Origin: Citrobacter gillenii
GTDB lineage: Bacteria > Pseudomonadota > Gammaproteobacteria > Enterobacterales > Enterobacteriaceae
Length of the DNA stretch: 64,000 bases
Direction of reading: 5' to 3'
Assembly (NCBI RefSeq): GCF_013337685.1
Contig: NZ_SUQN01000007.1
Span: forward strand, 248,001-312,000
The notes beneath the pieces are model-generated. The model saw only the letters and a program-made list of their open reading frames with translations, did no database searches and was not told the DNA's origin. The stretch's first letter is position 1; the number at the start of each line of letters is the position of its first letter. A program made the position numbers and the translations under genes. Positions 1 through 64,000 of the stretch are shown here, piece after piece.

Positions 1-94
1 AACAAACACGCCAACATAAAACATGAACCAATTCACATTTTTCTGCCTTTTTGGGTGAATTCTAACCGTGAGGTGTTTTTTTGTACTGGTGTTT

Positions 95-110
95 TGTGAT
101 GAATATCACA
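95..110 (+). promoter_or_regulatory. CRP-cAMP site 1 upstream of mtlA
   Basis: The 16-mer reads TGTGATGAATATCACA, a near-perfect match to the CRP consensus (TGTGA, six bases, TCACA). It lies about 190 bases before mtlA. Catabolite control of mtlADR by several CRP sites is established in E. coli. This copy has both half-sites complete. Confidence 0.85.
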
Positions 111-138
111 TTAACTACCGCCATACACCCTATATTTA

Positions 139-154
139 CGTGACGAATATCACA
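139..154 (+). promoter_or_regulatory. CRP-cAMP site 2 upstream of mtlA
   Basis: CGTGACGAATATCACA has one perfect half-site (ATCACA) and one imperfect half-site. It is 44 bases downstream of the first CRP site, that is four helical turns, so both would lie on the same DNA face. The TATATT at about 131-136 could be a promoter -10 element, but I cannot place the transcription start. The rest of positions 1-295 shows no gene. Confidence 0.7.
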
Positions 155-295
155 TAAAAAGGCGTCGACTGGACAGTTGAACGATTCAGTGCCAGATTTC
201 GCAGTATCTACAGGGTCCGGCTACCTCCTGCCGCTACATTAACAAACCTCGGGCTTTCAGCCTGCGCGATAGCAAACATAAGAAGGGGTGTTTTT

Positions 296-2209
296 ATGTC
301 ATCCGATATTAAGATCAAAGTGCAAAGCTTTGGTCGATTCCTCAGCAACATGGTGATGCCGAATATCGGCGCGTTTATCGCGTGGGGTATTATCACCGCA
401 TTATTCATTCCGACAGGGTGGTTGCCGAGCGAAACGCTGGCTAAGCTCGTTGGCCCTATGATCACCTATCTTCTGCCGCTGCTGATTGGTTACACCGGCG
501 GTAAATTGGTGGGTGGCGATCGCGGCGGTGTGGTCGGTGCCATCACCACAATGGGTGTGATCGTCGGTGCCGATATGCCGATGTTCCTCGGCGCAATGAT
601 TGCCGGTCCGTTGGGCGGCTGGGCGATTAAACACTTCGATAACTGGGTTGACGGTAAGATTAAATCCGGCTTTGAGATGCTGGTGAACAACTTCTCCGCC
701 GGCATCATCGGGATGATCCTCGCTATCCTGGCGTTCCTCGGCATTGGCCCACTGGTTGAAGCCCTGTCCAAAATTCTGGCAGCAGGCGTTAACTTCATGG
801 TTGTCCATGACATGCTGCCGCTGGCGTCTATCTTTGTTGAACCGGCGAAAATCCTGTTCCTCAACAACGCCATCAACCACGGTATTTTCTCACCGCTGGG
901 CATTCAGCAGTCCCATGAGATGGGCAAATCCATCTTCTTCCTGATTGAAGCAAACCCGGGTCCGGGTATGGGCGTCCTGCTGGCGTACATGTTCTTCGGT
1001 CGCGGTAGCGCTAAACAGTCTGCGGGCGGTGCGGCTATCATCCACTTCCTGGGCGGTATCCACGAAATCTACTTCCCGTACGTGCTGATGAACCCACGTC
1101 TGATCCTGGCCGTTATCCTCGGCGGTATGACCGGCGTATTTACGCTAACTATCCTCGGCGGCGGTCTGGTTTCTCCGGCCTCTCCGGGCTCTATCCTGGC
1201 CGTACTGGCCATGACGCCAAAAGGCGCGTACTTCGCTAACATCGCGGCAATCTGTGCGGCCATGGCGGTCTCCTTTGTGGTCTCAGCCATTCTGCTGAAA
1301 ACCAGCAAAGTGAAAGAAGAAGATGACATTGATGCAGCGACCCGTCGCATGCACGACATGAAAGCAGAATCCAAAGGTTCATCTCCGCTGTCTGCGGGCG
1401 ATGTCACCAACGACCTGAGCCATGTGCGTAAAATCATCGTTGCCTGTGATGCCGGTATGGGCTCCAGCGCAATGGGTGCAGGCGTACTGCGCAAGAAAGT
1501 GCAGGATGCCGGTCTGTCTCAGATCTCCGTCACCAACAGCGCGATTAACAATCTGCCGCCGGATGTGGATCTGGTCATTACCCACCGTGACCTGACCGAA
1601 CGCGCTATGCGCCAGGTTCCGCAGGCGCAGCACATTTCGCTGACCAACTTCCTCGACAGCGGTCTGTACACTAGCCTGACCGAGCGTCTGGTTGCCGCAC
1701 AGCGCCACAACGTTAACGAAGAGAAGGTACGTGACCACCTGAAAGACAGTTTTGATGAAGGTGATAACAACCTGTTCAAACTGGGTGCGGAGAATATCTT
1801 CCTTGGCCGTAAAGCCACCAACAAAGAAGAAGCCATTCTGTTTGCCGGTGAGCAACTGGTGAAAGGCGGCTATGTTGAGCCGGAATACGTCCAGGCAATG
1901 CTGGATCGCGAAAAACTGACCTCTACCTACCTGGGTGAGTCCATTGCGGTACCGCACGGCACCATCGAAGCTAAAGATCGCGTGCTGAAAACCGGCATCG
2001 TGTTCTGTCAGTACCCGGAAGGTGTGCGCTTCGGTGAAGAAGAAGACGACATTGCCCGCCTGGTGATTGGTATCGCCGCGCGTAACAATGAGCACATCCA
2101 GGTGATTACCAGCCTGACCAACGCGCTGGATGATGAATCCGTGATCGAACGTCTGGCGCAGACCACCAGCGTAGATGAAGTGCTGGAACTGCTGGCAGGT
2201 CGTAAGTAA
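296..2209 (+). CDS. mtlA: PTS mannitol-specific enzyme IICBA
   Basis: This inner-membrane permease takes up D-mannitol and phosphorylates it to mannitol-1-phosphate. Its 637 residues equal the E. coli length. The order is a membrane EIIC domain (about 1-340), an EIIB domain with the phospho-cysteine Cys384 in ACDAGMGSSAMG, and an EIIA domain with the phospho-histidine His554 in AVPHGT. Both active residues fall at the E. coli positions. It heads mtlA-mtlD-mtlR, so its product is the substrate of the next gene. Two CRP sites lie upstream. The start follows an AAGAAGGGG ribosome binding site. Nothing is unusual. Confidence 0.98.
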   Translation: MSSDIKIKVQSFGRFLSNMVMPNIGAFIAWGIITALFIPTGWLPSETLAKLVGPMITYLLPLLIGYTGGKLVGGDRGGVVGAITTMGVIVGADMPMFLGAMIAGPLGGWAIKHFDNWVDGKIKSGFEMLVNNFSAGIIGMILAILAFLGIGPLVEALSKILAAGVNFMVVHDMLPLASIFVEPAKILFLNNAINHGIFSPLGIQQSHEMGKSIFFLIEANPGPGMGVLLAYMFFGRGSAKQSAGGAAIIHFLGGIHEIYFPYVLMNPRLILAVILGGMTGVFTLTILGGGLVSPASPGSILAVLAMTPKGAYFANIAAICAAMAVSFVVSAILLKTSKVKEEDDIDAATRRMHDMKAESKGSSPLSAGDVTNDLSHVRKIIVACDAGMGSSAMGAGVLRKKVQDAGLSQISVTNSAINNLPPDVDLVITHRDLTERAMRQVPQAQHISLTNFLDSGLYTSLTERLVAAQRHNVNEEKVRDHLKDSFDEGDNNLFKLGAENIFLGRKATNKEEAILFAGEQLVKGGYVEPEYVQAMLDREKLTSTYLGESIAVPHGTIEAKDRVLKTGIVFCQYPEGVRFGEEEDDIARLVIGIAARNNEHIQVITSLTNALDDESVIERLAQTTSVDEVLELLAGRK

Positions 2210-2217
2210 GCGTTATT

Positions 2218-2309
2218 GCCCGGTAAGACTCATGCTTACCGGGCCTACAAAATCCTCTCCCTTGTGGAGAGGGTTAGGTTGAGGGAAAAGCCTCACCCCA
2301 GCCCTCTTG
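2218..2309. repeat. REP-type palindrome plus GC-rich palindromic repeat
   Basis: GCCCGGTAAG at 2218-2227 is repeated inverted at 2235-2244, a REP-type 10-bp stem. It is followed by a second stem, CCTCTCC at 2254-2260 with GGAGAGG at 2266-2272, and a pyrimidine-rich tail typical of short enterobacterial intergenic palindromes (box C-like). Both lie between mtlA and mtlD. Such structures can stabilise upstream mRNA or lower downstream expression; that role here is inference. Confidence 0.75.
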
Positions 2310-2337
2310 GGTAAAAACATTAATGAAGGTTAATACT

Positions 2338-3486
2338 ATGAAAGCATTACATTTTGGCGCAGGTAATATCGGTCGTGGCTTTATCGGCAAACTGCTGGCA
2401 GACGCGGGGATACAACTGACGTTTGCGGATGTAAATCAGGTGGTTCTCGACGCCCTGAATGCCCGTCATAGCTATCAGGTTCATGTTGTCGGTGAAAATG
2501 AGCAGGTTGATACCGTTTCCGGCGTTAACGCCGTCAGCAGCATCGGCGACGATGTCGTTGAACTGATTGCCCAGGTTGATCTCGTGACCACCGCGGTTGG
2601 TCCGGTCGTGCTGGAACGCATTGCGCCTGCCATCGCCAAAGGGCTGATCAAACGTAAAGCGCAGGGTATTAGCACCCCTCTGAATATCATTGCCTGCGAA
2701 AACATGGTGCGTGGCACCACCCAGTTGAAAGGTCACGTGCTGAACGCGCTGGACGATGCGGATAAAGCCTGGGTTGAAGAACACGTTGGTTTTGTCGATT
2801 CTGCCGTAGACCGTATTGTTCCGCCTTCCGCCTCTGCCACCAACGACCCGCTGGAAGTGACCGTAGAAACCTTCAGCGAGTGGATTGTCGACAAAACCCA
2901 GTTTAAAGGCGAGTTGCCAAACATCCCGGGAATGGAATTAACTGATAACCTGATGGCATTTGTCGAACGTAAGCTCTTCACGCTGAACACGGGGCATGCT
3001 ATAACCGCGTACCTCGGAAAATTGACCGGTCATCAGACCATCCGTGACGCGATTCTCGACGAGAAAATCCGCACAGTGGTAAAAGGTGCGATGGAAGAGA
3101 GCGGCGCGGTACTGATCAAACGCTATGGCTTTGATGCGGCAAAACATGCAGCATACATTCAGAAAATCCTCAGTCGTTTCGAAAACCCGTACCTGAAAGA
3201 TGACGTTGAGCGCGTGGGCCGCCAGCCGCTGCGTAAACTGAGCGCAGGCGACCGTTTAATCAAGCCGCTGCTCGGCACGCTGGAGTACGGCCTGCCGCAC
3301 GTTAATCTGGTGCAGGGTATTGCTGCGGCGATGCATTACCGCAGTGAAGAAGACCCGCAGGCGCAGGAACTGGCAGCGCTGATTGACGAAAAAGGCCCAC
3401 AGGCCGCGCTGGCACAGGTTTCCGGGCTGGATGCCAACAGCGACGTGGTGGCGGAGGCGGTTAACGCATATAACGCAACCAAATGA
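2338..3486 (+). CDS. mtlD: Mannitol-1-phosphate 5-dehydrogenase
   Basis: This cytoplasmic NAD-dependent enzyme oxidises mannitol-1-phosphate to fructose-6-phosphate, the second step of mannitol use. The start at [17 protein letters not shown] is chosen because it matches the E. coli N-terminus (382 residues) and puts the GAGNIG Rossmann motif at the very beginning; an in-frame ATG five codons earlier has no better support. [16 protein letters not shown] is the conserved mannitol dehydrogenase segment. The gene follows mtlA across a REP-containing spacer, and its stop overlaps the mtlR start, which implies translational coupling. Confidence 0.97.
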
Positions 3487-4073
3487 TCCACAGTGCGGCG
3501 CAGGTCAGCCTGCGCCCGAATATCAGATTGTCAGATATGCAGGCAATAATGGAACAAACGCAGGCCTTTGAAAATCGTGTGCTTGAGCGTCTGAATGCTG
3601 GCAAAACCGTACGCAGCTTCCTCATCACCGCCGTAGATTTACTCACCGAGGCGGTGAATATCCTGGTGCTTCAGGTATTTCGCAAAGACGACTACGCGGT
3701 TAAATATGCAGTGGAACCGTTGCTCGACGGCGACGGGCCGCTGGGCGATCTGTCGGTCCGTCTGAAGCTGATCTACGGCCTGGGTGTGCTCAGCCGCCCT
3801 GAGTATGAAGATGCGGAACTGCTGATGGCGCTGCGTGAGGAATTGAATCACGACGGTAATGAATATGCGTTCACCGACGACGAAATTCTCGGACCGTTTG
3901 GTGAACTGCACTGCGTGACGGCGCTCCCGCCCCCGCCCCAGTTTGATACCTCAGACTCGGGTTTGTACGCCATGCAAATCCAGCGCTACCAGCAAATGGT
4001 ACGCTCAACCATGGTGCTCTCTCTGACCGAGCTGATTTCTAAAATCAGCTTAAAGAAAGCCTTTCAGAAATAA
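3483..4073 (+). CDS. mtlR: Mannitol operon repressor MtlR
   Basis: The 196-residue protein is collinear with E. coli MtlR, the negative regulator of the mannitol operon. It has no recognisable helix-turn-helix; the family is all-helical and its mechanism differs from classic repressors. The start codon overlaps the mtlD stop (ATGA). The first nine residues differ from E. coli (195 residues); from SLRPN onward similarity is high, ending ISLKKAFQK. It is the last gene of mtlADR and converges on yibT with a 12-base gap. Confidence 0.95.
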
Positions 4074-4085
4074 CGTCATACCGAT

Positions 4086-4292
4086 TTACTTCTCATCCTG
4101 CTGCGGTCGATACAGCTGGCGATAGTACTCCAGACGCTGCAGATACAGCGGCACGTTTTCCTGCGGGACCTCAGAAGGCACCGTGTTACGCGGCGGCGTT
4201 TTATTCAAGTACTCACGAAAAGCCTGGCTTGACGCCATAAAATCGATGGTTTTATCAATAAGAATCGAAACGTTCTCGCCTATTTTCGCCAT
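4086..4292 (-). CDS. yibT: Small conserved protein YibT
   Basis: This is a 68-residue soluble protein of unknown function, recognised by position after mtlR and by its sequence (begins [19 protein letters not shown], ends [10 protein letters not shown]). It has no signal peptide, membrane segment or known catalytic motif. The C-terminal half is rich in Tyr, Arg and Gln. It is transcribed alone, convergent with mtlR. I infer no function. Confidence 0.85.
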
Positions 4293-4547
4293 GATGATTC
4301 ATCCTCCATGTATTATCCGCGACCCGCCTGCGCGGTCGATGGTTTAAGTTTAGGATCGGATGGTTAATTATATTGAGGAAAACGTGCTTCACTATGCCGC
4401 CACCGACAAAAAGCACCATCAACGATCTTATTTCTTAAAATCCCTTTTTAATCAAACAGCTAACATTTTCATTAGCGAAATAATACTTGCAGCATTTGAT
4501 TATTTATCTTCGATTAGTTGAGAATAATCCCCCTCTGCGCGCATACT

Positions 4548-4586
4548 ATAGGATATTCATCCTATTTTTAGCAGAAGCTATCCTAT
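4548..4586 (+). promoter_or_regulatory. Inverted repeats overlapping the yibL start
   Basis: ATAGGAT at 4548-4554 can pair with ATCCTAT at 4559-4565 (4-base loop), or with a second identical ATCCTAT at 4580-4586 that overlaps the yibL ATG at 4585. The two pairings exclude each other, one exposing and one burying the start codon. The pattern is seen directly; a regulatory role is inference. It may lie at the extreme 5' end of the mRNA. The remainder of 4293-4584 is AT-rich with no gene. Confidence 0.4.
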
Positions 4587-4947
4587 GAAAGAAGTCGAAA
4601 AAAACGAAATTAAACGTCTGAGCGATCGCCTGGACGCCATCCGCCACCAGCAGGCAGACCTGTCACTGGTTGAAGCCGCCGACAAATATGCCGAGCTGGA
4701 AAAAGAAAAAGAAACGCTGGAAGCCGAGATCGTGCGCCTGCGTGAAGTTCACGGTCAGAAGTTGAGCAAAGAAGCACAAAAGCTCAGCAAGCTCCCGTTC
4801 CGTCGCGCCATCACCAAAAAAGAGCAGGCCGACATGGGCAAGCTGAAGAAAAGCGTGCGCGGCCTGGTGATCGTACACCCGATGACCGAACTGGGTCGTG
4901 AAATGGGCCTGAAAGAGATGACTGGCTTTTCAAAGACTGAGTTTTGA
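4585..4947 (+). CDS. yibL: YibL, ribosome-associated small protein (DUF2810 family)
   Basis: The 120-residue highly charged protein has a predicted coiled coil over about residues 1-60 (heptad-like Leu, Glu and Lys, for example [18 protein letters not shown]) and a basic C-terminal part. It is collinear with E. coli YibL, reported as ribosome-associated; its role is not settled. It is a single gene between yibT and the lld operon. There is no strong Shine-Dalgarno; instead the start lies in a repeat that could form alternative hairpins. Confidence 0.92.
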
Positions 4948-4994
4948 TCACCCTCCGGGCAACGTCCGTTTGCCCGGTCTCCTATTTCCCCGCC

Positions 4995-5011
4995 AATTGG
5001 CCCTACCAATT
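4995..5011 (+). promoter_or_regulatory. LldR operator O1
   Basis: AATTGGCCCTACCAATT is an interrupted palindrome, with AATTGG mirrored by CCAATT. It equals the operator bound by LldR upstream of E. coli lldPRD as I recall it. It lies about 200 bases before lldP, distal to the promoter region. Confidence 0.85.
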
Positions 5012-5120
5012 TTAGCCAGATCCGAATACCCCCTCACATTTCGTTAAAAATAACTTACAATGTCGTTGCCAATAAATAACATCTGATTAACCATTCGTTG
5101 TCATTACCCCTACACAACAA

Positions 5121-5137
5121 TATTGGCAGGGCCACTT
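5121..5137 (+). promoter_or_regulatory. LldR operator O2
   Basis: TATTGGCAGGGCCACTT keeps the TTGG-N5-CCA spacing of O1 but is less symmetric. It lies 126 bases downstream of O1, nearer lldP. In E. coli, two such sites allow LldR to loop DNA and repress without lactate. AT-rich GTTAAAAATAAC between them could be an ArcA-type site (inference). Confidence 0.7.
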
Positions 5138-5208
5138 TTACACATAGTGTGACGACGAGATGAGCACAGACTCATTGCATTATGTCGGCGGCCCCCAGGA
5201 GACCTGCA

Positions 5209-6864
5209 ATGAATCTCTGGCAACAAAACTACGACCCGGCCGGTAACATCTGGCTTTCAAGCCTGATTGCCTCACTCCCTATTCTGTTCTTTTTCTTCGC
5301 GCTGATTAAGCTCAAGCTGAAAGGTTATGTCGCTGCGACGTGGACGGTAGGGATTGCCCTGTTGGTCGCCTTGCTGTTCTACAAAATGCCGGTCGATCAC
5401 GCGCTGGCATCCGTGGTGTACGGCTTCTTCTATGGTCTGTGGCCGATTGCCTGGATAATCATCGCCGCCGTATTCGTCTATAAGATTTCGGTCAAGACCG
5501 GGCAGTTCGACATTATCCGTTCCTCAATTCTGTCGATTACCCCGGACCAGCGTCTGCAGATGCTGATTGTCGGCTTCTGCTTTGGTGCATTCCTCGAGGG
5601 GGCTGCAGGATTTGGCGCCCCGGTGGCGATTACCGCCGCACTGCTGGTTGGCCTGGGCTTTAACCCGCTGTACGCCGCAGGTCTGTGCCTGATTGTAAAC
5701 ACCGCGCCGGTGGCGTTTGGCGCAATGGGTATTCCGATCCTGGTTGCTGGTCAGGTTACCGGGCTGGACAGTTTTGAAATCGGCCAGATGGTAGGCCGCC
5801 AGCTGCCGTTCCTGACGATTATCGTGCTGTTCTGGATCATGGCGATTATGGACGGCTGGCGCGGCGTGAAAGAGACCTGGCCGGCGGTAATGGTCGCAGG
5901 CGGCTCCTTTGCCATCGCGCAGTACCTCAGCTCTAACTTTATCGGGCCAGAACTGCCGGACATCATCTCTTCTCTGGTGTCACTGGTGTGTCTGACGCTG
6001 TTCCTGAAACGCTGGCAGCCGGTACGCATCTTCCGCTTTGGCGACATGGGTGCTTCACAGGTCGATCAAACGCTGGCCCGCACTCACTACACCGCCGGCC
6101 AGGTGGTTCGCGCCTGGTCACCGTTCCTGTTTCTGACAGCAACGGTCACGCTGTGGAGCATCCCACCGTTTAAAGCGCTGTTTGCCCCTGGCGGCGCGAT
6201 GTATCACTGGGTGGTGAATGTTCCGGTACCGTTCCTCGACAAACTGGTGGCCCGCATGCCGCCGGTGGTACACGAAGCCACGGCCTACGCGGCGGTATAC
6301 AAGTTTGACTGGTTCTCAGCGACCGGCACCGCCATTCTGTTTGCCGCCCTGCTGTCTATCGTCTGGCTGAAAATGAAGCCCTCTGCCGCCCTGCAAACCT
6401 TCGGCAGCACGCTGAAAGAGCTGGCGTTGCCCATCTATTCCATCGGGATGGTACTGGCATTCGCATTTATCTCTAACTACTCAGGACTGTCTTCGACGCT
6501 GGCATTAGCGCTGGCACACACCGGCAGCGCCTTTACCTTCTTCTCGCCGTTCCTCGGCTGGCTGGGCGTATTCCTGACCGGGTCAGATACCTCTTCTAAC
6601 GCACTGTTCGCAGCCCTACAGGCAACGGCAGCGCAGCAAATCGGTGTCTCCGATGTACTGCTGGTGGCGGCAAATACCACCGGTGGCGTAACCGGCAAAA
6701 TGATCTCCCCGCAATCTATCGCCATCGCCTGTGCGGCCGTGGGGCTGGTGGGTAAAGAGTCTGACCTGTTCCGCTTTACCGTGAAACACAGCCTGATATT
6801 CACCTGTATGGTGGGTGTGATTACCACGCTTCAGGCCTATGTCTTAACCTGGATGATCCCATGA
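5209..6864 (+). CDS. lldP: L-lactate permease
   Basis: This inner-membrane lactate:H+ symporter of the LctP family is 551 residues with about a dozen hydrophobic segments. The start at [12 protein letters not shown] is preferred over an ATG nine codons earlier because it matches the E. coli N-terminus and follows CCAGGAG. Conserved stretches include [20 protein letters not shown] and [17 protein letters not shown]. It is the first gene of lldPRD, and its stop overlaps the lldR start by four bases. Control by LldR through the two upstream operators is expected. Confidence 0.97.
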
Positions 6865-7637
6865 TAGTGATGCCCAGACGCCTGTCCGACGAGGTCGCTA
6901 CTCGCGTGCGGGCGCTGATTGAAGAACAACAGCTGGAGGCGGGCATGAAGTTGCCCGCCGAGCGCCAGCTGGCCGTACAGCTCGGCGTGTCGCGTAATTC
7001 ACTGCGCGAGGCGCTGGCAAAGCTGGTCAGTGAAGGCGTGCTGCTCAGCCGTCGCGGCGGCGGGACGTTTGTCCGCTGGCAGCATGAAGCCTGGTCCGAA
7101 CAAAACATCGTTCAGCCGCTGAAAAGCCTGATGGCGGATGACCCGGATTACAGCTTCGATATTCTCGAAGCCCGCCACGCCATTGAGGCCAGCACCGCGT
7201 GGCATGCCGCGATGCGCGCTACAACTGCCGACAAAGAGAAAATCAGGCTATGTTTTGAGGCCACGCAGAGTGAGGACCCGGATCTCGCCTCACAAGCAGA
7301 CGTTCGCTTTCACCTCGCCATTGCGGAAGCGTCGCACAACGTGGTGCTGCTCCAGACCATGCGCGGTTTCTTCGACGTATTGCAGTCCTCGGTAAAACAG
7401 AGCCGCCAGCGTATGTACCTGGTGCCACCTGTGTTTTCACAGCTCACAGCACAGCACCTTGCCGTGCTGGACGCGATTGTCACCGGGGACGCTGATGGCG
7501 CGCGTAAGGCGATGATGGCGCACCTCAGCTTTGTCCACACCACCATTAAATGTTTTGATGAAGACCAGGCCCGCCAGGCGCGTATTACCCGTCTGCCCGG
7601 TGACCATAATGAAATTAGCAGGGAGAACAACTCATGA
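6861..7637 (+). CDS. lldR: LldR, GntR-family regulator of L-lactate use
   Basis: The 258-residue FadR-subfamily GntR regulator has an N-terminal winged helix (about 8-75, including [20 protein letters not shown]) and a C-terminal helical FCD ligand domain. In E. coli it represses lldPRD without L-lactate and activates with it. It sits between permease and dehydrogenase with overlapping starts and stops on both sides, so the three are one translationally coupled unit. The two operators upstream of lldP are its likely targets. Confidence 0.96.
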
Positions 7638-8824
7638 TTATTTCAGCAGCCAGCGATTATCGCGCCGCAGCCCAGCGCATTCTGCCCCCCTTCCTGTTCC
7701 ACTACATCGACGGTGGTGCCTATGCAGAGCATACCCTGCGCCGTAACGTCGAAGATTTATCGGAGGTGGCACTACGCCAGCGCGTGCTGAAGAACATGGC
7801 CGACCTGAGTCTGGAAACCACCCTGTTCAACGAAAAACTGTCGATGCCGGTGGCATTAGCGCCGGTTGGCTTGTGCGGCATGTATGCCCGCCGGGGCGAA
7901 GTTCAGGCCGCCGCTGCCGCTGACGCCAAAGGCATTCCGTTTACGCTTTCGACGGTTTCCGTCTGCCCGATTGAAGAAGTTGCCCCGACCATCAAGCGTC
8001 CGATGTGGTTCCAGCTGTACGTCCTGCGCGATCGCGGTTTTATGCGTAACGCGCTGGAACGTGCTAAAGCAGCAGGCTGCTCCACACTGGTCTTTACCGT
8101 CGATATGCCCACGCCCGGCGCACGCTACCGTGACGCACATTCCGGGATGAGCGGTCCGAATGCCGCGCTGCGCCGTTACTGGCAGGCGGTAACCCATCCG
8201 CAGTGGGCGTGGGACGTTGGCCTGAACGGTCGTCCGCATGATTTAGGCAATATCTCGGCCTACCTGGGTAAACCCACCGGCCTGGAGGATTACATCGGCT
8301 GGCTGGCAAACAACTTCGATCCGTCCATCTCCTGGAAAGACCTCGAGTGGATCCGTGAATTCTGGGACGGTCCGATGGTGATCAAAGGGATCCTCGATCC
8401 AGAAGATGCTCGCGATGCCGTACGCTTTGGCGCCGACGGCATCGTGGTCTCGAACCACGGCGGCCGCCAGCTGGACGGCGTGCTGTCTTCTGCGCGTGCG
8501 CTGCCCGCCATTGCCGACGCGGTGAAAGGCGATATTGCGATTCTGGCAGACAGCGGCATCCGTAACGGCCTGGACGTGGTGCGCATGATTGCACTGGGTG
8601 CAGATACCGTACTGCTGGGCCGTGCTTACCTGTATGCACTGGCGACCCACGGTCAGGCAGGTGTCGCTAACCTGTTGAACCTTATTGAGAAAGAAATGAA
8701 AGTGGCGATGACGCTGACCGGTGCAAAATCCATTCGTGAAATCAGCCGTGACTCACTGGTACAAGAGCTGGGAAAGCAACTGCCCGCCGCTCTGGCACCT
8801 CTCGTCCAGGGTAGCGCCGCGTAA
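7634..8824 (+). CDS. lldD: L-lactate dehydrogenase (quinone), FMN-dependent
   Basis: This membrane-associated flavoenzyme oxidises L-lactate to pyruvate and passes electrons to the quinone pool. Its 396 residues are typical of the alpha-hydroxy-acid oxidase family. The TIM-barrel motif [10 protein letters not shown] carries the catalytic His275, the E. coli position. The FMN phosphate site region [20 protein letters not shown] is present. It is the last gene of lldPRD, overlaps the lldR stop by four bases and is followed by a hairpin at 8852. Confidence 0.97.
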
Positions 8825-8851
8825 CCGTACCCCGTAAAACCCTACACTCTG

Positions 8852-8885
8852 AATGGTCGGCCTGTTCTCAGCCCGGCCATTTTTT
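8852..8885 (+). terminator. Terminator after lldD
   Basis: AATGGTCGGC pairs with GCCCGGCCATT across a 9-base loop (one G-U pair and a bulge), followed by five T. It lies 27 bases after the lldD stop and would separate lldPRD from the following transporter. Confidence 0.75.
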
Positions 8886-8953
8886 ATGCAAAAATAACGA
8901 CCAGTTAACATTTACACTCAATATATTTGACAACTTTTTATTCACCTGCCAAA

Positions 8954-8963
8954 TGTATATACA
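8954..8963. promoter_or_regulatory. TGTATATACA palindrome before the extra transporter
   Basis: This perfect 10-bp palindrome lies 70 bases before the transporter start. The stretch from it to the gene is strongly A and C rich, with repeated ACAAC and ACA, likely an unstructured leader. Sites of this size and symmetry are common for GntR-type regulators, but the binding protein is unknown. Confidence 0.35.
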
Positions 8964-9033
8964 AGCTAATACAACAACAACCCACACAATAATAATCCAC
9001 ACGACAACAACCATCATAACGGGCGAGGGTGAC

Positions 9034-10374
9034 ATGGTTTATTCCGGTAAAGTGAATATCCAGCAGGCGATAGATGACAGTCCTTTTTCACGCTTTCATT
9101 GGGTCATCATCGTCCTTGGCTTTCTGGTGCTGGCCATTGATGGCTTCGACACGGCGGCGATGGGCTACATTGCCCCTACCCTCTCAGCCGACTGGGGGAT
9201 CAAGAAACAAGATCTCGGGCCGGTATTAAGCGCCGCGCTGCTGGGGCTCTCATTTGGCGCCCTGCTGGCCGGGCCAATTTCCGATCGCATGGGACGTAAA
9301 CGCGTACTGGTTTTTTCCTGCCTGTTCTTTGGTCTCGCCAGTCTGGGCACCGCCTATGCCCAGACGCTGAATATGTTAACGTTTTGGCGGTTTCTCACCG
9401 GACTCGGGCTGGGTGCAGCAATGCCGAACGCCATCACGTTGGTGTCAGAATTTGCGCCAAAACGCTGCCGCTCGATGGCGATTAACACCATGTACTGCGG
9501 TTTCCCGCTCGGTGCAGCAGGTGGCGGGGTTATCTCCTCCTGGCTGATTCCTAACTACGGCTGGCACAGCGTCCTGCTCGCCGGGGCAATTGCCCCGCTG
9601 GCGCTGACCATCCTCCTGGTGTTATTTCTGCCGGAGTCGGTCAAGTATCTGGTCCATCGCGGGAAAGAGATCGCGCAGGTCAAACGAATTGCCCGTCGCT
9701 TTATGCCAGGTGATATAGACCAGGTCACCCATTTTTATCTGGATGAAGAACGGACTGACGTCAAAAAAGGCAGCGTGGCGCAGTTGTTCAGCATGCCGTG
9801 GCTGCCGGGCACGTTGATGCTGTGGATGACCTACTTTATGGGGCTGGTTATCTATTATGTGCTGCTGAGCTGGATGCCGACGCTGATGCTGGGAATGGGT
9901 TACCCGCTGGCAGAATCTGCCTGGCTGACATCACTGTTCACCTTCGGCGGTACCGCGGGGATCCTGCTGGCCGGCTGGCTGATGGATCGCTGGGAAGCGC
10001 ACAAAGTCGTCTCCATCGGTTTTATCCTGACAATGCTGTTTGCACTGGCGCTCGGGTTTGAACATAACCACATCATTCTGTTTGGCGCCCTGATCTTCCT
10101 GATGGGGATCACCATGAACGGTGCACAGTCCGGACTACAGACGCTGGCGGCAACGTTTTACCCGACCCACTGTCGCGCAACAGGTATTGCCTGGATGCAG
10201 GGCGTGGGCCGCTTTGGTGGCGTCGCCGGGACCATGACCAGCGCCCAATTACTTTCTCTGCAATGGCAGGCTGACAGCATATTGATGTTCCTCAGCGTTC
10301 CCGCGCTGCTGGCTGCTGCCGCAACGCTTTATAAGCTGCAACGCTATAAACCGCAGCCTCTGACCGTCGCATAG
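9034..10374 (+). CDS. MFS transporter, aromatic acid:H+ symporter (AAHS) family
   Basis: The 446-residue 12-helix major facilitator has the TM1 motif AIDGFDTAAMG, in which the DGxD acidic pair is the AAHS (PcaK, BenK, MhpT) signature. Loop 2-3 carries GPISDRMGRKRVL and loop 8-9 LMDRWEAHKV. The start at 9034 follows GGGCGAGGG; an in-frame ATG at 8953 would add a 27-residue Thr-rich tail with no membrane character. It stands alone after the lldD terminator. It probably imports an aromatic or small carboxylic acid; no catabolic gene lies beside it, so the substrate is open. In E. coli K-12, lldD is followed directly by trmL. Confidence 0.88.
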   Translation: MVYSGKVNIQQAIDDSPFSRFHWVIIVLGFLVLAIDGFDTAAMGYIAPTLSADWGIKKQDLGPVLSAALLGLSFGALLAGPISDRMGRKRVLVFSCLFFGLASLGTAYAQTLNMLTFWRFLTGLGLGAAMPNAITLVSEFAPKRCRSMAINTMYCGFPLGAAGGGVISSWLIPNYGWHSVLLAGAIAPLALTILLVLFLPESVKYLVHRGKEIAQVKRIARRFMPGDIDQVTHFYLDEERTDVKKGSVAQLFSMPWLPGTLMLWMTYFMGLVIYYVLLSWMPTLMLGMGYPLAESAWLTSLFTFGGTAGILLAGWLMDRWEAHKVVSIGFILTMLFALALGFEHNHIILFGALIFLMGITMNGAQSGLQTLAATFYPTHCRATGIAWMQGVGRFGGVAGTMTSAQLLSLQWQADSILMFLSVPALLAAAATLYKLQRYKPQPLTVA

Positions 10375-10394
10375 TACCCGTCCTTTCTGCTATC

Positions 10395-10419
10395 CTGCCC
10401 CCCGTTATTAAGGGGGCAG
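10395..10419 (+). promoter_or_regulatory. Hairpin burying the trmL ribosome binding site
   Basis: CTGCCCCC at 10395-10402 is the exact complement of GGGGGCAG at 10412-10419, with a 9-base loop. The 3' arm contains the purine-rich Shine-Dalgarno (AGGGGG) two bases before the trmL ATG at 10421. The fold is seen directly; translational control is inferred. There is no T tract, so it is a poor terminator. Confidence 0.5.
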
Positions 10420-10420
10420 T

Positions 10421-10894
10421 ATGCTTAACATCGTTTTATTCGAACCAGAAATCCCGCCAAATACCGGCAATATCATCCGCCTTTGCGCCAATACCGGCTT
10501 TCGTCTGCATATTATTGAGCCCATGGGCTTTACCTGGGACGACAAGCGCCTGCGTCGCGCGGGGCTGGATTATCACGAATTTACCGCCGTACTGCGCCAC
10601 CCTGATTACGCCGCCTTTGTGGCTGCAGAAAATCCGCAACGTCTTTTTGCGCTGACCACCAAAGGGACGCCGGCCCATAGCGCGGTAAGCTATCAGGATG
10701 GTGATTATCTGATGTTTGGCCCGGAAACGCGCGGCCTGCCCGCCAGCATTCTCGACGCGCTGCCTGCAGAACAAAAAATTCGTATTCCGATGATGCCGGA
10801 CAGCCGCAGCATGAACCTGTCTAACGCGGTGTCGGTGGTGGTGTATGAGGCCTGGCGCCAGCTGGGGTATCCGGGCGCCGTATTACGCAGTTGA
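10421..10894 (+). CDS. trmL: tRNA (cytidine/uridine-2'-O-)-methyltransferase TrmL
   Basis: This SPOUT-class methyltransferase modifies the wobble base 34 of tRNA-Leu(CmAA) and tRNA-Leu(cmnm5UmAA) with S-adenosylmethionine. At 157 residues it equals E. coli YibK. The three SPOUT motifs are visible: [19 protein letters not shown] at the N-terminus, [11 protein letters not shown] in the middle, and [20 protein letters not shown] forming the trefoil knot. It is a single gene, preceded by a GC hairpin that includes its ribosome binding site. Confidence 0.97.
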
Positions 10895-10899
10895 TTTTG

Positions 10900-10970
10900 T
10901 CGGATGGCAGCTGAAGCCATATCCGACCTACGGGGTTTGTAGGCCCGGTAAGCACAGCGCCACCGGGCTC
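10900..10970. repeat. BIME (two REP units)
   Basis: Unit one pairs TCGGATGGC (10900-10908) with GCCATATCCGA (10916-10926). Unit two has GCCCGGTAAG and CACCGGGC at 10943-10968 around an AGCGCCA core. Opposed REP units in the gap between convergent trmL and cysE are the usual BIME arrangement. Confidence 0.85.
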
Positions 10971-11038
10971 GAAATACGCAGTACGTGAGGATGACGAGCA
11001 CAGCCCAGGTTCAATATGGCAAGTAAGATAGCTCGAAA

Positions 11039-11860
11039 TCAGATGCCATCGCCGCATTCGAACGTATGATGTATCCCGTTGAAATGCTGATCCATATCCA
11101 TGGACGGCTTATCGCTGTCAGGTTTACCGACAATCCGTGCCGGAACGCCTGCGGCGGTGGTATGTGGCGGTACGGGCTGTAAGACGACAGAACCCGCGCC
11201 AATTTTCGCCCCGCGCCCAACCTCGATGTTGCCGAGAATTTTTGCGCCCGCGCCAATCATCACGCCTTCACGAATTTTTGGGTGACGATCGCCGCCCGCT
11301 TTACCGGTCCCGCCTAAGGTGACGGATTGCAGGATCGAGACGTCGTTTTCGATCACCGCGGTTTCACCCACCACAATTCCGGTGGCATGATCGAGCATGA
11401 TCCCACGACCAATTTTTGCCGCCGGATGAATGTCGACCTGGAAAGTCACGGACACCTGATTTTGCAAGAAGATCGCCAGTGCCTGACGCCCCTGATGCCA
11501 CAGCCAGTGGCCGATGCGGTAAGCCTGCAGCGCATGGAAGCCCTTCAGGTACAAAAGCGGGGTGGAATATTTGTCGACAGCCGGGTCACGCGTGCGCACT
11601 GCCTGGATATCGCAGGCCGCCGAGGCAATCATTTCCGGATCGGCGGCGTAGGCTTCTTCCACCACTTCACGAATAGCAATCGCCGGCATGATTGGCGACG
11701 CAAGCTTATTCGCCAGCATATAGCTTAGCGCGCTGCCGAGATTCTCATGCTTGAGCAGCGTTGCGTGGTAAAAACTGGCCAGCATTGGCTCACAATCAGC
11801 CAGTGCCCGGGCTTCTGCTTTAATATTTTTCCAGACGATATCCAGTTCTTCACACGGCAT
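11039..11860 (-). CDS. cysE: Serine acetyltransferase
   Basis: This cytoplasmic enzyme makes O-acetyl-L-serine from serine and acetyl-CoA, the committed step of cysteine synthesis. From MPCEELDIVW it is 273 residues, the E. coli length; an upstream in-frame start would add 11 residues without homology. The N-terminal half is helical, and the C-terminal half is a left-handed beta helix of hexapeptide repeats (about 140-240) with DIHPAAKIGRGIMLDHATGI, which holds the catalytic Asp-His region. The C-terminal tail is the cysteine-feedback region in the family. It is the last gene after gpsA. Confidence 0.97.
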   Translation of the reverse strand: MPCEELDIVWKNIKAEARALADCEPMLASFYHATLLKHENLGSALSYMLANKLASPIMPAIAIREVVEEAYAADPEMIASAACDIQAVRTRDPAVDKYSTPLLYLKGFHALQAYRIGHWLWHQGRQALAIFLQNQVSVTFQVDIHPAAKIGRGIMLDHATGIVVGETAVIENDVSILQSVTLGGTGKAGGDRHPKIREGVMIGAGAKILGNIEVGRGAKIGAGSVVLQPVPPHTTAAGVPARIVGKPDSDKPSMDMDQHFNGIHHTFECGDGI

Positions 11861-11885
11861 TGCGTACTCCACAGAAGGTAGCAAA

Positions 11886-11917
11886 ACGACCAACCCGTTC
11901 TACGCGGGTCGGGTCGT
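11886..11917 (-). terminator. Hairpin between gpsA and cysE
   Basis: ACGACC at 11886-11891 pairs with GGTCGT at 11912-11917, extended inward by ACCCG with CGGGT. Read leftward it ends in GTCGTTTTG, so it could act as a weak terminator or attenuator that lowers cysE read-through from the gpsA side. The fold is clear; the function is inferred. Confidence 0.5.
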
Positions 11918-11940
11918 TATAGTAAAACGGTTCCTTACGG

Positions 11941-12960
11941 CTAGTGGCTGCTCCGCTCGTCCTTGCGTGCACGACCTAATAACGTCAATGCTGCCTCGCG
12001 CGCATTTTTTCCGCAATACAATACTTGATAAATTTCCTCGGTTATTGGCATTTCGACACCAAAACGGTGCGCCAATTCACGAACTTCTTTCGTATTGCGA
12101 TAGCCTTCAACCACTTGGCCAATCTTGTCCTGCGCGCCCTGAACATCCATGCCCTGACCGAGCATCATGCCAAAACGGCGGTTACGCGACTGGTTGTCGG
12201 TACACGTCAGCACCAGATCGCCCAGACCCGCCATGCCCATGAAGGTCGCCGGATCGGCACCCAGCGCCGCGCCAAGGCGTGACATTTCGGTCAACCCGCG
12301 GGTGATCAATGCCGTACGGGCATTAGCACCAAAGCCGATGCCGTCAGACATCCCTGCGCCAATGGCAATCACGTTTTTCACTGCACCGCCGAGCTGTACA
12401 CCAATGAAGTCCGGGTTACTGTAAACGCGGAAACTTTTGCCGCAGTGCAGCAGTTGCTGGAGATCGTCAGCAAACGTCTCATCCGTTGACGCCAGCGAAA
12501 TCGCCGTAGGCATGCCTGCAGCCAGTTCTTTGGCAAACGTAGGACCGGAAATCACCGCCAGCGGAATGGCATCCCCCAACGCTTCACGCGCGACATCCTG
12601 TAACAGGCGTCCCGTTTCCGCTTCCAGACCTTTTGTCGCCCAAACCAGGCGCGCATCAGAGCGCATCAACGGTTTGATCTGACGCAGCACTTCGCCAAAG
12701 ACATGGCTCGGCACCACCACCAGAATATTACGGCTGGCGGCCAGCGCAGTGGCTAAATCACTTTCCAGGCGCAGCGTATCGGGAAAAGGCACATCAGGAA
12801 GGAACGCAACGTTGCAGCGATCGTGCTCGAGCGTTGCGATATGTTTGGGATCGTGGCCCCACAGGATAACCGGGTGGCCGTTTCTTGCCAGGGTAATGGC
12901 AAGAGCGGTGCCGTACGAGCCGGCACCAATCACAGTCATTGAAGCATTACTTTGATTCAT
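11941..12960 (-). CDS. gpsA: Glycerol-3-phosphate dehydrogenase [NAD(P)+]
   Basis: This biosynthetic enzyme reduces dihydroxyacetone phosphate to sn-glycerol-3-phosphate for phospholipids. The 339-residue protein has the N-terminal Rossmann motif [12 protein letters not shown], the substrate-domain motif [15 protein letters not shown] with the family's catalytic lysine, and [10 protein letters not shown]. Its ATG overlaps the secB stop by one base (TGATG), so translation is probably coupled within yibN-grxC-secB-gpsA. Confidence 0.97.
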
Positions 12961-13427
12961 CAGGCATCCTGATGTTCTTCAGTACCTTCGCCAGTCTGCT
13001 GCTGTAAATAGTTCATGAACAGCGCATCAAAGTTGACCGGTGCAAGGTTCAGCTGCGGGAACGTACCGCGTGATACCAGGCTGGTGATGCATTCACGGGC
13101 ATACGGGAACAGGATGTTCGGGCAGTATGCACCCAGGCAATGCGCCATCTGAGTCCCTTCAATTCCGCTGATGGAGAAAATCCCGCCCTGCTGAACTTCG
13201 CACAGGAACGCCGTTTCTTCACCCAGAGAAGCCGTTACGGTGACACGCAGCACAACTTCATACACGTCATCTGCCAGTTGGGTAGATGCAGTATCAAGAT
13301 CAAGTTTAACCTCTGGCTGCCAATCTTTCTGGAAAACATGCGGTGCATTTGGCGCTTCGAAAGACACATCCTTGGTATAAATACGTTGGATCTGGAAAGC
13401 CATTTCAGTGTTATTTTGTTCTGACAT
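12960..13427 (-). CDS. secB: Protein-export chaperone SecB
   Basis: This cytosolic tetrameric chaperone keeps precursors unfolded and hands them to SecA. It is 155 residues, the E. coli length. It starts [20 protein letters not shown] and carries the conserved GGIFSISG and [11 protein letters not shown] segments that form the core and SecA-binding surface. The C-terminal tail is acidic and flexible. It lies between grxC and gpsA in a leftward operon. Confidence 0.98.
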
Positions 13428-13474
13428 GTTTAGAAAACCCTTTAGTGTTGTCCTTTAAATACTATCCGTACGCC

Positions 13475-13726
13475 TTAACGCAGCAGGGGATCCAGTCCAC
13501 CACGCGCATCCAATGCATACAAGTCGTCACAACCACCAATGTGCTGTGCATCAATAAAAATCTGCGGAACCGTCGTACGACCACTGCGTTTGATCATCTC
13601 TTCGCGCTTCACGGCGTCGCCGTCAATCGGAAGTTCCTGGAAACTCACGCCCTTGCTGTTCAATAGCGCTTTTGCGCGATGGCAAAATGGGCAGGTTGCT
13701 TTGGTGTAGATCTCGATGTTGGCCAT
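13475..13726 (-). CDS. grxC: Glutaredoxin 3
   Basis: This 83-residue thioredoxin-fold protein is a glutathione-dependent reductant for disulfides and ribonucleotide reductase. The redox motif near residue 11 reads CPFC, where most glutaredoxins (including E. coli GrxC) have CPYC; Phe for Tyr is a mild change and both cysteines are kept. The cis-proline loop TVPQIFI and the GGCDDL glutathione-binding turn are intact. It lies between yibN and secB. Confidence 0.96.
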   Translation of the reverse strand: MANIEIYTKATCPFCHRAKALLNSKGVSFQELPIDGDAVKREEMIKRSGRTTVPQIFIDAQHIGGCDDLYALDARGGLDPLLR

Positions 13727-13754
13727 GACTTATCTCCGATATTAACTTACGGTG

Positions 13755-14186
13755 TTACTTGCCACGTACCAGCGGGAGGTTTTCACCACTCCAGCCTGCT
13801 ACGCCGTCTTTCAGCACGGACACCTGCTCAAAACCCGCTTTAATCAGCGCAGTTGCAGATTCCTGGCACTGCATGCCAGAACCGTCAACCACAATAACCG
13901 GTTTGGCTTTGTGTTTTTCAAGCTCGCCGAAGTTGTTGGCTTTAATTTCGCTCGGCAACAGGTTAGTTGAACCGGCGATATGGCCTTTGCGGAAGTCATC
14001 ACGCTGACGTAAATCCACAATAACCGCATCTTCTTTATTGAGAAGACGAGTGGCTTCGCCGCGGGTAATCACCTTCACTTTCGAGGTCAGGCTTTTGATG
14101 GTCGTAAATAATACAGCCGCCAGTAACGCAATCCAGGCGATACTCAAGACAGGGTGGCGACTAACAAATTGCATAATTTCTTGCAT
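13755..14186 (-). CDS. yibN: Membrane-anchored rhodanese-like protein YibN
   Basis: This 143-residue protein has one N-terminal membrane segment (about 12-30) and a rhodanese domain (about 45-140, with [17 protein letters not shown]). In the active-site loop a canonical sulfurtransferase has Cys directly after the beta strand; here the strand ends [12 protein letters not shown], so Cys is displaced, as in E. coli YibN. Sulfur transfer is therefore uncertain. The start is placed at MQEIMQF by comparison with E. coli. It is the first gene of the leftward yibN-grxC-secB-gpsA unit. Confidence 0.9.
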
Positions 14187-14434
14187 GGGGGGTAACAACT
14201 CCCGACTCAGTGATTAAAAAAACCAGGGAAAGAGTATACCTGCGCGTTGGCGCAAATACAGCCAGAGCGTGCATTGGATTGCATTTTTGCGGGGCGCTAC
14301 GGAAAAAAAAACGTAAATCCGAGTCCTCCCTGACGTGCTATACCCCATTATTTGATCTTCGGGGGCTACTTTATCGATTCAGCTGTAGTAAAATTACGCA
14401 ATTATTTTTATCTATTAAGTGTGAGGTTGTCGCA

Positions 14435-15979
14435 ATGTCGGTTTCTAAAAAACCTATGGTACTGGTGATTCTGGATGGCTACGGCTATCGCGAAGACAGC
14501 CAGGATAACGCCATTTTTAATGCTAAAACCCCGGTTATGGATGCTCTGTGGGCCAAACGTCCACATACCCTGATTGACGCATCTGGTCTGGAAGTCGGCC
14601 TGCCTGACCGCCAGATGGGTAACTCCGAAGTGGGTCACGTCAACCTGGGCGCGGGCCGTATCGTGTATCAGGATCTGACCCGTCTGGATGTTGAAATTAA
14701 AGAACGGACTTTCTTCACTAACCCGGTACTGACCGATGCGGTCGACCAGGCGAAAAATAGCGGCAAAGCAGTACACATCATGGGTCTGCTGTCTGCGGGC
14801 GGCGTACACAGCCACGAAGATCACATCCTGGCGATGGTTGAGCTGGCGGCAGAACGCGGCGCAGAAAAAATCTATCTGCACGCCTTCCTCGATGGCCGTG
14901 ACACACCACCGCGCAGCGCTGAAAAGTCGCTGCAAAAATTCGAAGAAAAATTTGCCGCGCTGGGCAAAGGTCGCGTTGCGTCCATTATTGGTCGTTACTA
15001 CGCCATGGACCGCGACAACCGTTGGGATCGCGTTGAAAAAGCGTATGACCTGATGACGCTGGCCCAGGGTGAATTCCAGGCTGACACCGCAGTAGCAGGT
15101 CTGCAGGCCGCTTATGCTCGTGATGAAAACGACGAATTCGTAAAAGCGACCGTGATCCGCGCAGAAGGCCAGGCCGATGCCGCAATGGAAGACGGCGATA
15201 CGCTGATTTTCATGAACTTCCGTGCTGACCGTGCGCGTGAAATCACCCGCGCGTTTGTGAACGCTGACTTCGATGGCTTCGCGCGTAAGAAAGTGGTTAA
15301 CCTCAACTTTGTACAGTTGACCGAATACGCGGCCGACATCAAAACAGCGGTAGCTTACCCACCAACGTCTCTGGCGAATACCCTCGGCGAGTGGATGGCG
15401 AAGCACGACAAAACCCAGCTGCGTATTTCCGAAACTGAAAAATATGCACACGTGACCTTCTTCTTCAACGGTGGCGTAGAAGAGCCGTTCAAAGGCGAAG
15501 ACCGTATCCTGATCAACTCGCCGAAAGTAGCCACCTACGATCTGCAGCCAGAAATGAGCTCCGCAGAGCTGACCGAGAAGCTGGTTGCCGCGATTGAGAG
15601 CGGGAAATACGACACCATCATCTGTAACTACCCGAACGGCGACATGGTCGGTCATACCGGGGTAATGGATGCTGCGGTTAAAGCGGTTGAAGCGCTGGAT
15701 CACTGCGTTGAGCAAGTGGCCAAAGCGGTTGAGTCCGTTGGCGGCCAATTGCTGATCACCGCAGACCACGGTAACGCTGAGCAAATGCGCGATCCGTCTA
15801 CCGGTCAGGCACATACTGCACATACCAACCTGCCGGTTCCGCTGATTTATGTCGGTGGTAAAAACGTCAAAGCTGTCGATGGCGGTAAACTTTCCGATAT
15901 CGCCCCGACCATGCTGACGCTGATGGGCATGGAAATCCCGCAAGAGATGACTGGTAAGCCGCTGTTCATCGTGGAATAA
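14435..15979 (+). CDS. gpmM: 2,3-bisphosphoglycerate-independent phosphoglycerate mutase
   Basis: This manganese enzyme interconverts 3- and 2-phosphoglycerate in glycolysis. From [17 protein letters not shown] it is 514 residues, equal to E. coli; the open frame extends upstream but that part has no homology. The catalytic Ser64 sits in QMGNSEVGH. Metal ligands are in ILDGYGYR and [12 protein letters not shown]. The 250-base gap from yibN carries the divergent promoters. envC follows after nine bases. Confidence 0.98.
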
Positions 15980-15988
15980 TCCCTCCCC

Positions 15989-17272
15989 ATGAGGGGAAAG
16001 GCGATTAATACCATCACATGGGCCGCAAAACCGCGTAGGTTTTCAGTCAGGCCCTTGTTATACGCCAGCGTGATTAGCGCTGGCGTATTGTTGTGCGCCT
16101 TTTCCGCCCACGCGGACGAACGCGACCAGCTCAAATCTATTCAGGCCGATATCGCGGCAAAAGAACGCGCGGTGCGCCAGCAACAACAGCAACGTTCCAC
16201 CCTCCTCGCCCAGCTTAAAGCCCAGGAACAGGCCATCGCCGTTGCGGCACGACAGCTGCGCGAAACGCAAAATTCACTGGCGCAACTGAATGCGCAAATT
16301 GCCGAAATGAACGCCGCCCTCGCGAAGCTGGAAAAGCAGCGAGCAGCACAGGAACGCAGCCTGGCCGCCCAACTGGACGCCGCGTTTCGTCAGGGTGAGC
16401 ACACCGGCATTCAGTTAATCCTCAGTGGCGAAGAGAGTCAGCGCGGGCAGCGCCTGCAGGCCTATTTTGGCTATCTGAACCAGGCGCGGCAGGAAACCAT
16501 CGCCCAGTTGAAGCAAACCCGCGAAGAGGTCGATTCGCAGAAAGCCGAGCTGGAAGATAAACAGAGTGAGCAGCAAACGCTGCTGTACGAGCAGCGCGCT
16601 CAACAGGCCAAGCTGGAACAGGCGCGTAACGAGCGCCAAAAAACGCTCGCTGGGCTGGAGTCCTCCATTCAGCAGGGTCAGCAGCAGCTCAGCGAACTGC
16701 GCGCCAACGAATCCCGCCTACGCAGCAGCCTTGCACGGGCCGAGGCCGCCGCCAAAGCGCGCGCTGAACGTGAAGCCCGCGAAGCACAGGCGGTGCGCGA
16801 TAAGCAAAAGGATGCATCGCGCAAAGGGTCGACCTACAAGCCGACCGAAAACGAAAAATCCTTGATGTCCCGTACCGGGGGGTTAGGTTCACCGCGCGGT
16901 CAGGCATTCTGGCCCGTCCGTGGCCCAACGCTGCATCGCTATGGCGAACAGCTGCAAGGTGAGCTACGTTGGAAAGGGATGGTCATTGGCGCATCTGAAG
17001 GCACCGAAGTGAAAGCCATTGCCGACGGTCGCGTTATTCTGGCCGACTGGCTTCAGGGTTATGGTCTGGTGGTCGTGGTTGAGCACGGTAAAGGCGATAT
17101 GAGCCTGTACGGCTATAACCAAAGCGCGCTGGTCAGCGTAGGTACGCAGGTGCGTGCCGGACAGCCGATTGCCCTGGTGGGTAGCAGCGGCGGTCAGGGC
17201 AGACCCGCACTCTATTTCGAAATTCGTCGCCAGGGTCAGGCGGTCAATCCACAGCCGTGGTTGGGAAGATAA
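15989..17272 (+). CDS. envC: Murein hydrolase activator EnvC
   Basis: This periplasmic divisome factor activates amidases AmiA and AmiB for daughter-cell separation. The order is a signal peptide (about 15-42, cleaved near AHA-DE), a long coiled coil (about 45-280, rich in Gln, Ala and Glu), and a LytM/M23 domain (about 310-425). The LytM domain lacks the full zinc set, as expected for the activator class. The ATG used gives 427 residues; a shorter form would need a non-ATG start. It is nine bases after gpmM and three before yibQ. Confidence 0.95.
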   Translation: MRGKAINTITWAAKPRRFSVRPLLYASVISAGVLLCAFSAHADERDQLKSIQADIAAKERAVRQQQQQRSTLLAQLKAQEQAIAVAARQLRETQNSLAQLNAQIAEMNAALAKLEKQRAAQERSLAAQLDAAFRQGEHTGIQLILSGEESQRGQRLQAYFGYLNQARQETIAQLKQTREEVDSQKAELEDKQSEQQTLLYEQRAQQAKLEQARNERQKTLAGLESSIQQGQQQLSELRANESRLRSSLARAEAAAKARAEREAREAQAVRDKQKDASRKGSTYKPTENEKSLMSRTGGLGSPRGQAFWPVRGPTLHRYGEQLQGELRWKGMVIGASEGTEVKAIADGRVILADWLQGYGLVVVVEHGKGDMSLYGYNQSALVSVGTQVRAGQPIALVGSSGGQGRPALYFEIRRQGQAVNPQPWLGR

Positions 17273-17275
17273 GTT

Positions 17276-18208
17276 TTGCCTCAGTTTCGCCGCATAATAT
17301 TCTCACTCGCCAGCCTGCTGGCATTCGCTCCCTCTGTTTTTGCCGGTAAGCTTGCCATCGTGATCGACGATTTCGGTTATCGTCCGCACAACGAGAATCA
17401 GGTGCTAGCGATGCCTTCTGCGATCTCCGTTGCCGTTCTGCCCAATGCACCACATGCACGGGAGATGGCGACCAAAGCGCATAACAGCGGACATGAAGTC
17501 TTAATCCATCTGCCGATGGCGCCTCTCAGCAAACAGCCGCTTGAGAAAGATACCCTGCGCCCGGAGATGAGCAGCGACGAGATTGAGCGGATTATTCGCG
17601 ATGCGGTAAGCAAAGTGCCGTATGCCGTCGGGCTTAACAACCATATGGGCAGCGCGATGACCTCCAGCCTGTTTGGCATGCAGAAAGTGATGCAGGCACT
17701 GGAACGGTACGATCTTTATTTCCTGGACAGTATGACCATCGGTAACAGCCAGTCCATGCGTGCGGCAGGAGGAACGGGCGTGAAAGTGATTAAACGCAAA
17801 GTCTTCCTCGACGACACGCAAAACGAAGCGGACATTCGCCGCCAGTTTAACCGCGCGGTCGAACTGGCGCGCCGCAACGGTTCCGCTATCGCGATTGGGC
17901 ACCCTCATCCTTCGACGGTACGCGTATTGCAGCAAATGGTTTATAACCTGCCCGCTGACATTACGCTGGTTCGCCCAAGCAGCCTGCTCAATGAACCACA
18001 GGTAGATACCTCTACGCCAAATCTGACGCCACCGAAAAACAGCACGCCTGATGCGCCGCGTAATCCTTTCCGCGGGGTGAAACTGTGCAAACCGAAGCAA
18101 CCGTTAGAACCCGTTTACGCTAGCCGATTCTTTAGCGTGCTCGGTGAGAGCATCACCCAAAGCACGCTGGTACAATATATGCGCCTGCAGTGGCAGGGCT
18201 GGTCGTAA
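17276..18208 (+). CDS. yibQ: Divergent polysaccharide deacetylase family protein YibQ
   Basis: This exported 310-residue protein has a signal peptide (about 1-23, ending SVFA-GK) and a NodB-like divergent deacetylase barrel. AIVIDDFGY holds the metal-site aspartates, VLIHLPMAP and GLNNHMGSAMTS the histidine regions, and AIGHPHPST the C-terminal histidines. The substrate is unknown. The start is a TTG only three bases after the envC stop, supported by the immediate signal peptide. It ends exactly where the convergent waaH begins. Confidence 0.9.
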   Translation: MPQFRRIIFSLASLLAFAPSVFAGKLAIVIDDFGYRPHNENQVLAMPSAISVAVLPNAPHAREMATKAHNSGHEVLIHLPMAPLSKQPLEKDTLRPEMSSDEIERIIRDAVSKVPYAVGLNNHMGSAMTSSLFGMQKVMQALERYDLYFLDSMTIGNSQSMRAAGGTGVKVIKRKVFLDDTQNEADIRRQFNRAVELARRNGSAIAIGHPHPSTVRVLQQMVYNLPADITLVRPSSLLNEPQVDTSTPNLTPPKNSTPDAPRNPFRGVKLCKPKQPLEPVYASRFFSVLGESITQSTLVQYMRLQWQGWS

Positions 18209-19246
18209 TCAGTCTTTCAGACCCAGCGTGACATGGGCCAGACGGCGTGGCGTCAGTGATTTATCGCGCCACTTGCTAAACCGGATGGCCCATAACAGCA
18301 CCTGATAACCCAGCTTAACGCTGCAAATATTGCTCACCATTCGCTTGAACATACCCGATACAAACACCTCGGCAATCATGCGCTGGCGAATCTTTTCGTC
18401 TGGCTCTTTGCGGATGCAATGGCATACGCGTAGCGCTTCGTAAATCACCTGCTGTTTGAATTCAGGGTAAATCGGAATACGCCCGGCGTAATCATGATTC
18501 ATCTTATCCAGCAGGCGGGTAATTTTGATGTAGTGGCGCTGATAGGCCAGGTTCTTCTCTCCGGTACGCGGCAGGCGACTGACGGACGCGCCGTGCAGGA
18601 AATATTTATACAGCGGAACCTCCGTGTAACGCGCGCGTTTGGCGTTAAACATAAACTCCGTCGTCCAAATAATATCCTGGTGGTGCAGACCGGAAAGAAA
18701 GGTTAGCCCAGCGTCGCGGATGGTTTGATGACGGTAAACCCCCATCCAGACCACATGCCGCCAGCGACGACTGGCAAGTGCTTTGCGCAGCCAGTCCGGC
18801 CCGGTCATGACGCCGGTAGAACGAATACGATCGGTGGGAATAGATGCCCAGGTATGACCCGTTTCCGCAATACACCAGTCGGCGTTACACTGGGCAACGT
18901 CCAGATTGTCCTGCAGCGCCATATTCATCAGCGTTTCATACATTTCCGGATAGGCAATGTCGTCACCATCGACGTAAGCGATATACTCGCCCTTTGCTAC
19001 CGCCATACCGGTATTTCGCGCTGCCGAGACGCCCCCGTTGCGCTGGTGCAGCAAATGGACGTGTGGATAACGATCCGCATAGGCCTGAGCAAGCTCTGCC
19101 GAGTTATCCGTAGAGCCATCATTTACGATGATGATCTCCAGATTTTTCCAGGTTTGCGCGATCAGGGAATCCATACACGCAATGAACGGTTCACCCGTAT
19201 TGTAAAGCGGCATAATGACGCTCAATAGGCCGGGAGTATAGGTCAT
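18209..19246 (-). CDS. waaH: LPS core glycosyltransferase WaaH (GT2)
   Basis: This 345-residue GT-A fold transferase has LLSVIMPLYN, NDGSTDNS and the DxD-type metal motif YVDGDD. It is collinear with E. coli WaaH (YibD), reported to add glucuronic acid to heptose III under phosphate limitation; substrate identity here is by homology. The start at MTYTPG is preferred (ATG, AGGA eight bases upstream) over a TTG five codons earlier. It is a single gene near but outside the waa operons. A heptose III acceptor would need the waaQ-like gene found elsewhere in the locus. Confidence 0.9.
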   Translation of the reverse strand: MTYTPGLLSVIMPLYNTGEPFIACMDSLIAQTWKNLEIIIVNDGSTDNSAELAQAYADRYPHVHLLHQRNGGVSAARNTGMAVAKGEYIAYVDGDDIAYPEMYETLMNMALQDNLDVAQCNADWCIAETGHTWASIPTDRIRSTGVMTGPDWLRKALASRRWRHVVWMGVYRHQTIRDAGLTFLSGLHHQDIIWTTEFMFNAKRARYTEVPLYKYFLHGASVSRLPRTGEKNLAYQRHYIKITRLLDKMNHDYAGRIPIYPEFKQQVIYEALRVCHCIRKEPDEKIRQRMIAEVFVSGMFKRMVSNICSVKLGYQVLLWAIRFSKWRDKSLTPRRLAHVTLGLKD

Positions 19247-19367
19247 ATAAAATCCTGCCAAACAATGTAATTAACGGCAATTTTTAGCATATTACGCGGC
19301 AGAAGATCAGAGAAAGTTATTCTTATCTTTGACCTAAAATGCGCCGGACAAGCGGGATCGCGCCAGA

Positions 19368-19407
19368 AAAAAATCCCCGGGTATTTAATGAACATAAATA
19401 TCCGGGG
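19368..19407 (-). terminator. Terminator of kbl-tdh
   Basis: CCCCGGGTATTTA (19375-19387) pairs with TAAATATCCGGGG (19395-19407), 13 pairs with one G-U. Read leftward it is followed by seven T, a strong intrinsic terminator 32 bases after tdh. Confidence 0.9.
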
Positions 19408-19438
19408 ACAGCACACAGAACCCATTAATCAGAAACGG

Positions 19439-20464
19439 TTAATCCCAGCTCAGGATCACTTTCCCTGACTGACCTGAACGCATCGCGTCAAAGCCCTGCT
19501 GGAACTCATCGATGGAGAACCGATGGGTGATGATTGGCGACAAATCCAGACCAGACTGGATAAGTGCAGCCATTTTGTACCAAGTTTCAAACATTTCGCG
19601 ACCGTAAATACCTTTAATAAACAGCCCTTTAAAGATAACCTTCGTCCAGTCGACGGACATGTCTGACGGCGGAATACCCAGCATGGCGATGCGACCGCCG
19701 TGGTTCATGGTGTCCAGCATGGCGCGGAACGCTGGCGGCGCACCGGACATCTCCAGACCCACATCAAACCCTTCGGTCATACCCAGCTCGGCCATGACAT
19801 CAGTCAGGTTCTCTTTCGCTACGTTTACCGCGCGAGTAATACCCATTTTGCGCGCCAGCTCAAGGCGATACTCATTCACATCCGTAATGACAACGTGGCG
19901 TGCACCAACGTGCTTCGCGACGGCTGCCGCCATAATCCCGATAGGACCTGCACCGGAAACCAGCACATCTTCTCCGACCAGATCGAACGACAGTGCCGTG
20001 TGAACCGCATTGCCGAACGGATCGAAAATTGAGGCTAAATCATCGGAGATGTTATCCGGGATCTTGAACGCGTTAAACGCCGGGATCACCAGATACTCAG
20101 CAAAACAACCTGGACGGTTTACACCGACACCGGTCGTATTGCGGCACAGGTGAGTACGCCCACCACGGCAGTTACGGCAATGTCCGCAAGTAATGTGGCC
20201 TTCACCCGACACGCGATCGCCGATTTTAAAACCTTTCACTTCCTGGCCGATGCCGACTACTTCGCCGACATACTCATGCCCAACAACCATTGGAACCGGG
20301 ATGGTTTTTTGCGACCATTCATCCCAGTTATAAATGTGAACGTCAGTCCCGCAGATGGCTGTTTTACGGATTTTAATCAGCAAATCGTTATGACCGACTT
20401 CCGGTTCAGGAACGTCGGTCATCCAAATGCCTTCTTCCGCTTTCAGTTTGGATAACGCTTTCAT
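19439..20464 (-). CDS. tdh: L-threonine 3-dehydrogenase
   Basis: This zinc-dependent medium-chain dehydrogenase oxidises threonine to 2-amino-3-oxobutyrate with NAD. It is 341 residues, the E. coli length. The catalytic zinc Cys is in [10 protein letters not shown] and the GHE motif in VGHEYVGEV. The structural zinc cysteines lie in [15 protein letters not shown]. The Rossmann motif is [14 protein letters not shown]. It follows kbl by nine bases; the two enzymes act in sequence. A strong terminator ends the operon. Confidence 0.98.
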
Positions 20465-20473
20465 TTCACATCC

Positions 20474-21670
20474 TCAGGCAATAACGCCCAGTTGTTTACC
20501 AATGCGTGTGAACGCGTCAACAGCACGCGTAATCTGCTCAGGGGTATGCGCCGCAGACATCTGGGTACGGATACGCGCCTGGCCTTTCGGAACCACCGGA
20601 TAGAAGAAGCCGGTAACGTAAATACCTTCTTTTTGCAGTTCACGGGAGAACTGTTGTGCAACGACTGCATCACCCAACATCACCGGAATAATCGCGTGAT
20701 CGGCACCGGCTAACGTAAAGCCAGCGGCGGACATTTGCTCACGGAATTGACGGGCGTTTGCCCACAGGCGATCGCGCAGGTCATGGCCGGACTCAACCAT
20801 TTCCAGCACCTTAATGGACGCCGCCACAATCGCCGGAGCCAGTGAGTTGGAGAACAGGTACGGACGGGAACGCTGACGTAGCCACTCCACGACTTCTTTA
20901 CGCGCTGCGGTATAACCACCGGACGCGCCGCCCAGTGCTTTACCCAGCGTACCGGTAATGATGTCGACACGCCCCATCACTTCGCAGTATTCATGGGAAC
21001 CGCGGCCGTTTTCGCCGACAAAACCCACCGCGTGGGAATCATCAACCATCACCAGTGCATCGTACTTATCCGCCAGGTCGCAGACGCCTTTCAGGTTGGC
21101 AATCACGCCGTCCATCGAGAACACGCCGTCGGTAGCAATCAGCACGTGACGCGCCCCAGATTCACGCGCTTCTTTCAGGCGCGCTTCCAGTTCCTGCATA
21201 TCATTATTGGCGTAACGGAAACGCTTCGCTTTACACAGACGAACGCCGTCGATGATAGAGGCGTGGTTCAGGGCATCGGAGATAATCGCATCTTCTGCGC
21301 CCAGCAGCGTTTCGAACAGGCCGCCGTTGGCATCAAAGCAGGAAGAATAAAGAATGGCATCTTCCATACCGAGGAACGCCGCCAGTTTTTGCTCCAGCTG
21401 CTTGTGGCTGTCCTGGGTGCCGCAGATAAAGCGCACCGAAGCCATGCCAAACCCGTGAGAATCCATACCCGCTTTTGCCGCTGCAATCAGTTCCGGGTGG
21501 TTAGCCAGTCCCAGATAGTTGTTCGCACAAAAGTTAATCACGTGGCTTCCATCAGCTACCGTGATATCCGCCTGCTGCGCAGACGTAATAATGCGTTCTT
21601 CTTTAAACAGCCCTTCCGCACGTGCGGTTTCCAGGTCGTTCGTTAACTGCTTGTAAAAATTCCCACGCAT
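20474..21670 (-). CDS. kbl: 2-amino-3-ketobutyrate CoA ligase (glycine C-acetyltransferase)
   Basis: This PLP enzyme converts the Tdh product with CoA into glycine and acetyl-CoA. It is 398 residues, typical of the alpha-oxoamine synthase family. The PLP lysine is in [14 protein letters not shown], and the cofactor region [10 protein letters not shown] and the N-terminal [10 protein letters not shown] are intact. It is first in kbl-tdh and divergent from hldD across 214 bases, where the promoters of both must lie. Confidence 0.98.
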
Positions 21671-21884
21671 TGCAATTCTCCAGACTGGGCAAATTTCAGC
21701 ACATATTACCCAAAGCTATACATTGATACGAGATGACGCGTCATCACTTCTTCAAAATGAAGCATAAATCACGTGTACCCGCACGGCTTATCGGTGAATG
21801 GCTGAAGCCAGGGCCATGTAGTGATATGATAGAAGTATTCGTGTCTGAGATTGTCTCTGACTCCATAATTCGAAGGTTACATTT

Positions 21885-22817
21885 ATGATCATCGTTACCG
21901 GCGGCGCGGGCTTTATCGGCAGCAACATCGTTAAGTCACTGAATGATAAAGGCATCACTGATATCCTGGTGGTGGACAACCTGAAAGACGGCACCAAGTT
22001 TGTTAACCTGGTGGATCTGAATATTGCTGACTACATGGATAAGGAAGACTTCCTGATCCAGATTATGGCCGGTGAAGAATTCGGCGATATCGAAGCAATT
22101 TTCCACGAAGGCGCATGCTCTTCCACCACCGAGTGGGATGGCAAGTATATGATGGACAATAACTATCAATACTCCAAAGAGCTGCTGCACTACTGCCTGG
22201 AACGCGAAATTCCGTTCCTGTACGCCTCTTCTGCAGCCACTTACGGCGGACGTACTTCTGACTTCATCGAATCCCGTGAATATGAGAAACCGCTGAACGT
22301 TTACGGCTACTCAAAGTTCCTGTTCGACGAGTATGTTCGTCAGATCCTGCCAGAAGCGGATTCGCAGATTGTCGGCTTCCGCTATTTCAACGTCTACGGA
22401 CCGCGTGAAGGCCACAAAGGCAGCATGGCAAGCGTGGCTTTCCATCTCAATACCCAACTCAACAATGGCGAAACGCCAAAACTGTTTGAAGGCAGCGAAA
22501 ACTTCAAACGTGATTTCGTCTATGTCGGCGATGTTGCCGCAGTTAACCTGTGGTTCCTGGAAAACGGTGTATCCGGTATCTTTAACCTCGGTACCGGTCG
22601 CGCGGAATCATTCCAGGCCGTGGCGGATGCTACGCTGGCTTACCATAAAAAAGGCAGCATTGAGTACATTCCGTTCCCGGAAAAACTGAAAGGCCGCTAC
22701 CAGGCGTTTACTCAGGCGGACCTGACTAACCTGCGCGCAGCAGGCTACGACAAGCCGTTTAAGACCGTGGCCGAAGGCGTAACGGAATATATGGCCTGGC
22801 TGAACCGCGACGCGTAA
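21885..22817 (+). CDS. hldD: ADP-L-glycero-D-manno-heptose 6-epimerase
   Basis: This NADP-dependent short-chain dehydrogenase makes the ADP-L,D-heptose used for inner-core LPS. It is 310 residues. The nucleotide motif [10 protein letters not shown] is at the N-terminus and the catalytic YxxxK is in [11 protein letters not shown]. It is the first gene of the rightward LPS operon, and waaF starts two bases after its stop. Its product is the donor for WaaC, WaaF and the WaaQ-like enzyme downstream. Confidence 0.98.
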
Positions 22818-22819
22818 GT

Positions 22820-23866
22820 ATGAAAATTTTGGTGATAGGCCCGTCCTGGGTTGGCGACATGATGATGTCGCAAAGTCTCTATCGCACGCTCAAGGCGCGC
22901 TATCCCCAGGCGATAATCGACGTGATGGCACCAGCATGGTGTCGTCCGCTGCTGTCGCGCATGCCTGAAGTCAACGACGCGATTGCCATGCCGCTAGGAC
23001 ACGGTGCGCTGGAGATCGGTGAACGGCGTAAACTCGGCCACAGTCTGCGTGAAAAACGCTACGATCGTGCCTTCGTGCTGCCGAACTCATTTAAGTCAGC
23101 ACTGGTGCCGTTCTTTGCGGGCATTCCCCATCGTACCGGATGGCGCGGTGAGATGCGCTACGGGCTGCTCAATGATGCACGCGTGCTGGATAAAGAAGCC
23201 TGGCCGCTGATGGTCGAGCGCTATGTAGCGCTGGCCTACGATAAAGGCGTAATGCTTTCAGCGAAAGATTTACCGCAGCCGCTGTTATGGCCGCAGCTGC
23301 AAGTCAGCGAAGGTGAAAAATCACTGACCTGTAGCCAGTTCTCTCTCTCTGCTGAACGCCCGATCATCGGTTTTTGTCCTGGGGCAGAATTTGGCCCGGC
23401 CAAACGCTGGCCGCATTATCACTATGCGGAACTGGCAAAGCAGCTGATCGACGAAGGTCATCAGATCGTACTGTTTGGCTCAGCCAAAGATCATGAAGCC
23501 GGTAATGAAATTCTGGCGACACTCAACACCGAACAGCAGGCATGGTGCCGTAATCTGGCGGGTGAAACGCAGCTCGAGCAGGCCGTTATTCTTCTCGCCG
23601 CCTGTAAAGCGGTAGTCACCAATGACTCAGGATTAATGCACGTAGCCGCCGCGCTGAACCGTCCGCTGGTCGCCCTGTACGGCCCCAGCAGCCCAGACTT
23701 TACTCCGCCTCTTTCCCATAAAGCACGGGTGATCCGCCTGATAACGGGTTATCACAAAGTGCGTAAGGGCGATGCGGCGCAAGGGTATCATCAGAGCCTG
23801 ATTGACATCACTCCTCAGCGCGTTCTGGAAGAACTGAACGACCTGTTGTTACAAGAGGAAGCCTGA
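22820..23866 (+). CDS. waaF: LPS heptosyltransferase II
   Basis: This GT9 enzyme adds the second heptose to the LPS inner core on the cytoplasmic face. It is 348 residues, as in E. coli. The N-terminal GPSWVGDMMMSQSL is the acceptor loop. The C-terminal NDSGLMHVAAALNRPLVALYG binds ADP-heptose. It is packed between hldD and waaC with gaps of two and three bases. Confidence 0.97.
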   Translation: MKILVIGPSWVGDMMMSQSLYRTLKARYPQAIIDVMAPAWCRPLLSRMPEVNDAIAMPLGHGALEIGERRKLGHSLREKRYDRAFVLPNSFKSALVPFFAGIPHRTGWRGEMRYGLLNDARVLDKEAWPLMVERYVALAYDKGVMLSAKDLPQPLLWPQLQVSEGEKSLTCSQFSLSAERPIIGFCPGAEFGPAKRWPHYHYAELAKQLIDEGHQIVLFGSAKDHEAGNEILATLNTEQQAWCRNLAGETQLEQAVILLAACKAVVTNDSGLMHVAAALNRPLVALYGPSSPDFTPPLSHKARVIRLITGYHKVRKGDAAQGYHQSLIDITPQRVLEELNDLLLQEEA

Positions 23867-23869
23867 CGG

Positions 23870-24838
23870 ATGCGGGTTCTGATTGTTAAAACATCGTCGA
23901 TGGGCGATGTACTGCATACATTGCCTGCGCTAACCGATGCGCAGCGGGCAATTCCAGGTATTCAGTTTGACTGGGTGGTTGAAGAAGGGTTCGCGCAAAT
24001 CCCATCCTGGCATTCAGCCGTTGACCGGGTGATCCCCGTGGCGATTCGCCGCTGGCGTAAAGCCTGGTTTTCAGCACCGATTAAAGCCGAGCGTAAAGCG
24101 TTTCGCGATGCGGTGCGTTTACAGCAGTATGACGCGATAATCGATGCCCAAGGTTTGGTTAAAAGTGCCGCTCTGGTTACGCGTCTGGGGCGCGGCATCA
24201 AGCATGGCATGGACTGGAGCACGGCTCGCGAGCCACTGGCAAGCCTGTTTTATAACTGTAAGCATCATATTGCCAGGCAGCAGCATGCCGTTGAACGTAC
24301 ACGGGAACTGTTTGCGAAAAGTCTGGGGTATACCAAACCACAGTCGCAGGGCGATTATGCTATCGCGCAGCATTTCTTGAACGATCTTAATGCTGATGCA
24401 GGCCAATATGCGGTATTTTTACACGCGACAACCCGTGATGATAAACATTGGCCGGAAGCCAACTGGCGGGAGCTGATTGGCCAGTTACATAACGCCGGAA
24501 TACGCATTAAGCTGCCCTGGGGTGCCCCTCATGAAGAAGCGCGCGCCAAAAGGCTGGCTGATGGTTTTAACTACGTCGATGTCCTGCCGCGGATGAGTCT
24601 GGAAGAGATCGCAAGTGTGTTGGCGGGGGCAAAGTTTGTCGTGTCGGTGGATACAGGGCTCAGCCATTTAACCGCAGCGCTGGATCGCCCGAACATTACC
24701 CTGTATGGCCCAACAGACCCAGGGCTGATTGGTGGGTATGGGAAGAATCAATACGCACAGCAGAGTCAATCCGGTAATTTACAGGATCTCGATGCCAGCA
24801 GCATCAACGCATCATTGCTTGATATTAATTTGCTTTAA
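23870..24838 (+). CDS. waaC: LPS heptosyltransferase I
   Basis: This GT9 enzyme transfers the first heptose to Kdo2-lipid A. It is 322 residues (E. coli 319). It has KTSSMGDVLHTLPAL at the N-terminus, with the family's catalytic Asp, and SVDTGLSHLTAALDRP in the donor domain. It follows waaF by three bases. The gap to waaL is 16 bases, so the operon continues. Confidence 0.97.
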   Translation: MRVLIVKTSSMGDVLHTLPALTDAQRAIPGIQFDWVVEEGFAQIPSWHSAVDRVIPVAIRRWRKAWFSAPIKAERKAFRDAVRLQQYDAIIDAQGLVKSAALVTRLGRGIKHGMDWSTAREPLASLFYNCKHHIARQQHAVERTRELFAKSLGYTKPQSQGDYAIAQHFLNDLNADAGQYAVFLHATTRDDKHWPEANWRELIGQLHNAGIRIKLPWGAPHEEARAKRLADGFNYVDVLPRMSLEEIASVLAGAKFVVSVDTGLSHLTAALDRPNITLYGPTDPGLIGGYGKNQYAQQSQSGNLQDLDASSINASLLDINLL

Positions 24839-24854
24839 CTTTAAGAGATGAACC

Positions 24855-26138
24855 ATGCTTTGCCAAAACATGTTTTCTCGCTTTATCGATAATACAAAAA
24901 ACAACCCATTTAATTTTCTATATCAGCTATTTTACACGGGGATCCTTGTCACCCTTGCGATGGTGCTGGTCAATCCCGATGAGGCACTGAAGGTATTTAT
25001 TGCCTGTGCGGCCCTGTCTCTGCCGTTGATTGGCAAAAATATAAAGTATGTGCTCGGCAACAAAAAAAATCTGATCTTGCCTTTTATGCTGTTGCTTTTT
25101 GGCTTAGTGCAAATTATCTGGGTGGACATCTTTAAGCAACCCGGATCTGCCTTTACCGGCGCCTACCGTTCGTATCAGAACGGGGGTAAAGTCATGATCT
25201 TTGCCGCACTGGTTCTCACCGCATTAACCTCGCGAGCACCCTGCGAAACCAAAACCCGTGTCACCAGCATCTGGGTTATTGTTACGGCAATTGGCCTGTA
25301 TCTTTTTGCAGGCTACCAGCTAGCCGGTGCCCCTAATCCTTTGGTTTATCGTGTTGCTCTCGGTTTTGAGCACCAGACTGGTACCGCTTATGCGCTGACA
25401 TTGATTGGCTTATTGGCATCTCAGGCCATTATCAACCTGCGTATAAAACATACCGTTTCACTGTATCTGTTACATTTCTTAATATCGCTGGCGGTTATTA
25501 TTACCACGCAAACTCGGGCGGCTATTTTGGTATACCCGATCCTGAGTATCGGCCTGTTTCTCATGCACCATCGTCACAACCGTATCATGTTGTTCAAAAC
25601 ATTATTGGGCTTCGTGATACTGGTAGGGGTAGCGTCAATTCCGCTTAAATCAATTATTGAAAATCGTTACCAGAACACGATGGTCGATTTGCATTCCTAC
25701 AGCCAGAACAATAGTAATTCTTCTATTGGCGCGCGACTTGCAATGCAACGAGCAGGTATTGAAGCCGGGAAAGAGCATTACTGGGGACAGTCACTTGAGC
25801 AACGAGGTGCAGAAATACAACAACTTGCTTTGCAAGATACCTCGCTACAAGGCGCCGTTGCATTCCTTGACGTTCATCTGCATAACGAGATAATTGATAC
25901 CTTTTCGCTTAAAGGCATCCCAGGGGTTGTTGTGCTACTCTTGCTCTATGCAGTCATGTTTTTAAGAGCTTACTGGCAACGTAGTTCTCTGTTGTTTGTC
26001 ATCTCAGGTGCTATCGCTATCTATGGCTTAAGTGATTTATTATTATATGCCAAAGGTGAAGCTTTGAGCAGCGTACTGGCATTGTGTATAGCAGCAATGC
26101 TGACCTCGAATCCAACGAGAGAGCGATGCCATGATTAA
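24855..26138 (+). CDS. waaL: O-antigen ligase WaaL
   Basis: This inner-membrane ligase joins undecaprenyl-linked O antigen to the lipid A core on the periplasmic side. The 427-residue protein has about twelve hydrophobic helices, the conserved Arg in TTQTRAAIL, and the large periplasmic loop ending in HLHNEIIDTFSLKGI with the family's essential histidine. Sequence is much less conserved than in flanking genes, as is usual for ligases matched to their own outer core. Its 3' end overlaps the next gene by eight bases. Confidence 0.93.
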   Translation: MLCQNMFSRFIDNTKNNPFNFLYQLFYTGILVTLAMVLVNPDEALKVFIACAALSLPLIGKNIKYVLGNKKNLILPFMLLLFGLVQIIWVDIFKQPGSAFTGAYRSYQNGGKVMIFAALVLTALTSRAPCETKTRVTSIWVIVTAIGLYLFAGYQLAGAPNPLVYRVALGFEHQTGTAYALTLIGLLASQAIINLRIKHTVSLYLLHFLISLAVIITTQTRAAILVYPILSIGLFLMHHRHNRIMLFKTLLGFVILVGVASIPLKSIIENRYQNTMVDLHSYSQNNSNSSIGARLAMQRAGIEAGKEHYWGQSLEQRGAEIQQLALQDTSLQGAVAFLDVHLHNEIIDTFSLKGIPGVVVLLLLYAVMFLRAYWQRSSLLFVISGAIAIYGLSDLLLYAKGEALSSVLALCIAAMLTSNPTRERCHD

Positions 26139-27144
26139 CGCTTCAGGTTATTTACTGAGCATTATTATACCGACATACAACAATGCGGAATTCATCGCAG
26201 AAACACTGGCATCGATACACCAGAGTATCACTGACGATGTGGAGGTAATCATTGTTAATGATGGCTCAACCGATCTGACCGAAGAACGCGTTAGTACATT
26301 TTATCGTGAAAAAAATTGCAAGAACATTAGATATATAAGCAAAAATAATCAAGGTGTTGCAATCGCCCGTAACGTTGGACTGGCCCATGCGACGGGAAAA
26401 TATATTGGTTTTGTGGACAGCGATGATATTGTCTGCCGTGATTATTTTTCTATTCTCCTCCCTAAATTAAGAGACGAAAAATATGATATTATTGAATTTA
26501 ACCTAACCCGTAATATAAAAAATCTGCATAAGAATACTTCTGATACGGAAAAGACTATCGTCCAGCACGAAGTGACTTTAGAAAATGACAACTATGCGCC
26601 ACTATTCCCAATTTTTCGTGCCGGTCAGTGGCACTTAATGACGAAGATTTTTCATCGTGATGTGATCGGTGAAGATCGATTTGAAGAACATCGTCGCTAT
26701 GAAGATATGATTTTCTGTCCTTTTCAATATTTTAAATGCCATAATATTTTAAAGATCGAAAATAATCTTTACTACTACCGGGTAAATGATAAAAGTATTA
26801 CCGAGAATATTATTGATAGCGATGCGGATAGTATCTTCTTCGCCATGCGAAAAATGTATAACTATATCAACGAAAATAGTGCCAAACGCACTGTTGCTAC
26901 GCTCATGATCATCAATTGTTTTCTCGAAGGACGCAAACTACTGCGTAAGAAAAAAGGCTATTATCGCTATAACGAAAGCATGCTAAATGATATTCACAAC
27001 GCGCTGGCATGCTGCGACACGCGAATTGTTAAGAAAAAGATCATTTATAAAATGAAATATCCACACATTGATCGTTCCATTTCTGAAATACGTTTTAAAA
27101 TTATAAATACCTGCAAGAATTTATTTTTTCGAAAGGGACTTTAA
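26131..27144 (+). CDS. Family 2 glycosyltransferase of the LPS core
   Basis: This 337-residue GT-A transferase has LSIIIPTYNNAEFI, VNDGSTD and the metal-binding FVDSDD, followed by a divergent C-terminal half rich in Tyr, Lys and Arg. Position next to waaL suggests an outer-core or substituent transferase, comparable in placement to WaaV of some E. coli core types; specificity cannot be read from the sequence. Base composition is much more AT-rich than hldD-waaF, a sign of a variable cassette. The start overlaps the waaL stop by eight bases, and the waaQ-like gene follows after one base. Confidence 0.88.
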   Translation: MINASGYLLSIIIPTYNNAEFIAETLASIHQSITDDVEVIIVNDGSTDLTEERVSTFYREKNCKNIRYISKNNQGVAIARNVGLAHATGKYIGFVDSDDIVCRDYFSILLPKLRDEKYDIIEFNLTRNIKNLHKNTSDTEKTIVQHEVTLENDNYAPLFPIFRAGQWHLMTKIFHRDVIGEDRFEEHRRYEDMIFCPFQYFKCHNILKIENNLYYYRVNDKSITENIIDSDADSIFFAMRKMYNYINENSAKRTVATLMIINCFLEGRKLLRKKKGYYRYNESMLNDIHNALACCDTRIVKKKIIYKMKYPHIDRSISEIRFKIINTCKNLFFRKGL

Positions 27145-27145
27145 C

Positions 27146-28201
27146 ATGTTTGATAAAGTGGACAGAGTTCTTATCTGCAAGCTCAAATTTTACGGGGATG
27201 TACTGTTGATCACCCCCGTCATTGCCAGCATTCGAGCCCGCTATCCGCAGGCTAAAATCGATCTGCTTCTTTATAAAGATACCAAAGCAATCGTAGCCGC
27301 GAATAAAGATATCAATGATTTTTACCTCATCGAGAAAAAGAAAGGTTTGCTGGCGACTACGAAAAATTACCTATCAGTGCGTCAACAGCTAAAGAAAAAT
27401 CACTATGATCTTATCGTCAACTTAACAGAGCAGTGGCCTATTGCAGCCCTTATAGCCTCCCTGCACCGTCCCTCTGTTGCGTTTGAACGTGACAAAAATC
27501 AATGGAATCGGCTTTTTACACACATAACGCCCTCCGTTGGAACACATGTCGTTGAGCAAAATTTATCCATATTGAAAGGGATTGGCTTTGGTGAAGCAGA
27601 GCTCAAGAAAGAGATGTCGTTGTGTTATCGTCCGGATGACTATCAACATTTAGTATCCCAGCTGCCTGCACTATCTTCGCAAAAATATGTTGTTATTCAG
27701 CCTACGGCAAGGCAAGAGTTTAAATGTTGGGATGATGATAAATTCGCACATGTCATAGACCATCTGCATCAACAAGGCCTGCATGTTTATCTTACCTGTG
27801 GGCCAGCATTAGGGGAGCAACAGCAGGTTCAACGCATCGCAGAACTGTGCCAGGTTTCTCCTGACCTGACACTGGCAGGCAAAACAACCTTCCTGCAATT
27901 GGCTGCGTTGATCGACCATGCAGTTCTTTACATCGGGGTCGATTCTGCGCCTATGCATATGGCGGCAGCGTTAGGAACACCACAGGTCTGCCTGTTTGGT
28001 GCTACCAATTATCAGCAATGGAGACCATGGTCAGATAAAGCAGTGTTGATTTGGGCTGGCGATTACCATCCAATGCCTTCCAGAGATGAACTCGACAGGT
28101 CAAAAAAATATTTAACATGGGTACCAGAACAAGCTGTGATTGACGCTATCGATATGGTACTTCATGATAGTGGCAATAATAAAGGCAATGAGAAAGCATA
28201 A
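27146..28201 (+). CDS. waaQ: WaaQ-like LPS heptosyltransferase III
   Basis: This 351-residue GT9 protein starts VDRVLICKLKFYGDVLLITP and carries VIQPTARQEFKCWDDDKF and GVDSAPMHMAAALGTP, which match the pattern of E. coli WaaQ rather than WaaC or WaaF. WaaQ adds a branch heptose (HepIII) to HepII. In E. coli the gene heads the leftward operon before waaG; here it lies in the rightward hldD operon between a GT2 and a GT8 gene, so it has moved or been replaced. Identity as WaaQ is by family pattern; another core heptosyltransferase is possible. Confidence 0.82.
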   Translation: MFDKVDRVLICKLKFYGDVLLITPVIASIRARYPQAKIDLLLYKDTKAIVAANKDINDFYLIEKKKGLLATTKNYLSVRQQLKKNHYDLIVNLTEQWPIAALIASLHRPSVAFERDKNQWNRLFTHITPSVGTHVVEQNLSILKGIGFGEAELKKEMSLCYRPDDYQHLVSQLPALSSQKYVVIQPTARQEFKCWDDDKFAHVIDHLHQQGLHVYLTCGPALGEQQQVQRIAELCQVSPDLTLAGKTTFLQLAALIDHAVLYIGVDSAPMHMAAALGTPQVCLFGATNYQQWRPWSDKAVLIWAGDYHPMPSRDELDRSKKYLTWVPEQAVIDAIDMVLHDSGNNKGNEKA

Positions 28202-29146
28202 ATGGACAACAAAAATAACGTTATTAATATTGCTTACTGTACAGATGCCAACTATCTGGAATATGTAGCAGTGTCCATTATGTCCGTCATAATGAACAAC
28301 CCAGGACAAGACCTGTCATTTTTCGTTTTTGTCTATGACGTCACTGATGAAGAGATTGATAAGCTACGCTCCACCAGTGATAAAATTCAGGTTATCAATA
28401 TTGATAAAGAAGAGATTGAAAAATATAACAATGACTTTGCAATCAAACACCTGAACCGTTCAACTTATATGCGCCTTGCCGTTCCGCGCTTACTGAAAGA
28501 TAAAGTTGAGCACTTTATCTATTTAGATGCCGACACTCTGTGTTTTGATAAACTCAATGATATTAACAGTATTGATATCAGTAACGTCATTTGCGCAGCC
28601 AGCCACGACTCGCTCGATATCCATGATACAAAAAATGCCAAACGCCTAGGTCTCAGTACAGGTCATTACTTCAATGCCGGTTTTTTGTATATTAATATCG
28701 CGAATTGGATTAAATTCGACATCGAAAACAAAGCAAATACTGTACTATTTGAACAGGGAAAAAATCTACCTTACTTTGATCAAGATGCTCTAAATATTGC
28801 AATGGATGGCAACGTCAAATTTATTGATAATCGATGGAATTTTTTGTTTAACTGGTTTAACGATCAACAGAAAGATAGCTTCTTCTATCAAAAAGATAAC
28901 CTGCCACGCATTATCCATTTCACCGGTGGAAGAAAGCCATGGTATAAAGAACACACAGGGCTTTCACAGCAGCTGTATCTTTTCTACCATCATTTCACAC
29001 CATGGCAGAACACAGAAATGCGCTCTTATGCCCCGCGAATGAGGCCTACTGATTATCGGGTTTACTCGCGTCAGGAAGCCAAAAGGGGAAATTACTGCGC
29101 TTCTATCAAATGGTATATGAAATATCTCAAGACAAAACTGCGCTAA
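28202..29146 (+). CDS. Family 8 glycosyltransferase of the LPS outer core
   Basis: This 314-residue retaining GT-A enzyme has the GT8 set: NIAYCTDANYLEYVAVSIMS at the N-terminus, the DxD metal motif in YLDADTLCF, FNAGFLYINIANW, DQDALN and the HFTGGRKPW histidine near the C-terminus. It is only distantly like the two GT8 genes on the other strand. The ATG directly abuts the stop of the waaQ-like gene. It is last in the hldD operon, before a strong terminator. The likely role is addition of an alpha-linked glucose or galactose in the outer core; acceptor and donor are not deducible. Confidence 0.88.
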   Translation: MDNKNNVINIAYCTDANYLEYVAVSIMSVIMNNPGQDLSFFVFVYDVTDEEIDKLRSTSDKIQVINIDKEEIEKYNNDFAIKHLNRSTYMRLAVPRLLKDKVEHFIYLDADTLCFDKLNDINSIDISNVICAASHDSLDIHDTKNAKRLGLSTGHYFNAGFLYINIANWIKFDIENKANTVLFEQGKNLPYFDQDALNIAMDGNVKFIDNRWNFLFNWFNDQQKDSFFYQKDNLPRIIHFTGGRKPWYKEHTGLSQQLYLFYHHFTPWQNTEMRSYAPRMRPTDYRVYSRQEAKRGNYCASIKWYMKYLKTKLR

Positions 29147-29148
29147 AT

Positions 29149-29174
29149 AAAAACTCCCTTTCGGGAGTTTTTTT
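29149..29174. terminator. Bidirectional terminator between the two LPS operons
   Basis: AAACTCCC (29151-29158) and GGGAGTTT (29163-29170) form an 8-bp stem with a 4-base loop, with T runs on the right and A runs on the left. It sits between the convergent GT8 genes, four bases after one stop and at the stop of the other, so it can end both operons. Confidence 0.92.
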
Positions 29175-30183
29175 ACTTACTTTGTAACTTTGCACGTAAA
29201 TAGCCGATATAGCTAATTACTGAAGCGAAATATTTTCCTTGTAGCCTTTCATGCCGTGATTTCTTTTTATACTGTTTTGGCGTTCTGGCTGGTAACAAAG
29301 GAACATCAGTCCATGGTGAAGACTTCCACGCTTCAATAAAATACTGTGCTGAAGGATAGTTAGCCCATGAATTCCATGGTTTAGTCACACCTATATAATG
29401 GATCAGAATGGTTTCAGGTGTAATATACTCTTTATACTTTGAAAGATCTTTGCTCTTAAGTTCTTGTTTAATACCATATATTGCATCATAAATTCGTGGT
29501 AAGAAAATAGTTTTCCCCAAAAACATGATATTTAAAACATCCTGATCAAGAAACGCAAATTTCTTAGTTTTATCTAAAAGAGTAGAAAATGCTTTAGAGA
29601 AAAATTGTTGCTCCTTCCATTCCTTTAAATTGGCAAAAACAACCCCAGCATTAAAATATTGCTCATTAAACTCTGGAACATTAAGACGAGTAGCTGCATA
29701 TGAGCGACTATCATCAACATCCTGGATAACTGCAGCTACATGATGCCCAAATTTGATATTCGTTAAATCAATCAACGAACCCTTACATACCACATCGGCA
29801 TCAATATAGAGTAGACTATCGATTTTTTCGCTAAGATATTCGAATGCAATGAATCTAAAATAAGTCGCATGAGACCAGGCATTTCCGCATGGCAAGACCT
29901 TTAGTCCTTCAGCATTCATTACATAGACCGTTATATTACTAGAAAATTGTTTTGCTAGTTTTTCAAGCCGTTGCCGATAATCTAAGTCAATATAATCAGT
30001 AAAAAGGTGAAAATGAATGCTGATATCTTGATTATGTAGTAAAACGGACGACATCGAAACTGCCGCTCCGAACATAAAATTCTGATCAACCCCCCATGCA
30101 ATATTGAGCTGCGGGGTATGATCTGTTGGAGCACCACAGATCTCAATGGTATCCTTGATAGACTGATGACAATCAAAATTCAT
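29173..30183 (-). CDS. LPS alpha-glycosyltransferase, GT8 (WaaJ/WaaI family), last gene
   Basis: This 336-residue GT8 enzyme has LNIAWGVDQNFMFGAAVSMS, the DxD in YIDADVVCKGSL, YFNAGVVFANLKEW, DQDVLNIMF, and HYIGVTKPWNSWA near the end, the pattern of WaaI, WaaJ, WaaO and WaaT. The basic C-terminal tail likely contacts the membrane. It is last in the leftward waaG operon, so by analogy it probably adds a later hexose than its upstream paralog. Which family member it is cannot be fixed without the core structure. Confidence 0.9.
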   Translation of the reverse strand: MNFDCHQSIKDTIEICGAPTDHTPQLNIAWGVDQNFMFGAAVSMSSVLLHNQDISIHFHLFTDYIDLDYRQRLEKLAKQFSSNITVYVMNAEGLKVLPCGNAWSHATYFRFIAFEYLSEKIDSLLYIDADVVCKGSLIDLTNIKFGHHVAAVIQDVDDSRSYAATRLNVPEFNEQYFNAGVVFANLKEWKEQQFFSKAFSTLLDKTKKFAFLDQDVLNIMFLGKTIFLPRIYDAIYGIKQELKSKDLSKYKEYITPETILIHYIGVTKPWNSWANYPSAQYFIEAWKSSPWTDVPLLPARTPKQYKKKSRHERLQGKYFASVISYIGYLRAKLQSK

Positions 30184-30228
30184 GTACTACACCTTTTTAT
30201 GCTATCTGAAAATTATCTGCACAGCAAA

Positions 30229-31248
30229 CTAGTGCGACCGTGCATTATGTAGTTTATTTTTTATATACATAACGTGGCTTAGCACAGAACGGATATATTT
30301 CCGCTGCACTTTTTCATGCCGCGATTTACGTTTATATAGCTTCGCCGTATTTGCATTCAATAAAGATTTTTCCGCCCATGCGGATTTCTGATATGCTTCA
30401 ATAAAAAACTTAGCTACTGGATATTTAGCCCATATATGCCATGGCTTTGTTACTCCAACATAATGAATTAACACTGTATCATCAGTGATATAGTTTTTGT
30501 AAATTTCATCATTCTTATTTTTCAGTTCCTGATCAACACCATAAATACAGTTAAAGTCTCTTCTCAGGAAAATCACATTACCGACAAATAATATATTAAG
30601 AACATCTTGATCAAAATAAAGAAGCTCCCTTTGGCGCTCTTCTAAAATAGAAAAGGCTTTAGTTAGTAGTTGTTGCTCTCGCCAGACGGCCAGGTTGGCA
30701 AACACCACGCCAGAATTAAAATACCCATTACTCAACTCAGGAATGCCAAGTCTGGTACCGGATTTAATACGCACTTCATCAATATCATTGATTACAGCGG
30801 CATATTCCCCACAAAAATTAATTTCAGTAAGTTCTCGTAAAGAACCTTTGCAAACCACATCGGCATCAAGGTACAGCACTGAACTAAGTTCAGTGCTTAA
30901 ATACTCAAATGCAAAGTAGCGATAATACATTGCATAGGTCCAGGCTTTAGTGCTCGGTAATTTTCGAAATGCAGTATTATCGAAAACCAAAACCGTCACC
31001 GTCGTACTGTACATCTGCGTCAGTCGTTTTACACTTTCCAGATAGTCATCATCGACATAGTCTGTTGCTATATAGAAGTGGATATCAATATCAGGGTTAT
31101 TTACCAGCACTGAGGTCATCGAGATGCCAGAACCAAATAAAAAATTACGATCAACACCATACGCAATATTTAGTTTTTTGTTCTTTTCGTGCGTAGAACT
31201 GTCAATCAAATGCTTTTGAATAATTACTTGCTGAAAATCGATGTTCAT
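30229..31248 (-). CDS. LPS alpha-glycosyltransferase, GT8 (WaaO/WaaI family)
   Basis: This 339-residue protein is paralogous to its downstream neighbour along the whole length: LNIAYGVDRNFLFGSGISM, YLDADVVCKGSL, YFNSGVVFANLAVW, DQDVLNILF, HYVGVTKPWHIWA. In related loci the gene after waaP encodes the alpha-1,3 hexosyltransferase for the second outer-core sugar (WaaO/WaaI). That assignment here rests on order and family. The two adjacent copies look like an old tandem duplication. AT-rich composition matches the rest of the cassette. Confidence 0.9.
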   Translation of the reverse strand: MNIDFQQVIIQKHLIDSSTHEKNKKLNIAYGVDRNFLFGSGISMTSVLVNNPDIDIHFYIATDYVDDDYLESVKRLTQMYSTTVTVLVFDNTAFRKLPSTKAWTYAMYYRYFAFEYLSTELSSVLYLDADVVCKGSLRELTEINFCGEYAAVINDIDEVRIKSGTRLGIPELSNGYFNSGVVFANLAVWREQQLLTKAFSILEERQRELLYFDQDVLNILFVGNVIFLRRDFNCIYGVDQELKNKNDEIYKNYITDDTVLIHYVGVTKPWHIWAKYPVAKFFIEAYQKSAWAEKSLLNANTAKLYKRKSRHEKVQRKYIRSVLSHVMYIKNKLHNARSH

Positions 31249-31278
31249 AGTGCAATGGCCTCAAAATTAATATGTACT

Positions 31279-32076
31279 TTAGAGCGCTTTTCTTATTGTT
31301 CTCTGTCTGATTTTTTGCGCTTTCGTAACGGCTTGTTCAAACAACTTAACTTCCTGACGGAAAATTTCACGTAGCGGCATGGCAAAGTAAACACGTAAAA
31401 ATCGATAGATATCTCTTGATGTCAGCCCGATTTCAAGTGATGAGAAATAGAGCCCAATCAAATCTTTATTGCGCCAACGGCGAGGTACATGTTGGCGTAT
31501 TTGCGCACGATGCAGATCGATCACCGAGAGTTTAATATCCTCAATTTTTGAGGGCATAGGTTGTTGAAGCAAAAAGTGACAGATATAACAGTCTCGATGG
31601 TTCACCCCACCACGATGCATTTTACCCACCATTTCTGCCACGCGGGTGATAATGGTCCGTTTTAATACAAAATTAGGGCGTTCAACACTCCAACTAGCGC
31701 AAAAATCTTCGAGGCTGATAGCAGGAGAGAGATCTTCAGTGATAATAAATGACGTACGCTCTAATGGATTCAGTCCTTTCTGTCCAAACGCCACCCCGGT
31801 CATGGTATCAACATTCAACGCTTGCAAACGATGAATAGCTAACCACTCTCGATCGGCCCCCAGCACAGGCATACGTAACGAAATCAGGTTTTTCACCACT
31901 TCTTTGAGCGTGGTTCCATGATGATATTTAAGAAAATATCCTTTCCCCATCATCTCAAAACGTAGAGTACGTCGCGTTTCCAACGCACGAAAAACCTCAC
32001 CATCCAGTTTAGCGACTTCTGTAAACGGATCTTTTCCCTGCCACTGCGTGGCAAAGGGTTCTTTTAATTCAATCAT
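31279..32076 (-). CDS. waaP: LPS core heptose I kinase
   Basis: This cytoplasmic, membrane-associated eukaryotic-like kinase phosphorylates HepI of the inner core, which is important for outer-membrane stability. It is 265 residues from [12 protein letters not shown], like E. coli. The nucleotide lysine lies in [14 protein letters not shown], the catalytic [10 protein letters not shown] has the HRD aspartate, and VIDLHRAQ is the metal-binding segment. An ATG start is used; an in-frame TTG two codons earlier is less likely. It overlaps the waaG stop by eight bases. No waaY-like kinase is present in the window. Confidence 0.96.
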
Positions 32077-33193
32077 TCTCAATGCCTAAAATGATGTCTG
32101 CAGCCCTGTCAGCCAGACTATAGAGATCTTCTGTATCAGCAAAATGCCGTGCATTTCCGGCCCAGCGACTTCTTTGCTCATTGTTTTGCAACGCATCGAA
32201 AAGTGCTGAATTCAAGTTGTTCTGCACAAACGGTTCAGGAATAACCACGCCACATTGGGCAGCATTGATATAGTCAGCATACCCGCATACTTCCGTGGTT
32301 AACACCGGCAACCCTGCAACGACTGCCTCTAATAAGACAATCCCAGCAGCTTCCTGAACAGCAGGATGCAGTAACAAATCCGCAGCAGACATCAATTCGG
32401 AGATATCATCCCGCCCCGAGAAAAACTGTACTTGTTTTTCAATACCCAATTGGCGAGCCTGAGCACGGTAACGATCTGCTTTATCCTGACCGACGACCAT
32501 CAACCGCGTACGCTGGCGTAGAGGTTCAGGCAAAGACGCCAGAGCCTGCAATGTACGCAGCACACCTTTACGCTTGAAATCTGAACCTACCTGCAGAAGG
32601 AAGAACTGATCGAGACCAATATCATTTTTTTCCCTGACAATCTGTCTACTGTTTTCAGGCTGCTGGCTGTACTTTCGGTCAGGGTAAATACCCGGTGGTA
32701 AAATACGAAAACGTGGATTCTCGGTATGATAATGACGTTTAAAATCGCCAATTTGTTTGTTGGTTAACATCAGTAATGTGGTATGAGAACCTTGCTGAAA
32801 TACTGCCTTTTCAAATGAGGCATAATGGCGATAACGCCGCGTCAGCTTGTAAAAAAAACCTTTTTCACGGGCAACTTTTTCGGCATAACAGACATCGGCT
32901 GCATAATACACATCCAGCCCAGGCATTTTATTAAAACCAACAACACGATCAACAGGATGTTGGCTAAAATACTGTTGAACCCATTGATGATATTGCTCAT
33001 TTTTCCCATGATTTGTTCTGGATGTAACTGGAACGAGTATAATTTCCAAGCCTTCAGGGCGCTCCCCCTGCCATTGTTGGGTAAAGACCTGAACATGATG
33101 CCCCCGTGCAGCAACCGTCTGCGCAACCCGCAGAAAATCACGCTGCAATCCACCATAAGGAAAATACTTGTACAAACAAAAAGCAATGATCAT
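32069..33193 (-). CDS. waaG: LPS core glucosyltransferase I
   Basis: This GT4 (GT-B fold) enzyme adds the first outer-core glucose to HepII. It is 374 residues, the E. coli length. The N-terminal [20 protein letters not shown] and the donor-site [17 protein letters not shown] with the two-glutamate pattern are typical. Here it is the first recognisable full gene of the leftward operon; in E. coli waaQ precedes it. Its ATG overlaps the stop of a short upstream reading frame (ATGA). Confidence 0.97.
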
Positions 33194-33240
33194 GCATTAA
33201 TATCCGCATCGTGTCGCCAGGCATACCAAGCCAGATACAT
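33190..33240 (-). CDS. Short reading frame coupled to waaG (leader peptide or gene remnant)
   Basis: An ATG at 33240 opens a 16-residue frame, [16 protein letters not shown], whose TGA overlaps the waaG ATG. The same frame stays open 12 more codons upstream, reading SLGSASKDYSPL, back to a TAA. It looks protein-like (aromatic, balanced), so it may be the 3' end of a deleted gene. Alternatively it is a short leader that couples ribosomes into waaG. There is no strong ribosome binding site. I recognise no family. Confidence 0.35.
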   Translation of the reverse strand: MYLAWYAWRHDADINA

Positions 33241-33263
33241 AAGGGGACTGTAATCCTTACTTG

Positions 33264-33308
33264 CGCTACCCAAAGATTACTCCACATGCTTCGGCCGCAA
33301 ACTACCAG
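33264..33308 (-). promoter_or_regulatory. JUMPstart/ops-like element in the waaG leader
   Basis: Reading leftward, CTGGTAG (33302-33308) is followed 31 bases later by GGTAGCG (33264-33270). These are the two most conserved blocks of the JUMPstart element; GGTAGCG is the core of the ops site that loads RfaH. The spacing is longer than the classic 16 bases, and the first ops bases (GGC) are TTG here, so it is degenerate. Its location just after a promoter and before waaG is as expected for an RfaH-dependent waa operon. Confidence 0.5.
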
Positions 33309-33319
33309 AAATTGCGCAT

Positions 33320-33349
33320 AGTATATCATTGATTATCACTCAATCCGAA
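33320..33349 (-). promoter_or_regulatory. Putative promoter of the leftward waaG operon
   Basis: Reading leftward, TTCGGA (33344-33349) and TATACT (33320-33325) are separated by 18 bases. The -10 matches five of six consensus bases; the -35 is weak. Transcription would begin near 33312, so the JUMPstart-like blocks fall in the first 50 bases of the RNA. The remaining 33350-33603, up to waaA, is AT-rich and gene-free. Confidence 0.5.
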
Positions 33350-33603
33350 CTGAATGTTTTTTGAACAAAAAATTAAATTTAATATAAAAAACAGATACAT
33401 AATATAAATTCAATCTCATCGGAAAAGTCGTATCGCACGAGAAGTTAAGCCCTAATATTGGAAGCAGGTGTTTTTTGAAACGACCGCCAGGCATAACAAT
33501 GCCTTGTCAACACAAGCGTTTTGGTACAACCTGGATAAAAATGATGGTAAAGCCACAGTTAAATACATAGAATCCCCAGCACATCCCTAGGTTAGCCACT
33601 ATT

Positions 33604-35369
<1,766 letters not shown>

Positions 35370-35383
35370 AGGCGTTATCTACG

Positions 35384-36193
35384 CTATTTCTGGCAGCGAC
35401 GGCAGTAGAATGTCGTTCGCTGTGCATGTTTTGTCGCAACGATCGGCGCGCCGCATGCACGGCAAGGCTCACCTTCTCGCCCATAGACTTGCAACTCCTG
35501 GGCAAAATAGCCCGGCTTGCCGTCACTTTGCAGAAAATCCTTCAGCGTCGTTCCCCCTTGATCGATAGAGCGAAGCAAAACCGCCTTGATAACGCGCACC
35601 AACAGCTCACACTCAGATACCGACAGCGACGATGCCAGGCGGTCAGGATGGATACCAGCCGCAAACAGCGACTCGCTGGCATAGATGTTGCCAACCCCCA
35701 CCACTAACTTGTTGTCCATCAGCCAGGGTTTAATCGCCGTTTTCTTCTTCGCGCATTTCTGCTGGAGGTAACTGGCGTTGAAATCATCGCTCAGCGGCTC
35801 CGGGCCAAGATGCGCGAGAACATTGTGTCCCGCCAGTTCTTTGGTCCATAACCACGCCCCAAACCGCCGGGGATCGGTATAGCGTAGGACTTTGCCATTG
35901 CTCATCACCAAATCCACATGGTCGTGTTTTTCTGCCGGGCGTTCTTCAGGAAGAATACGTAAACTGCCTGACATGCCCAGATGAATGATAATCCAGCCAT
36001 CCGCTAGCTCTAAAAGCAGATACTTCGCACGACGTTGTACGCTAAGCACAGGCTTATCACTAAGACGATAGATTTCTTCTGATACCGGCCAACGCAGACG
36101 CCCATTACGCACAATGGCGTGCAGAATCGTTGCCCCAACGAGATGCGGCTCAATACCACGGCGACTGGTTTCGACTTCAGGTAATTCAGGCAT
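35384..36193 (-). CDS. mutM: Formamidopyrimidine-DNA glycosylase
   Basis: This bifunctional glycosylase/AP lyase removes 8-oxoguanine and Fapy lesions. It is 269 residues. The N-terminal PELPEVE supplies the catalytic proline (after Met removal) and Glu. The H2TH domain holds [17 protein letters not shown], and the C-terminal zinc finger has four cysteines in CRACGAPI and FYCRRCQ. It lies downstream of rpmB-rpmG across a terminator, as in E. coli. Confidence 0.98.
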
Positions 36194-36242
36194 AGCATCT
36201 CCGGCGGTGTATCAGGTCTCATTAATATGGGGACGGCCAGAA

Positions 36243-36275
36243 AACAAAAAACCCCGCCGAGGCAGGGTTTTTCTT
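36243..36275 (-). terminator. Terminator after rpmG
   Basis: Reading leftward, AAAACCCTGCC and GGCGGGGTTTT pair around a short CTCG-type loop, flanked by A and T runs. It lies 17 bases after the rpmG stop and before mutM, so mutM is reached by read-through or its own promoter. Confidence 0.85.
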
Positions 36276-36291
36276 TACATCAAAGCGAAAA

Positions 36292-36462
<171 letters not shown>

Positions 36463-36479
36463 TTATTTCCTCTTAGTAC

Positions 36480-36737
<258 letters not shown>

Positions 36738-36920
36738 TTAGCTCGAGCTTCGTATGGGGTATTGGCGCCTCGTCAGGCTTCTCAGCCCGGTTATCGCAGT
36801 TCAATACACTCAATCTTTCATACTGCATCAACGTTGGATACCGAATGAATGATTTCGTATATTTGCGAACTCTCGATTGCCAGGCCCAAATGCCAAACCC
36901 GAGATTCTCAAAGGTGGCGT

Positions 36921-36949
36921 AGTATACGCTGAGTCAGCGATGTGCTCAA
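36921..36949 (-). promoter_or_regulatory. Promoter of rpmB-rpmG
   Basis: Reading leftward, TTGAGC (36944-36949) and TATACT (36921-36926) are 17 bases apart, a strong sigma70 promoter, with a GC-containing discriminator (ACGCC) as is usual for ribosomal genes. It leaves a leader of about 195 bases before rpmB. The rest of 36717-36991 shows no gene. Confidence 0.75.
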
Positions 36950-36991
36950 GTCCCGAACAGACAAAGATCCCGATGGATCGCGTAAAGTGCG

Positions 36992-37657
36992 TTAAATCCA
37001 ACCGCGTTCCGCAAAAGAAACGTACTCTCCGCGCCCAATTACTAGATGATCAAGCACCCGGACATCCATGAACTGACAGCATTTCACAACACGCTCGGTG
37101 ATAAGTTTATCTGCTTTACTCGGCTCTGCACACCCCGAAGGGTGATTATGCGCAAGGATCAGCGCCGACGCATTCATTTTTATCGCCTCACGGACAATTT
37201 CTCGCGGATGTACCTCGACATGGCTGAGCGTGCCAGAAAAAAGTGTGCTGTGTTTAATCACACGATGCTGAGCATCAAGAAAGATCACCAGAAAGATCTC
37301 TCGTTCCTCTTGCGAGAACTGGCTTTGCAGGAACTCACGCGCCATTTCGGGACTCAGTAGCGAACGCTCTTCCATCACGCGCACGTTGTAGTAACGCTTT
37401 GCCAATTCGGCAATACCTTTTAGCTGGGCATACTTCGCCACGCCAATACCCTGAACCTGGCTGAAATCCATGTAATCGGCCGATAACAGACCATACAGAG
37501 AACCAAAATTTTGCAGTATCTCTTTTGCCAGCGTCAGGACATCTTTCCCTCGCGAACCGGTACGTAAAAAAAGTGCCAATAGCTCAACATCCGTCAGCGA
37601 ATCTACCCCCAGAGCCATCATTTTTTCCCGGGGCATCGAACATTCCATCTCTTCCAT
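36992..37657 (-). CDS. radC: RadC family protein (JAMM domain)
   Basis: This 221-residue protein has an N-terminal helix-hairpin-helix-like region (about 20-90) and a C-terminal JAB1/MPN-type domain whose metal motif ILAHNHPSG, followed by a downstream Asp, is intact. RadC was once linked to DNA repair; its real activity is unresolved. The first ten residues differ from E. coli RadC, while everything from MPREKM onward aligns. It is divergent from coaBC. Confidence 0.95.
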
Positions 37658-37827
37658 GCTTCTCCTCCCTTAGCCCGCGGAATGGTTACATAACACCCGC
37701 CATGAAGCGACGTCCTGTTTTCACTTCTTCGTGACGCCTCGCAAAGTGCTTCCCGGCAAAAGCACGTCGCATTGAGGATTGTGATAAAATATCCGCCTTC
37801 TGGTGAAATCCAACAGGAAAGATCATG

Positions 37828-39048
37828 ATGAGCCTGGCCGGTAAAAAAATCGTAATTGGTGTCAGTGGCGGTATTGCTGCATACAAAACCCCCGAGCTGG
37901 TACGCCGTTTACGGGAACGTGGCGCAGACGTCCGCGTGGCAATGACCGAGGCGGCAAAAGCGTTTATTACGCCCCTGAGCTTACAGGCGGTTTCGGGCTA
38001 CCCCGTTTCCGACAGCTTGCTTGACCCCGCAGCAGAAGCTGCGATGGGTCATATTGAACTCGGGAAATGGGCCGATTTAGTTATCCTGGCCCCCGCCACG
38101 GCTGATTTGATTGCGCGCGTTGCCGCTGGCATGGCCAACGATCTGGTGTCAACGATCTGCCTGGCAACGCCTGCGCCTGTTGCCGTCTTACCGGCCATGA
38201 ACCAGCAGATGTACCGCGCCGCCGCAACACAGCACAATCTCGGCGTTCTCGCGTCACGTGGCCTGCTCATTTGGGGACCCGACAGCGGCAGCCAGGCCTG
38301 TGGCGATGTTGGCCCTGGCCGTATGCTGGATCCGTTAACCATTGTGGATATGGCGGCGGAACATTTTTCACCTGTCAATTCCCTGCAACATCTCAACATC
38401 ATGATTACGGCTGGCCCAACACGCGAGCCGCTTGATCCGGTGCGCTACATTTCTAACCACAGTTCCGGAAAGATGGGTTTCGCCATCGCCGCTGCGGCAG
38501 CAAAGCGCGGCGCTAATGTCACGCTGGTGTCAGGTCCCGTGTCATTAGCCACGCCGCCTTTGGTACAGCGTATTGATGTCGTTACGGCGCTCGAAATGGA
38601 AGCTGCCGTGCAATCAGTCGTACAGCAACAGCATATTTTTATCGGCTGTGCCGCCGTCGCTGATTATCGCGCAGAAACCGTAGCCCATGAAAAAATCAAA
38701 AAGCAGGCGACGCAGGGTGATGAATTCACAGTAAAAATGGTCAAAAACCCGGATATTATCGCCGGGGTTGCCGCACTCAATGCTAATCGTCCTTTTGTCG
38801 TTGGGTTTGCCGCCGAAACAAATAATGTGGAAGAATATGCCCGGCAAAAACGTATCCGCAAAAACCTTGATGTGATTTGTGCAAACGATGTTTCACTATC
38901 TACTCAAGGATTTAACAGCGACAGCAACGCATTACACCTTTTCTGGCAGGATGGAGATAAAGTCTTACCGCTTGAGCGTAAAGAACTCCTGGGCCAATTA
39001 TTACTCGACGAGATCGTGACCCGTTATGATGAAAAAAATCGACGTTAA
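37828..39048 (+). CDS. coaBC: Bifunctional phosphopantothenoylcysteine decarboxylase / phosphopantothenate-cysteine ligase
   Basis: This enzyme performs two CoA steps: it couples cysteine to phosphopantothenate (CTP-dependent) and then decarboxylates it with FMN. It is 406 residues from MSLAGKKIV; an ATG one codon earlier is equally possible. The CoaC half (about 1-190) has [18 protein letters not shown], the catalytic [10 protein letters not shown] His and PAMNQQMY. The CoaB half has [20 protein letters not shown] and KMVKNPDI. It overlaps dut by about 20 bases. Confidence 0.98.
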
Positions 39049-39484
39049 GATTCTGGACCCACGCGTAGGGCAACAATTTCCGCTCCCGACGTACGCCACC
39101 TCTGGCTCTGCCGGACTTGACCTGCGCGCCTGTCTTGATGACGCCGTAGAACTGGCTCCGGGCGCGACGACGCTGGTGCCAACCGGGTTAGCCATTCATA
39201 TCGCCGACCCTTCGCTGGCGGCGGTGATGCTTCCACGCTCCGGGTTGGGCCATAAGCACGGTATCGTACTTGGCAACCTGGTCGGCTTGATTGACTCCGA
39301 TTATCAGGGCCAACTGATGGTATCTGTCTGGAACCGTGGCCAGGACAGCTTCACTATCGAGCCGGGTGAGCGTATTGCACAGATGGTCTTTGTGCCGGTC
39401 GTGCAGGCTGAATTTAATCTGGTGGAAGAATTTGAAGCCACCGATCGTGGCGAAGGCGGCTTCGGCCATTCCGGGCGCAAGTAA
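39029..39484 (+). CDS. dut: Deoxyuridine 5'-triphosphate nucleotidohydrolase
   Basis: This trimeric dUTPase removes dUTP and supplies dUMP for thymidylate synthesis. It is 151 residues from MKKIDVKI. The five family motifs are present: [35 protein letters not shown] and the C-terminal [10 protein letters not shown]. The start lies inside the end of coaBC in another frame, suggesting coupling. slmA follows after 116 bases. Confidence 0.98.
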
Positions 39485-39600
39485 CCCGTAGAGAAGTATC
39501 CCACAGCGTAATAACGCAATAACATACCGCAAACAGTTGTTTGCGGTCGCTGTGTGGATGCCTGCCTGGCAAGTGCTTATTTTCAGGGGTATTTTGTAAC

Positions 39601-40197
39601 ATGGTAGAAAAGCAAACTGCGAAAAGGAATCGTCGCGAAGAAATACTTCAGTCTCTGGCGCTGATGCTGGAATCCAGCGATGGAAGCCAACGCATTACGA
39701 CAGCAAAACTGGCAGCCTCTGTTGGCGTTTCCGAAGCGGCATTGTATCGCCATTTTCCCAGCAAGACCCGCATGTTCGATAGCCTGATTGAGTTTATCGA
39801 AGATAGTCTGATTACCCGTATCAACCTGATTTTGAAAGATGAAAAAGACACCGGCGCACGCCTGCGTCTGATCGTGTTGCTGATTTTAGGGTTCGGTGAA
39901 CGTAACCCCGGCCTGACGCGTATTCTGACCGGTCACGCACTGATGTTTGAGCAAGATCGTCTGCAGGGCCGCATTAATCAGTTGTTTGAACGCATCGAGG
40001 CCCAGCTGCGCCAGGTTCTGCGAGAAAAACGGATGCGTGAAGGTGAAGGTTACGCCATGGATGAAACGCTGCTGGCCAGCCAGTTACTGGCTTTCTGTGA
40101 AGGTATGCTGTCTCGTTTTGTGCGCAGCGAATTTAAATACCGTCCAACGGACGATTTTGACATCCGCTGGCCGCTGATAGTCGCACAATTGCAGTAA
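39601..40197 (+). CDS. slmA: Nucleoid occlusion factor SlmA
   Basis: This TetR-like DNA-binding protein blocks FtsZ ring assembly over the nucleoid. It is 198 residues from the ATG at 39601, matching E. coli; the frame is open further upstream without homology. The helix-turn-helix is at about 28-52 ([20 protein letters not shown]), and the C-terminal helical domain binds FtsZ and dimerises. It is followed by a BIME separating it from convergent pyrE. Confidence 0.97.
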
Positions 40198-40205
40198 TCG
40201 CTGAT

Positions 40206-40280
40206 TGCCCGGTGGCGCTACTACGCTTACCGGGTCTACAGAAAGTGCGTAGGCCGGATAAGCGTAGCGCCATCCGGCAG
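40206..40280. repeat. BIME between slmA and pyrE
   Basis: There are two opposed REP units. The first, at 40206-40234, has GCCCGGTGGCGCTA mirrored by ACGCTTACCGGG. The second, at 40251-40280, has GGCCGGATAAGCGTA mirrored by GCGCCATCCGGC. It sits between convergent genes, the classic BIME location. Confidence 0.9.
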
Positions 40281-40286
40281 TTCTGA

Positions 40287-40928
40287 TTATACGCCGTACG
40301 TTTCGCGATACGCCCGCACTGCGGCCAGATGTTCCGCCATCTCCGGCTTCTCTTCCAGATACGCAATCAGGTCTTTCAGGGTAATGATTGAAATGACCTT
40401 GCACCCATAATCACGCTCCACCTCCTGGATAGCGGAAATCTCACCACGACCCCGTTCCTGACGATCGAGAGAAATCAGAACCCCAGCTAACATCGCACCA
40501 TTCGCCTGGATTATCTCCATCGACTCACGAATCGCCGTACCGGCGGTGATCACATCATCCACCAGCATCACACGGCCCTGCAATGCGCTGCCGACCAGGT
40601 TACCGCCTTCGCCGTGGGTTTTCGCCTCTTTACGGTTAAAGCAGTACGGCAAATCTTTATCGTGGTGTTCTGCCAGCGCAACGGCGGTCGTTGTGGCAAT
40701 AGGAATACCTTTGTACGCCGGGCCAAACAGCAAATCGAAATCAATACCGGAATCCACCAGCGCTTCGGCATAAAAACGGCCTAACAGTGCCAGGTCACGC
40801 CCGGTATTAAACAGTCCAGCGTTGAAGAAATAGGGGCTCTTACGCCCGGATTTCAGCGTAAACTCGCCGAACTTTAGTACCTGCTTGCTAAGCGCAAACT
40901 CAATAAACTGGCGCTGATACGGTTTCAT
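40287..40928 (-). CDS. pyrE: Orotate phosphoribosyltransferase
   Basis: This enzyme makes OMP from orotate and PRPP in pyrimidine synthesis. It is 213 residues from [13 protein letters not shown], equal to E. coli; an in-frame start five codons earlier lacks support. The PRPP loop [16 protein letters not shown] and the flexible [12 protein letters not shown] loop are intact. It follows rph across an attenuator hairpin with a T run, the known UTP-sensing coupling of transcription and translation. Confidence 0.98.
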
Positions 40929-40959
40929 GGATTCGCTCCTCATCTCACTTTATAACAGA

Positions 40960-40990
40960 CAAAAAAAAGGCGACTCATCAGTCGCCTTTA
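40960..40990 (-). terminator. pyrE attenuator
   Basis: AAAGGCGAC and GTCGCCTTT pair around TCATCA (stem over 40967-40989). Read leftward this is followed by eight T, about 35 bases before the pyrE start and directly after the rph stop. In E. coli this attenuator is relieved when ribosomes finishing rph follow RNA polymerase closely at low UTP. The intact rph frame ends just before it, so the mechanism can work here. Confidence 0.92.
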
Positions 40991-40993
40991 AAA

Positions 40994-41710
40994 TTAATTT
41001 TCTAACGCCGCCTTCTGCGTCGTTATGATGGATTCAATTCCCCCTCGGGCCAGTGCCAGTAGGGTGAGAAGTTCTTCATGGCTGAACGGTTCGCCTTCCG
41101 CCGTGCCCTGCACTTCAATAATGCGACCGTCTTCGGTCATCACCACGTTCATGTCGGTTTCTGCCGCAGAGTCTTCAACGTACTCTAAATCGCAGAGCGC
41201 TTCGCCATTCACAATACCCACGGACACCGCAGCAACCATCCCTTTCATTGGGTTGGTTTTCAGCTTACCGCTGGCAACCAGTTTGTTCAGCGCATCAGCC
41301 AGCGCAACACAAGCACCGGTAATGGATGCAGTACGGGTACCGCCGTCCGCCTGAATCACGTCGCAGTCCAGGGTGATGGTGAATTCGCCAAGCGTTTTCA
41401 GGTCAACGGCGGCGCGCAGCGCACGCGCGATCAGACGCTGAATTTCCATGGTACGGCCGCCCTGCTTACCTTTCGCCGCTTCACGTGCGTTACGGGTATG
41501 AGTCGCACGCGGTAACATGCCATATTCTGCGGTGATCCAGCCTTGCCCCTGGCCCTTCAGAAAGCGCGGCACGCCTTCATCAATCGAAGCGGTGCACAGT
41601 ACTTTGGTATCACCAAATTCGACCAGCACGGAGCCTTCAGCGTGTTTTGTATAATTACGGGTCAGGGTGACGGGACGCACCTGGTTGGCACTACGACCTG
41701 CTGGACGCAT
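40994..41710 (-). CDS. rph: Ribonuclease PH
   Basis: This phosphorolytic 3'-5' exoribonuclease trims tRNA 3' ends. It is 238 residues from [10 protein letters not shown] and intact, unlike the K-12 rph frameshift. The phosphate-binding arginines lie in [20 protein letters not shown], and the catalytic Asp region is [19 protein letters not shown]. Its translation terminates ahead of the pyrE attenuator. It is divergent from yicC. Confidence 0.97.
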
Positions 41711-41835
41711 GATAAAATCTCCGGCTTGAAACGAATGTGGCTGCGCATTATACGGAGTTCCGACGGTTATTCCTATCCTGACAAGACATGGATGGCTATA
41801 ATCCTCCCATCTCATCTTCAAAAACAGGAACGTCT

Positions 41836-42699
41836 ATGATCCGCAGCATGACCGCCTACGCCCGGCGTGAAATCAAGGGTGAATGGGGTAGCGCTACCTG
41901 GGAAATGCGCTCGGTAAACCAGCGTTATCTGGAAACCTATTTTCGCCTGCCGGAACAGTTCCGTAGTCTTGAGCCTGTTGTACGCGAACGCATCCGCACG
42001 CGTCTGACACGCGGTAAAATCGAATGTACGCTGCGTTTTGAGCCTGATGCCAGCGCGCAAGGTGAGTTGCTCCTGAATGAAAAACTCGCTAAACAGCTCG
42101 TCACCGCCGCAAACTGGGTCAAGATGCAGAGCGATGAAGGCGAAATTAATCCGGTTGATATCCTGCGCTGGCCGGGTGTCATGGCGGCCCAGGAACAAGA
42201 CCTGGACGCTATTGCCGCAGAGATCCTTGCCGCGCTCGATGGCACGCTGGACGACTTTATTGTCGCACGTGAAACCGAAGGCCAGGCGCTAAAAGCGTTA
42301 ATCGAACAACGTCTGGAAGGCGTCAGCACCGAAGTGGCGAAAGTCCGCGCGCATATGCCGGAAATCCTGCAGTGGCAGCGTGAACGTCTGGTTGCCAAAC
42401 TCGAAGACGCACAGGTTCAACTGGAAAATAACCGTCTTGAACAAGAGCTGGTGCTGATGGCGCAGCGTATCGATGTGGCGGAAGAATTAGATCGTCTGGA
42501 AGCCCACGTTAAAGAAACCTATAACATCCTGAAGAAAAAAGAGGCGGTCGGCCGTCGTCTGGACTTTATGATGCAGGAATTCAACCGTGAATCGAACACC
42601 CTCGCCTCTAAATCCATCAATGCCGAAGTGACTAACTCAGCCATTGAGCTGAAGGTATTGATCGAGCAAATGCGCGAGCAGATTCAGAACATCGAATAG
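41836..42699 (+). CDS. yicC: YicC family endoribonuclease
   Basis: This 287-residue soluble protein is collinear with E. coli YicC, whose family has been reported to have endoribonuclease activity (linked to RyhB turnover). Two regions are visible: the N-terminal MIRSMTAYARREI...WEMRSVNQRYLE domain, and a C-terminal helical DUF1732 region with RRLDFMMQEFNRESNTL. The start at 41836 follows CAGGAACG and matches E. coli. It is a single gene followed by a strong hairpin. Confidence 0.93.
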   Translation: MIRSMTAYARREIKGEWGSATWEMRSVNQRYLETYFRLPEQFRSLEPVVRERIRTRLTRGKIECTLRFEPDASAQGELLLNEKLAKQLVTAANWVKMQSDEGEINPVDILRWPGVMAAQEQDLDAIAAEILAALDGTLDDFIVARETEGQALKALIEQRLEGVSTEVAKVRAHMPEILQWQRERLVAKLEDAQVQLENNRLEQELVLMAQRIDVAEELDRLEAHVKETYNILKKKEAVGRRLDFMMQEFNRESNTLASKSINAEVTNSAIELKVLIEQMREQIQNIE

Positions 42700-42711
42700 G
42701 TCATCTCCTCA

Positions 42712-42750
42712 CGTAGCCCGCCGATAAAATGGCGGCGCTACGCCTGCTTT
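42712..42750 (+). terminator. Hairpin after yicC
   Basis: CGTAGCCCGCC pairs with GGCGGCGCTACG around GATAAAAT, followed by CCTGCTTTT. It lies 12 bases after the yicC stop. It is REP-like in composition and probably acts as a terminator. The rest of the gap to yicG (42751-42958) shows no gene. Confidence 0.7.
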
Positions 42751-42958
42751 TCAACTATCCGCTTATTTTATCGCCACTTCGAATTATATTTTCTCATCAT
42801 CTATGCTCAGTTTTTATAGCTTAAAGTGCATACCATCTGGCATGCTTAGTAAATTCGCATTAGCTGTAGTTATTAAGACCACTTCGCCTTAGAAAATCTC
42901 AATCGTGACAACGAGCACAAATCGCTAACCTTAGCCCCCAGGAAATCAGGGGGAATAC

Positions 42959-45348
<2,390 letters not shown>

Positions 45349-45411
45349 TCATTTTTACTTGTTGCAGCAACTCTGCGATAAAACAGGAAAAAGATACGCA
45401 AAACGCAATAA

Positions 45412-46137
<726 letters not shown>

Positions 46138-46191
46138 ACCCACATTCAGTATCATGCCCAGTCATTTCTTCACCTGTGGAGCATTTTAAGT

Positions 46192-46467
46192 ATGGCACGC
46201 GTAACTGTTCAGGACGCTGTAGAGAAAATTGGTAACCGTTTTGACCTGGTACTGGTCGCCGCGCGTCGCGCTCGTCAGATGCAGACAGGCGGAAAGGATC
46301 CGCTTGTACCAGAAGAAAACGATAAAACTACCGTAATCGCGCTGCGCGAAATCGAAGAAGGTCTGATCAACAACCAGATCCTCGACGTGCGTGAGCGCCA
46401 GGAACAGCAAGAGCAGGAAGCCGCTGAATTACAAGCCGTTACCGCTATTGCTGAAGGTCGTCGTTAA
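46192..46467 (+). CDS. rpoZ: RNA polymerase omega subunit
   Basis: This 91-residue subunit aids beta' folding and forms part of the ppGpp site 1 with beta'. [20 protein letters not shown] and the conserved ARRARQM segment are present. It is 54 bases after gmk and 18 before spoT, so the ppGpp target subunit and a ppGpp enzyme are cotranscribed. Confidence 0.98.
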
Positions 46468-46485
46468 TCACAAAGCGGGTCGCCC

Positions 46486-48600
46486 TTGTATCTGTTTGAA
46501 AGCCTGAATCAACTGATTCAAAACTACCTGCCGGAAGACCAGATTAAGCGTCTTCGGCAGGCGTATCTCGTTGCACGTGACGCTCACGAGGGCCAGACAC
46601 GTTCAAGCGGTGAACCCTATATCACGCACCCGGTAGCAGTAGCCTGCATTCTGGCCGAGATGAAACTCGACTATGAAACGCTAATGGCTGCGCTGCTGCA
46701 TGACGTGATTGAAGATACCCCCGCTACCTACCAGGACATGGAACAGCTTTTTGGTAAAAGCGTTGCAGAACTGGTTGAAGGGGTATCGAAGCTTGATAAG
46801 CTTAAGTTTCGCGATAAGAAAGAGGCGCAGGCCGAAAACTTTCGCAAGATGATTATGGCGATGGTGCAGGATATCCGCGTCATTCTCATCAAACTTGCCG
46901 ACCGTACCCACAATATGCGCACGCTGGGCTCATTACGCCCGGACAAACGTCGCCGTATTGCCCGCGAAACCCTCGAAATCTACAGTCCGCTGGCGCACCG
47001 TTTAGGTATACATCACATTAAAACCGAGCTGGAAGAGTTGGGTTTTGAAGCGCTGTACCCGAACCGCTATCGCGTGATTAAAGAAGTGGTTAAAGCCGCA
47101 CGCGGCAACCGCAAAGAGATGATTCAAAAAATCCTCTCGGAAATCGAAGGGCGTTTGCAGGAGGCTGGCATTCCGTGTCGCGTAAGCGGTCGCGAGAAAC
47201 ACCTGTACTCGATCTACTGCAAAATGGTGCTCAAAGAGCAGCGTTTTCACTCGATCATGGACATCTACGCGTTTCGCGTTATCGTCCACGACGCCGACAC
47301 CTGTTATCGCGTACTTGGTCAAATGCACAGCCTGTACAAACCCCGTCCTGGTCGCGTGAAAGACTATATCGCCATTCCGAAAGCGAACGGATATCAGTCT
47401 TTGCACACCTCGATGATCGGTCCGCACGGGGTTCCGGTTGAAGTACAAATTCGTACTGAAGACATGGACCAAATGGCGGAGATGGGGGTTGCTGCGCACT
47501 GGGCATATAAAGAGCACGGCGGTGAAAGCAGCACCACAGCGCAAATCCGCGCGCAGCGCTGGATGCAAAGCCTGCTGGAACTGCAGCAGAGTGCCGGTAG
47601 CTCATTTGAATTTATTGAAAGCGTCAAATCTGATCTCTTCCCGGATGAGATTTATGTTTTCACACCGGAAGGGCGCATTGTTGAACTGCCTGCCGGTGCA
47701 ACACCTGTCGATTTCGCTTATGCCGTGCATACCGACATCGGTCATGCCTGCGTCGGTGCACGCGTCGACAGACAGCCTTACCCGCTTTCGCAGTCGCTTT
47801 CCAGCGGCCAAACTGTTGAGATCATTACCGCTCCGGGCGCGCGTCCGAATGCGGCGTGGCTCAACTTTGTCGTTAGCTCGAAAGCCCGCGCCAAAATTCG
47901 CCAGCTGTTGAAAAACCTCAAGCGCGATGATTCCGTTAGCCTGGGTCGCCGTCTGCTTAACCATGCCTTAGGCGGCAGCCGTAAACTGGCTGAGATCCCG
48001 CAGGAGAGCATCCAGCGTGAGCTTGAGCGCATGAAGCTCGCCACGCTTGACGATCTGCTCGCGGAAATCGGCCTGGGGAATGCCATGAGCGTGGTGGTAG
48101 CGAAGAACCTCCAGCAGGGTGACGCATCTGCGAATGTTCCTGCGCAATCCGGCCACGGCCATCTGCCGATCAAAGGCGCTGATGGTGTGCTGATCACCTT
48201 CGCGAAATGCTGTCGTCCCATCCCAGGTGACCCGATTATCGCCCACGTCAGCCCGGGGAAAGGTCTGGTCATTCACCATGAATCCTGTCGTAACATCCGT
48301 GGTTACCAGAAAGAGCCAGAGAAGTTTATGGCGGTGGAATGGGACAAAGAAACGGAGCAGGAATTCATCACCGAAATCAAGGTGGAGATGTTTAACCACC
48401 AGGGTGCTCTGGCTAACCTGACGGCGGCAATCAACACCACGACTTCCAATATTCAAAGCCTGAATACGGAAGAAAAAGACGGTCGCGTCTACAGCGCCTT
48501 TATCCGCCTGACCGCTCGCGATCGCGTGCATCTGGCGAATATCATGCGCAAAATCCGCGTAATGCCGGACGTTATTAAAGTTACACGTAATAGAAATTAG
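46486..48600 (+). CDS. spoT: Bifunctional (p)ppGpp synthetase/hydrolase SpoT
   Basis: This cytoplasmic 704-residue enzyme sets ppGpp levels: Mn-dependent hydrolysis and weak synthesis. The order is an HD domain (about 45-150, HDVIEDT), a synthetase domain (about 240-350), TGS (about 390-450, VFTPEGRIVELPAGATPVDF), helical/zinc-finger-type linkers (FAKCCRPIPGD), and ACT at the end. It starts with TTG, the start known for E. coli spoT. It is one or two residues longer than E. coli because of a linker around GDASANVPAQSG. An ERIC element follows. Confidence 0.97.
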   Translation: MYLFESLNQLIQNYLPEDQIKRLRQAYLVARDAHEGQTRSSGEPYITHPVAVACILAEMKLDYETLMAALLHDVIEDTPATYQDMEQLFGKSVAELVEGVSKLDKLKFRDKKEAQAENFRKMIMAMVQDIRVILIKLADRTHNMRTLGSLRPDKRRRIARETLEIYSPLAHRLGIHHIKTELEELGFEALYPNRYRVIKEVVKAARGNRKEMIQKILSEIEGRLQEAGIPCRVSGREKHLYSIYCKMVLKEQRFHSIMDIYAFRVIVHDADTCYRVLGQMHSLYKPRPGRVKDYIAIPKANGYQSLHTSMIGPHGVPVEVQIRTEDMDQMAEMGVAAHWAYKEHGGESSTTAQIRAQRWMQSLLELQQSAGSSFEFIESVKSDLFPDEIYVFTPEGRIVELPAGATPVDFAYAVHTDIGHACVGARVDRQPYPLSQSLSSGQTVEIITAPGARPNAAWLNFVVSSKARAKIRQLLKNLKRDDSVSLGRRLLNHALGGSRKLAEIPQESIQRELERMKLATLDDLLAEIGLGNAMSVVVAKNLQQGDASANVPAQSGHGHLPIKGADGVLITFAKCCRPIPGDPIIAHVSPGKGLVIHHESCRNIRGYQKEPEKFMAVEWDKETEQEFITEIKVEMFNHQGALANLTAAINTTTSNIQSLNTEEKDGRVYSAFIRLTARDRVHLANIMRKIRVMPDVIKVTRNRN

Positions 48601-48602
48601 CG

Positions 48603-48727
48603 CTTACACAAAATCATTCGAATTGCATCAAGGCGGCAAGCGAATGAATCCCCAGTAGCGTACAGAAGTACGTGACTGGGGTAAGTGAGTGCAGCCAACG
48701 CCGAGGCAGTTCGAAGGATGAAGTGTA
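48603..48727. repeat. ERIC element (IRU) between spoT and trmH
   Basis: The segment matches the enterobacterial repetitive intergenic consensus: GGCGGCAAGCGAATGAATCC, then CCCAGTAGCGTACAGAAGTA around the central inverted repeat, GTGACTGGGGTAAGTGAG, and the closing GAAGGATGAAGTGTA. CCCCAG and CTGGGG form the central stem. It fills the whole spoT-trmH gap inside an operon. Its last bases include AAGGA nine bases before the trmH ATG, so the repeat supplies the ribosome binding site. Confidence 0.92.
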
Positions 48728-49417
48728 ATGAACTCAAACCGTTATGCGCGTATTTGTGAAATGCTCGCCAGGCGTCAGCCCGATCTGACCGTCTGCATGG
48801 AGCAGGTCCATAAACCTCATAATGTTTCTGCGATCGTTCGTACCGCAGACGCGGTCGGCGTGCACGAAGTCCACGCCGTCTGGCCGGGTAGCCGCATGCG
48901 CACCATGCTCTCTTCTGCCGCAGGCAGTAACAGCTGGGTGCAAGTCAAGACCCACCCGACTATTGGCGATGCGGTCACCCATTTAAAAAATCAGGGCATG
49001 CAGATTCTGGCGACGCATCTCTCTGATAAGGCTGTCGATTTCCGCGAAATTGATTACACGCGCCCCACCTGCATCCTGATGGGTCAGGAAAAAACCGGCA
49101 TCACCCAGGAAGCGTTAGACCTTGCGGATCGGGATATCATCATTCCTATGACCGGCATGGTGCAGTCATTGAATGTCTCGGTTGCCTCCGCACTCATTCT
49201 GTATGAAGCACAGCGCCAGCGGCAAAACGCCGGCATGTACCAGAGAGATAACAGCATGCTGCCGGAAGACGAGCAGCAGCGCCTGCTTTTCGAAGGGGGT
49301 TATCCGGTGCTGGCCAACGTCGCAAAGCGCAAAGGTCTCCCTTACCCCCACGTCAATACGCAGGGCGAAATTGAAGCCGATGCCGCGTGGTGGGCCACTA
49401 TGCAGTCAGCGAGATAA
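48728..49417 (+). CDS. trmH: tRNA (guanosine-2'-O-)-methyltransferase TrmH
   Basis: This SPOUT enzyme methylates the ribose of G18 in the tRNA D-loop. It is 229 residues. The knot motifs are CMEQVHKPHNVSAIVRTADA (motif 1, with the catalytic Arg), CILMGQEKTGI (motif 2) and IIPMTGMVQSLNVSVASAL (motif 3). The ribosome binding site comes from the ERIC element upstream. recG starts five bases after the stop. Confidence 0.97.
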   Translation: MNSNRYARICEMLARRQPDLTVCMEQVHKPHNVSAIVRTADAVGVHEVHAVWPGSRMRTMLSSAAGSNSWVQVKTHPTIGDAVTHLKNQGMQILATHLSDKAVDFREIDYTRPTCILMGQEKTGITQEALDLADRDIIIPMTGMVQSLNVSVASALILYEAQRQRQNAGMYQRDNSMLPEDEQQRLLFEGGYPVLANVAKRKGLPYPHVNTQGEIEADAAWWATMQSAR

Positions 49418-49422
49418 ATCCG

Positions 49423-51504
49423 ATGAAAGGCCGTTTACTGGATGCCATTCCACTTAATTCCCTGACGGGCGTTGGCGCAGCGCAAAGCAGTAAACTGGCT
49501 AAAATCGGCCTGCACACCGTACAGGATCTCCTGTTACACCTTCCTCTGCGTTATGAAGACCGCACGCATCTGTACCCAATTGGCGAGCTTTTGCCGGGCG
49601 TCTACGCCACTGTAGAAGGAGAAGTGCTGAACTGCACTGTCACCTTCGGTGGTCGGCGAATGATGACCTGCCAGATAAGCGACGGTTCTGGCATCCTGAC
49701 GATGCGTTTTTTCAACTTCAGCGCGGCAATGAAAAATAGCCTGGCGACAGGTCGGCGAGTGCTGGCCTACGGTGAAGCCAAGCGCGGGAAATACGGGGCA
49801 GAGATGATCCACCCGGAATACCGCGTACAGGGCGATCTCAGCACCCCGGAACTGCAGGAAACGCTCACGCCAGTTTACCCGACTACGGAAGGGGTTAAGC
49901 AGGCTACGCTGCGCAAACTTACCGATCAGGCGCTGGATTTGCTCGATACCTGCGCCATTGCCGAACTGCTGCCGCCCGAACTGTTACAGGGCATGATGAG
50001 CCTACCGGAAGCGCTGCGCACGCTGCATCGTCCACCGCCATCGTTACAGCTCAGCGATCTAGAAACCGGACAACATCCGGCGCAGCGGCGCCTGATCCTC
50101 GAAGAGCTCTTAGCCCATAACCTCAGTATGCTGGCATTGCGCGCCGGGGCGCAGCGTTTTCATGCCCAGTCACTGAGTGCCAACGATACGTTGAAAAACC
50201 AGCTGCTGGCCGCATTACCCTTCAAACCCACAGCCGCACAGGCGCGGGTGACCGCTGAGATCGAACGCGACATGGCGCTGGATGTCCCGATGATGCGCCT
50301 AGTACAGGGTGATGTCGGATCTGGTAAAACCCTGGTCGCCGCGCTCGCTGCCCTACGGGCCATTGCCCACGGTCAGCAGGTAGCGCTGATGGCACCAACC
50401 GAACTGCTGGCCGAACAGCATGCGAATAACTTCCGTAGCTGGTTTGCCCCACTTGGCATTGAAGTCGGCTGGTTGGCCGGTAAGCAGAAAGGTAAAGCGC
50501 GTCTTGCCCAACAGGAAGCCATTGCCAGCGGGCAGGTACAGATGATTGTCGGTACACACGCCATTTTTCAGGAGCAGGTTCAGTTCAATGGTCTGGCGCT
50601 GGTGATTATCGACGAACAGCACCGCTTTGGCGTTCATCAACGTCTGGCTCTATGGGAAAAAGGTCAGCAGCAGGGTTTCCACCCGCATCAGCTGATCATG
50701 ACTGCCACGCCGATCCCGCGTACTCTGGCAATGACCGCCTACGCCGATCTCGACACCTCGGTGATAGACGAACTCCCGCCGGGTCGTACGCCGGTCACCA
50801 CGGTCGCCATCCCGGATACCCGTCGCAGCGATATTATTGATCGCGTGCGCAACGCCTGTACCCATGAAGGACGTCAGGCTTACTGGGTCTGCACGCTGAT
50901 TGAAGAGTCTGAATTGTTAGAAGCCCAGGCGGCAGAAGCCACGTGGGAAGAGCTGAAAATTGCCCTACCGGAACTCAATATTGGTCTGGTGCACGGACGC
51001 ATGAAGCCCGCTGAGAAGCAGTCGGTGATGGCTGCCTTCAAGCAGGGAGAACTGCATCTGTTGATCGCCACCACGGTGATAGAAGTCGGCGTGGACGTCC
51101 CCAACGCCAGCCTGATGATTATCGAAAACCCGGAACGTTTAGGTCTGGCCCAACTGCATCAGCTACGCGGCCGCGTCGGTCGTGGCGCGGTGGCCTCCCA
51201 CTGCGTGCTGCTCTACAAATCACCGCTGTCAAAAACCGCGCAGAAACGCCTGCAGGTCCTGCGAGACAGTAACGACGGATTTGTGATTGCGCAAAAGGAT
51301 TTGGAGATTCGCGGCCCCGGAGAATTACTGGGGACACGTCAGACGGGGACGGCAGAATTCAAAGTAGCGGATTTACTACGCGATCAGGCAATTATTCCGG
51401 AAGTTCAGCGCATTGCCCGTCATATTCACGAACGTTACCCACAACAGGCGGTGGCGCTGATTGAACGCTGGATGCCGGAAACCGAACGCTATTCCAACGC
51501 GTAA
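49423..51504 (+). CDS. recG: ATP-dependent DNA helicase RecG
   Basis: This monomeric superfamily 2 helicase reverses replication forks and moves branched DNA. It is 693 residues from MKGRLLDAIPLNSLTGVG. There is an N-terminal wedge/OB domain (about 60-150). The helicase lobes have Walker A GDVGSGKTLVA, the DEQH box and motif VI QLRGRVGRG. The C-terminal segment after LEIRGPGELLG is the TRG-type hook. It is last in the gmk operon and convergent with gltS. Confidence 0.98.
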   Translation: MKGRLLDAIPLNSLTGVGAAQSSKLAKIGLHTVQDLLLHLPLRYEDRTHLYPIGELLPGVYATVEGEVLNCTVTFGGRRMMTCQISDGSGILTMRFFNFSAAMKNSLATGRRVLAYGEAKRGKYGAEMIHPEYRVQGDLSTPELQETLTPVYPTTEGVKQATLRKLTDQALDLLDTCAIAELLPPELLQGMMSLPEALRTLHRPPPSLQLSDLETGQHPAQRRLILEELLAHNLSMLALRAGAQRFHAQSLSANDTLKNQLLAALPFKPTAAQARVTAEIERDMALDVPMMRLVQGDVGSGKTLVAALAALRAIAHGQQVALMAPTELLAEQHANNFRSWFAPLGIEVGWLAGKQKGKARLAQQEAIASGQVQMIVGTHAIFQEQVQFNGLALVIIDEQHRFGVHQRLALWEKGQQQGFHPHQLIMTATPIPRTLAMTAYADLDTSVIDELPPGRTPVTTVAIPDTRRSDIIDRVRNACTHEGRQAYWVCTLIEESELLEAQAAEATWEELKIALPELNIGLVHGRMKPAEKQSVMAAFKQGELHLLIATTVIEVGVDVPNASLMIIENPERLGLAQLHQLRGRVGRGAVASHCVLLYKSPLSKTAQKRLQVLRDSNDGFVIAQKDLEIRGPGELLGTRQTGTAEFKVADLLRDQAIIPEVQRIARHIHERYPQQAVALIERWMPETERYSNA

Positions 51505-51517
51505 TCGATAAATAGCG

Positions 51518-51539
51518 GCGGCGGTTGTCACACCGCCGC
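51518..51539. terminator. Hairpin between recG and gltS
   Basis: GCGGCGGT (51518-51525) pairs with ACCGCCGC (51532-51539) around TGTCAC. It lies between convergent genes, a likely shared terminator, although without a long T run. Confidence 0.55.
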
Positions 51540-51546
51540 ACGGCCT

Positions 51547-52752
51547 TTATTGCGCAAAAATTGGCAACAACAAATACAGCTTAATCACCAGCGCGTTAAC
51601 GATGTCGATAAAGAACGCCCCTACCATCGGCACGACTAAAAATGCAGTATGCGATGGACCAAAACGCTCGGTAATCGCCTGCATGTTGGCAATCGCCGTC
51701 GGCGTTGCGCCGAGACCAAAACCACAGTGCCCGGCTGCCAGCACAGCGGCATCGTAGTTCTTGCCCATCATGCGCCAGGTGACAAATATGGCGTACAGCG
51801 CCATGAAGATCGTCTGCACCACCAGAATCGCCAGCATCGGCAGCGCCAGCGAAGCCAGTTCCCACAGCTTCAGGCTCATCAACGCCATCGCCAGGAACAG
51901 CGACAGACTCACGTTGCCCAGCACGGAAACCGCGCGTTCAAACACCCGATAAAAGCCCATTAACGCCAGGCCATTGCTGAGGATCACCCCAACAAACAGC
52001 ACGCAGACGAAGGTCGGCAATTCCAGCACGGTACCCACCAGCAATTGCGCAACGATTTTGCCCACTGTCAGACAGATAGCGATCAGCGCGATGGTTTCAA
52101 TCAGCACCAGAGAGGTGATGATGCGCCCGACATCCGGTTTTTCAAACGCAGTCGGCACGGCCTGATCGTCCGGCATACCGTCAGGCGTAGTGGAGTGCTT
52201 CACCAGATAGCGCGCGACCGGGCCGCCAATCAGTCCACCCAGCACCAGGCCAAATGTTGCGCACGCCATCGCCACTTCGGTGGCATTGGTAAAACCGTAG
52301 CGCTCAATAAACAGCTTACTCCACGCCGCACCCGTACCGTGTCCACCGGAAAGCGTAATCGAACCGGCAATCAGCCCCATCAACGGGTCAAGACCCAGCA
52401 GGCTCGCCATCCCGATCCCAATGGCGTTCTGCATCAACAGCAACCCCACCACCACAATCAGAAAAATGCCCACCACGCGGCCACCGGCGCGCAGGCTGGC
52501 GATGTTGGCGTTCAGGCCGATAGTGGCAAAGAACGCCAGCATCAACGGGTCACGCAGCGTCATATCGAAATTAACTTCCCAGCCCATGCTCTTTTTCAGT
52601 ACCAGCAGTGCGATCGCCACCAGTAAACCACCCGCTACGGGCTCAGGTATCGTGTATTTCTTCAGGAAGGGAACAGACTGGACGAGCTTACGTCCCAGCA
52701 GCAACACCAGCGTTGCCGCAACCAATGTAGATAACGTATCGAGGTAAAACAT
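51547..52752 (-). CDS. gltS: Sodium/glutamate symporter
   Basis: This inner-membrane Na+:glutamate symporter is 401 residues from MFYLDTLSTLVAAT; an upstream in-frame start adds 11 residues with no match to E. coli. It has about ten hydrophobic segments and two inverted-repeat GxGT-type re-entrant motifs: SGGHGTGAAWSKLF near 145 and HCGFGLGATPTAIANM near 350. It is a single gene, divergent from xanP across a 225-base gap. Confidence 0.97.
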   Translation of the reverse strand: MFYLDTLSTLVAATLVLLLGRKLVQSVPFLKKYTIPEPVAGGLLVAIALLVLKKSMGWEVNFDMTLRDPLMLAFFATIGLNANIASLRAGGRVVGIFLIVVVGLLLMQNAIGIGMASLLGLDPLMGLIAGSITLSGGHGTGAAWSKLFIERYGFTNATEVAMACATFGLVLGGLIGGPVARYLVKHSTTPDGMPDDQAVPTAFEKPDVGRIITSLVLIETIALIAICLTVGKIVAQLLVGTVLELPTFVCVLFVGVILSNGLALMGFYRVFERAVSVLGNVSLSLFLAMALMSLKLWELASLALPMLAILVVQTIFMALYAIFVTWRMMGKNYDAAVLAAGHCGFGLGATPTAIANMQAITERFGPSHTAFLVVPMVGAFFIDIVNALVIKLYLLLPIFAQ

Positions 52753-52910
52753 AGACAGCTCCATTAGTGCGTTTAGCACAATCACGCACGATGTATTCCA
52801 GATCGATTTTTAGGTCTTTTTAGGTTTTCGGGGTGGATTTTAAGCAGAAAATGACAAAAAGTTATATAAAAAGGTGAGTTCATCGGTTTTAAATATTAAG
52901 AATACCTGCT

Positions 52911-52924
52911 AGCAAACGTTTGCT
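52911..52924. promoter_or_regulatory. PurR-type operator upstream of xanP
   Basis: AGCAAACGTTTGCT is a perfect 14-bp palindrome matching the PurR box core (GCAAACGTTTGC) 54 bases before the xanP start. PurR with hypoxanthine or guanine represses purine genes; control of a xanthine permease fits. Binding here is inferred from sequence. Confidence 0.75.
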
Positions 52925-52977
52925 TTTCTGTTCTGGTCAGATAAAATCACCGCTTTTCCACCATGGGATTGCCTCTG

Positions 52978-54369
52978 ATGTCCGTTAACGCCGTAGAGCC
53001 AACAAATGCGCAACCGGTTGCGCAGGCTCACAACAGTGAACTGATTTACCGTCTTGAAGATCGCCCCCCGTTAGCCCAGACCCTGTTTGCCGCCTGCCAG
53101 CACCTGCTGGCGATGTTCGTCGCGGTGATCACGCCAGCCCTGCTTATCTGTCAGGCGCTCGGTTTACCGGCTCAGGATACTCAACACATTATCAGTATGT
53201 CGCTGTTCGCATCCGGCGTAGCCTCCATCATTCAGATTAAAGCCTGGGGGCCGGTTGGCTCAGGGCTGTTATCTATTCAGGGCACCAGCTTTAACTTTGT
53301 AGCACCGCTGATTATGGGAGGCACGGCGCTGAAAACCGGCGGTGCAGATGTCCCGACCATGATGGCGGCACTGTTCGGTACGCTGATGCTGGCGAGCTGC
53401 ACGGAAATGGTTATCTCGCGCGTACTGCATCTGGCGCGCCGTATTATTACCCCGCTGGTCTCAGGTGTGGTGGTGATGATTATCGGCCTGTCGCTGATTC
53501 AGGTAGGCCTGACGTCAATCGGTGGCGGCTATGCCGCAATGAGCGACAACACCTTCGGCGCACCGAAGAATCTGATGCTGGCCGGCGTTGTACTGGCGCT
53601 CATTATTCTTCTTAACCGCCAGCGTAACCCGTACCTGCGCGTGGCATCACTGGTGATTGCCATGGCCGCAGGCTATCTGCTGGCCTGGTTTATGGACATG
53701 TTGCCGCAAAACACCGCACCGGTGAGCCAGGACTTCATCATGGTACCAACGCCGCTATATTATGGCCTGGGCATCGACTGGAGCTTACTGCTGCCACTGA
53801 TGCTGGTCTTTATGATCACCTCTCTGGAAACCATCGGCGATATTACGGCCACCTCCGATGTCTCCGAACAACCGGTCTCCGGCCCGCTGTACATGAAGCG
53901 TCTGAAAGGCGGCGTTCTGGCAAATGGCCTGAACTCGTTTGTTTCCGCCGTGTTCAATACCTTTCCGAACTCCTGCTTCGGGCAGAACAACGGGGTGATT
54001 CAGTTGACCGGCGTAGCCAGCCGCTATGTTGGCTTTGTAGTCGCGCTGATGCTGATCGCGCTGGGTCTGTTCCCGGCGGTCAGTGGGTTTGTACAGCACA
54101 TCCCTGAGCCGGTTCTCGGCGGCGCTACGCTGGTGATGTTCGGTACCATCGCCGCCTCCGGGGTGCGCATTGTTTCTCGCGAGCCGCTGAATCGCCGCGC
54201 TATTCTGATTATTGCACTGTCGCTGGCCGTTGGCCTGGGCGTCTCCCAGCAGCCGCTGATCCTGCAGTTTGCCCCGGACTGGGTGAAAAACCTGCTCTCC
54301 TCAGGGATTGCCGCAGGCGGTATTACCGCTATCGTTCTGAACCTCGTTTTCCCGCCAGAGAAACAGTAA
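52978..54369 (+). CDS. xanP: Xanthine:H+ symporter XanP (NCS2 family)
   Basis: This inner-membrane permease for xanthine is 463 residues from MSVNAVEP with about 14 helices. Family hallmarks are [18 protein letters not shown] with the TM1 histidine, [24 protein letters not shown] in TM8, and the NCS2 signature [13 protein letters not shown] in TM10. A PurR palindrome sits upstream and a 12-bp hairpin follows. An ATG five codons earlier is possible but E. coli alignment supports this one. Confidence 0.97.
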
Positions 54370-54376
54370 GCGACAT

Positions 54377-54403
54377 GCGGCGTTGATTCAGAATCAACGC
54401 CGC
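54377..54403 (+). terminator. Hairpin after xanP
   Basis: GCGGCGTTGATT and AATCAACGCCGC form a perfect 12-bp stem with a three-base loop, eight bases after the stop. The T run is weak (TGTTACGCTCTTTC). It is probably a terminator. Confidence 0.75.
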
Positions 54404-54490
54404 TGTTACGCTCTTTCACCATTCCCGCCTTGAGGATTGCGCGTAAATCGTGCATAACTTGACTACGTGTACTTTGCGGGATGGAAGACC

Positions 54491-56200
54491 ATGAAATTTA
54501 TTGGAAAGCTGCTTCTTTACGTGCTGATCGCCCTTGCAGTGGCGATCCTCGGTCTCTATTTTCTACTGCAAACCCGCTGGGGCGCCGAGCATGTCAGCGC
54601 CTGGGTGTCAGAGAACAGCAGCTACCACCTGACGTTTGATGCCATCGATCATCGGTTTTCTTCACCCTCCCACATTCTGCTGGAGAACGTCACCTTTGGT
54701 CGGGATGGCCAGCCTGCCACCCTGGTAGCAAAAAACGTTGATATTGGGCTGAGCAGTCGCCAAATCACCGACCCGCTGCACGTCGACACCATCCTGTTGC
54801 AAAACGGTACGCTGAATCTTTCTCCACAAACTGCACCGCTGCCGTTCCAGGCCGATCGCCTGCAGCTACAGGATATGGCACTCAACAGCCCCGGAAGCGA
54901 GTGGAACCTCAGTGCGCAGCGCGTGAACGGCGGCGTGATCCCCTGGAGCCCTGAAGCCGGAAAAATACTCGGCAGTAAAGCGCAGATCCAGCTCAGCGCC
55001 AGCTCGTTAACGCTGAACGATGTTCCTACGACTAACGTGCTGATTGAAGGCAGTATCGATAACGATCGCGTCACGTTAAGCAATATTGGCGCCGATGTGG
55101 CGCGCGGCGCATTGACCGGCGTGGCGCAGCGAAACCCCGACGGCAGTTGGGTGGTGGAAAATCTACGGCTAAACGACATTCGGTTGCAAAGCGATAAATC
55201 GCTGACCGACTTTTTTGCGCCGCTCACCACCATTCCCTCGCTGCAAATTGGTCGTCTTGAGGTGACAGATGCCCGTCTACAAGGCCCTGACTGGGCGGTA
55301 ACGGATCTCGATCTCAGCTTGCGCAACATGACCTTTAGTAAGGACGACTGGCAAACCCAGGAAGGTAAGTTGTCGATGAACGCCAGCGAATTTATCTACG
55401 GCTCGCTGCACTTCTTCGATCCTATTCTCAACGCTGAGTTCTCGCCGCAGGGCATTGCGCTGCGCCAGTTCACCACCCGCTGGGAAGGCGGTATGGTCAG
55501 AACCTCCGGCAACTGGTTGCGCAATAGCAAAGCGCTTGTTCTCGACGATGCCGCAGTTGCCGGGCTGGAATACACGCTACCGGAAAACTGGAAACCGCTG
55601 TGGGTGAAGCCCTTGCCCACCTGGCTCGACAGCCTGACGCTGAAGAAATTCAGCGCCAGCCGCAATCTGGTGATCGATATCGACCCAGCCTTCCCGTGGC
55701 AGCTCACCGCGCTGGACGGTTACGGCGCCAACCTCGGACTGGTGCAAAATCACCAGTGGGGGATCTGGAGCGGCAGCACCACGCTCAACGCCGCGGCCGC
55801 CACGTTTAACCGCACCGACGTACGCCGCCCTTCGCTGACGCTTACGGCCAACAGCAGCACGATCAATATCAGCGAACTGAGCGCGTATACCGAGAAAGGG
55901 TTGCTGGAGGCTACCGCCAGCATCTCACAACTTCCGCAGCGCCAGACGCAGGTCAGCCTGAACGGTCGCGGTGTGCCAATGACTATCCTACAACAGTGGG
56001 GATGGCCTGCGCTGCCGATTTCCGGCGACGGTAACATCCAACTGACTGCCAGCGGCACTCTGCACGCAGATACGCCGCTGAAGCCCACGGTGAACGGTCA
56101 ACTGCATGCGGTGAATGCCGACAAGCAGCAAGTGACACAGACCATGCAGGCGGGCGTTGTGTCGGGCAGTAACGTCACCGCTCCGCCGTCTGCTCAGTAA
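54491..56200 (+). CDS. yicH: AsmA-like inner-membrane protein YicH
   Basis: This 569-residue protein has one N-terminal membrane helix (about 5-25, LLLYVLIALAVAILGLYFLL) and a large periplasmic part of repeating beta structure, as in the AsmA/TamB/YhdP family linked to phospholipid movement between membranes. It is collinear with E. coli YicH. The start at MKFIGK follows GGAAGACC. It is a single gene. In E. coli K-12 yicI comes next; here a 6-kb sugar cluster intervenes. Confidence 0.93.
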   Translation: MKFIGKLLLYVLIALAVAILGLYFLLQTRWGAEHVSAWVSENSSYHLTFDAIDHRFSSPSHILLENVTFGRDGQPATLVAKNVDIGLSSRQITDPLHVDTILLQNGTLNLSPQTAPLPFQADRLQLQDMALNSPGSEWNLSAQRVNGGVIPWSPEAGKILGSKAQIQLSASSLTLNDVPTTNVLIEGSIDNDRVTLSNIGADVARGALTGVAQRNPDGSWVVENLRLNDIRLQSDKSLTDFFAPLTTIPSLQIGRLEVTDARLQGPDWAVTDLDLSLRNMTFSKDDWQTQEGKLSMNASEFIYGSLHFFDPILNAEFSPQGIALRQFTTRWEGGMVRTSGNWLRNSKALVLDDAAVAGLEYTLPENWKPLWVKPLPTWLDSLTLKKFSASRNLVIDIDPAFPWQLTALDGYGANLGLVQNHQWGIWSGSTTLNAAAATFNRTDVRRPSLTLTANSSTINISELSAYTEKGLLEATASISQLPQRQTQVSLNGRGVPMTILQQWGWPALPISGDGNIQLTASGTLHADTPLKPTVNGQLHAVNADKQQVTQTMQAGVVSGSNVTAPPSAQ

Positions 56201-56247
56201 TCTATTACCCAGGAAAGTATCGCCCGATAGCGCGAATGCTGTCGGGC

Positions 56248-56940
56248 TTACACACCCTCTCCCCGTAAACCATCATACTCGCCGCATAACAGCCATTTTG
56301 CCGGCTCGTTCTCTGTTATCGCCGGGAAGCGACCGCCCGGTTCGAGGAAGTGGTTATCGTGCTGGTCGTCATTCACCATCGAGATTTCCCAGCCCAGCAC
56401 AAACGCTTTCTCGGCCCAGAAGCGATGATACAAGCGCGGCGGAAGGCACACGCCCTGCCCCGGTTTCAGTACCAGCGTATCACCAGGTTTGCAGCTGCGC
56501 CGTTGACCATCCACGTTGACCTCAACCGCTCGCTGACCGTCATACTGCGCATCGGGTGTCGCCCACGCCAGCTGCATACATAAATCACCGCCGCCACGAT
56601 TCACAATGTCTTCCATCTTATGCGTATGAAAATGCCACGGTGTTTGTTGATCCTGCTGAATTTGTAGCATTTTTTCGGCATAGGGCTTGGGATAGTTTGC
56701 TGAACCCCACAAACCATTACGCAACGTCAGCAACGTCAGCCCGGTTTGCGCAAAATCCCCGCGGCCAAAGTCGGTAATGTCCCACCCCAGCTGGAGATCA
56801 CGCACTTCACGCCATTTAGCCCAATCCTGCTGTCGCCAGGCATCGGCGGTGAAATATGCAAAATCGGGCAGGCACAGTCGAAAGGTTTCGGCGATGGCAT
56901 GCGCTTTATCAATGGCATAATTAATCTGAGAACGCTTCAT
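56248..56940 (-). CDS. D-lyxose ketol-isomerase family protein (cupin)
   Basis: This 230-residue cupin carries the family's metal site in PWHFHTHKMEDIVNRGGGDL (two His and a Glu) and a second His in LPPRLYHRFWA. Known members isomerise D-lyxose to D-xylulose and D-mannose to D-fructose. It is the last gene of the leftward PTS cluster, 49 bases after the nearer aldolase. In this setting it may act on a free or phosphorylated aldose of the same pathway; the true substrate is unknown. Confidence 0.85.
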   Translation of the reverse strand: MKRSQINYAIDKAHAIAETFRLCLPDFAYFTADAWRQQDWAKWREVRDLQLGWDITDFGRGDFAQTGLTLLTLRNGLWGSANYPKPYAEKMLQIQQDQQTPWHFHTHKMEDIVNRGGGDLCMQLAWATPDAQYDGQRAVEVNVDGQRRSCKPGDTLVLKPGQGVCLPPRLYHRFWAEKAFVLGWEISMVNDDQHDNHFLEPGGRFPAITENEPAKWLLCGEYDGLRGEGV

Positions 56941-56989
56941 TCCACTTTTCCCTGTCGCGAAAGAGGCGGGTCACCCCGCCTGCATGCCG

Positions 56990-57850
56990 TTAGTAAAGTG
57001 ATGCTTTTCCGGTAGAGCCGAACAGCTTCATTTTGTGGCGGATCACATCCCGCGCGGCGCTGATTGCTTCCGGGTAGATCACGTTCGGATCCCACCAGGT
57101 CTCTTTCGCCAGGATTTCGCGGACTTTCTGGAAGTAGGCGTATTTCATGTCGCTGGAAATATTGATTTTGCCCACGCCCAGCGTGACGGACTCGGCGATT
57201 TCCGCATCCGGGTTCGCTGAACCGCCGTGCAGCACCAAGGGAATATCCAGTCGTCCGGCGATATCGCGCAGGATGTTCATTTGCAGCTCAGGCTGCATCC
57301 CTTTCGGGTAGATCCCATGCGCGGTACCAATCGCCACCGCCAGCGTGTCCGCACCGGTACGGGCGATAAAGTCCTCTGCCTGGGCCGGGTCGGTATAGGT
57401 GACTTTCGACACACCGCCTTCCACTGAGGTTCCGGTTTGGCCAATCGTTCCCAGTTCCCCCTCAACCGAAACGCCTACTGCATGCGCCAGTCGGACCACT
57501 TCCTTCGTTAACGCCACATTGTCTTCATACGGCAACAGCGAGCCGTCAATCATCACCGAAGTAAACCCGCACTGAATCGCCCGCAGCACATGCTCCACCG
57601 ACGCGCCGTGATCCAGATGCAGCGTGAACGGCACCGGGCTGCGCAGGGTGATATCGCGGACATAGCTAAAGAACGCATCACCGAGGAAATCATGCTCACT
57701 GGGGTGAATAGAGATAATTGCTGGCGTGTTGGTTGCTTCTGCTTCTTCCACCACGGCGCGCACGAAGCAGCTGTCCGCGACGTTAAATGCGCCAATGGCA
57801 AAACCGTGCTGACGGGTCGGTTGCAGTATTTCTTTCATCGAAACTAACAT
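56990..57850 (-). CDS. Class II ketose-bisphosphate aldolase, copy A
   Basis: This 286-residue aldolase of the FbaA/GatY/KbaY superfamily has a complete metal and phosphate site: TLHLDHGAS (catalytic Asp, zinc His), VEGELGT (Glu), AIGTAHGIYPKG (zinc His), VLHGGSAN (zinc His) and KINISSD (Asn). It should split a ketose phosphate to dihydroxyacetone phosphate plus an aldehyde. It is downstream of the second aldolase by 80 bases. Whether it prefers a fructose-, tagatose- or other bisphosphate is not deducible. An ATG at residue 5 is an alternative start. Confidence 0.88.
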   Translation of the reverse strand: MLVSMKEILQPTRQHGFAIGAFNVADSCFVRAVVEEAEATNTPAIISIHPSEHDFLGDAFFSYVRDITLRSPVPFTLHLDHGASVEHVLRAIQCGFTSVMIDGSLLPYEDNVALTKEVVRLAHAVGVSVEGELGTIGQTGTSVEGGVSKVTYTDPAQAEDFIARTGADTLAVAIGTAHGIYPKGMQPELQMNILRDIAGRLDIPLVLHGGSANPDAEIAESVTLGVGKINISSDMKYAYFQKVREILAKETWWDPNVIYPEAISAARDVIRHKMKLFGSTGKASLY

Positions 57851-57930
57851 GTTAATTCTCCAGTTTCAGGGTGTAGAAAGCCCTGCCAGTGCGTCATCGC
57901 AGAGGCATAGAAGGCGTTACAGAAAATGAA

Positions 57931-58782
57931 TCAGGCTTTGTCGATAGCGCCGCTGGCCTGTAGGTAAGGAATAATGGCTTCCTCGCAGGCTTGTTCCATC
58001 ACCGCCAGAGCATCAACGAGCTCACAGGATTGGTCCCGACAAAGGGTATGTAGCAACGCAGCCTTTCCAGCTTCGAAGACCGCCGCGCCTACGTTAATCT
58101 TGGCGACGCCAAACGTCGGACAGCGTCGGAGCTGATCGAACGGCGTACCGCTACCGCCATGCAGCGCCAGTGGCACCGTCGATAAATGCGCTATCGCCTC
58201 CAGACGCTGAAAATCGATGGCCGGGGTCACTCCCGGGGCATACATGCCGTGCGCCGTCCCCACCGAAACGGCCAGCAAGTCGATCCCGGTCTGCTGGATA
58301 AATGGCACCACGTCGGCGGTCTGGGTCATCAAGTCAACGTTAGCGGCATGGTCATAGCACGGCGCATCCGCGAGGTGGCCCAGTTCCCCTTCCACACACA
58401 GCTGCACGCTGGCGGCAAGTTCCACCACCGCGCGGGTCTGACGGATATTCTCTTCCAGCGCAAACGCGGAGGCGTCGATCATCAAGCCACTGAATCCAGC
58501 GCGGAACGCCTGGCGAATGCGTGCCGGATCTTTGCCGTGATCCAGCGCCAGAGCAACCGGTACGGAGGCGTCTTCCGCTAGGGTTTTCACCACCGCTGCC
58601 GCTATTGATGCAGGGAAATGCTCCAGATGCCCCTGATACAGATTCAGAATGATCGGTGCACGGTGTTTCTCTGCTACCCGTACCGCCGCCCGGGCGCTTT
58701 CCAGGTTCATACAGTTGATCGCCAGCAGCGCGTATTGTTCACGCCAGGCTTTCGTCACCATGCTTTTCATATCGGCAAACAT
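57931..58782 (-). CDS. Class II ketose-bisphosphate aldolase, copy B
   Basis: This 283-residue paralog of copy A is clearly diverged. It keeps the site residues: ALALDHGKDPA, VEGELGH, VGTAHGMYAPG, ALHGGSGTP, KINVGA. So both copies look catalytically able, unlike GatY/GatZ-type pairs in which one partner lacks the site. It is 11 bases after the EIIC gene and probably coupled. A different substrate stereochemistry from copy A is possible; that is inference. Confidence 0.86.
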   Translation of the reverse strand: MFADMKSMVTKAWREQYALLAINCMNLESARAAVRVAEKHRAPIILNLYQGHLEHFPASIAAAVVKTLAEDASVPVALALDHGKDPARIRQAFRAGFSGLMIDASAFALEENIRQTRAVVELAASVQLCVEGELGHLADAPCYDHAANVDLMTQTADVVPFIQQTGIDLLAVSVGTAHGMYAPGVTPAIDFQRLEAIAHLSTVPLALHGGSGTPFDQLRRCPTFGVAKINVGAAVFEAGKAALLHTLCRDQSCELVDALAVMEQACEEAIIPYLQASGAIDKA

Positions 58783-58793
58783 ACGGCCTCCGG

Positions 58794-59885
58794 TTATTCG
58801 AGGGTGAAGGTGATCTCTTCGTCTTTCAGCTTTTGATCGCTGAGCTCGTCAAACTCTTCGTCGCGCTCGGTCACCGGTTTCTTCCACAGCGACAGCATGA
58901 CCCCGCAGATCGCCGTGCCAATGCCCAGTGCCAGGCAGAACAACAGCGGATGGGTAAAGAGTGGGACGACAAACATGCCACCGTGCGGGACCGGGCTTTC
59001 GACGCCCCACACCATAATCAATCCACCCGCTACTGCAGAGGCCACCACGCAGGAGCCCACCACGCGCAGCAGGTCGCGTGCAGCAATTGGAATAACCCCT
59101 TCGGTTATCATGCAAATCCCCATCGGGAATGCCGCCTTCAGCGCTTCGCGCTCAGCACGGGTGTACTTATGCCGCGTCAGCAGGAAGGAAAGCGTGATGC
59201 CAAACGGCGGGATAATCGAGCCGACAAATTTCACCGCCTCCGGGCCGTACACGCCGCTGACCAGCATACCGTCCGCAAACAGCGACATGGTTTTATTCAC
59301 CGGACCGCCGAAGTCGAACGTCGCCATCGCGCCGAGGATCGCGCCCATCAGAAAGCGCGACCCACCCTGCATGGACTCCAGCAGATGAATTAACGCGTCC
59401 TGCAGCCAGGCAATCGGCTTGCCAATTAACGTCATCATCAACAGGCCGCCAATCACCGTGCTCAGCACTGGTAGCACCATGATGGGCATCAACCCCTGCA
59501 TCGACTGCGGCAAACGGATGTAGCGTTTCAGCAGCAACACGGTGTAACCCACCAGAAATCCGCCCAGCATCCCGCCAATGAAACCGGTATGAATTTCGCC
59601 GCAGACATAACCAACAATCAGACCTGGCGCAAAGCCGGGGCGATCGGCAATGGAATAGGCAATCGCCGCACTGATTAACGGAACGATTAGCCCCATTCCC
59701 CAACCGCCAATCTGGTTGAGCATCCAGGGTATGGTTCCGGTTTTCTCACCGACGTTAGTGCCACCGAGTATTTGCCCGAGGGCAATACAAATCCCTGCGG
59801 CAACGATTAACGGGATCATCCACGAAATCCCCGTTAATAAATGTCTTTTTATTTCCTGTGATAGTGGAACTGTATTTTCACTCAT
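58794..59885 (-). CDS. PTS fructose-family enzyme IIC
   Basis: This 363-residue membrane subunit forms the sugar channel. The pattern is typical of the fructose family: LLTGISWMIPLIVAAGICIA at the N-terminus, GFIGGMLGGFLVGYTV, FDFGGPVNKTMSLFADGML (the conserved GGPVNK loop) and MITEGVIPIAARDLLRV. The C-terminal tail is charged and extends beyond the last helix. It is 26 bases after the EIIB gene. Fructose-family EIIs usually give a ketose-1-phosphate. Confidence 0.92.
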   Translation of the reverse strand: MSENTVPLSQEIKRHLLTGISWMIPLIVAAGICIALGQILGGTNVGEKTGTIPWMLNQIGGWGMGLIVPLISAAIAYSIADRPGFAPGLIVGYVCGEIHTGFIGGMLGGFLVGYTVLLLKRYIRLPQSMQGLMPIMVLPVLSTVIGGLLMMTLIGKPIAWLQDALIHLLESMQGGSRFLMGAILGAMATFDFGGPVNKTMSLFADGMLVSGVYGPEAVKFVGSIIPPFGITLSFLLTRHKYTRAEREALKAAFPMGICMITEGVIPIAARDLLRVVGSCVVASAVAGGLIMVWGVESPVPHGGMFVVPLFTHPLLFCLALGIGTAICGVMLSLWKKPVTERDEEFDELSDQKLKDEEITFTLE

Positions 59886-59911
59886 GTGAGTTCCCTCCAG
59901 AATGAGGATCG

Positions 59912-60232
59912 CTACTGGTTTGTCGTAACCAGCGATTTTTCAACCTTTTCAAGAAACTGAATAGGCGATTTAATAACAATTTCTGTTTTCACCCGCACAA
60001 TGCGTTTATTAGAAAAGCGTTCTTCTCCTTTTATTTTCACATCCACCGCCAGAATCACGACGTCAGCGGCAGAAATATCCGCCATCAGTAATTCGTTTTC
60101 CGTGCCGATGGTACCCTGCGTTTCAACCTTAATATTATGACCAAGCGCCTTTGCCCCTTTAATGAGCTTCTCGCGGGCAATATAGGTGTGTGCAATACCC
60201 GCCGTACAGGCGGCAACACAAACAATATTCAT
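59912..60232 (-). CDS. PTS fructose-family enzyme IIB
   Basis: This 106-residue phosphocarrier takes phosphate from EIIA and gives it to the sugar. The active cysteine is Cys9 in VAACTAGIAHTYIARE, the fructose-type IIB motif. The start at MNIVCVAAC is chosen because GGAG lies six bases before it; an ATG four codons earlier overlaps that site. It stands alone rather than fused to IIC, as in the Frw and Fry type systems. Confidence 0.92.
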   Translation of the reverse strand: MNIVCVAACTAGIAHTYIAREKLIKGAKALGHNIKVETQGTIGTENELLMADISAADVVILAVDVKIKGEERFSNKRIVRVKTEIVIKSPIQFLEKVEKSLVTTNQ

Positions 60233-60251
60233 AGCATGCTCCATATTTTAT

Positions 60252-60725
60252 TTAGCAGACATTGGATTCAGCATATTGACTAAACAGCTCAATAATTTTC
60301 TGTGGACTACTCTCAACCAATAATTGTTCAATAATTTCATCATCCGCCAGCGCTCCGGCAACCTGCGAGAGCAGGCGAATATGCGTAGTGTTTTGATCTT
60401 CAAGACGGACGGCAAACAATATAATGCACCGTACATTGCTACCGTCCAGAGTTTCCCAGGGAATATCCTGGCGCGTACGGCCGATCGCCAGCGTGGTATT
60501 CACCACCGCCGAAGATTTTCCGTGTGGAATCGCAATATGATTTTCAAAGCCGGTTGAACCCTCTGACTCACGCTGCCAGACATCCTGAATAAACGTTTCC
60601 CGACAGCTAATTGCGCCATCCTTTTGCAGAATATCTGTCAGTTCCTCAATAGCCTCCGTTTTACTTGTAGCCTTCATATCTAAAATAACGCGATTTGTAT
60701 TGAGTATTTTCGTGATGTCCATCAA
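60252..60725 (-). CDS. PTS fructose-family enzyme IIA
   Basis: This 157-residue EIIA domain protein has the phospho-histidine His68 in NHIAIPHGKSSAV, in the mannitol/fructose EIIA fold. It accepts phosphate from HPr and passes it to the IIB next door. It is 23 bases after the regulator gene and first of the transport genes. It could also phosphorylate the regulator's PRD domains or EIIB-like domain (family knowledge). Confidence 0.92.
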   Translation of the reverse strand: MMDITKILNTNRVILDMKATSKTEAIEELTDILQKDGAISCRETFIQDVWQRESEGSTGFENHIAIPHGKSSAVVNTTLAIGRTRQDIPWETLDGSNVRCIILFAVRLEDQNTTHIRLLSQVAGALADDEIIEQLLVESSPQKIIELFSQYAESNVC

Positions 60726-60748
60726 TCATACCTCATGGAGTTCAGACA

Positions 60749-62302
60749 TTAATTTTCGACGACCAGCGACGTCGCTCGATGTAATTTTTCGGTGATAACC
60801 GTTTCTGTTACTCTTTTAATATCCGCATCATTGAAGAAGGCGGTGACATACACGACGGGCATCGCAATAGTGGGTAGATTGATTGTCGACACCACCAGTT
60901 CAATATCGTCCGTCAGTATGGAGGGTAAACTGCCCGCTGATACCACACCCACGATGGTCCAGTCCGGGAAGGCGCGCAGAATGCGACTTTTAAGTAAATG
61001 AGACGTACCAATACCGGTTGAGCAAACCAGCAGCACGCGCTTGCGGGCAATCTGCCGCTCCATAGCGGCCTGAAAATGCACGGTTAGGTACCCGACCTCA
61101 TCTTCCGACACGGCACGCTCGCCCCAGCCGCTAAACACCCGATTAACCGCGCAAAGCGTTAAACGCCAGACGTCCTGCAGTTCGCCTTTAATATCGTCCA
61201 GTAGCGGGTTACGAATACGGATCTGATAGTTCAGCCGGTTAATCAGCGGCTTAATATGAATCAGTAATCCGTCATACAGCGCGGTATCCTCGCTGAGGTC
61301 ACTGTCGACCATCTCGGCAAAAATCGCGATCAGCCGATGGGTAATCAGCCGCGCTTCATCGCTGGAGTGCATATGACCGATAGCGCTGACGTCGTTATGC
61401 TCTTCTATCATTACGCCAGAGGAGATAATATATTGATAAATAAACCAGACTTCATCTTTCGGTAGCGGATGAACAATGCGTTTTTCGATACGCTGAATCA
61501 TTCGGTTCGCAATAGAAAAGATGCTTTCATCAAATGAGTTTATATTTTCCTCTTTTCTCGGCAACGCATTGCCCCGGGTGATGCGATACATCATGATCAA
61601 TATATGGGTAAAGATATTGATGTAATAAGGCTCGCCCAGCGACCAGCACAAATCGTTCTCCATTTCCTGTAGCAGCGTTTGCACAAATAAAACGTCTTCT
61701 TCACCAAAATAATGTACTAACGCTTTATAGCTGCCAGGATCAAGGCGTGAATAAACGACACTACCGGGTTCATTATGGTTAATTACACCGTTAATCAGTG
61801 AAGCCATAGCCTGACGTACACCACTCTCACTGCCTTCAATGTGCGTCCCACTCTGGCTACGGATCAGAGATAATCCCAGCGGGGTTATCCATGATTCAAT
61901 CACTTTCAGGTCGTTCACAATCGATGCGCTGCTGATAAAATAGCGCTCAGATAATTTGCTGATGGACGTTTCGTGTGGCGTTTCACTTAATAACTGCGAT
62001 GCTATTTTTACGCGCCGTGAATTATTCATCATACCATCAGCGTCATCACCCTCTGCGCCCAATAGCTGATCCAGCGATAAAAGATCGGTAATATTATCAA
62101 CACTTAGCATCACGCCAGCCCCGGCGCGTTTATCAATAGTTATTTTCCATTCCGATAACCACTGTTCCAGTAGCCGTAGATCGCGCTGCACAGTCTTCTC
62201 TGAAACCGTTAAATGTTCGGCGATTTTCAGCAGCGTGACATATTCCTTCCGGGACAGAAGGAATTTTAATAATCTGTTTTGTCGCGAGGTAATCATTTGC
62301 AT
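60749..62302 (-). CDS. PRD-containing transcriptional regulator (BglG/MtlR type)
   Basis: This 517-residue multi-domain regulator is the first gene of the PTS cluster. The N-terminal helix-turn-helix (about 15-60, TLLKIAEHLTVSEKTVQRDL) is followed by a second DNA-binding-like region, two PTS regulation domains (about 190-400) and a C-terminal EIIB-like domain with the cysteine motif LLVCSTGIGTSHLLKSRI. It lacks the terminal EIIA domain of MtlR/LicR types; the separate EIIA next door may serve. It is most likely a DNA-binding activator of this cluster rather than an antiterminator, since it has a helix-turn-helix and not a CAT RNA-binding domain. Confidence 0.88.
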   Translation of the reverse strand: MQMITSRQNRLLKFLLSRKEYVTLLKIAEHLTVSEKTVQRDLRLLEQWLSEWKITIDKRAGAGVMLSVDNITDLLSLDQLLGAEGDDADGMMNNSRRVKIASQLLSETPHETSISKLSERYFISSASIVNDLKVIESWITPLGLSLIRSQSGTHIEGSESGVRQAMASLINGVINHNEPGSVVYSRLDPGSYKALVHYFGEEDVLFVQTLLQEMENDLCWSLGEPYYINIFTHILIMMYRITRGNALPRKEENINSFDESIFSIANRMIQRIEKRIVHPLPKDEVWFIYQYIISSGVMIEEHNDVSAIGHMHSSDEARLITHRLIAIFAEMVDSDLSEDTALYDGLLIHIKPLINRLNYQIRIRNPLLDDIKGELQDVWRLTLCAVNRVFSGWGERAVSEDEVGYLTVHFQAAMERQIARKRVLLVCSTGIGTSHLLKSRILRAFPDWTIVGVVSAGSLPSILTDDIELVVSTINLPTIAMPVVYVTAFFNDADIKRVTETVITEKLHRATSLVVEN

Positions 62303-62637
62303 TATTTACCCTTATCACACACCAGATTAAATATCGAAAGAAGCGCTTACGCGCCACGTGTAATCCGTGATGATAAATATAAAAGGACTACGATGCGGCA
62401 ACAATACTAAATCGTGTCCTGTATTCCGGACAGAAATAAGACAAAAGAGGGAAATAGTGAGATATTTACGGCTCAGATCACATTTTTCGTGGGAAGTAGA
62501 GTGATTGCGCTCGCAAATATGGACAGGTAAAAAGATTAAGTCAGGATGTTTTTAATTTTCAGATCTGGAACGCTGCACGCACCGTGGTGCCGGATAAGAC
62601 GCACTGCATCGCCATCCGGCACCACGTTCACATGCAC
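62303..62637. other. Intergenic region upstream of the PTS cluster, downstream of yicI
   Basis: This 335-base gene-free stretch must hold the leftward promoter of the regulator and PTS genes. Visible items are a CRP-like half-site TGTGATC (leftward, about 62476-62482), an interrupted palindrome TTGCG-CT-CGCAA at 62505-62516, a GTCC/GGAC repeat near 62417-62432, and a REP unit at 62583-62625. None is decisive alone. Confidence 0.5.
62583..62625. repeat. REP unit after yicI
   Basis: CGTGGTGCCGGAT (62583-62595) is mirrored by ATCCGGCACCACG (62613-62625), with a REP-like core (GACGCACTGCATCGCC). It lies directly after the yicI stop and may stabilise or terminate that transcript. Confidence 0.85.
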
Positions 62638-64000
62638 TTACAGGGTAATGGTCAACACATTGCCTTCTGCTGCAATCACCACACCCCACTCGCTCCCTGT
62701 AGATGAACCGCCCTTCACGCCGCCAATTTGCGGGATGTTACGCAGACACAGCGTCCAGTTGCGCGCCTCGCCCTCCCCCGTCACGGTGATGGTGTTATCC
62801 ACACGTTTCGCCCTCAGCGTGAAGATAACCGAGCCGTCAGCGGCCGGCACGTCACAGACGGCTTCACGCCCCTCCTCCAGATGGAACAGCTGGAACGCAG
62901 TGCCTTCATGCCAGGCGTAATCCGGCTTCTGGTTATTGCTGCCCAGCGCCAGCAGGGTGTTATCACGCACGTAGACCGGCAGGCTCAGGAAGTCATGCTG
63001 CTGTTTATGCCAGCGACTGCCCACAATCTCGTCGTTACGCCACAGGTGCGTCCAGCGACCTTCCGGTAGGTAGAACTGCACATCTCCCGCTTCAGAGAAC
63101 ACCGGGGCCACCATCACGCTGTCTCCCAGCATGTACTGACGGTCAAGGTAATCACACGCCGGATCGTCCGGGAATTCGAGCATCATCGCACGCATCATCG
63201 GCGTGCCATACTCGCTGGCGCGCACAGCTTCGCGATACAGATACGGCATCATGCGGCATTTCTGCTCGGTGAAGTAACGCACCACATCGCAGGATTCGTC
63301 GTCGTACGCCCATGGTACGCGGTAGGATTTGCTGCCGTGCAGACGACTGTGGCTGGAGAGCAGCCCAAACGCACACCAGCGTTTGTAGACGTGCGCCGGG
63401 GCGGTATTCTCGAAGCCGCCGATGTCGTGACTCCAGAAGCCAAAGCCGGACAAGCCGATGGATAAGCCACCGCGCAAGCTTTCCGCCATTGATTCGTAGT
63501 TGGCGTAGCAGTCGCCGCCCCAGTGCACCGGAAACTGCTGCGCGCCCACGGAAGCAGAACGGGCGAACAGCACCGCCTCTTCTTCCCCCACGGTCTCTTT
63601 CAGCACGTTCCACACCAGTTCGTTGTAGATGAACGCATAATGGTTGTGCATTTTCTGCGGGTCAGCGCCGTCAAACCACTGCACATCCGTCGGGATACGC
63701 TCGCCAAAATCAGTCTTGAAGCAGTCCACGCCGATATCCACCAGGCCTTTCAGCTTGTTGGCATACCACTCGCAGGCCTCTGGATTGGTAAAGTCATAAA
63801 TCGCCAACCCCGGCTGCCATTTATCCCACTGCCACACCGATCCATCCGGCCGCTTAAGCAGATAGCCTTTTTCTTTCAGTTCGTTGAACAGCGGCGATTT
63901 CTGCCCGATGTACGGGTTGATCCACACGCAGACCTTCAGGCCTTTCTCCTTCAGGCGACGGAGCATGCCTTCCGGGTCCGGGAACGTCACCGGGTCCCAC
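62638..64000 (-). CDS. yicI: Alpha-xylosidase YicI (3' part; gene runs off the window)
   Basis: This GH31 enzyme cleaves alpha-xylosides such as isoprimeverose. About 454 C-terminal residues are present of roughly 772 in E. coli; the 5' end lies beyond position 64000. The frame begins at WDPVTFPDPEG. The catalytic nucleophile is in CFKTDFGERIP, the acid/base Asp in HWGGDCYANYES, and FGFWSHDIGGFE is the GH31 signature. The C-terminal beta domains follow. The last dozen residues differ from E. coli and end LTITL. Confidence 0.97.
   Translation of the reverse strand, partial: WDPVTFPDPEGMLRRLKEKGLKVCVWINPYIGQKSPLFNELKEKGYLLKRPDGSVWQWDKWQPGLAIYDFTNPEACEWYANKLKGLVDIGVDCFKTDFGERIPTDVQWFDGADPQKMHNHYAFIYNELVWNVLKETVGEEEAVLFARSASVGAQQFPVHWGGDCYANYESMAESLRGGLSIGLSGFGFWSHDIGGFENTAPAHVYKRWCAFGLLSSHSRLHGSKSYRVPWAYDDESCDVVRYFTEQKCRMMPYLYREAVRASEYGTPMMRAMMLEFPDDPACDYLDRQYMLGDSVMVAPVFSEAGDVQFYLPEGRWTHLWRNDEIVGSRWHKQQHDFLSLPVYVRDNTLLALGSNNQKPDYAWHEGTAFQLFHLEEGREAVCDVPAADGSVIFTLRAKRVDNTITVTGEGEARNWTLCLRNIPQIGGVKGGSSTGSEWGVVIAAEGNVLTITL

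Follow-up and report, generated by a model that had tools for sequence, protein, structure and literature searches.

The window analysed here, a 64,000-nucleotide stretch of the Citrobacter gillenii genome, contains between positions 56248 and 62302 seven intact open reading frames, all pointing leftward (Table 1). Searches with Pfam and NCBIfam profiles placed all seven products above the Pfam cut-offs and bore out the families and gene order given in the original prediction: a PRD/Mga activator, separate PTS components EIIA, EIIB and EIIC, two class II aldolases of family PF01116 and an isomerase of family PF07385. Each PTS component exceeds the cut-off of its fructose-family model (EIIA, 128.2 bits against 103.5 for TIGR00848; EIIB, 99.4 against 76.85 for TIGR00829; EIIC, 306.9 against 157.55 for TIGR01427). 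The starts listed for EIIA and EIIB probably lie too far upstream, by one codon and by six codons respectively, since the annotated E. coli genes encode 156 and 104 amino acids. No RNA element or tRNA gene scored over threshold within the window.

Table 1. Genes and candidate regulatory features of the operon (window positions)
Feature	Position	Strand	Remarks
PRD-domain activator, 517 aa	60749..62302	-	HTH_11, Mga, PRD, weak EIIB-like match
PTS EIIA, fructose family	60252..60725	-	TIGR00848; probable phospho-His residue 68 (IPHGKS)
PTS EIIB, fructose family	59912..60244	-	TIGR00829; probable phospho-Cys residue 13
PTS EIIC, fructose family	58794..59885	-	TIGR01427
Class II aldolase 1 (ald1)	57931..58782	-	PF01116; catalytic Asp and zinc ligands kept; anchors absent
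Class II aldolase 2 (ald2)	56990..57850	-	PF01116; PRK08185 subfamily, 514 bits vs cut-off 405
D-lyxose/D-mannose isomerase-family cupin	56248..56940	-	PF07385
Palindrome TGTCC-N8-GGACA, candidate activator operator	62415..62432	.	conserved across clades
Block TTTAGTATTGT, candidate promoter element adjoining palindrome	62401..62411	-	20/20 aligned upstream regions
CRP-like site upstream of palindrome	62500..62516	-	likeness judged by consensus, without a tool score
GC hairpin GGCGGGGTGACCCGCC just 3' of ald2	56965..56980	-	

Sequence comparison establishes that the seven genes are orthologous to the frz operon and occupy the yicH-yicI site, where the accessible parts of the literature place frz in extraintestinal E. 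coli (BEN2908 and others) and attach fitness and fimbriae/adhesion phenotypes to it. Matches to frz are present in 1581 of 5426 complete E. coli genomes. In K-12 MG1655, as had been stated, yicH and yicI are adjacent, with facing ends at 3832166 and 3832219. The locus had further been described as an unassigned pathway inserted between these two genes; the first part of this description is wrong, the operon being in print as frz, and insertion is not established, because yicH and yicI flank the orthologous operon in Escherichia, Citrobacter and Superficieibacter loci alike. The enterobacterial neighbourhood comparison suggested at that time yields a site common to the three genera, together with a ROK kinase gene in some of the operons. 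What was already known comprises the frz operon, its site in E. coli and a link to Listeria. The accessible frz literature yielded no substrate assignment, and a literature search combining ketose-1-phosphate cleavage, PTS and lyxose returned no match.

The conserved core of these operons is activator-EIIA-EIIB-EIIC-aldolase-aldolase, to which the isomerase and a ROK sugar kinase are optional additions. The annotated E. coli copy has an eighth gene, that of the kinase, placed after aldolase 2 and before the isomerase; a 2009 frz paper reportedly lists this kinase. In the window, by contrast, the aldolase 2 and isomerase genes are about 50 bp apart and none of the seven open reading frames encodes a PfkB or ROK protein. 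The absence of a kinase was therefore correctly noticed, but it holds for certain lineages only, as orthologous operons do carry the ROK gene. Judged by its sequence, the locus is a Citrobacter-type frz operon without the ROK kinase, and because this gene is missing we file it as a frz variant and not as canonical frz. In a tally of 47 loci, the core occurs without the isomerase in 21, of which 16 have neither the isomerase nor an orthologous ROK gene and five have ROK only. Presence was called by tblastn, since mechanical calling of the longest non-overlapping reading frames gave antisense frames for core genes in some loci. The search of a plasmid collection gave only nine records at the E-value limit used, and what is said here of Listeria, Enterococcus and Carnobacterium draws on one or two loci for each. 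Among other arrangements, a non-orthologous ROK gene nearest to ScrK follows ald2 in one locus (L074), and in two genomes of one genus (L075 and L076) distant lyxose-isomerase-family cupins end an ald2-PTS set. The E. coli ROK protein is itself nearest to the fructokinase model PRK09557, at 319 bits and below the cut-off of 443. The C. gillenii genome contains seven ROK matches, the nearest of which (L041) is 43% identical and scores 600 bits against PRK09557.

Upstream of the activator gene lies a conserved palindrome, the probable site from which the PRD protein governs the operon. Consensus scans of positions 56150-62750 gave four promoter and one terminator sites, where shuffled sequence gave on average 6.6 and 6.8; as these do not rise above the shuffled background, it is conservation that carries the candidate operator. 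Farther upstream is a site that we take to be CRP-like, judging by the consensus and not by a tool score. A kinase elsewhere in the genome under the same operator was considered and rejected: the combined pattern of palindrome and TTTAGTATTGT occurs once in the C. gillenii genome at up to three mismatches, at the frz operon, and so no second regulon member with this pattern was found. Hairpins similar to that following ald2 occur after ald2 in six other loci compared, with or without ROK. One could suppose that the ROK kinase was an essential step and that, having lost it, the operon of this lineage no longer functions and is decaying; the kinase gene is missing in eight of the ten named Citrobacter loci and appears shortened in L019 and L124. 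We regard such decay as highly improbable, given that the seven remaining genes are all intact, that the core of the ten named Citrobacter copies is 92-99% identical to that of the window operon, that the isomerase is kept in all eight ROK-less copies, and that the palindrome and promoter block are undamaged.

The substrate class of the aldolases can be approached through the residues around their active sites. We take Arg331 and Ser61 of FbaA (Ser/Thr61 more generally) as the residues that anchor the second phosphate in aldolases of the bisphosphate type, and both anchors are lost in both frz aldolases, ald2 having Asn at the Arg331 position and His at the Ser61 position. In the alignment, Arg is found at the Arg331 column in none of 57 ald2 sequences (a 58th has a gap) and none of 53 ald1 sequences, some genomes being counted twice in these numbers, and in all 13 family controls (five of five tagatose-type and eight of eight fructose-type). 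The K-12 proteins FbaA, KbaY and GatY all have Arg in this column, and GatY and KbaY have Thr at position 61. Asp109, which is catalytic in FbaA, and the zinc ligands His110, His226 and His264 (accessible part of PMC5434028) are retained in 58 of 58 ald2 and 53 of 53 ald1 sequences. A point against reading the substrate from the anchors is that both frz aldolases also differ from FbaA at Glu182 and Asp288, which the same source ties to activity; at these positions KbaY and GatY have Glu and Ala, respectively. The accessible parts of PMC6692403 and PMC8119897 offered nothing of use on the anchors, and that of PMC10580955 only expression values. Profile scores give no bisphosphate assignment: ald1 reaches no NCBIfam cut-off (best equivalog, 208.7 bits of 343), and ald2 reaches no FBA/TBP equivalog cut-off, being above threshold only for TIGR00167, a broad subfamily, and for PRK08185, which bears the name "hypothetical protein".

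An aldolase with the same deficit is YdjI, which has Leu at the Arg331 and Gly at the Ser61 position, is annotated as an octuluronate-1-phosphate aldolase and, according to the accessible part of its literature, acts on a ketose-1-phosphate. The PDB chain 8q58, named a ketose-bisphosphate aldolase by its depositors, also aligns without the Arg, and hence either the residue may not be universal in bisphosphate enzymes or the name may be loose. PDB titles were set aside as evidence of substrate, entries 8q57 to 8q5a having been traced to no paper. A further point against the anchor argument is that the NCBIfam model PRK06801 ("ketose 1,6-bisphosphate aldolase") covers a protein of the C. gillenii genome with Ala at both anchor positions.

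Because both aldolases lack the second-phosphate anchors, as YdjI does, we favour direct cleavage of a ketose-1-phosphate, and we give about even credence to the whole of the following scheme. The fructose-type PTS would bring a ketose into the cell as its 1-phosphate, and one or both aldolases would cleave this monophosphate directly, giving DHAP plus an aldehyde or aldose that carries no phosphate; cleavage would thus not have to wait for a second phosphorylation. The isomerase and ROK kinase would be accessory: where present, the lyxose-type isomerase would turn the free aldose into a ketose and ROK would phosphorylate the latter into central metabolism, and in the ROK-less lineage the last step would be left to a kinase encoded elsewhere on the chromosome, for which the ROK fructokinase of the PRK09557 (Mak) type is the closest candidate. 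Some fructose-family EIIs produce 6-phosphates, MngA being an example, which counts against this route. Nor is the assumed order of the tail secure, since the simplest reading of a parallel ABC-type cluster puts the isomerase before the aldolase. In a more specific and unlikely form of the scheme, a higher ketose of at least seven carbons would be imported as the 1-phosphate and cut into DHAP and a lyxose- or mannose-configured aldose, which the isomerase and an own or borrowed ROK fructokinase-like enzyme would feed onward, as a PTS counterpart of sialic-acid-style use.

Of the two options in the original prediction, direct cleavage has thus gained support from the anchor loss. The other, a borrowed kinase, we consider rather unlikely. 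In the form examined here, the PTS would yield a ketose-6-phosphate (or 1-phosphate), a housekeeping phosphofructokinase would convert it to the 1,6-bisphosphate and the aldolases would cut this product, as in the use of galactitol and N-acetylgalactosamine. The 16 PfkB-family matches in the C. gillenii genome and the kinase-free gat and kba/aga clusters of K-12 speak for this; however, GatY and KbaY retain Thr61 and Arg331, and the frz aldolases do not.

The predicted isomerase bears on a third reading. It has the cupin metal ligands HxH...E...H, seen by eye in the alignment to 3kmh and described as the metal-ligand motif of such isomerases in the accessible literature, and scores 259 bits against the equivalog NF051472, below the cut-off of 350; a second lyxose-isomerase copy in the same genome, 47% identical, scores 431 bits. 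The substrate might be a pentulose: D-xylulose, either taken up as such or formed from D-lyxose by the isomerase, would pass through xylulose-1-phosphate to DHAP and glycolaldehyde, and the isomerase would serve as a side entry and not in salvage. The family match to D-lyxose isomerase agrees with this, as does the cluster around the second copy, where the isomerase has as neighbours an importer of the ABC type, a PfkB kinase and an aldolase without the anchors, a set that suggests a sequence of aldose, ketose, ketose phosphate and cleavage. Still, the core dispenses with the isomerase in 21 of the 47 loci, and since sugar that enters through a PTS arrives as a phosphate, the isomerase cannot be the first to act on it; we consider the pentulose route quite improbable.

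Should a monophosphate prove to be what the aldolases cleave, the search for the frz substrate narrows to ketose-1-phosphates, and the kinase becomes separately testable as an optional tail, for which the Citrobacter form, naturally devoid of it, offers a comparison. Regulation of frz can be approached directly through the conserved palindrome.

Among known systems, E. coli frz shares with the window operon its site and the order activator, EIIA, EIIB, EIIC, two aldolases and isomerase, and one copy (L033) has 77-96% protein identity to the window genes. The Listeria monocytogenes genes lmo2133-lmo2138 encode activator, EIIA, EIIB, EIIC and two aldolases in the same order, as compared in one strain (L034) whose gene tags are not lmo numbers and were equated by gene content; its aldolases are 38% and 61% identical to those of the window, and, unlike in E. 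coli frz, neither isomerase nor kinase lies beside it. The accessible part of the Listeria literature already relates lmo2133-2137 to the operon of extraintestinal E. coli. The K-12 gat and kba/aga clusters resemble the window operon in combining a PTS and a class II aldolase without an in-cluster kinase, and by this analogy the absence of a kinase from a PTS-aldolase cluster is not unusual in itself. A putative sugar kinase gene of K-12, yegV, is found some 4 kb past gatY. The ydj cluster has in YdjI a comparable anchor-less aldolase, but there the phosphate comes, by annotation, from the kinase YdjH, whereas in frz it would come from the PTS. Finally, the cluster of the EcSI lyxose isomerase (PDB 3kmh) places a lyxose isomerase beside an anchor-less class II aldolase, as frz does, and has an ABC importer and a PfkB-type kinase where frz has a PTS.

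The seven leftward open reading frames are present as originally predicted, the gene families proposed for them agree with Pfam and NCBIfam assignments, and the adjacency of yicH and yicI in E. coli K-12 is borne out, with 52 bp between the two genes. The description of the pathway as unassigned did not survive comparison with E. coli, in which matches at the same yicH..yicI site identify the locus as the known frz operon. The cluster has matches in 1581 of the 5426 complete E. coli genomes, at least 80% of the query being covered in 1573, and the isomerase alone as query likewise recovered 1581 of the 5426. In the annotated E. coli copy the gene order is yicH, isomerase, ROK kinase, aldolase 2, aldolase 1, EIIC, EIIB, EIIA, activator, yicI, and the gene list of the original 2009 frz paper reportedly includes both the ROK kinase and the cupin. 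PMC12928451 describes the yicH..yicI region of strain BEN2908 as the frz operon and cites earlier work tying frz to fitness, adhesion and internalisation, an account partly repeated in PMC8777976, PMC3325963, PMC6727828 and PMC6238794; Listeria lmo2133-2137 had already been connected to the E. coli operon (PMC2996996). The window cluster is thus an operon already known, and what is new is its kinase-less variant.

Aldolase 1 of the window is 92–95% identical to that of ten named Citrobacter loci and 78–87% identical to that of other named enterobacterial loci, values that most likely place the host among the freundii-group Citrobacter. Across the same ten Citrobacter copies the isomerase is more variable than aldolase 2 (86–90% versus 95–99% identity). 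Aldolase 1 was detected in 34 of 392 Enterobacteriaceae genomes (E <= 1e-60; one via a 41% match only). In a set of 394 Enterobacterales genomes, drawn evenly and so giving rough rates, 8 had a member of the aldolase 2 subfamily (E <= 1e-90). Two clades, and also Listeria, keep the activator, EIIA, EIIB, EIIC and both aldolases together; in Listeria this six-gene core stands without isomerase or kinase. Listeria, Pantoea and Enterococcus also have simpler sets, made up of EIIA, EIIBC and an aldolase 2-like aldolase, and Carnobacterium has a simpler PTS-aldolase set in a different gene order. The related set at L120 includes its own HPr (Pfam) and, as judged by eye, an Enzyme I-like protein; it also has a small cupin whose match to ureidoglycolate lyase is weak and under the cut-off. 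Two further loci (L122, L123) have open reading frames, assigned by position, that resemble the nitroreductase-family gene of L121; all three loci belong to one clade, with ROK present and isomerase absent.

As predicted, the set in the window has no phosphofructokinase-type kinase; it also lacks a ROK gene, with a gap of about 50 bp between aldolase 2 and the isomerase. At exactly this position, unlike the window copy, the E. coli frz copy carries ROK, as do Escherichia, Klebsiella, Kosakonia and Phytobacter loci (shortened in Kosakonia L019) and two of the ten named Citrobacter loci. Among 47 loci, counted after omission of same-genome repeats and of sets that were simpler, more distant or from the same species (L069, L071, L073, L075, L076, L119, L120), aldolase 2 is followed by the isomerase only in 14, by both ROK and isomerase in 12 and by ROK only in 5, while 16 have neither gene; here L019 is scored as ROK on a partial match, isomerase being absent, L124 as isomerase despite a ROK fragment, and L074 as neither despite a different ROK after aldolase 2. 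ROK appears to be the less stable of the two tail genes, as judged from seven parsimony changes versus two for the isomerase on a FastTree phylogeny of EIIC and both aldolases. Loss of ROK in the window lineage appears likelier than gain, and the shortened genes in L124 and L019 are consistent with repeated kinase decay.

Coordinates of features in the window and in surveyed loci
Feature	Location	Remark
Inverted repeat, perfect, 13 bp (CGTGGTGCCGGAT)	62583-62626	past yicI stop codon
Isomerase	56248-56940	
Related PTS-aldolase set	L120:2362-9847	another Enterobacteriaceae genome
Nitroreductase-family gene	L121:13287-13961	between yicI and activator; Pfam
Shortened ROK	L124:9877-10350	
Shortened ROK	L019:11856-12383	
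Second D-lyxose isomerase cluster	L137:8156-14377	own genome, C24

Upstream of the activator, the block TTTAGTATTGT shows no variation in 20 of 20 aligned loci (L019, L020, L022 and L029 omitted), and the palindrome TGTCC-N8-GGACA adjoins it, some rows departing slightly. The combined motif occurs once in the Citrobacter genome and, at up to three mismatches, in 16 of 26 further loci scanned; at that threshold it was not found in L034, L036, L037, L071, L073, L074, L116, L117, L119 and L120, although L074 has, by eye, a palindrome with a longer spacer. A CRP-like site lies farther upstream than the palindrome. The inverted repeat beyond yicI could be either REP-like or a terminator.

In bisphosphate aldolases, the residues Ser61 and Arg331 (K-12 FbaA numbering) hold the second phosphate. 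FbaA, KbaY and GatY have Arg at 331 and Ser or Thr at 61, in contrast to the frz aldolases: the window has Asn and His, respectively, in aldolase 2, and Val and Tyr in aldolase 1. In the survey, column 331 of the 58 aldolase 2 sequences holds Asn 55 times, Ser twice and a gap once, and none of the 53 aldolase 1 sequences has Arg there; column 61 holds His in all 58 aldolase 2 sequences and, in aldolase 1, Tyr in 50, Gly in 2 and Val in 1. These counts are not independent, because some genomes were entered twice. Arg with Ser or Thr was found in five of five tagatose-type controls (TIGR01858; one the genome's own KbaY, one below the family cut-off) and in eight of eight fructose-type controls (TIGR01859; three genera, three below cut-off, near-identical around both sites). 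DPR is seen in the three solved fructose aldolases aligned (7ncc, 7nc7, 1rv8); a counter-example is 8q58, named a ketose-bisphosphate aldolase, without the Arg. YdjI, annotated as an octuluronate-1-phosphate aldolase, resembles the frz aldolases in lacking both anchors (Leu at 331, Gly at 61).

In alignment to FbaA, Asp109, His110, Glu174, His226, His264, Ser267 and Asn286 are retained in both frz aldolases. PMC5434028 gives the roles of several of these residues and ties Glu182 and Asp288 to FbaA activity; both are lost in both frz aldolases, and KbaY and GatY keep Glu at 182 and have Ala at 288. Since Thr289 is replaced by Ser in 58 of 58 aldolase 2 sequences and by Ala in 47 of 53 aldolase 1 sequences, the first-phosphate site may differ too, most of all in aldolase 1. 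On sequence grounds, the option in the original prediction that one aldolase cleaves a ketose-1-phosphate directly is favoured, with overall chances that we put at roughly even.

For the E. coli ROK the best-matching model is the fructokinase PRK09557 (319 bits, under the cut-off of 443), and for the non-orthologous ROK of L074 it is ScrK (307 bits, under 400). The closest relative of the missing kinase in the Citrobacter genome (L041, 43% identity) is itself a PRK09557 fructokinase (600 bits versus 443). Two genomes of a single genus (L075, L076) each have an aldolase 2-PTS set that ends in a distant lyxose-isomerase-family cupin. In the second isomerase cluster, an isomerase above the NF051472 cut-off is accompanied by a PfkB kinase, by a PRK06801-type aldolase in which both anchor positions are Ala, and by further open reading frames that by eye form an ABC importer. 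In E. coli, 400 of the 5426 genomes cover at least 80% of the stretch around this isomerase, and the annotated copy of the cluster there contains the same genes. A response-regulator-like open reading frame adjoins the cluster. Together with the tails of E. coli, L074, L075 and L076, this cluster shows a recurrent association of the isomerase with sugar kinases and with aldolases that lack the anchors. The two systems differ in uptake: in the second cluster, with its ABC importer and PfkB kinase, the isomerase most simply acts first, whereas in frz the PTS bars it from acting on the imported sugar, which leaves two possible roles for it, salvage of a released aldose or a side entry.
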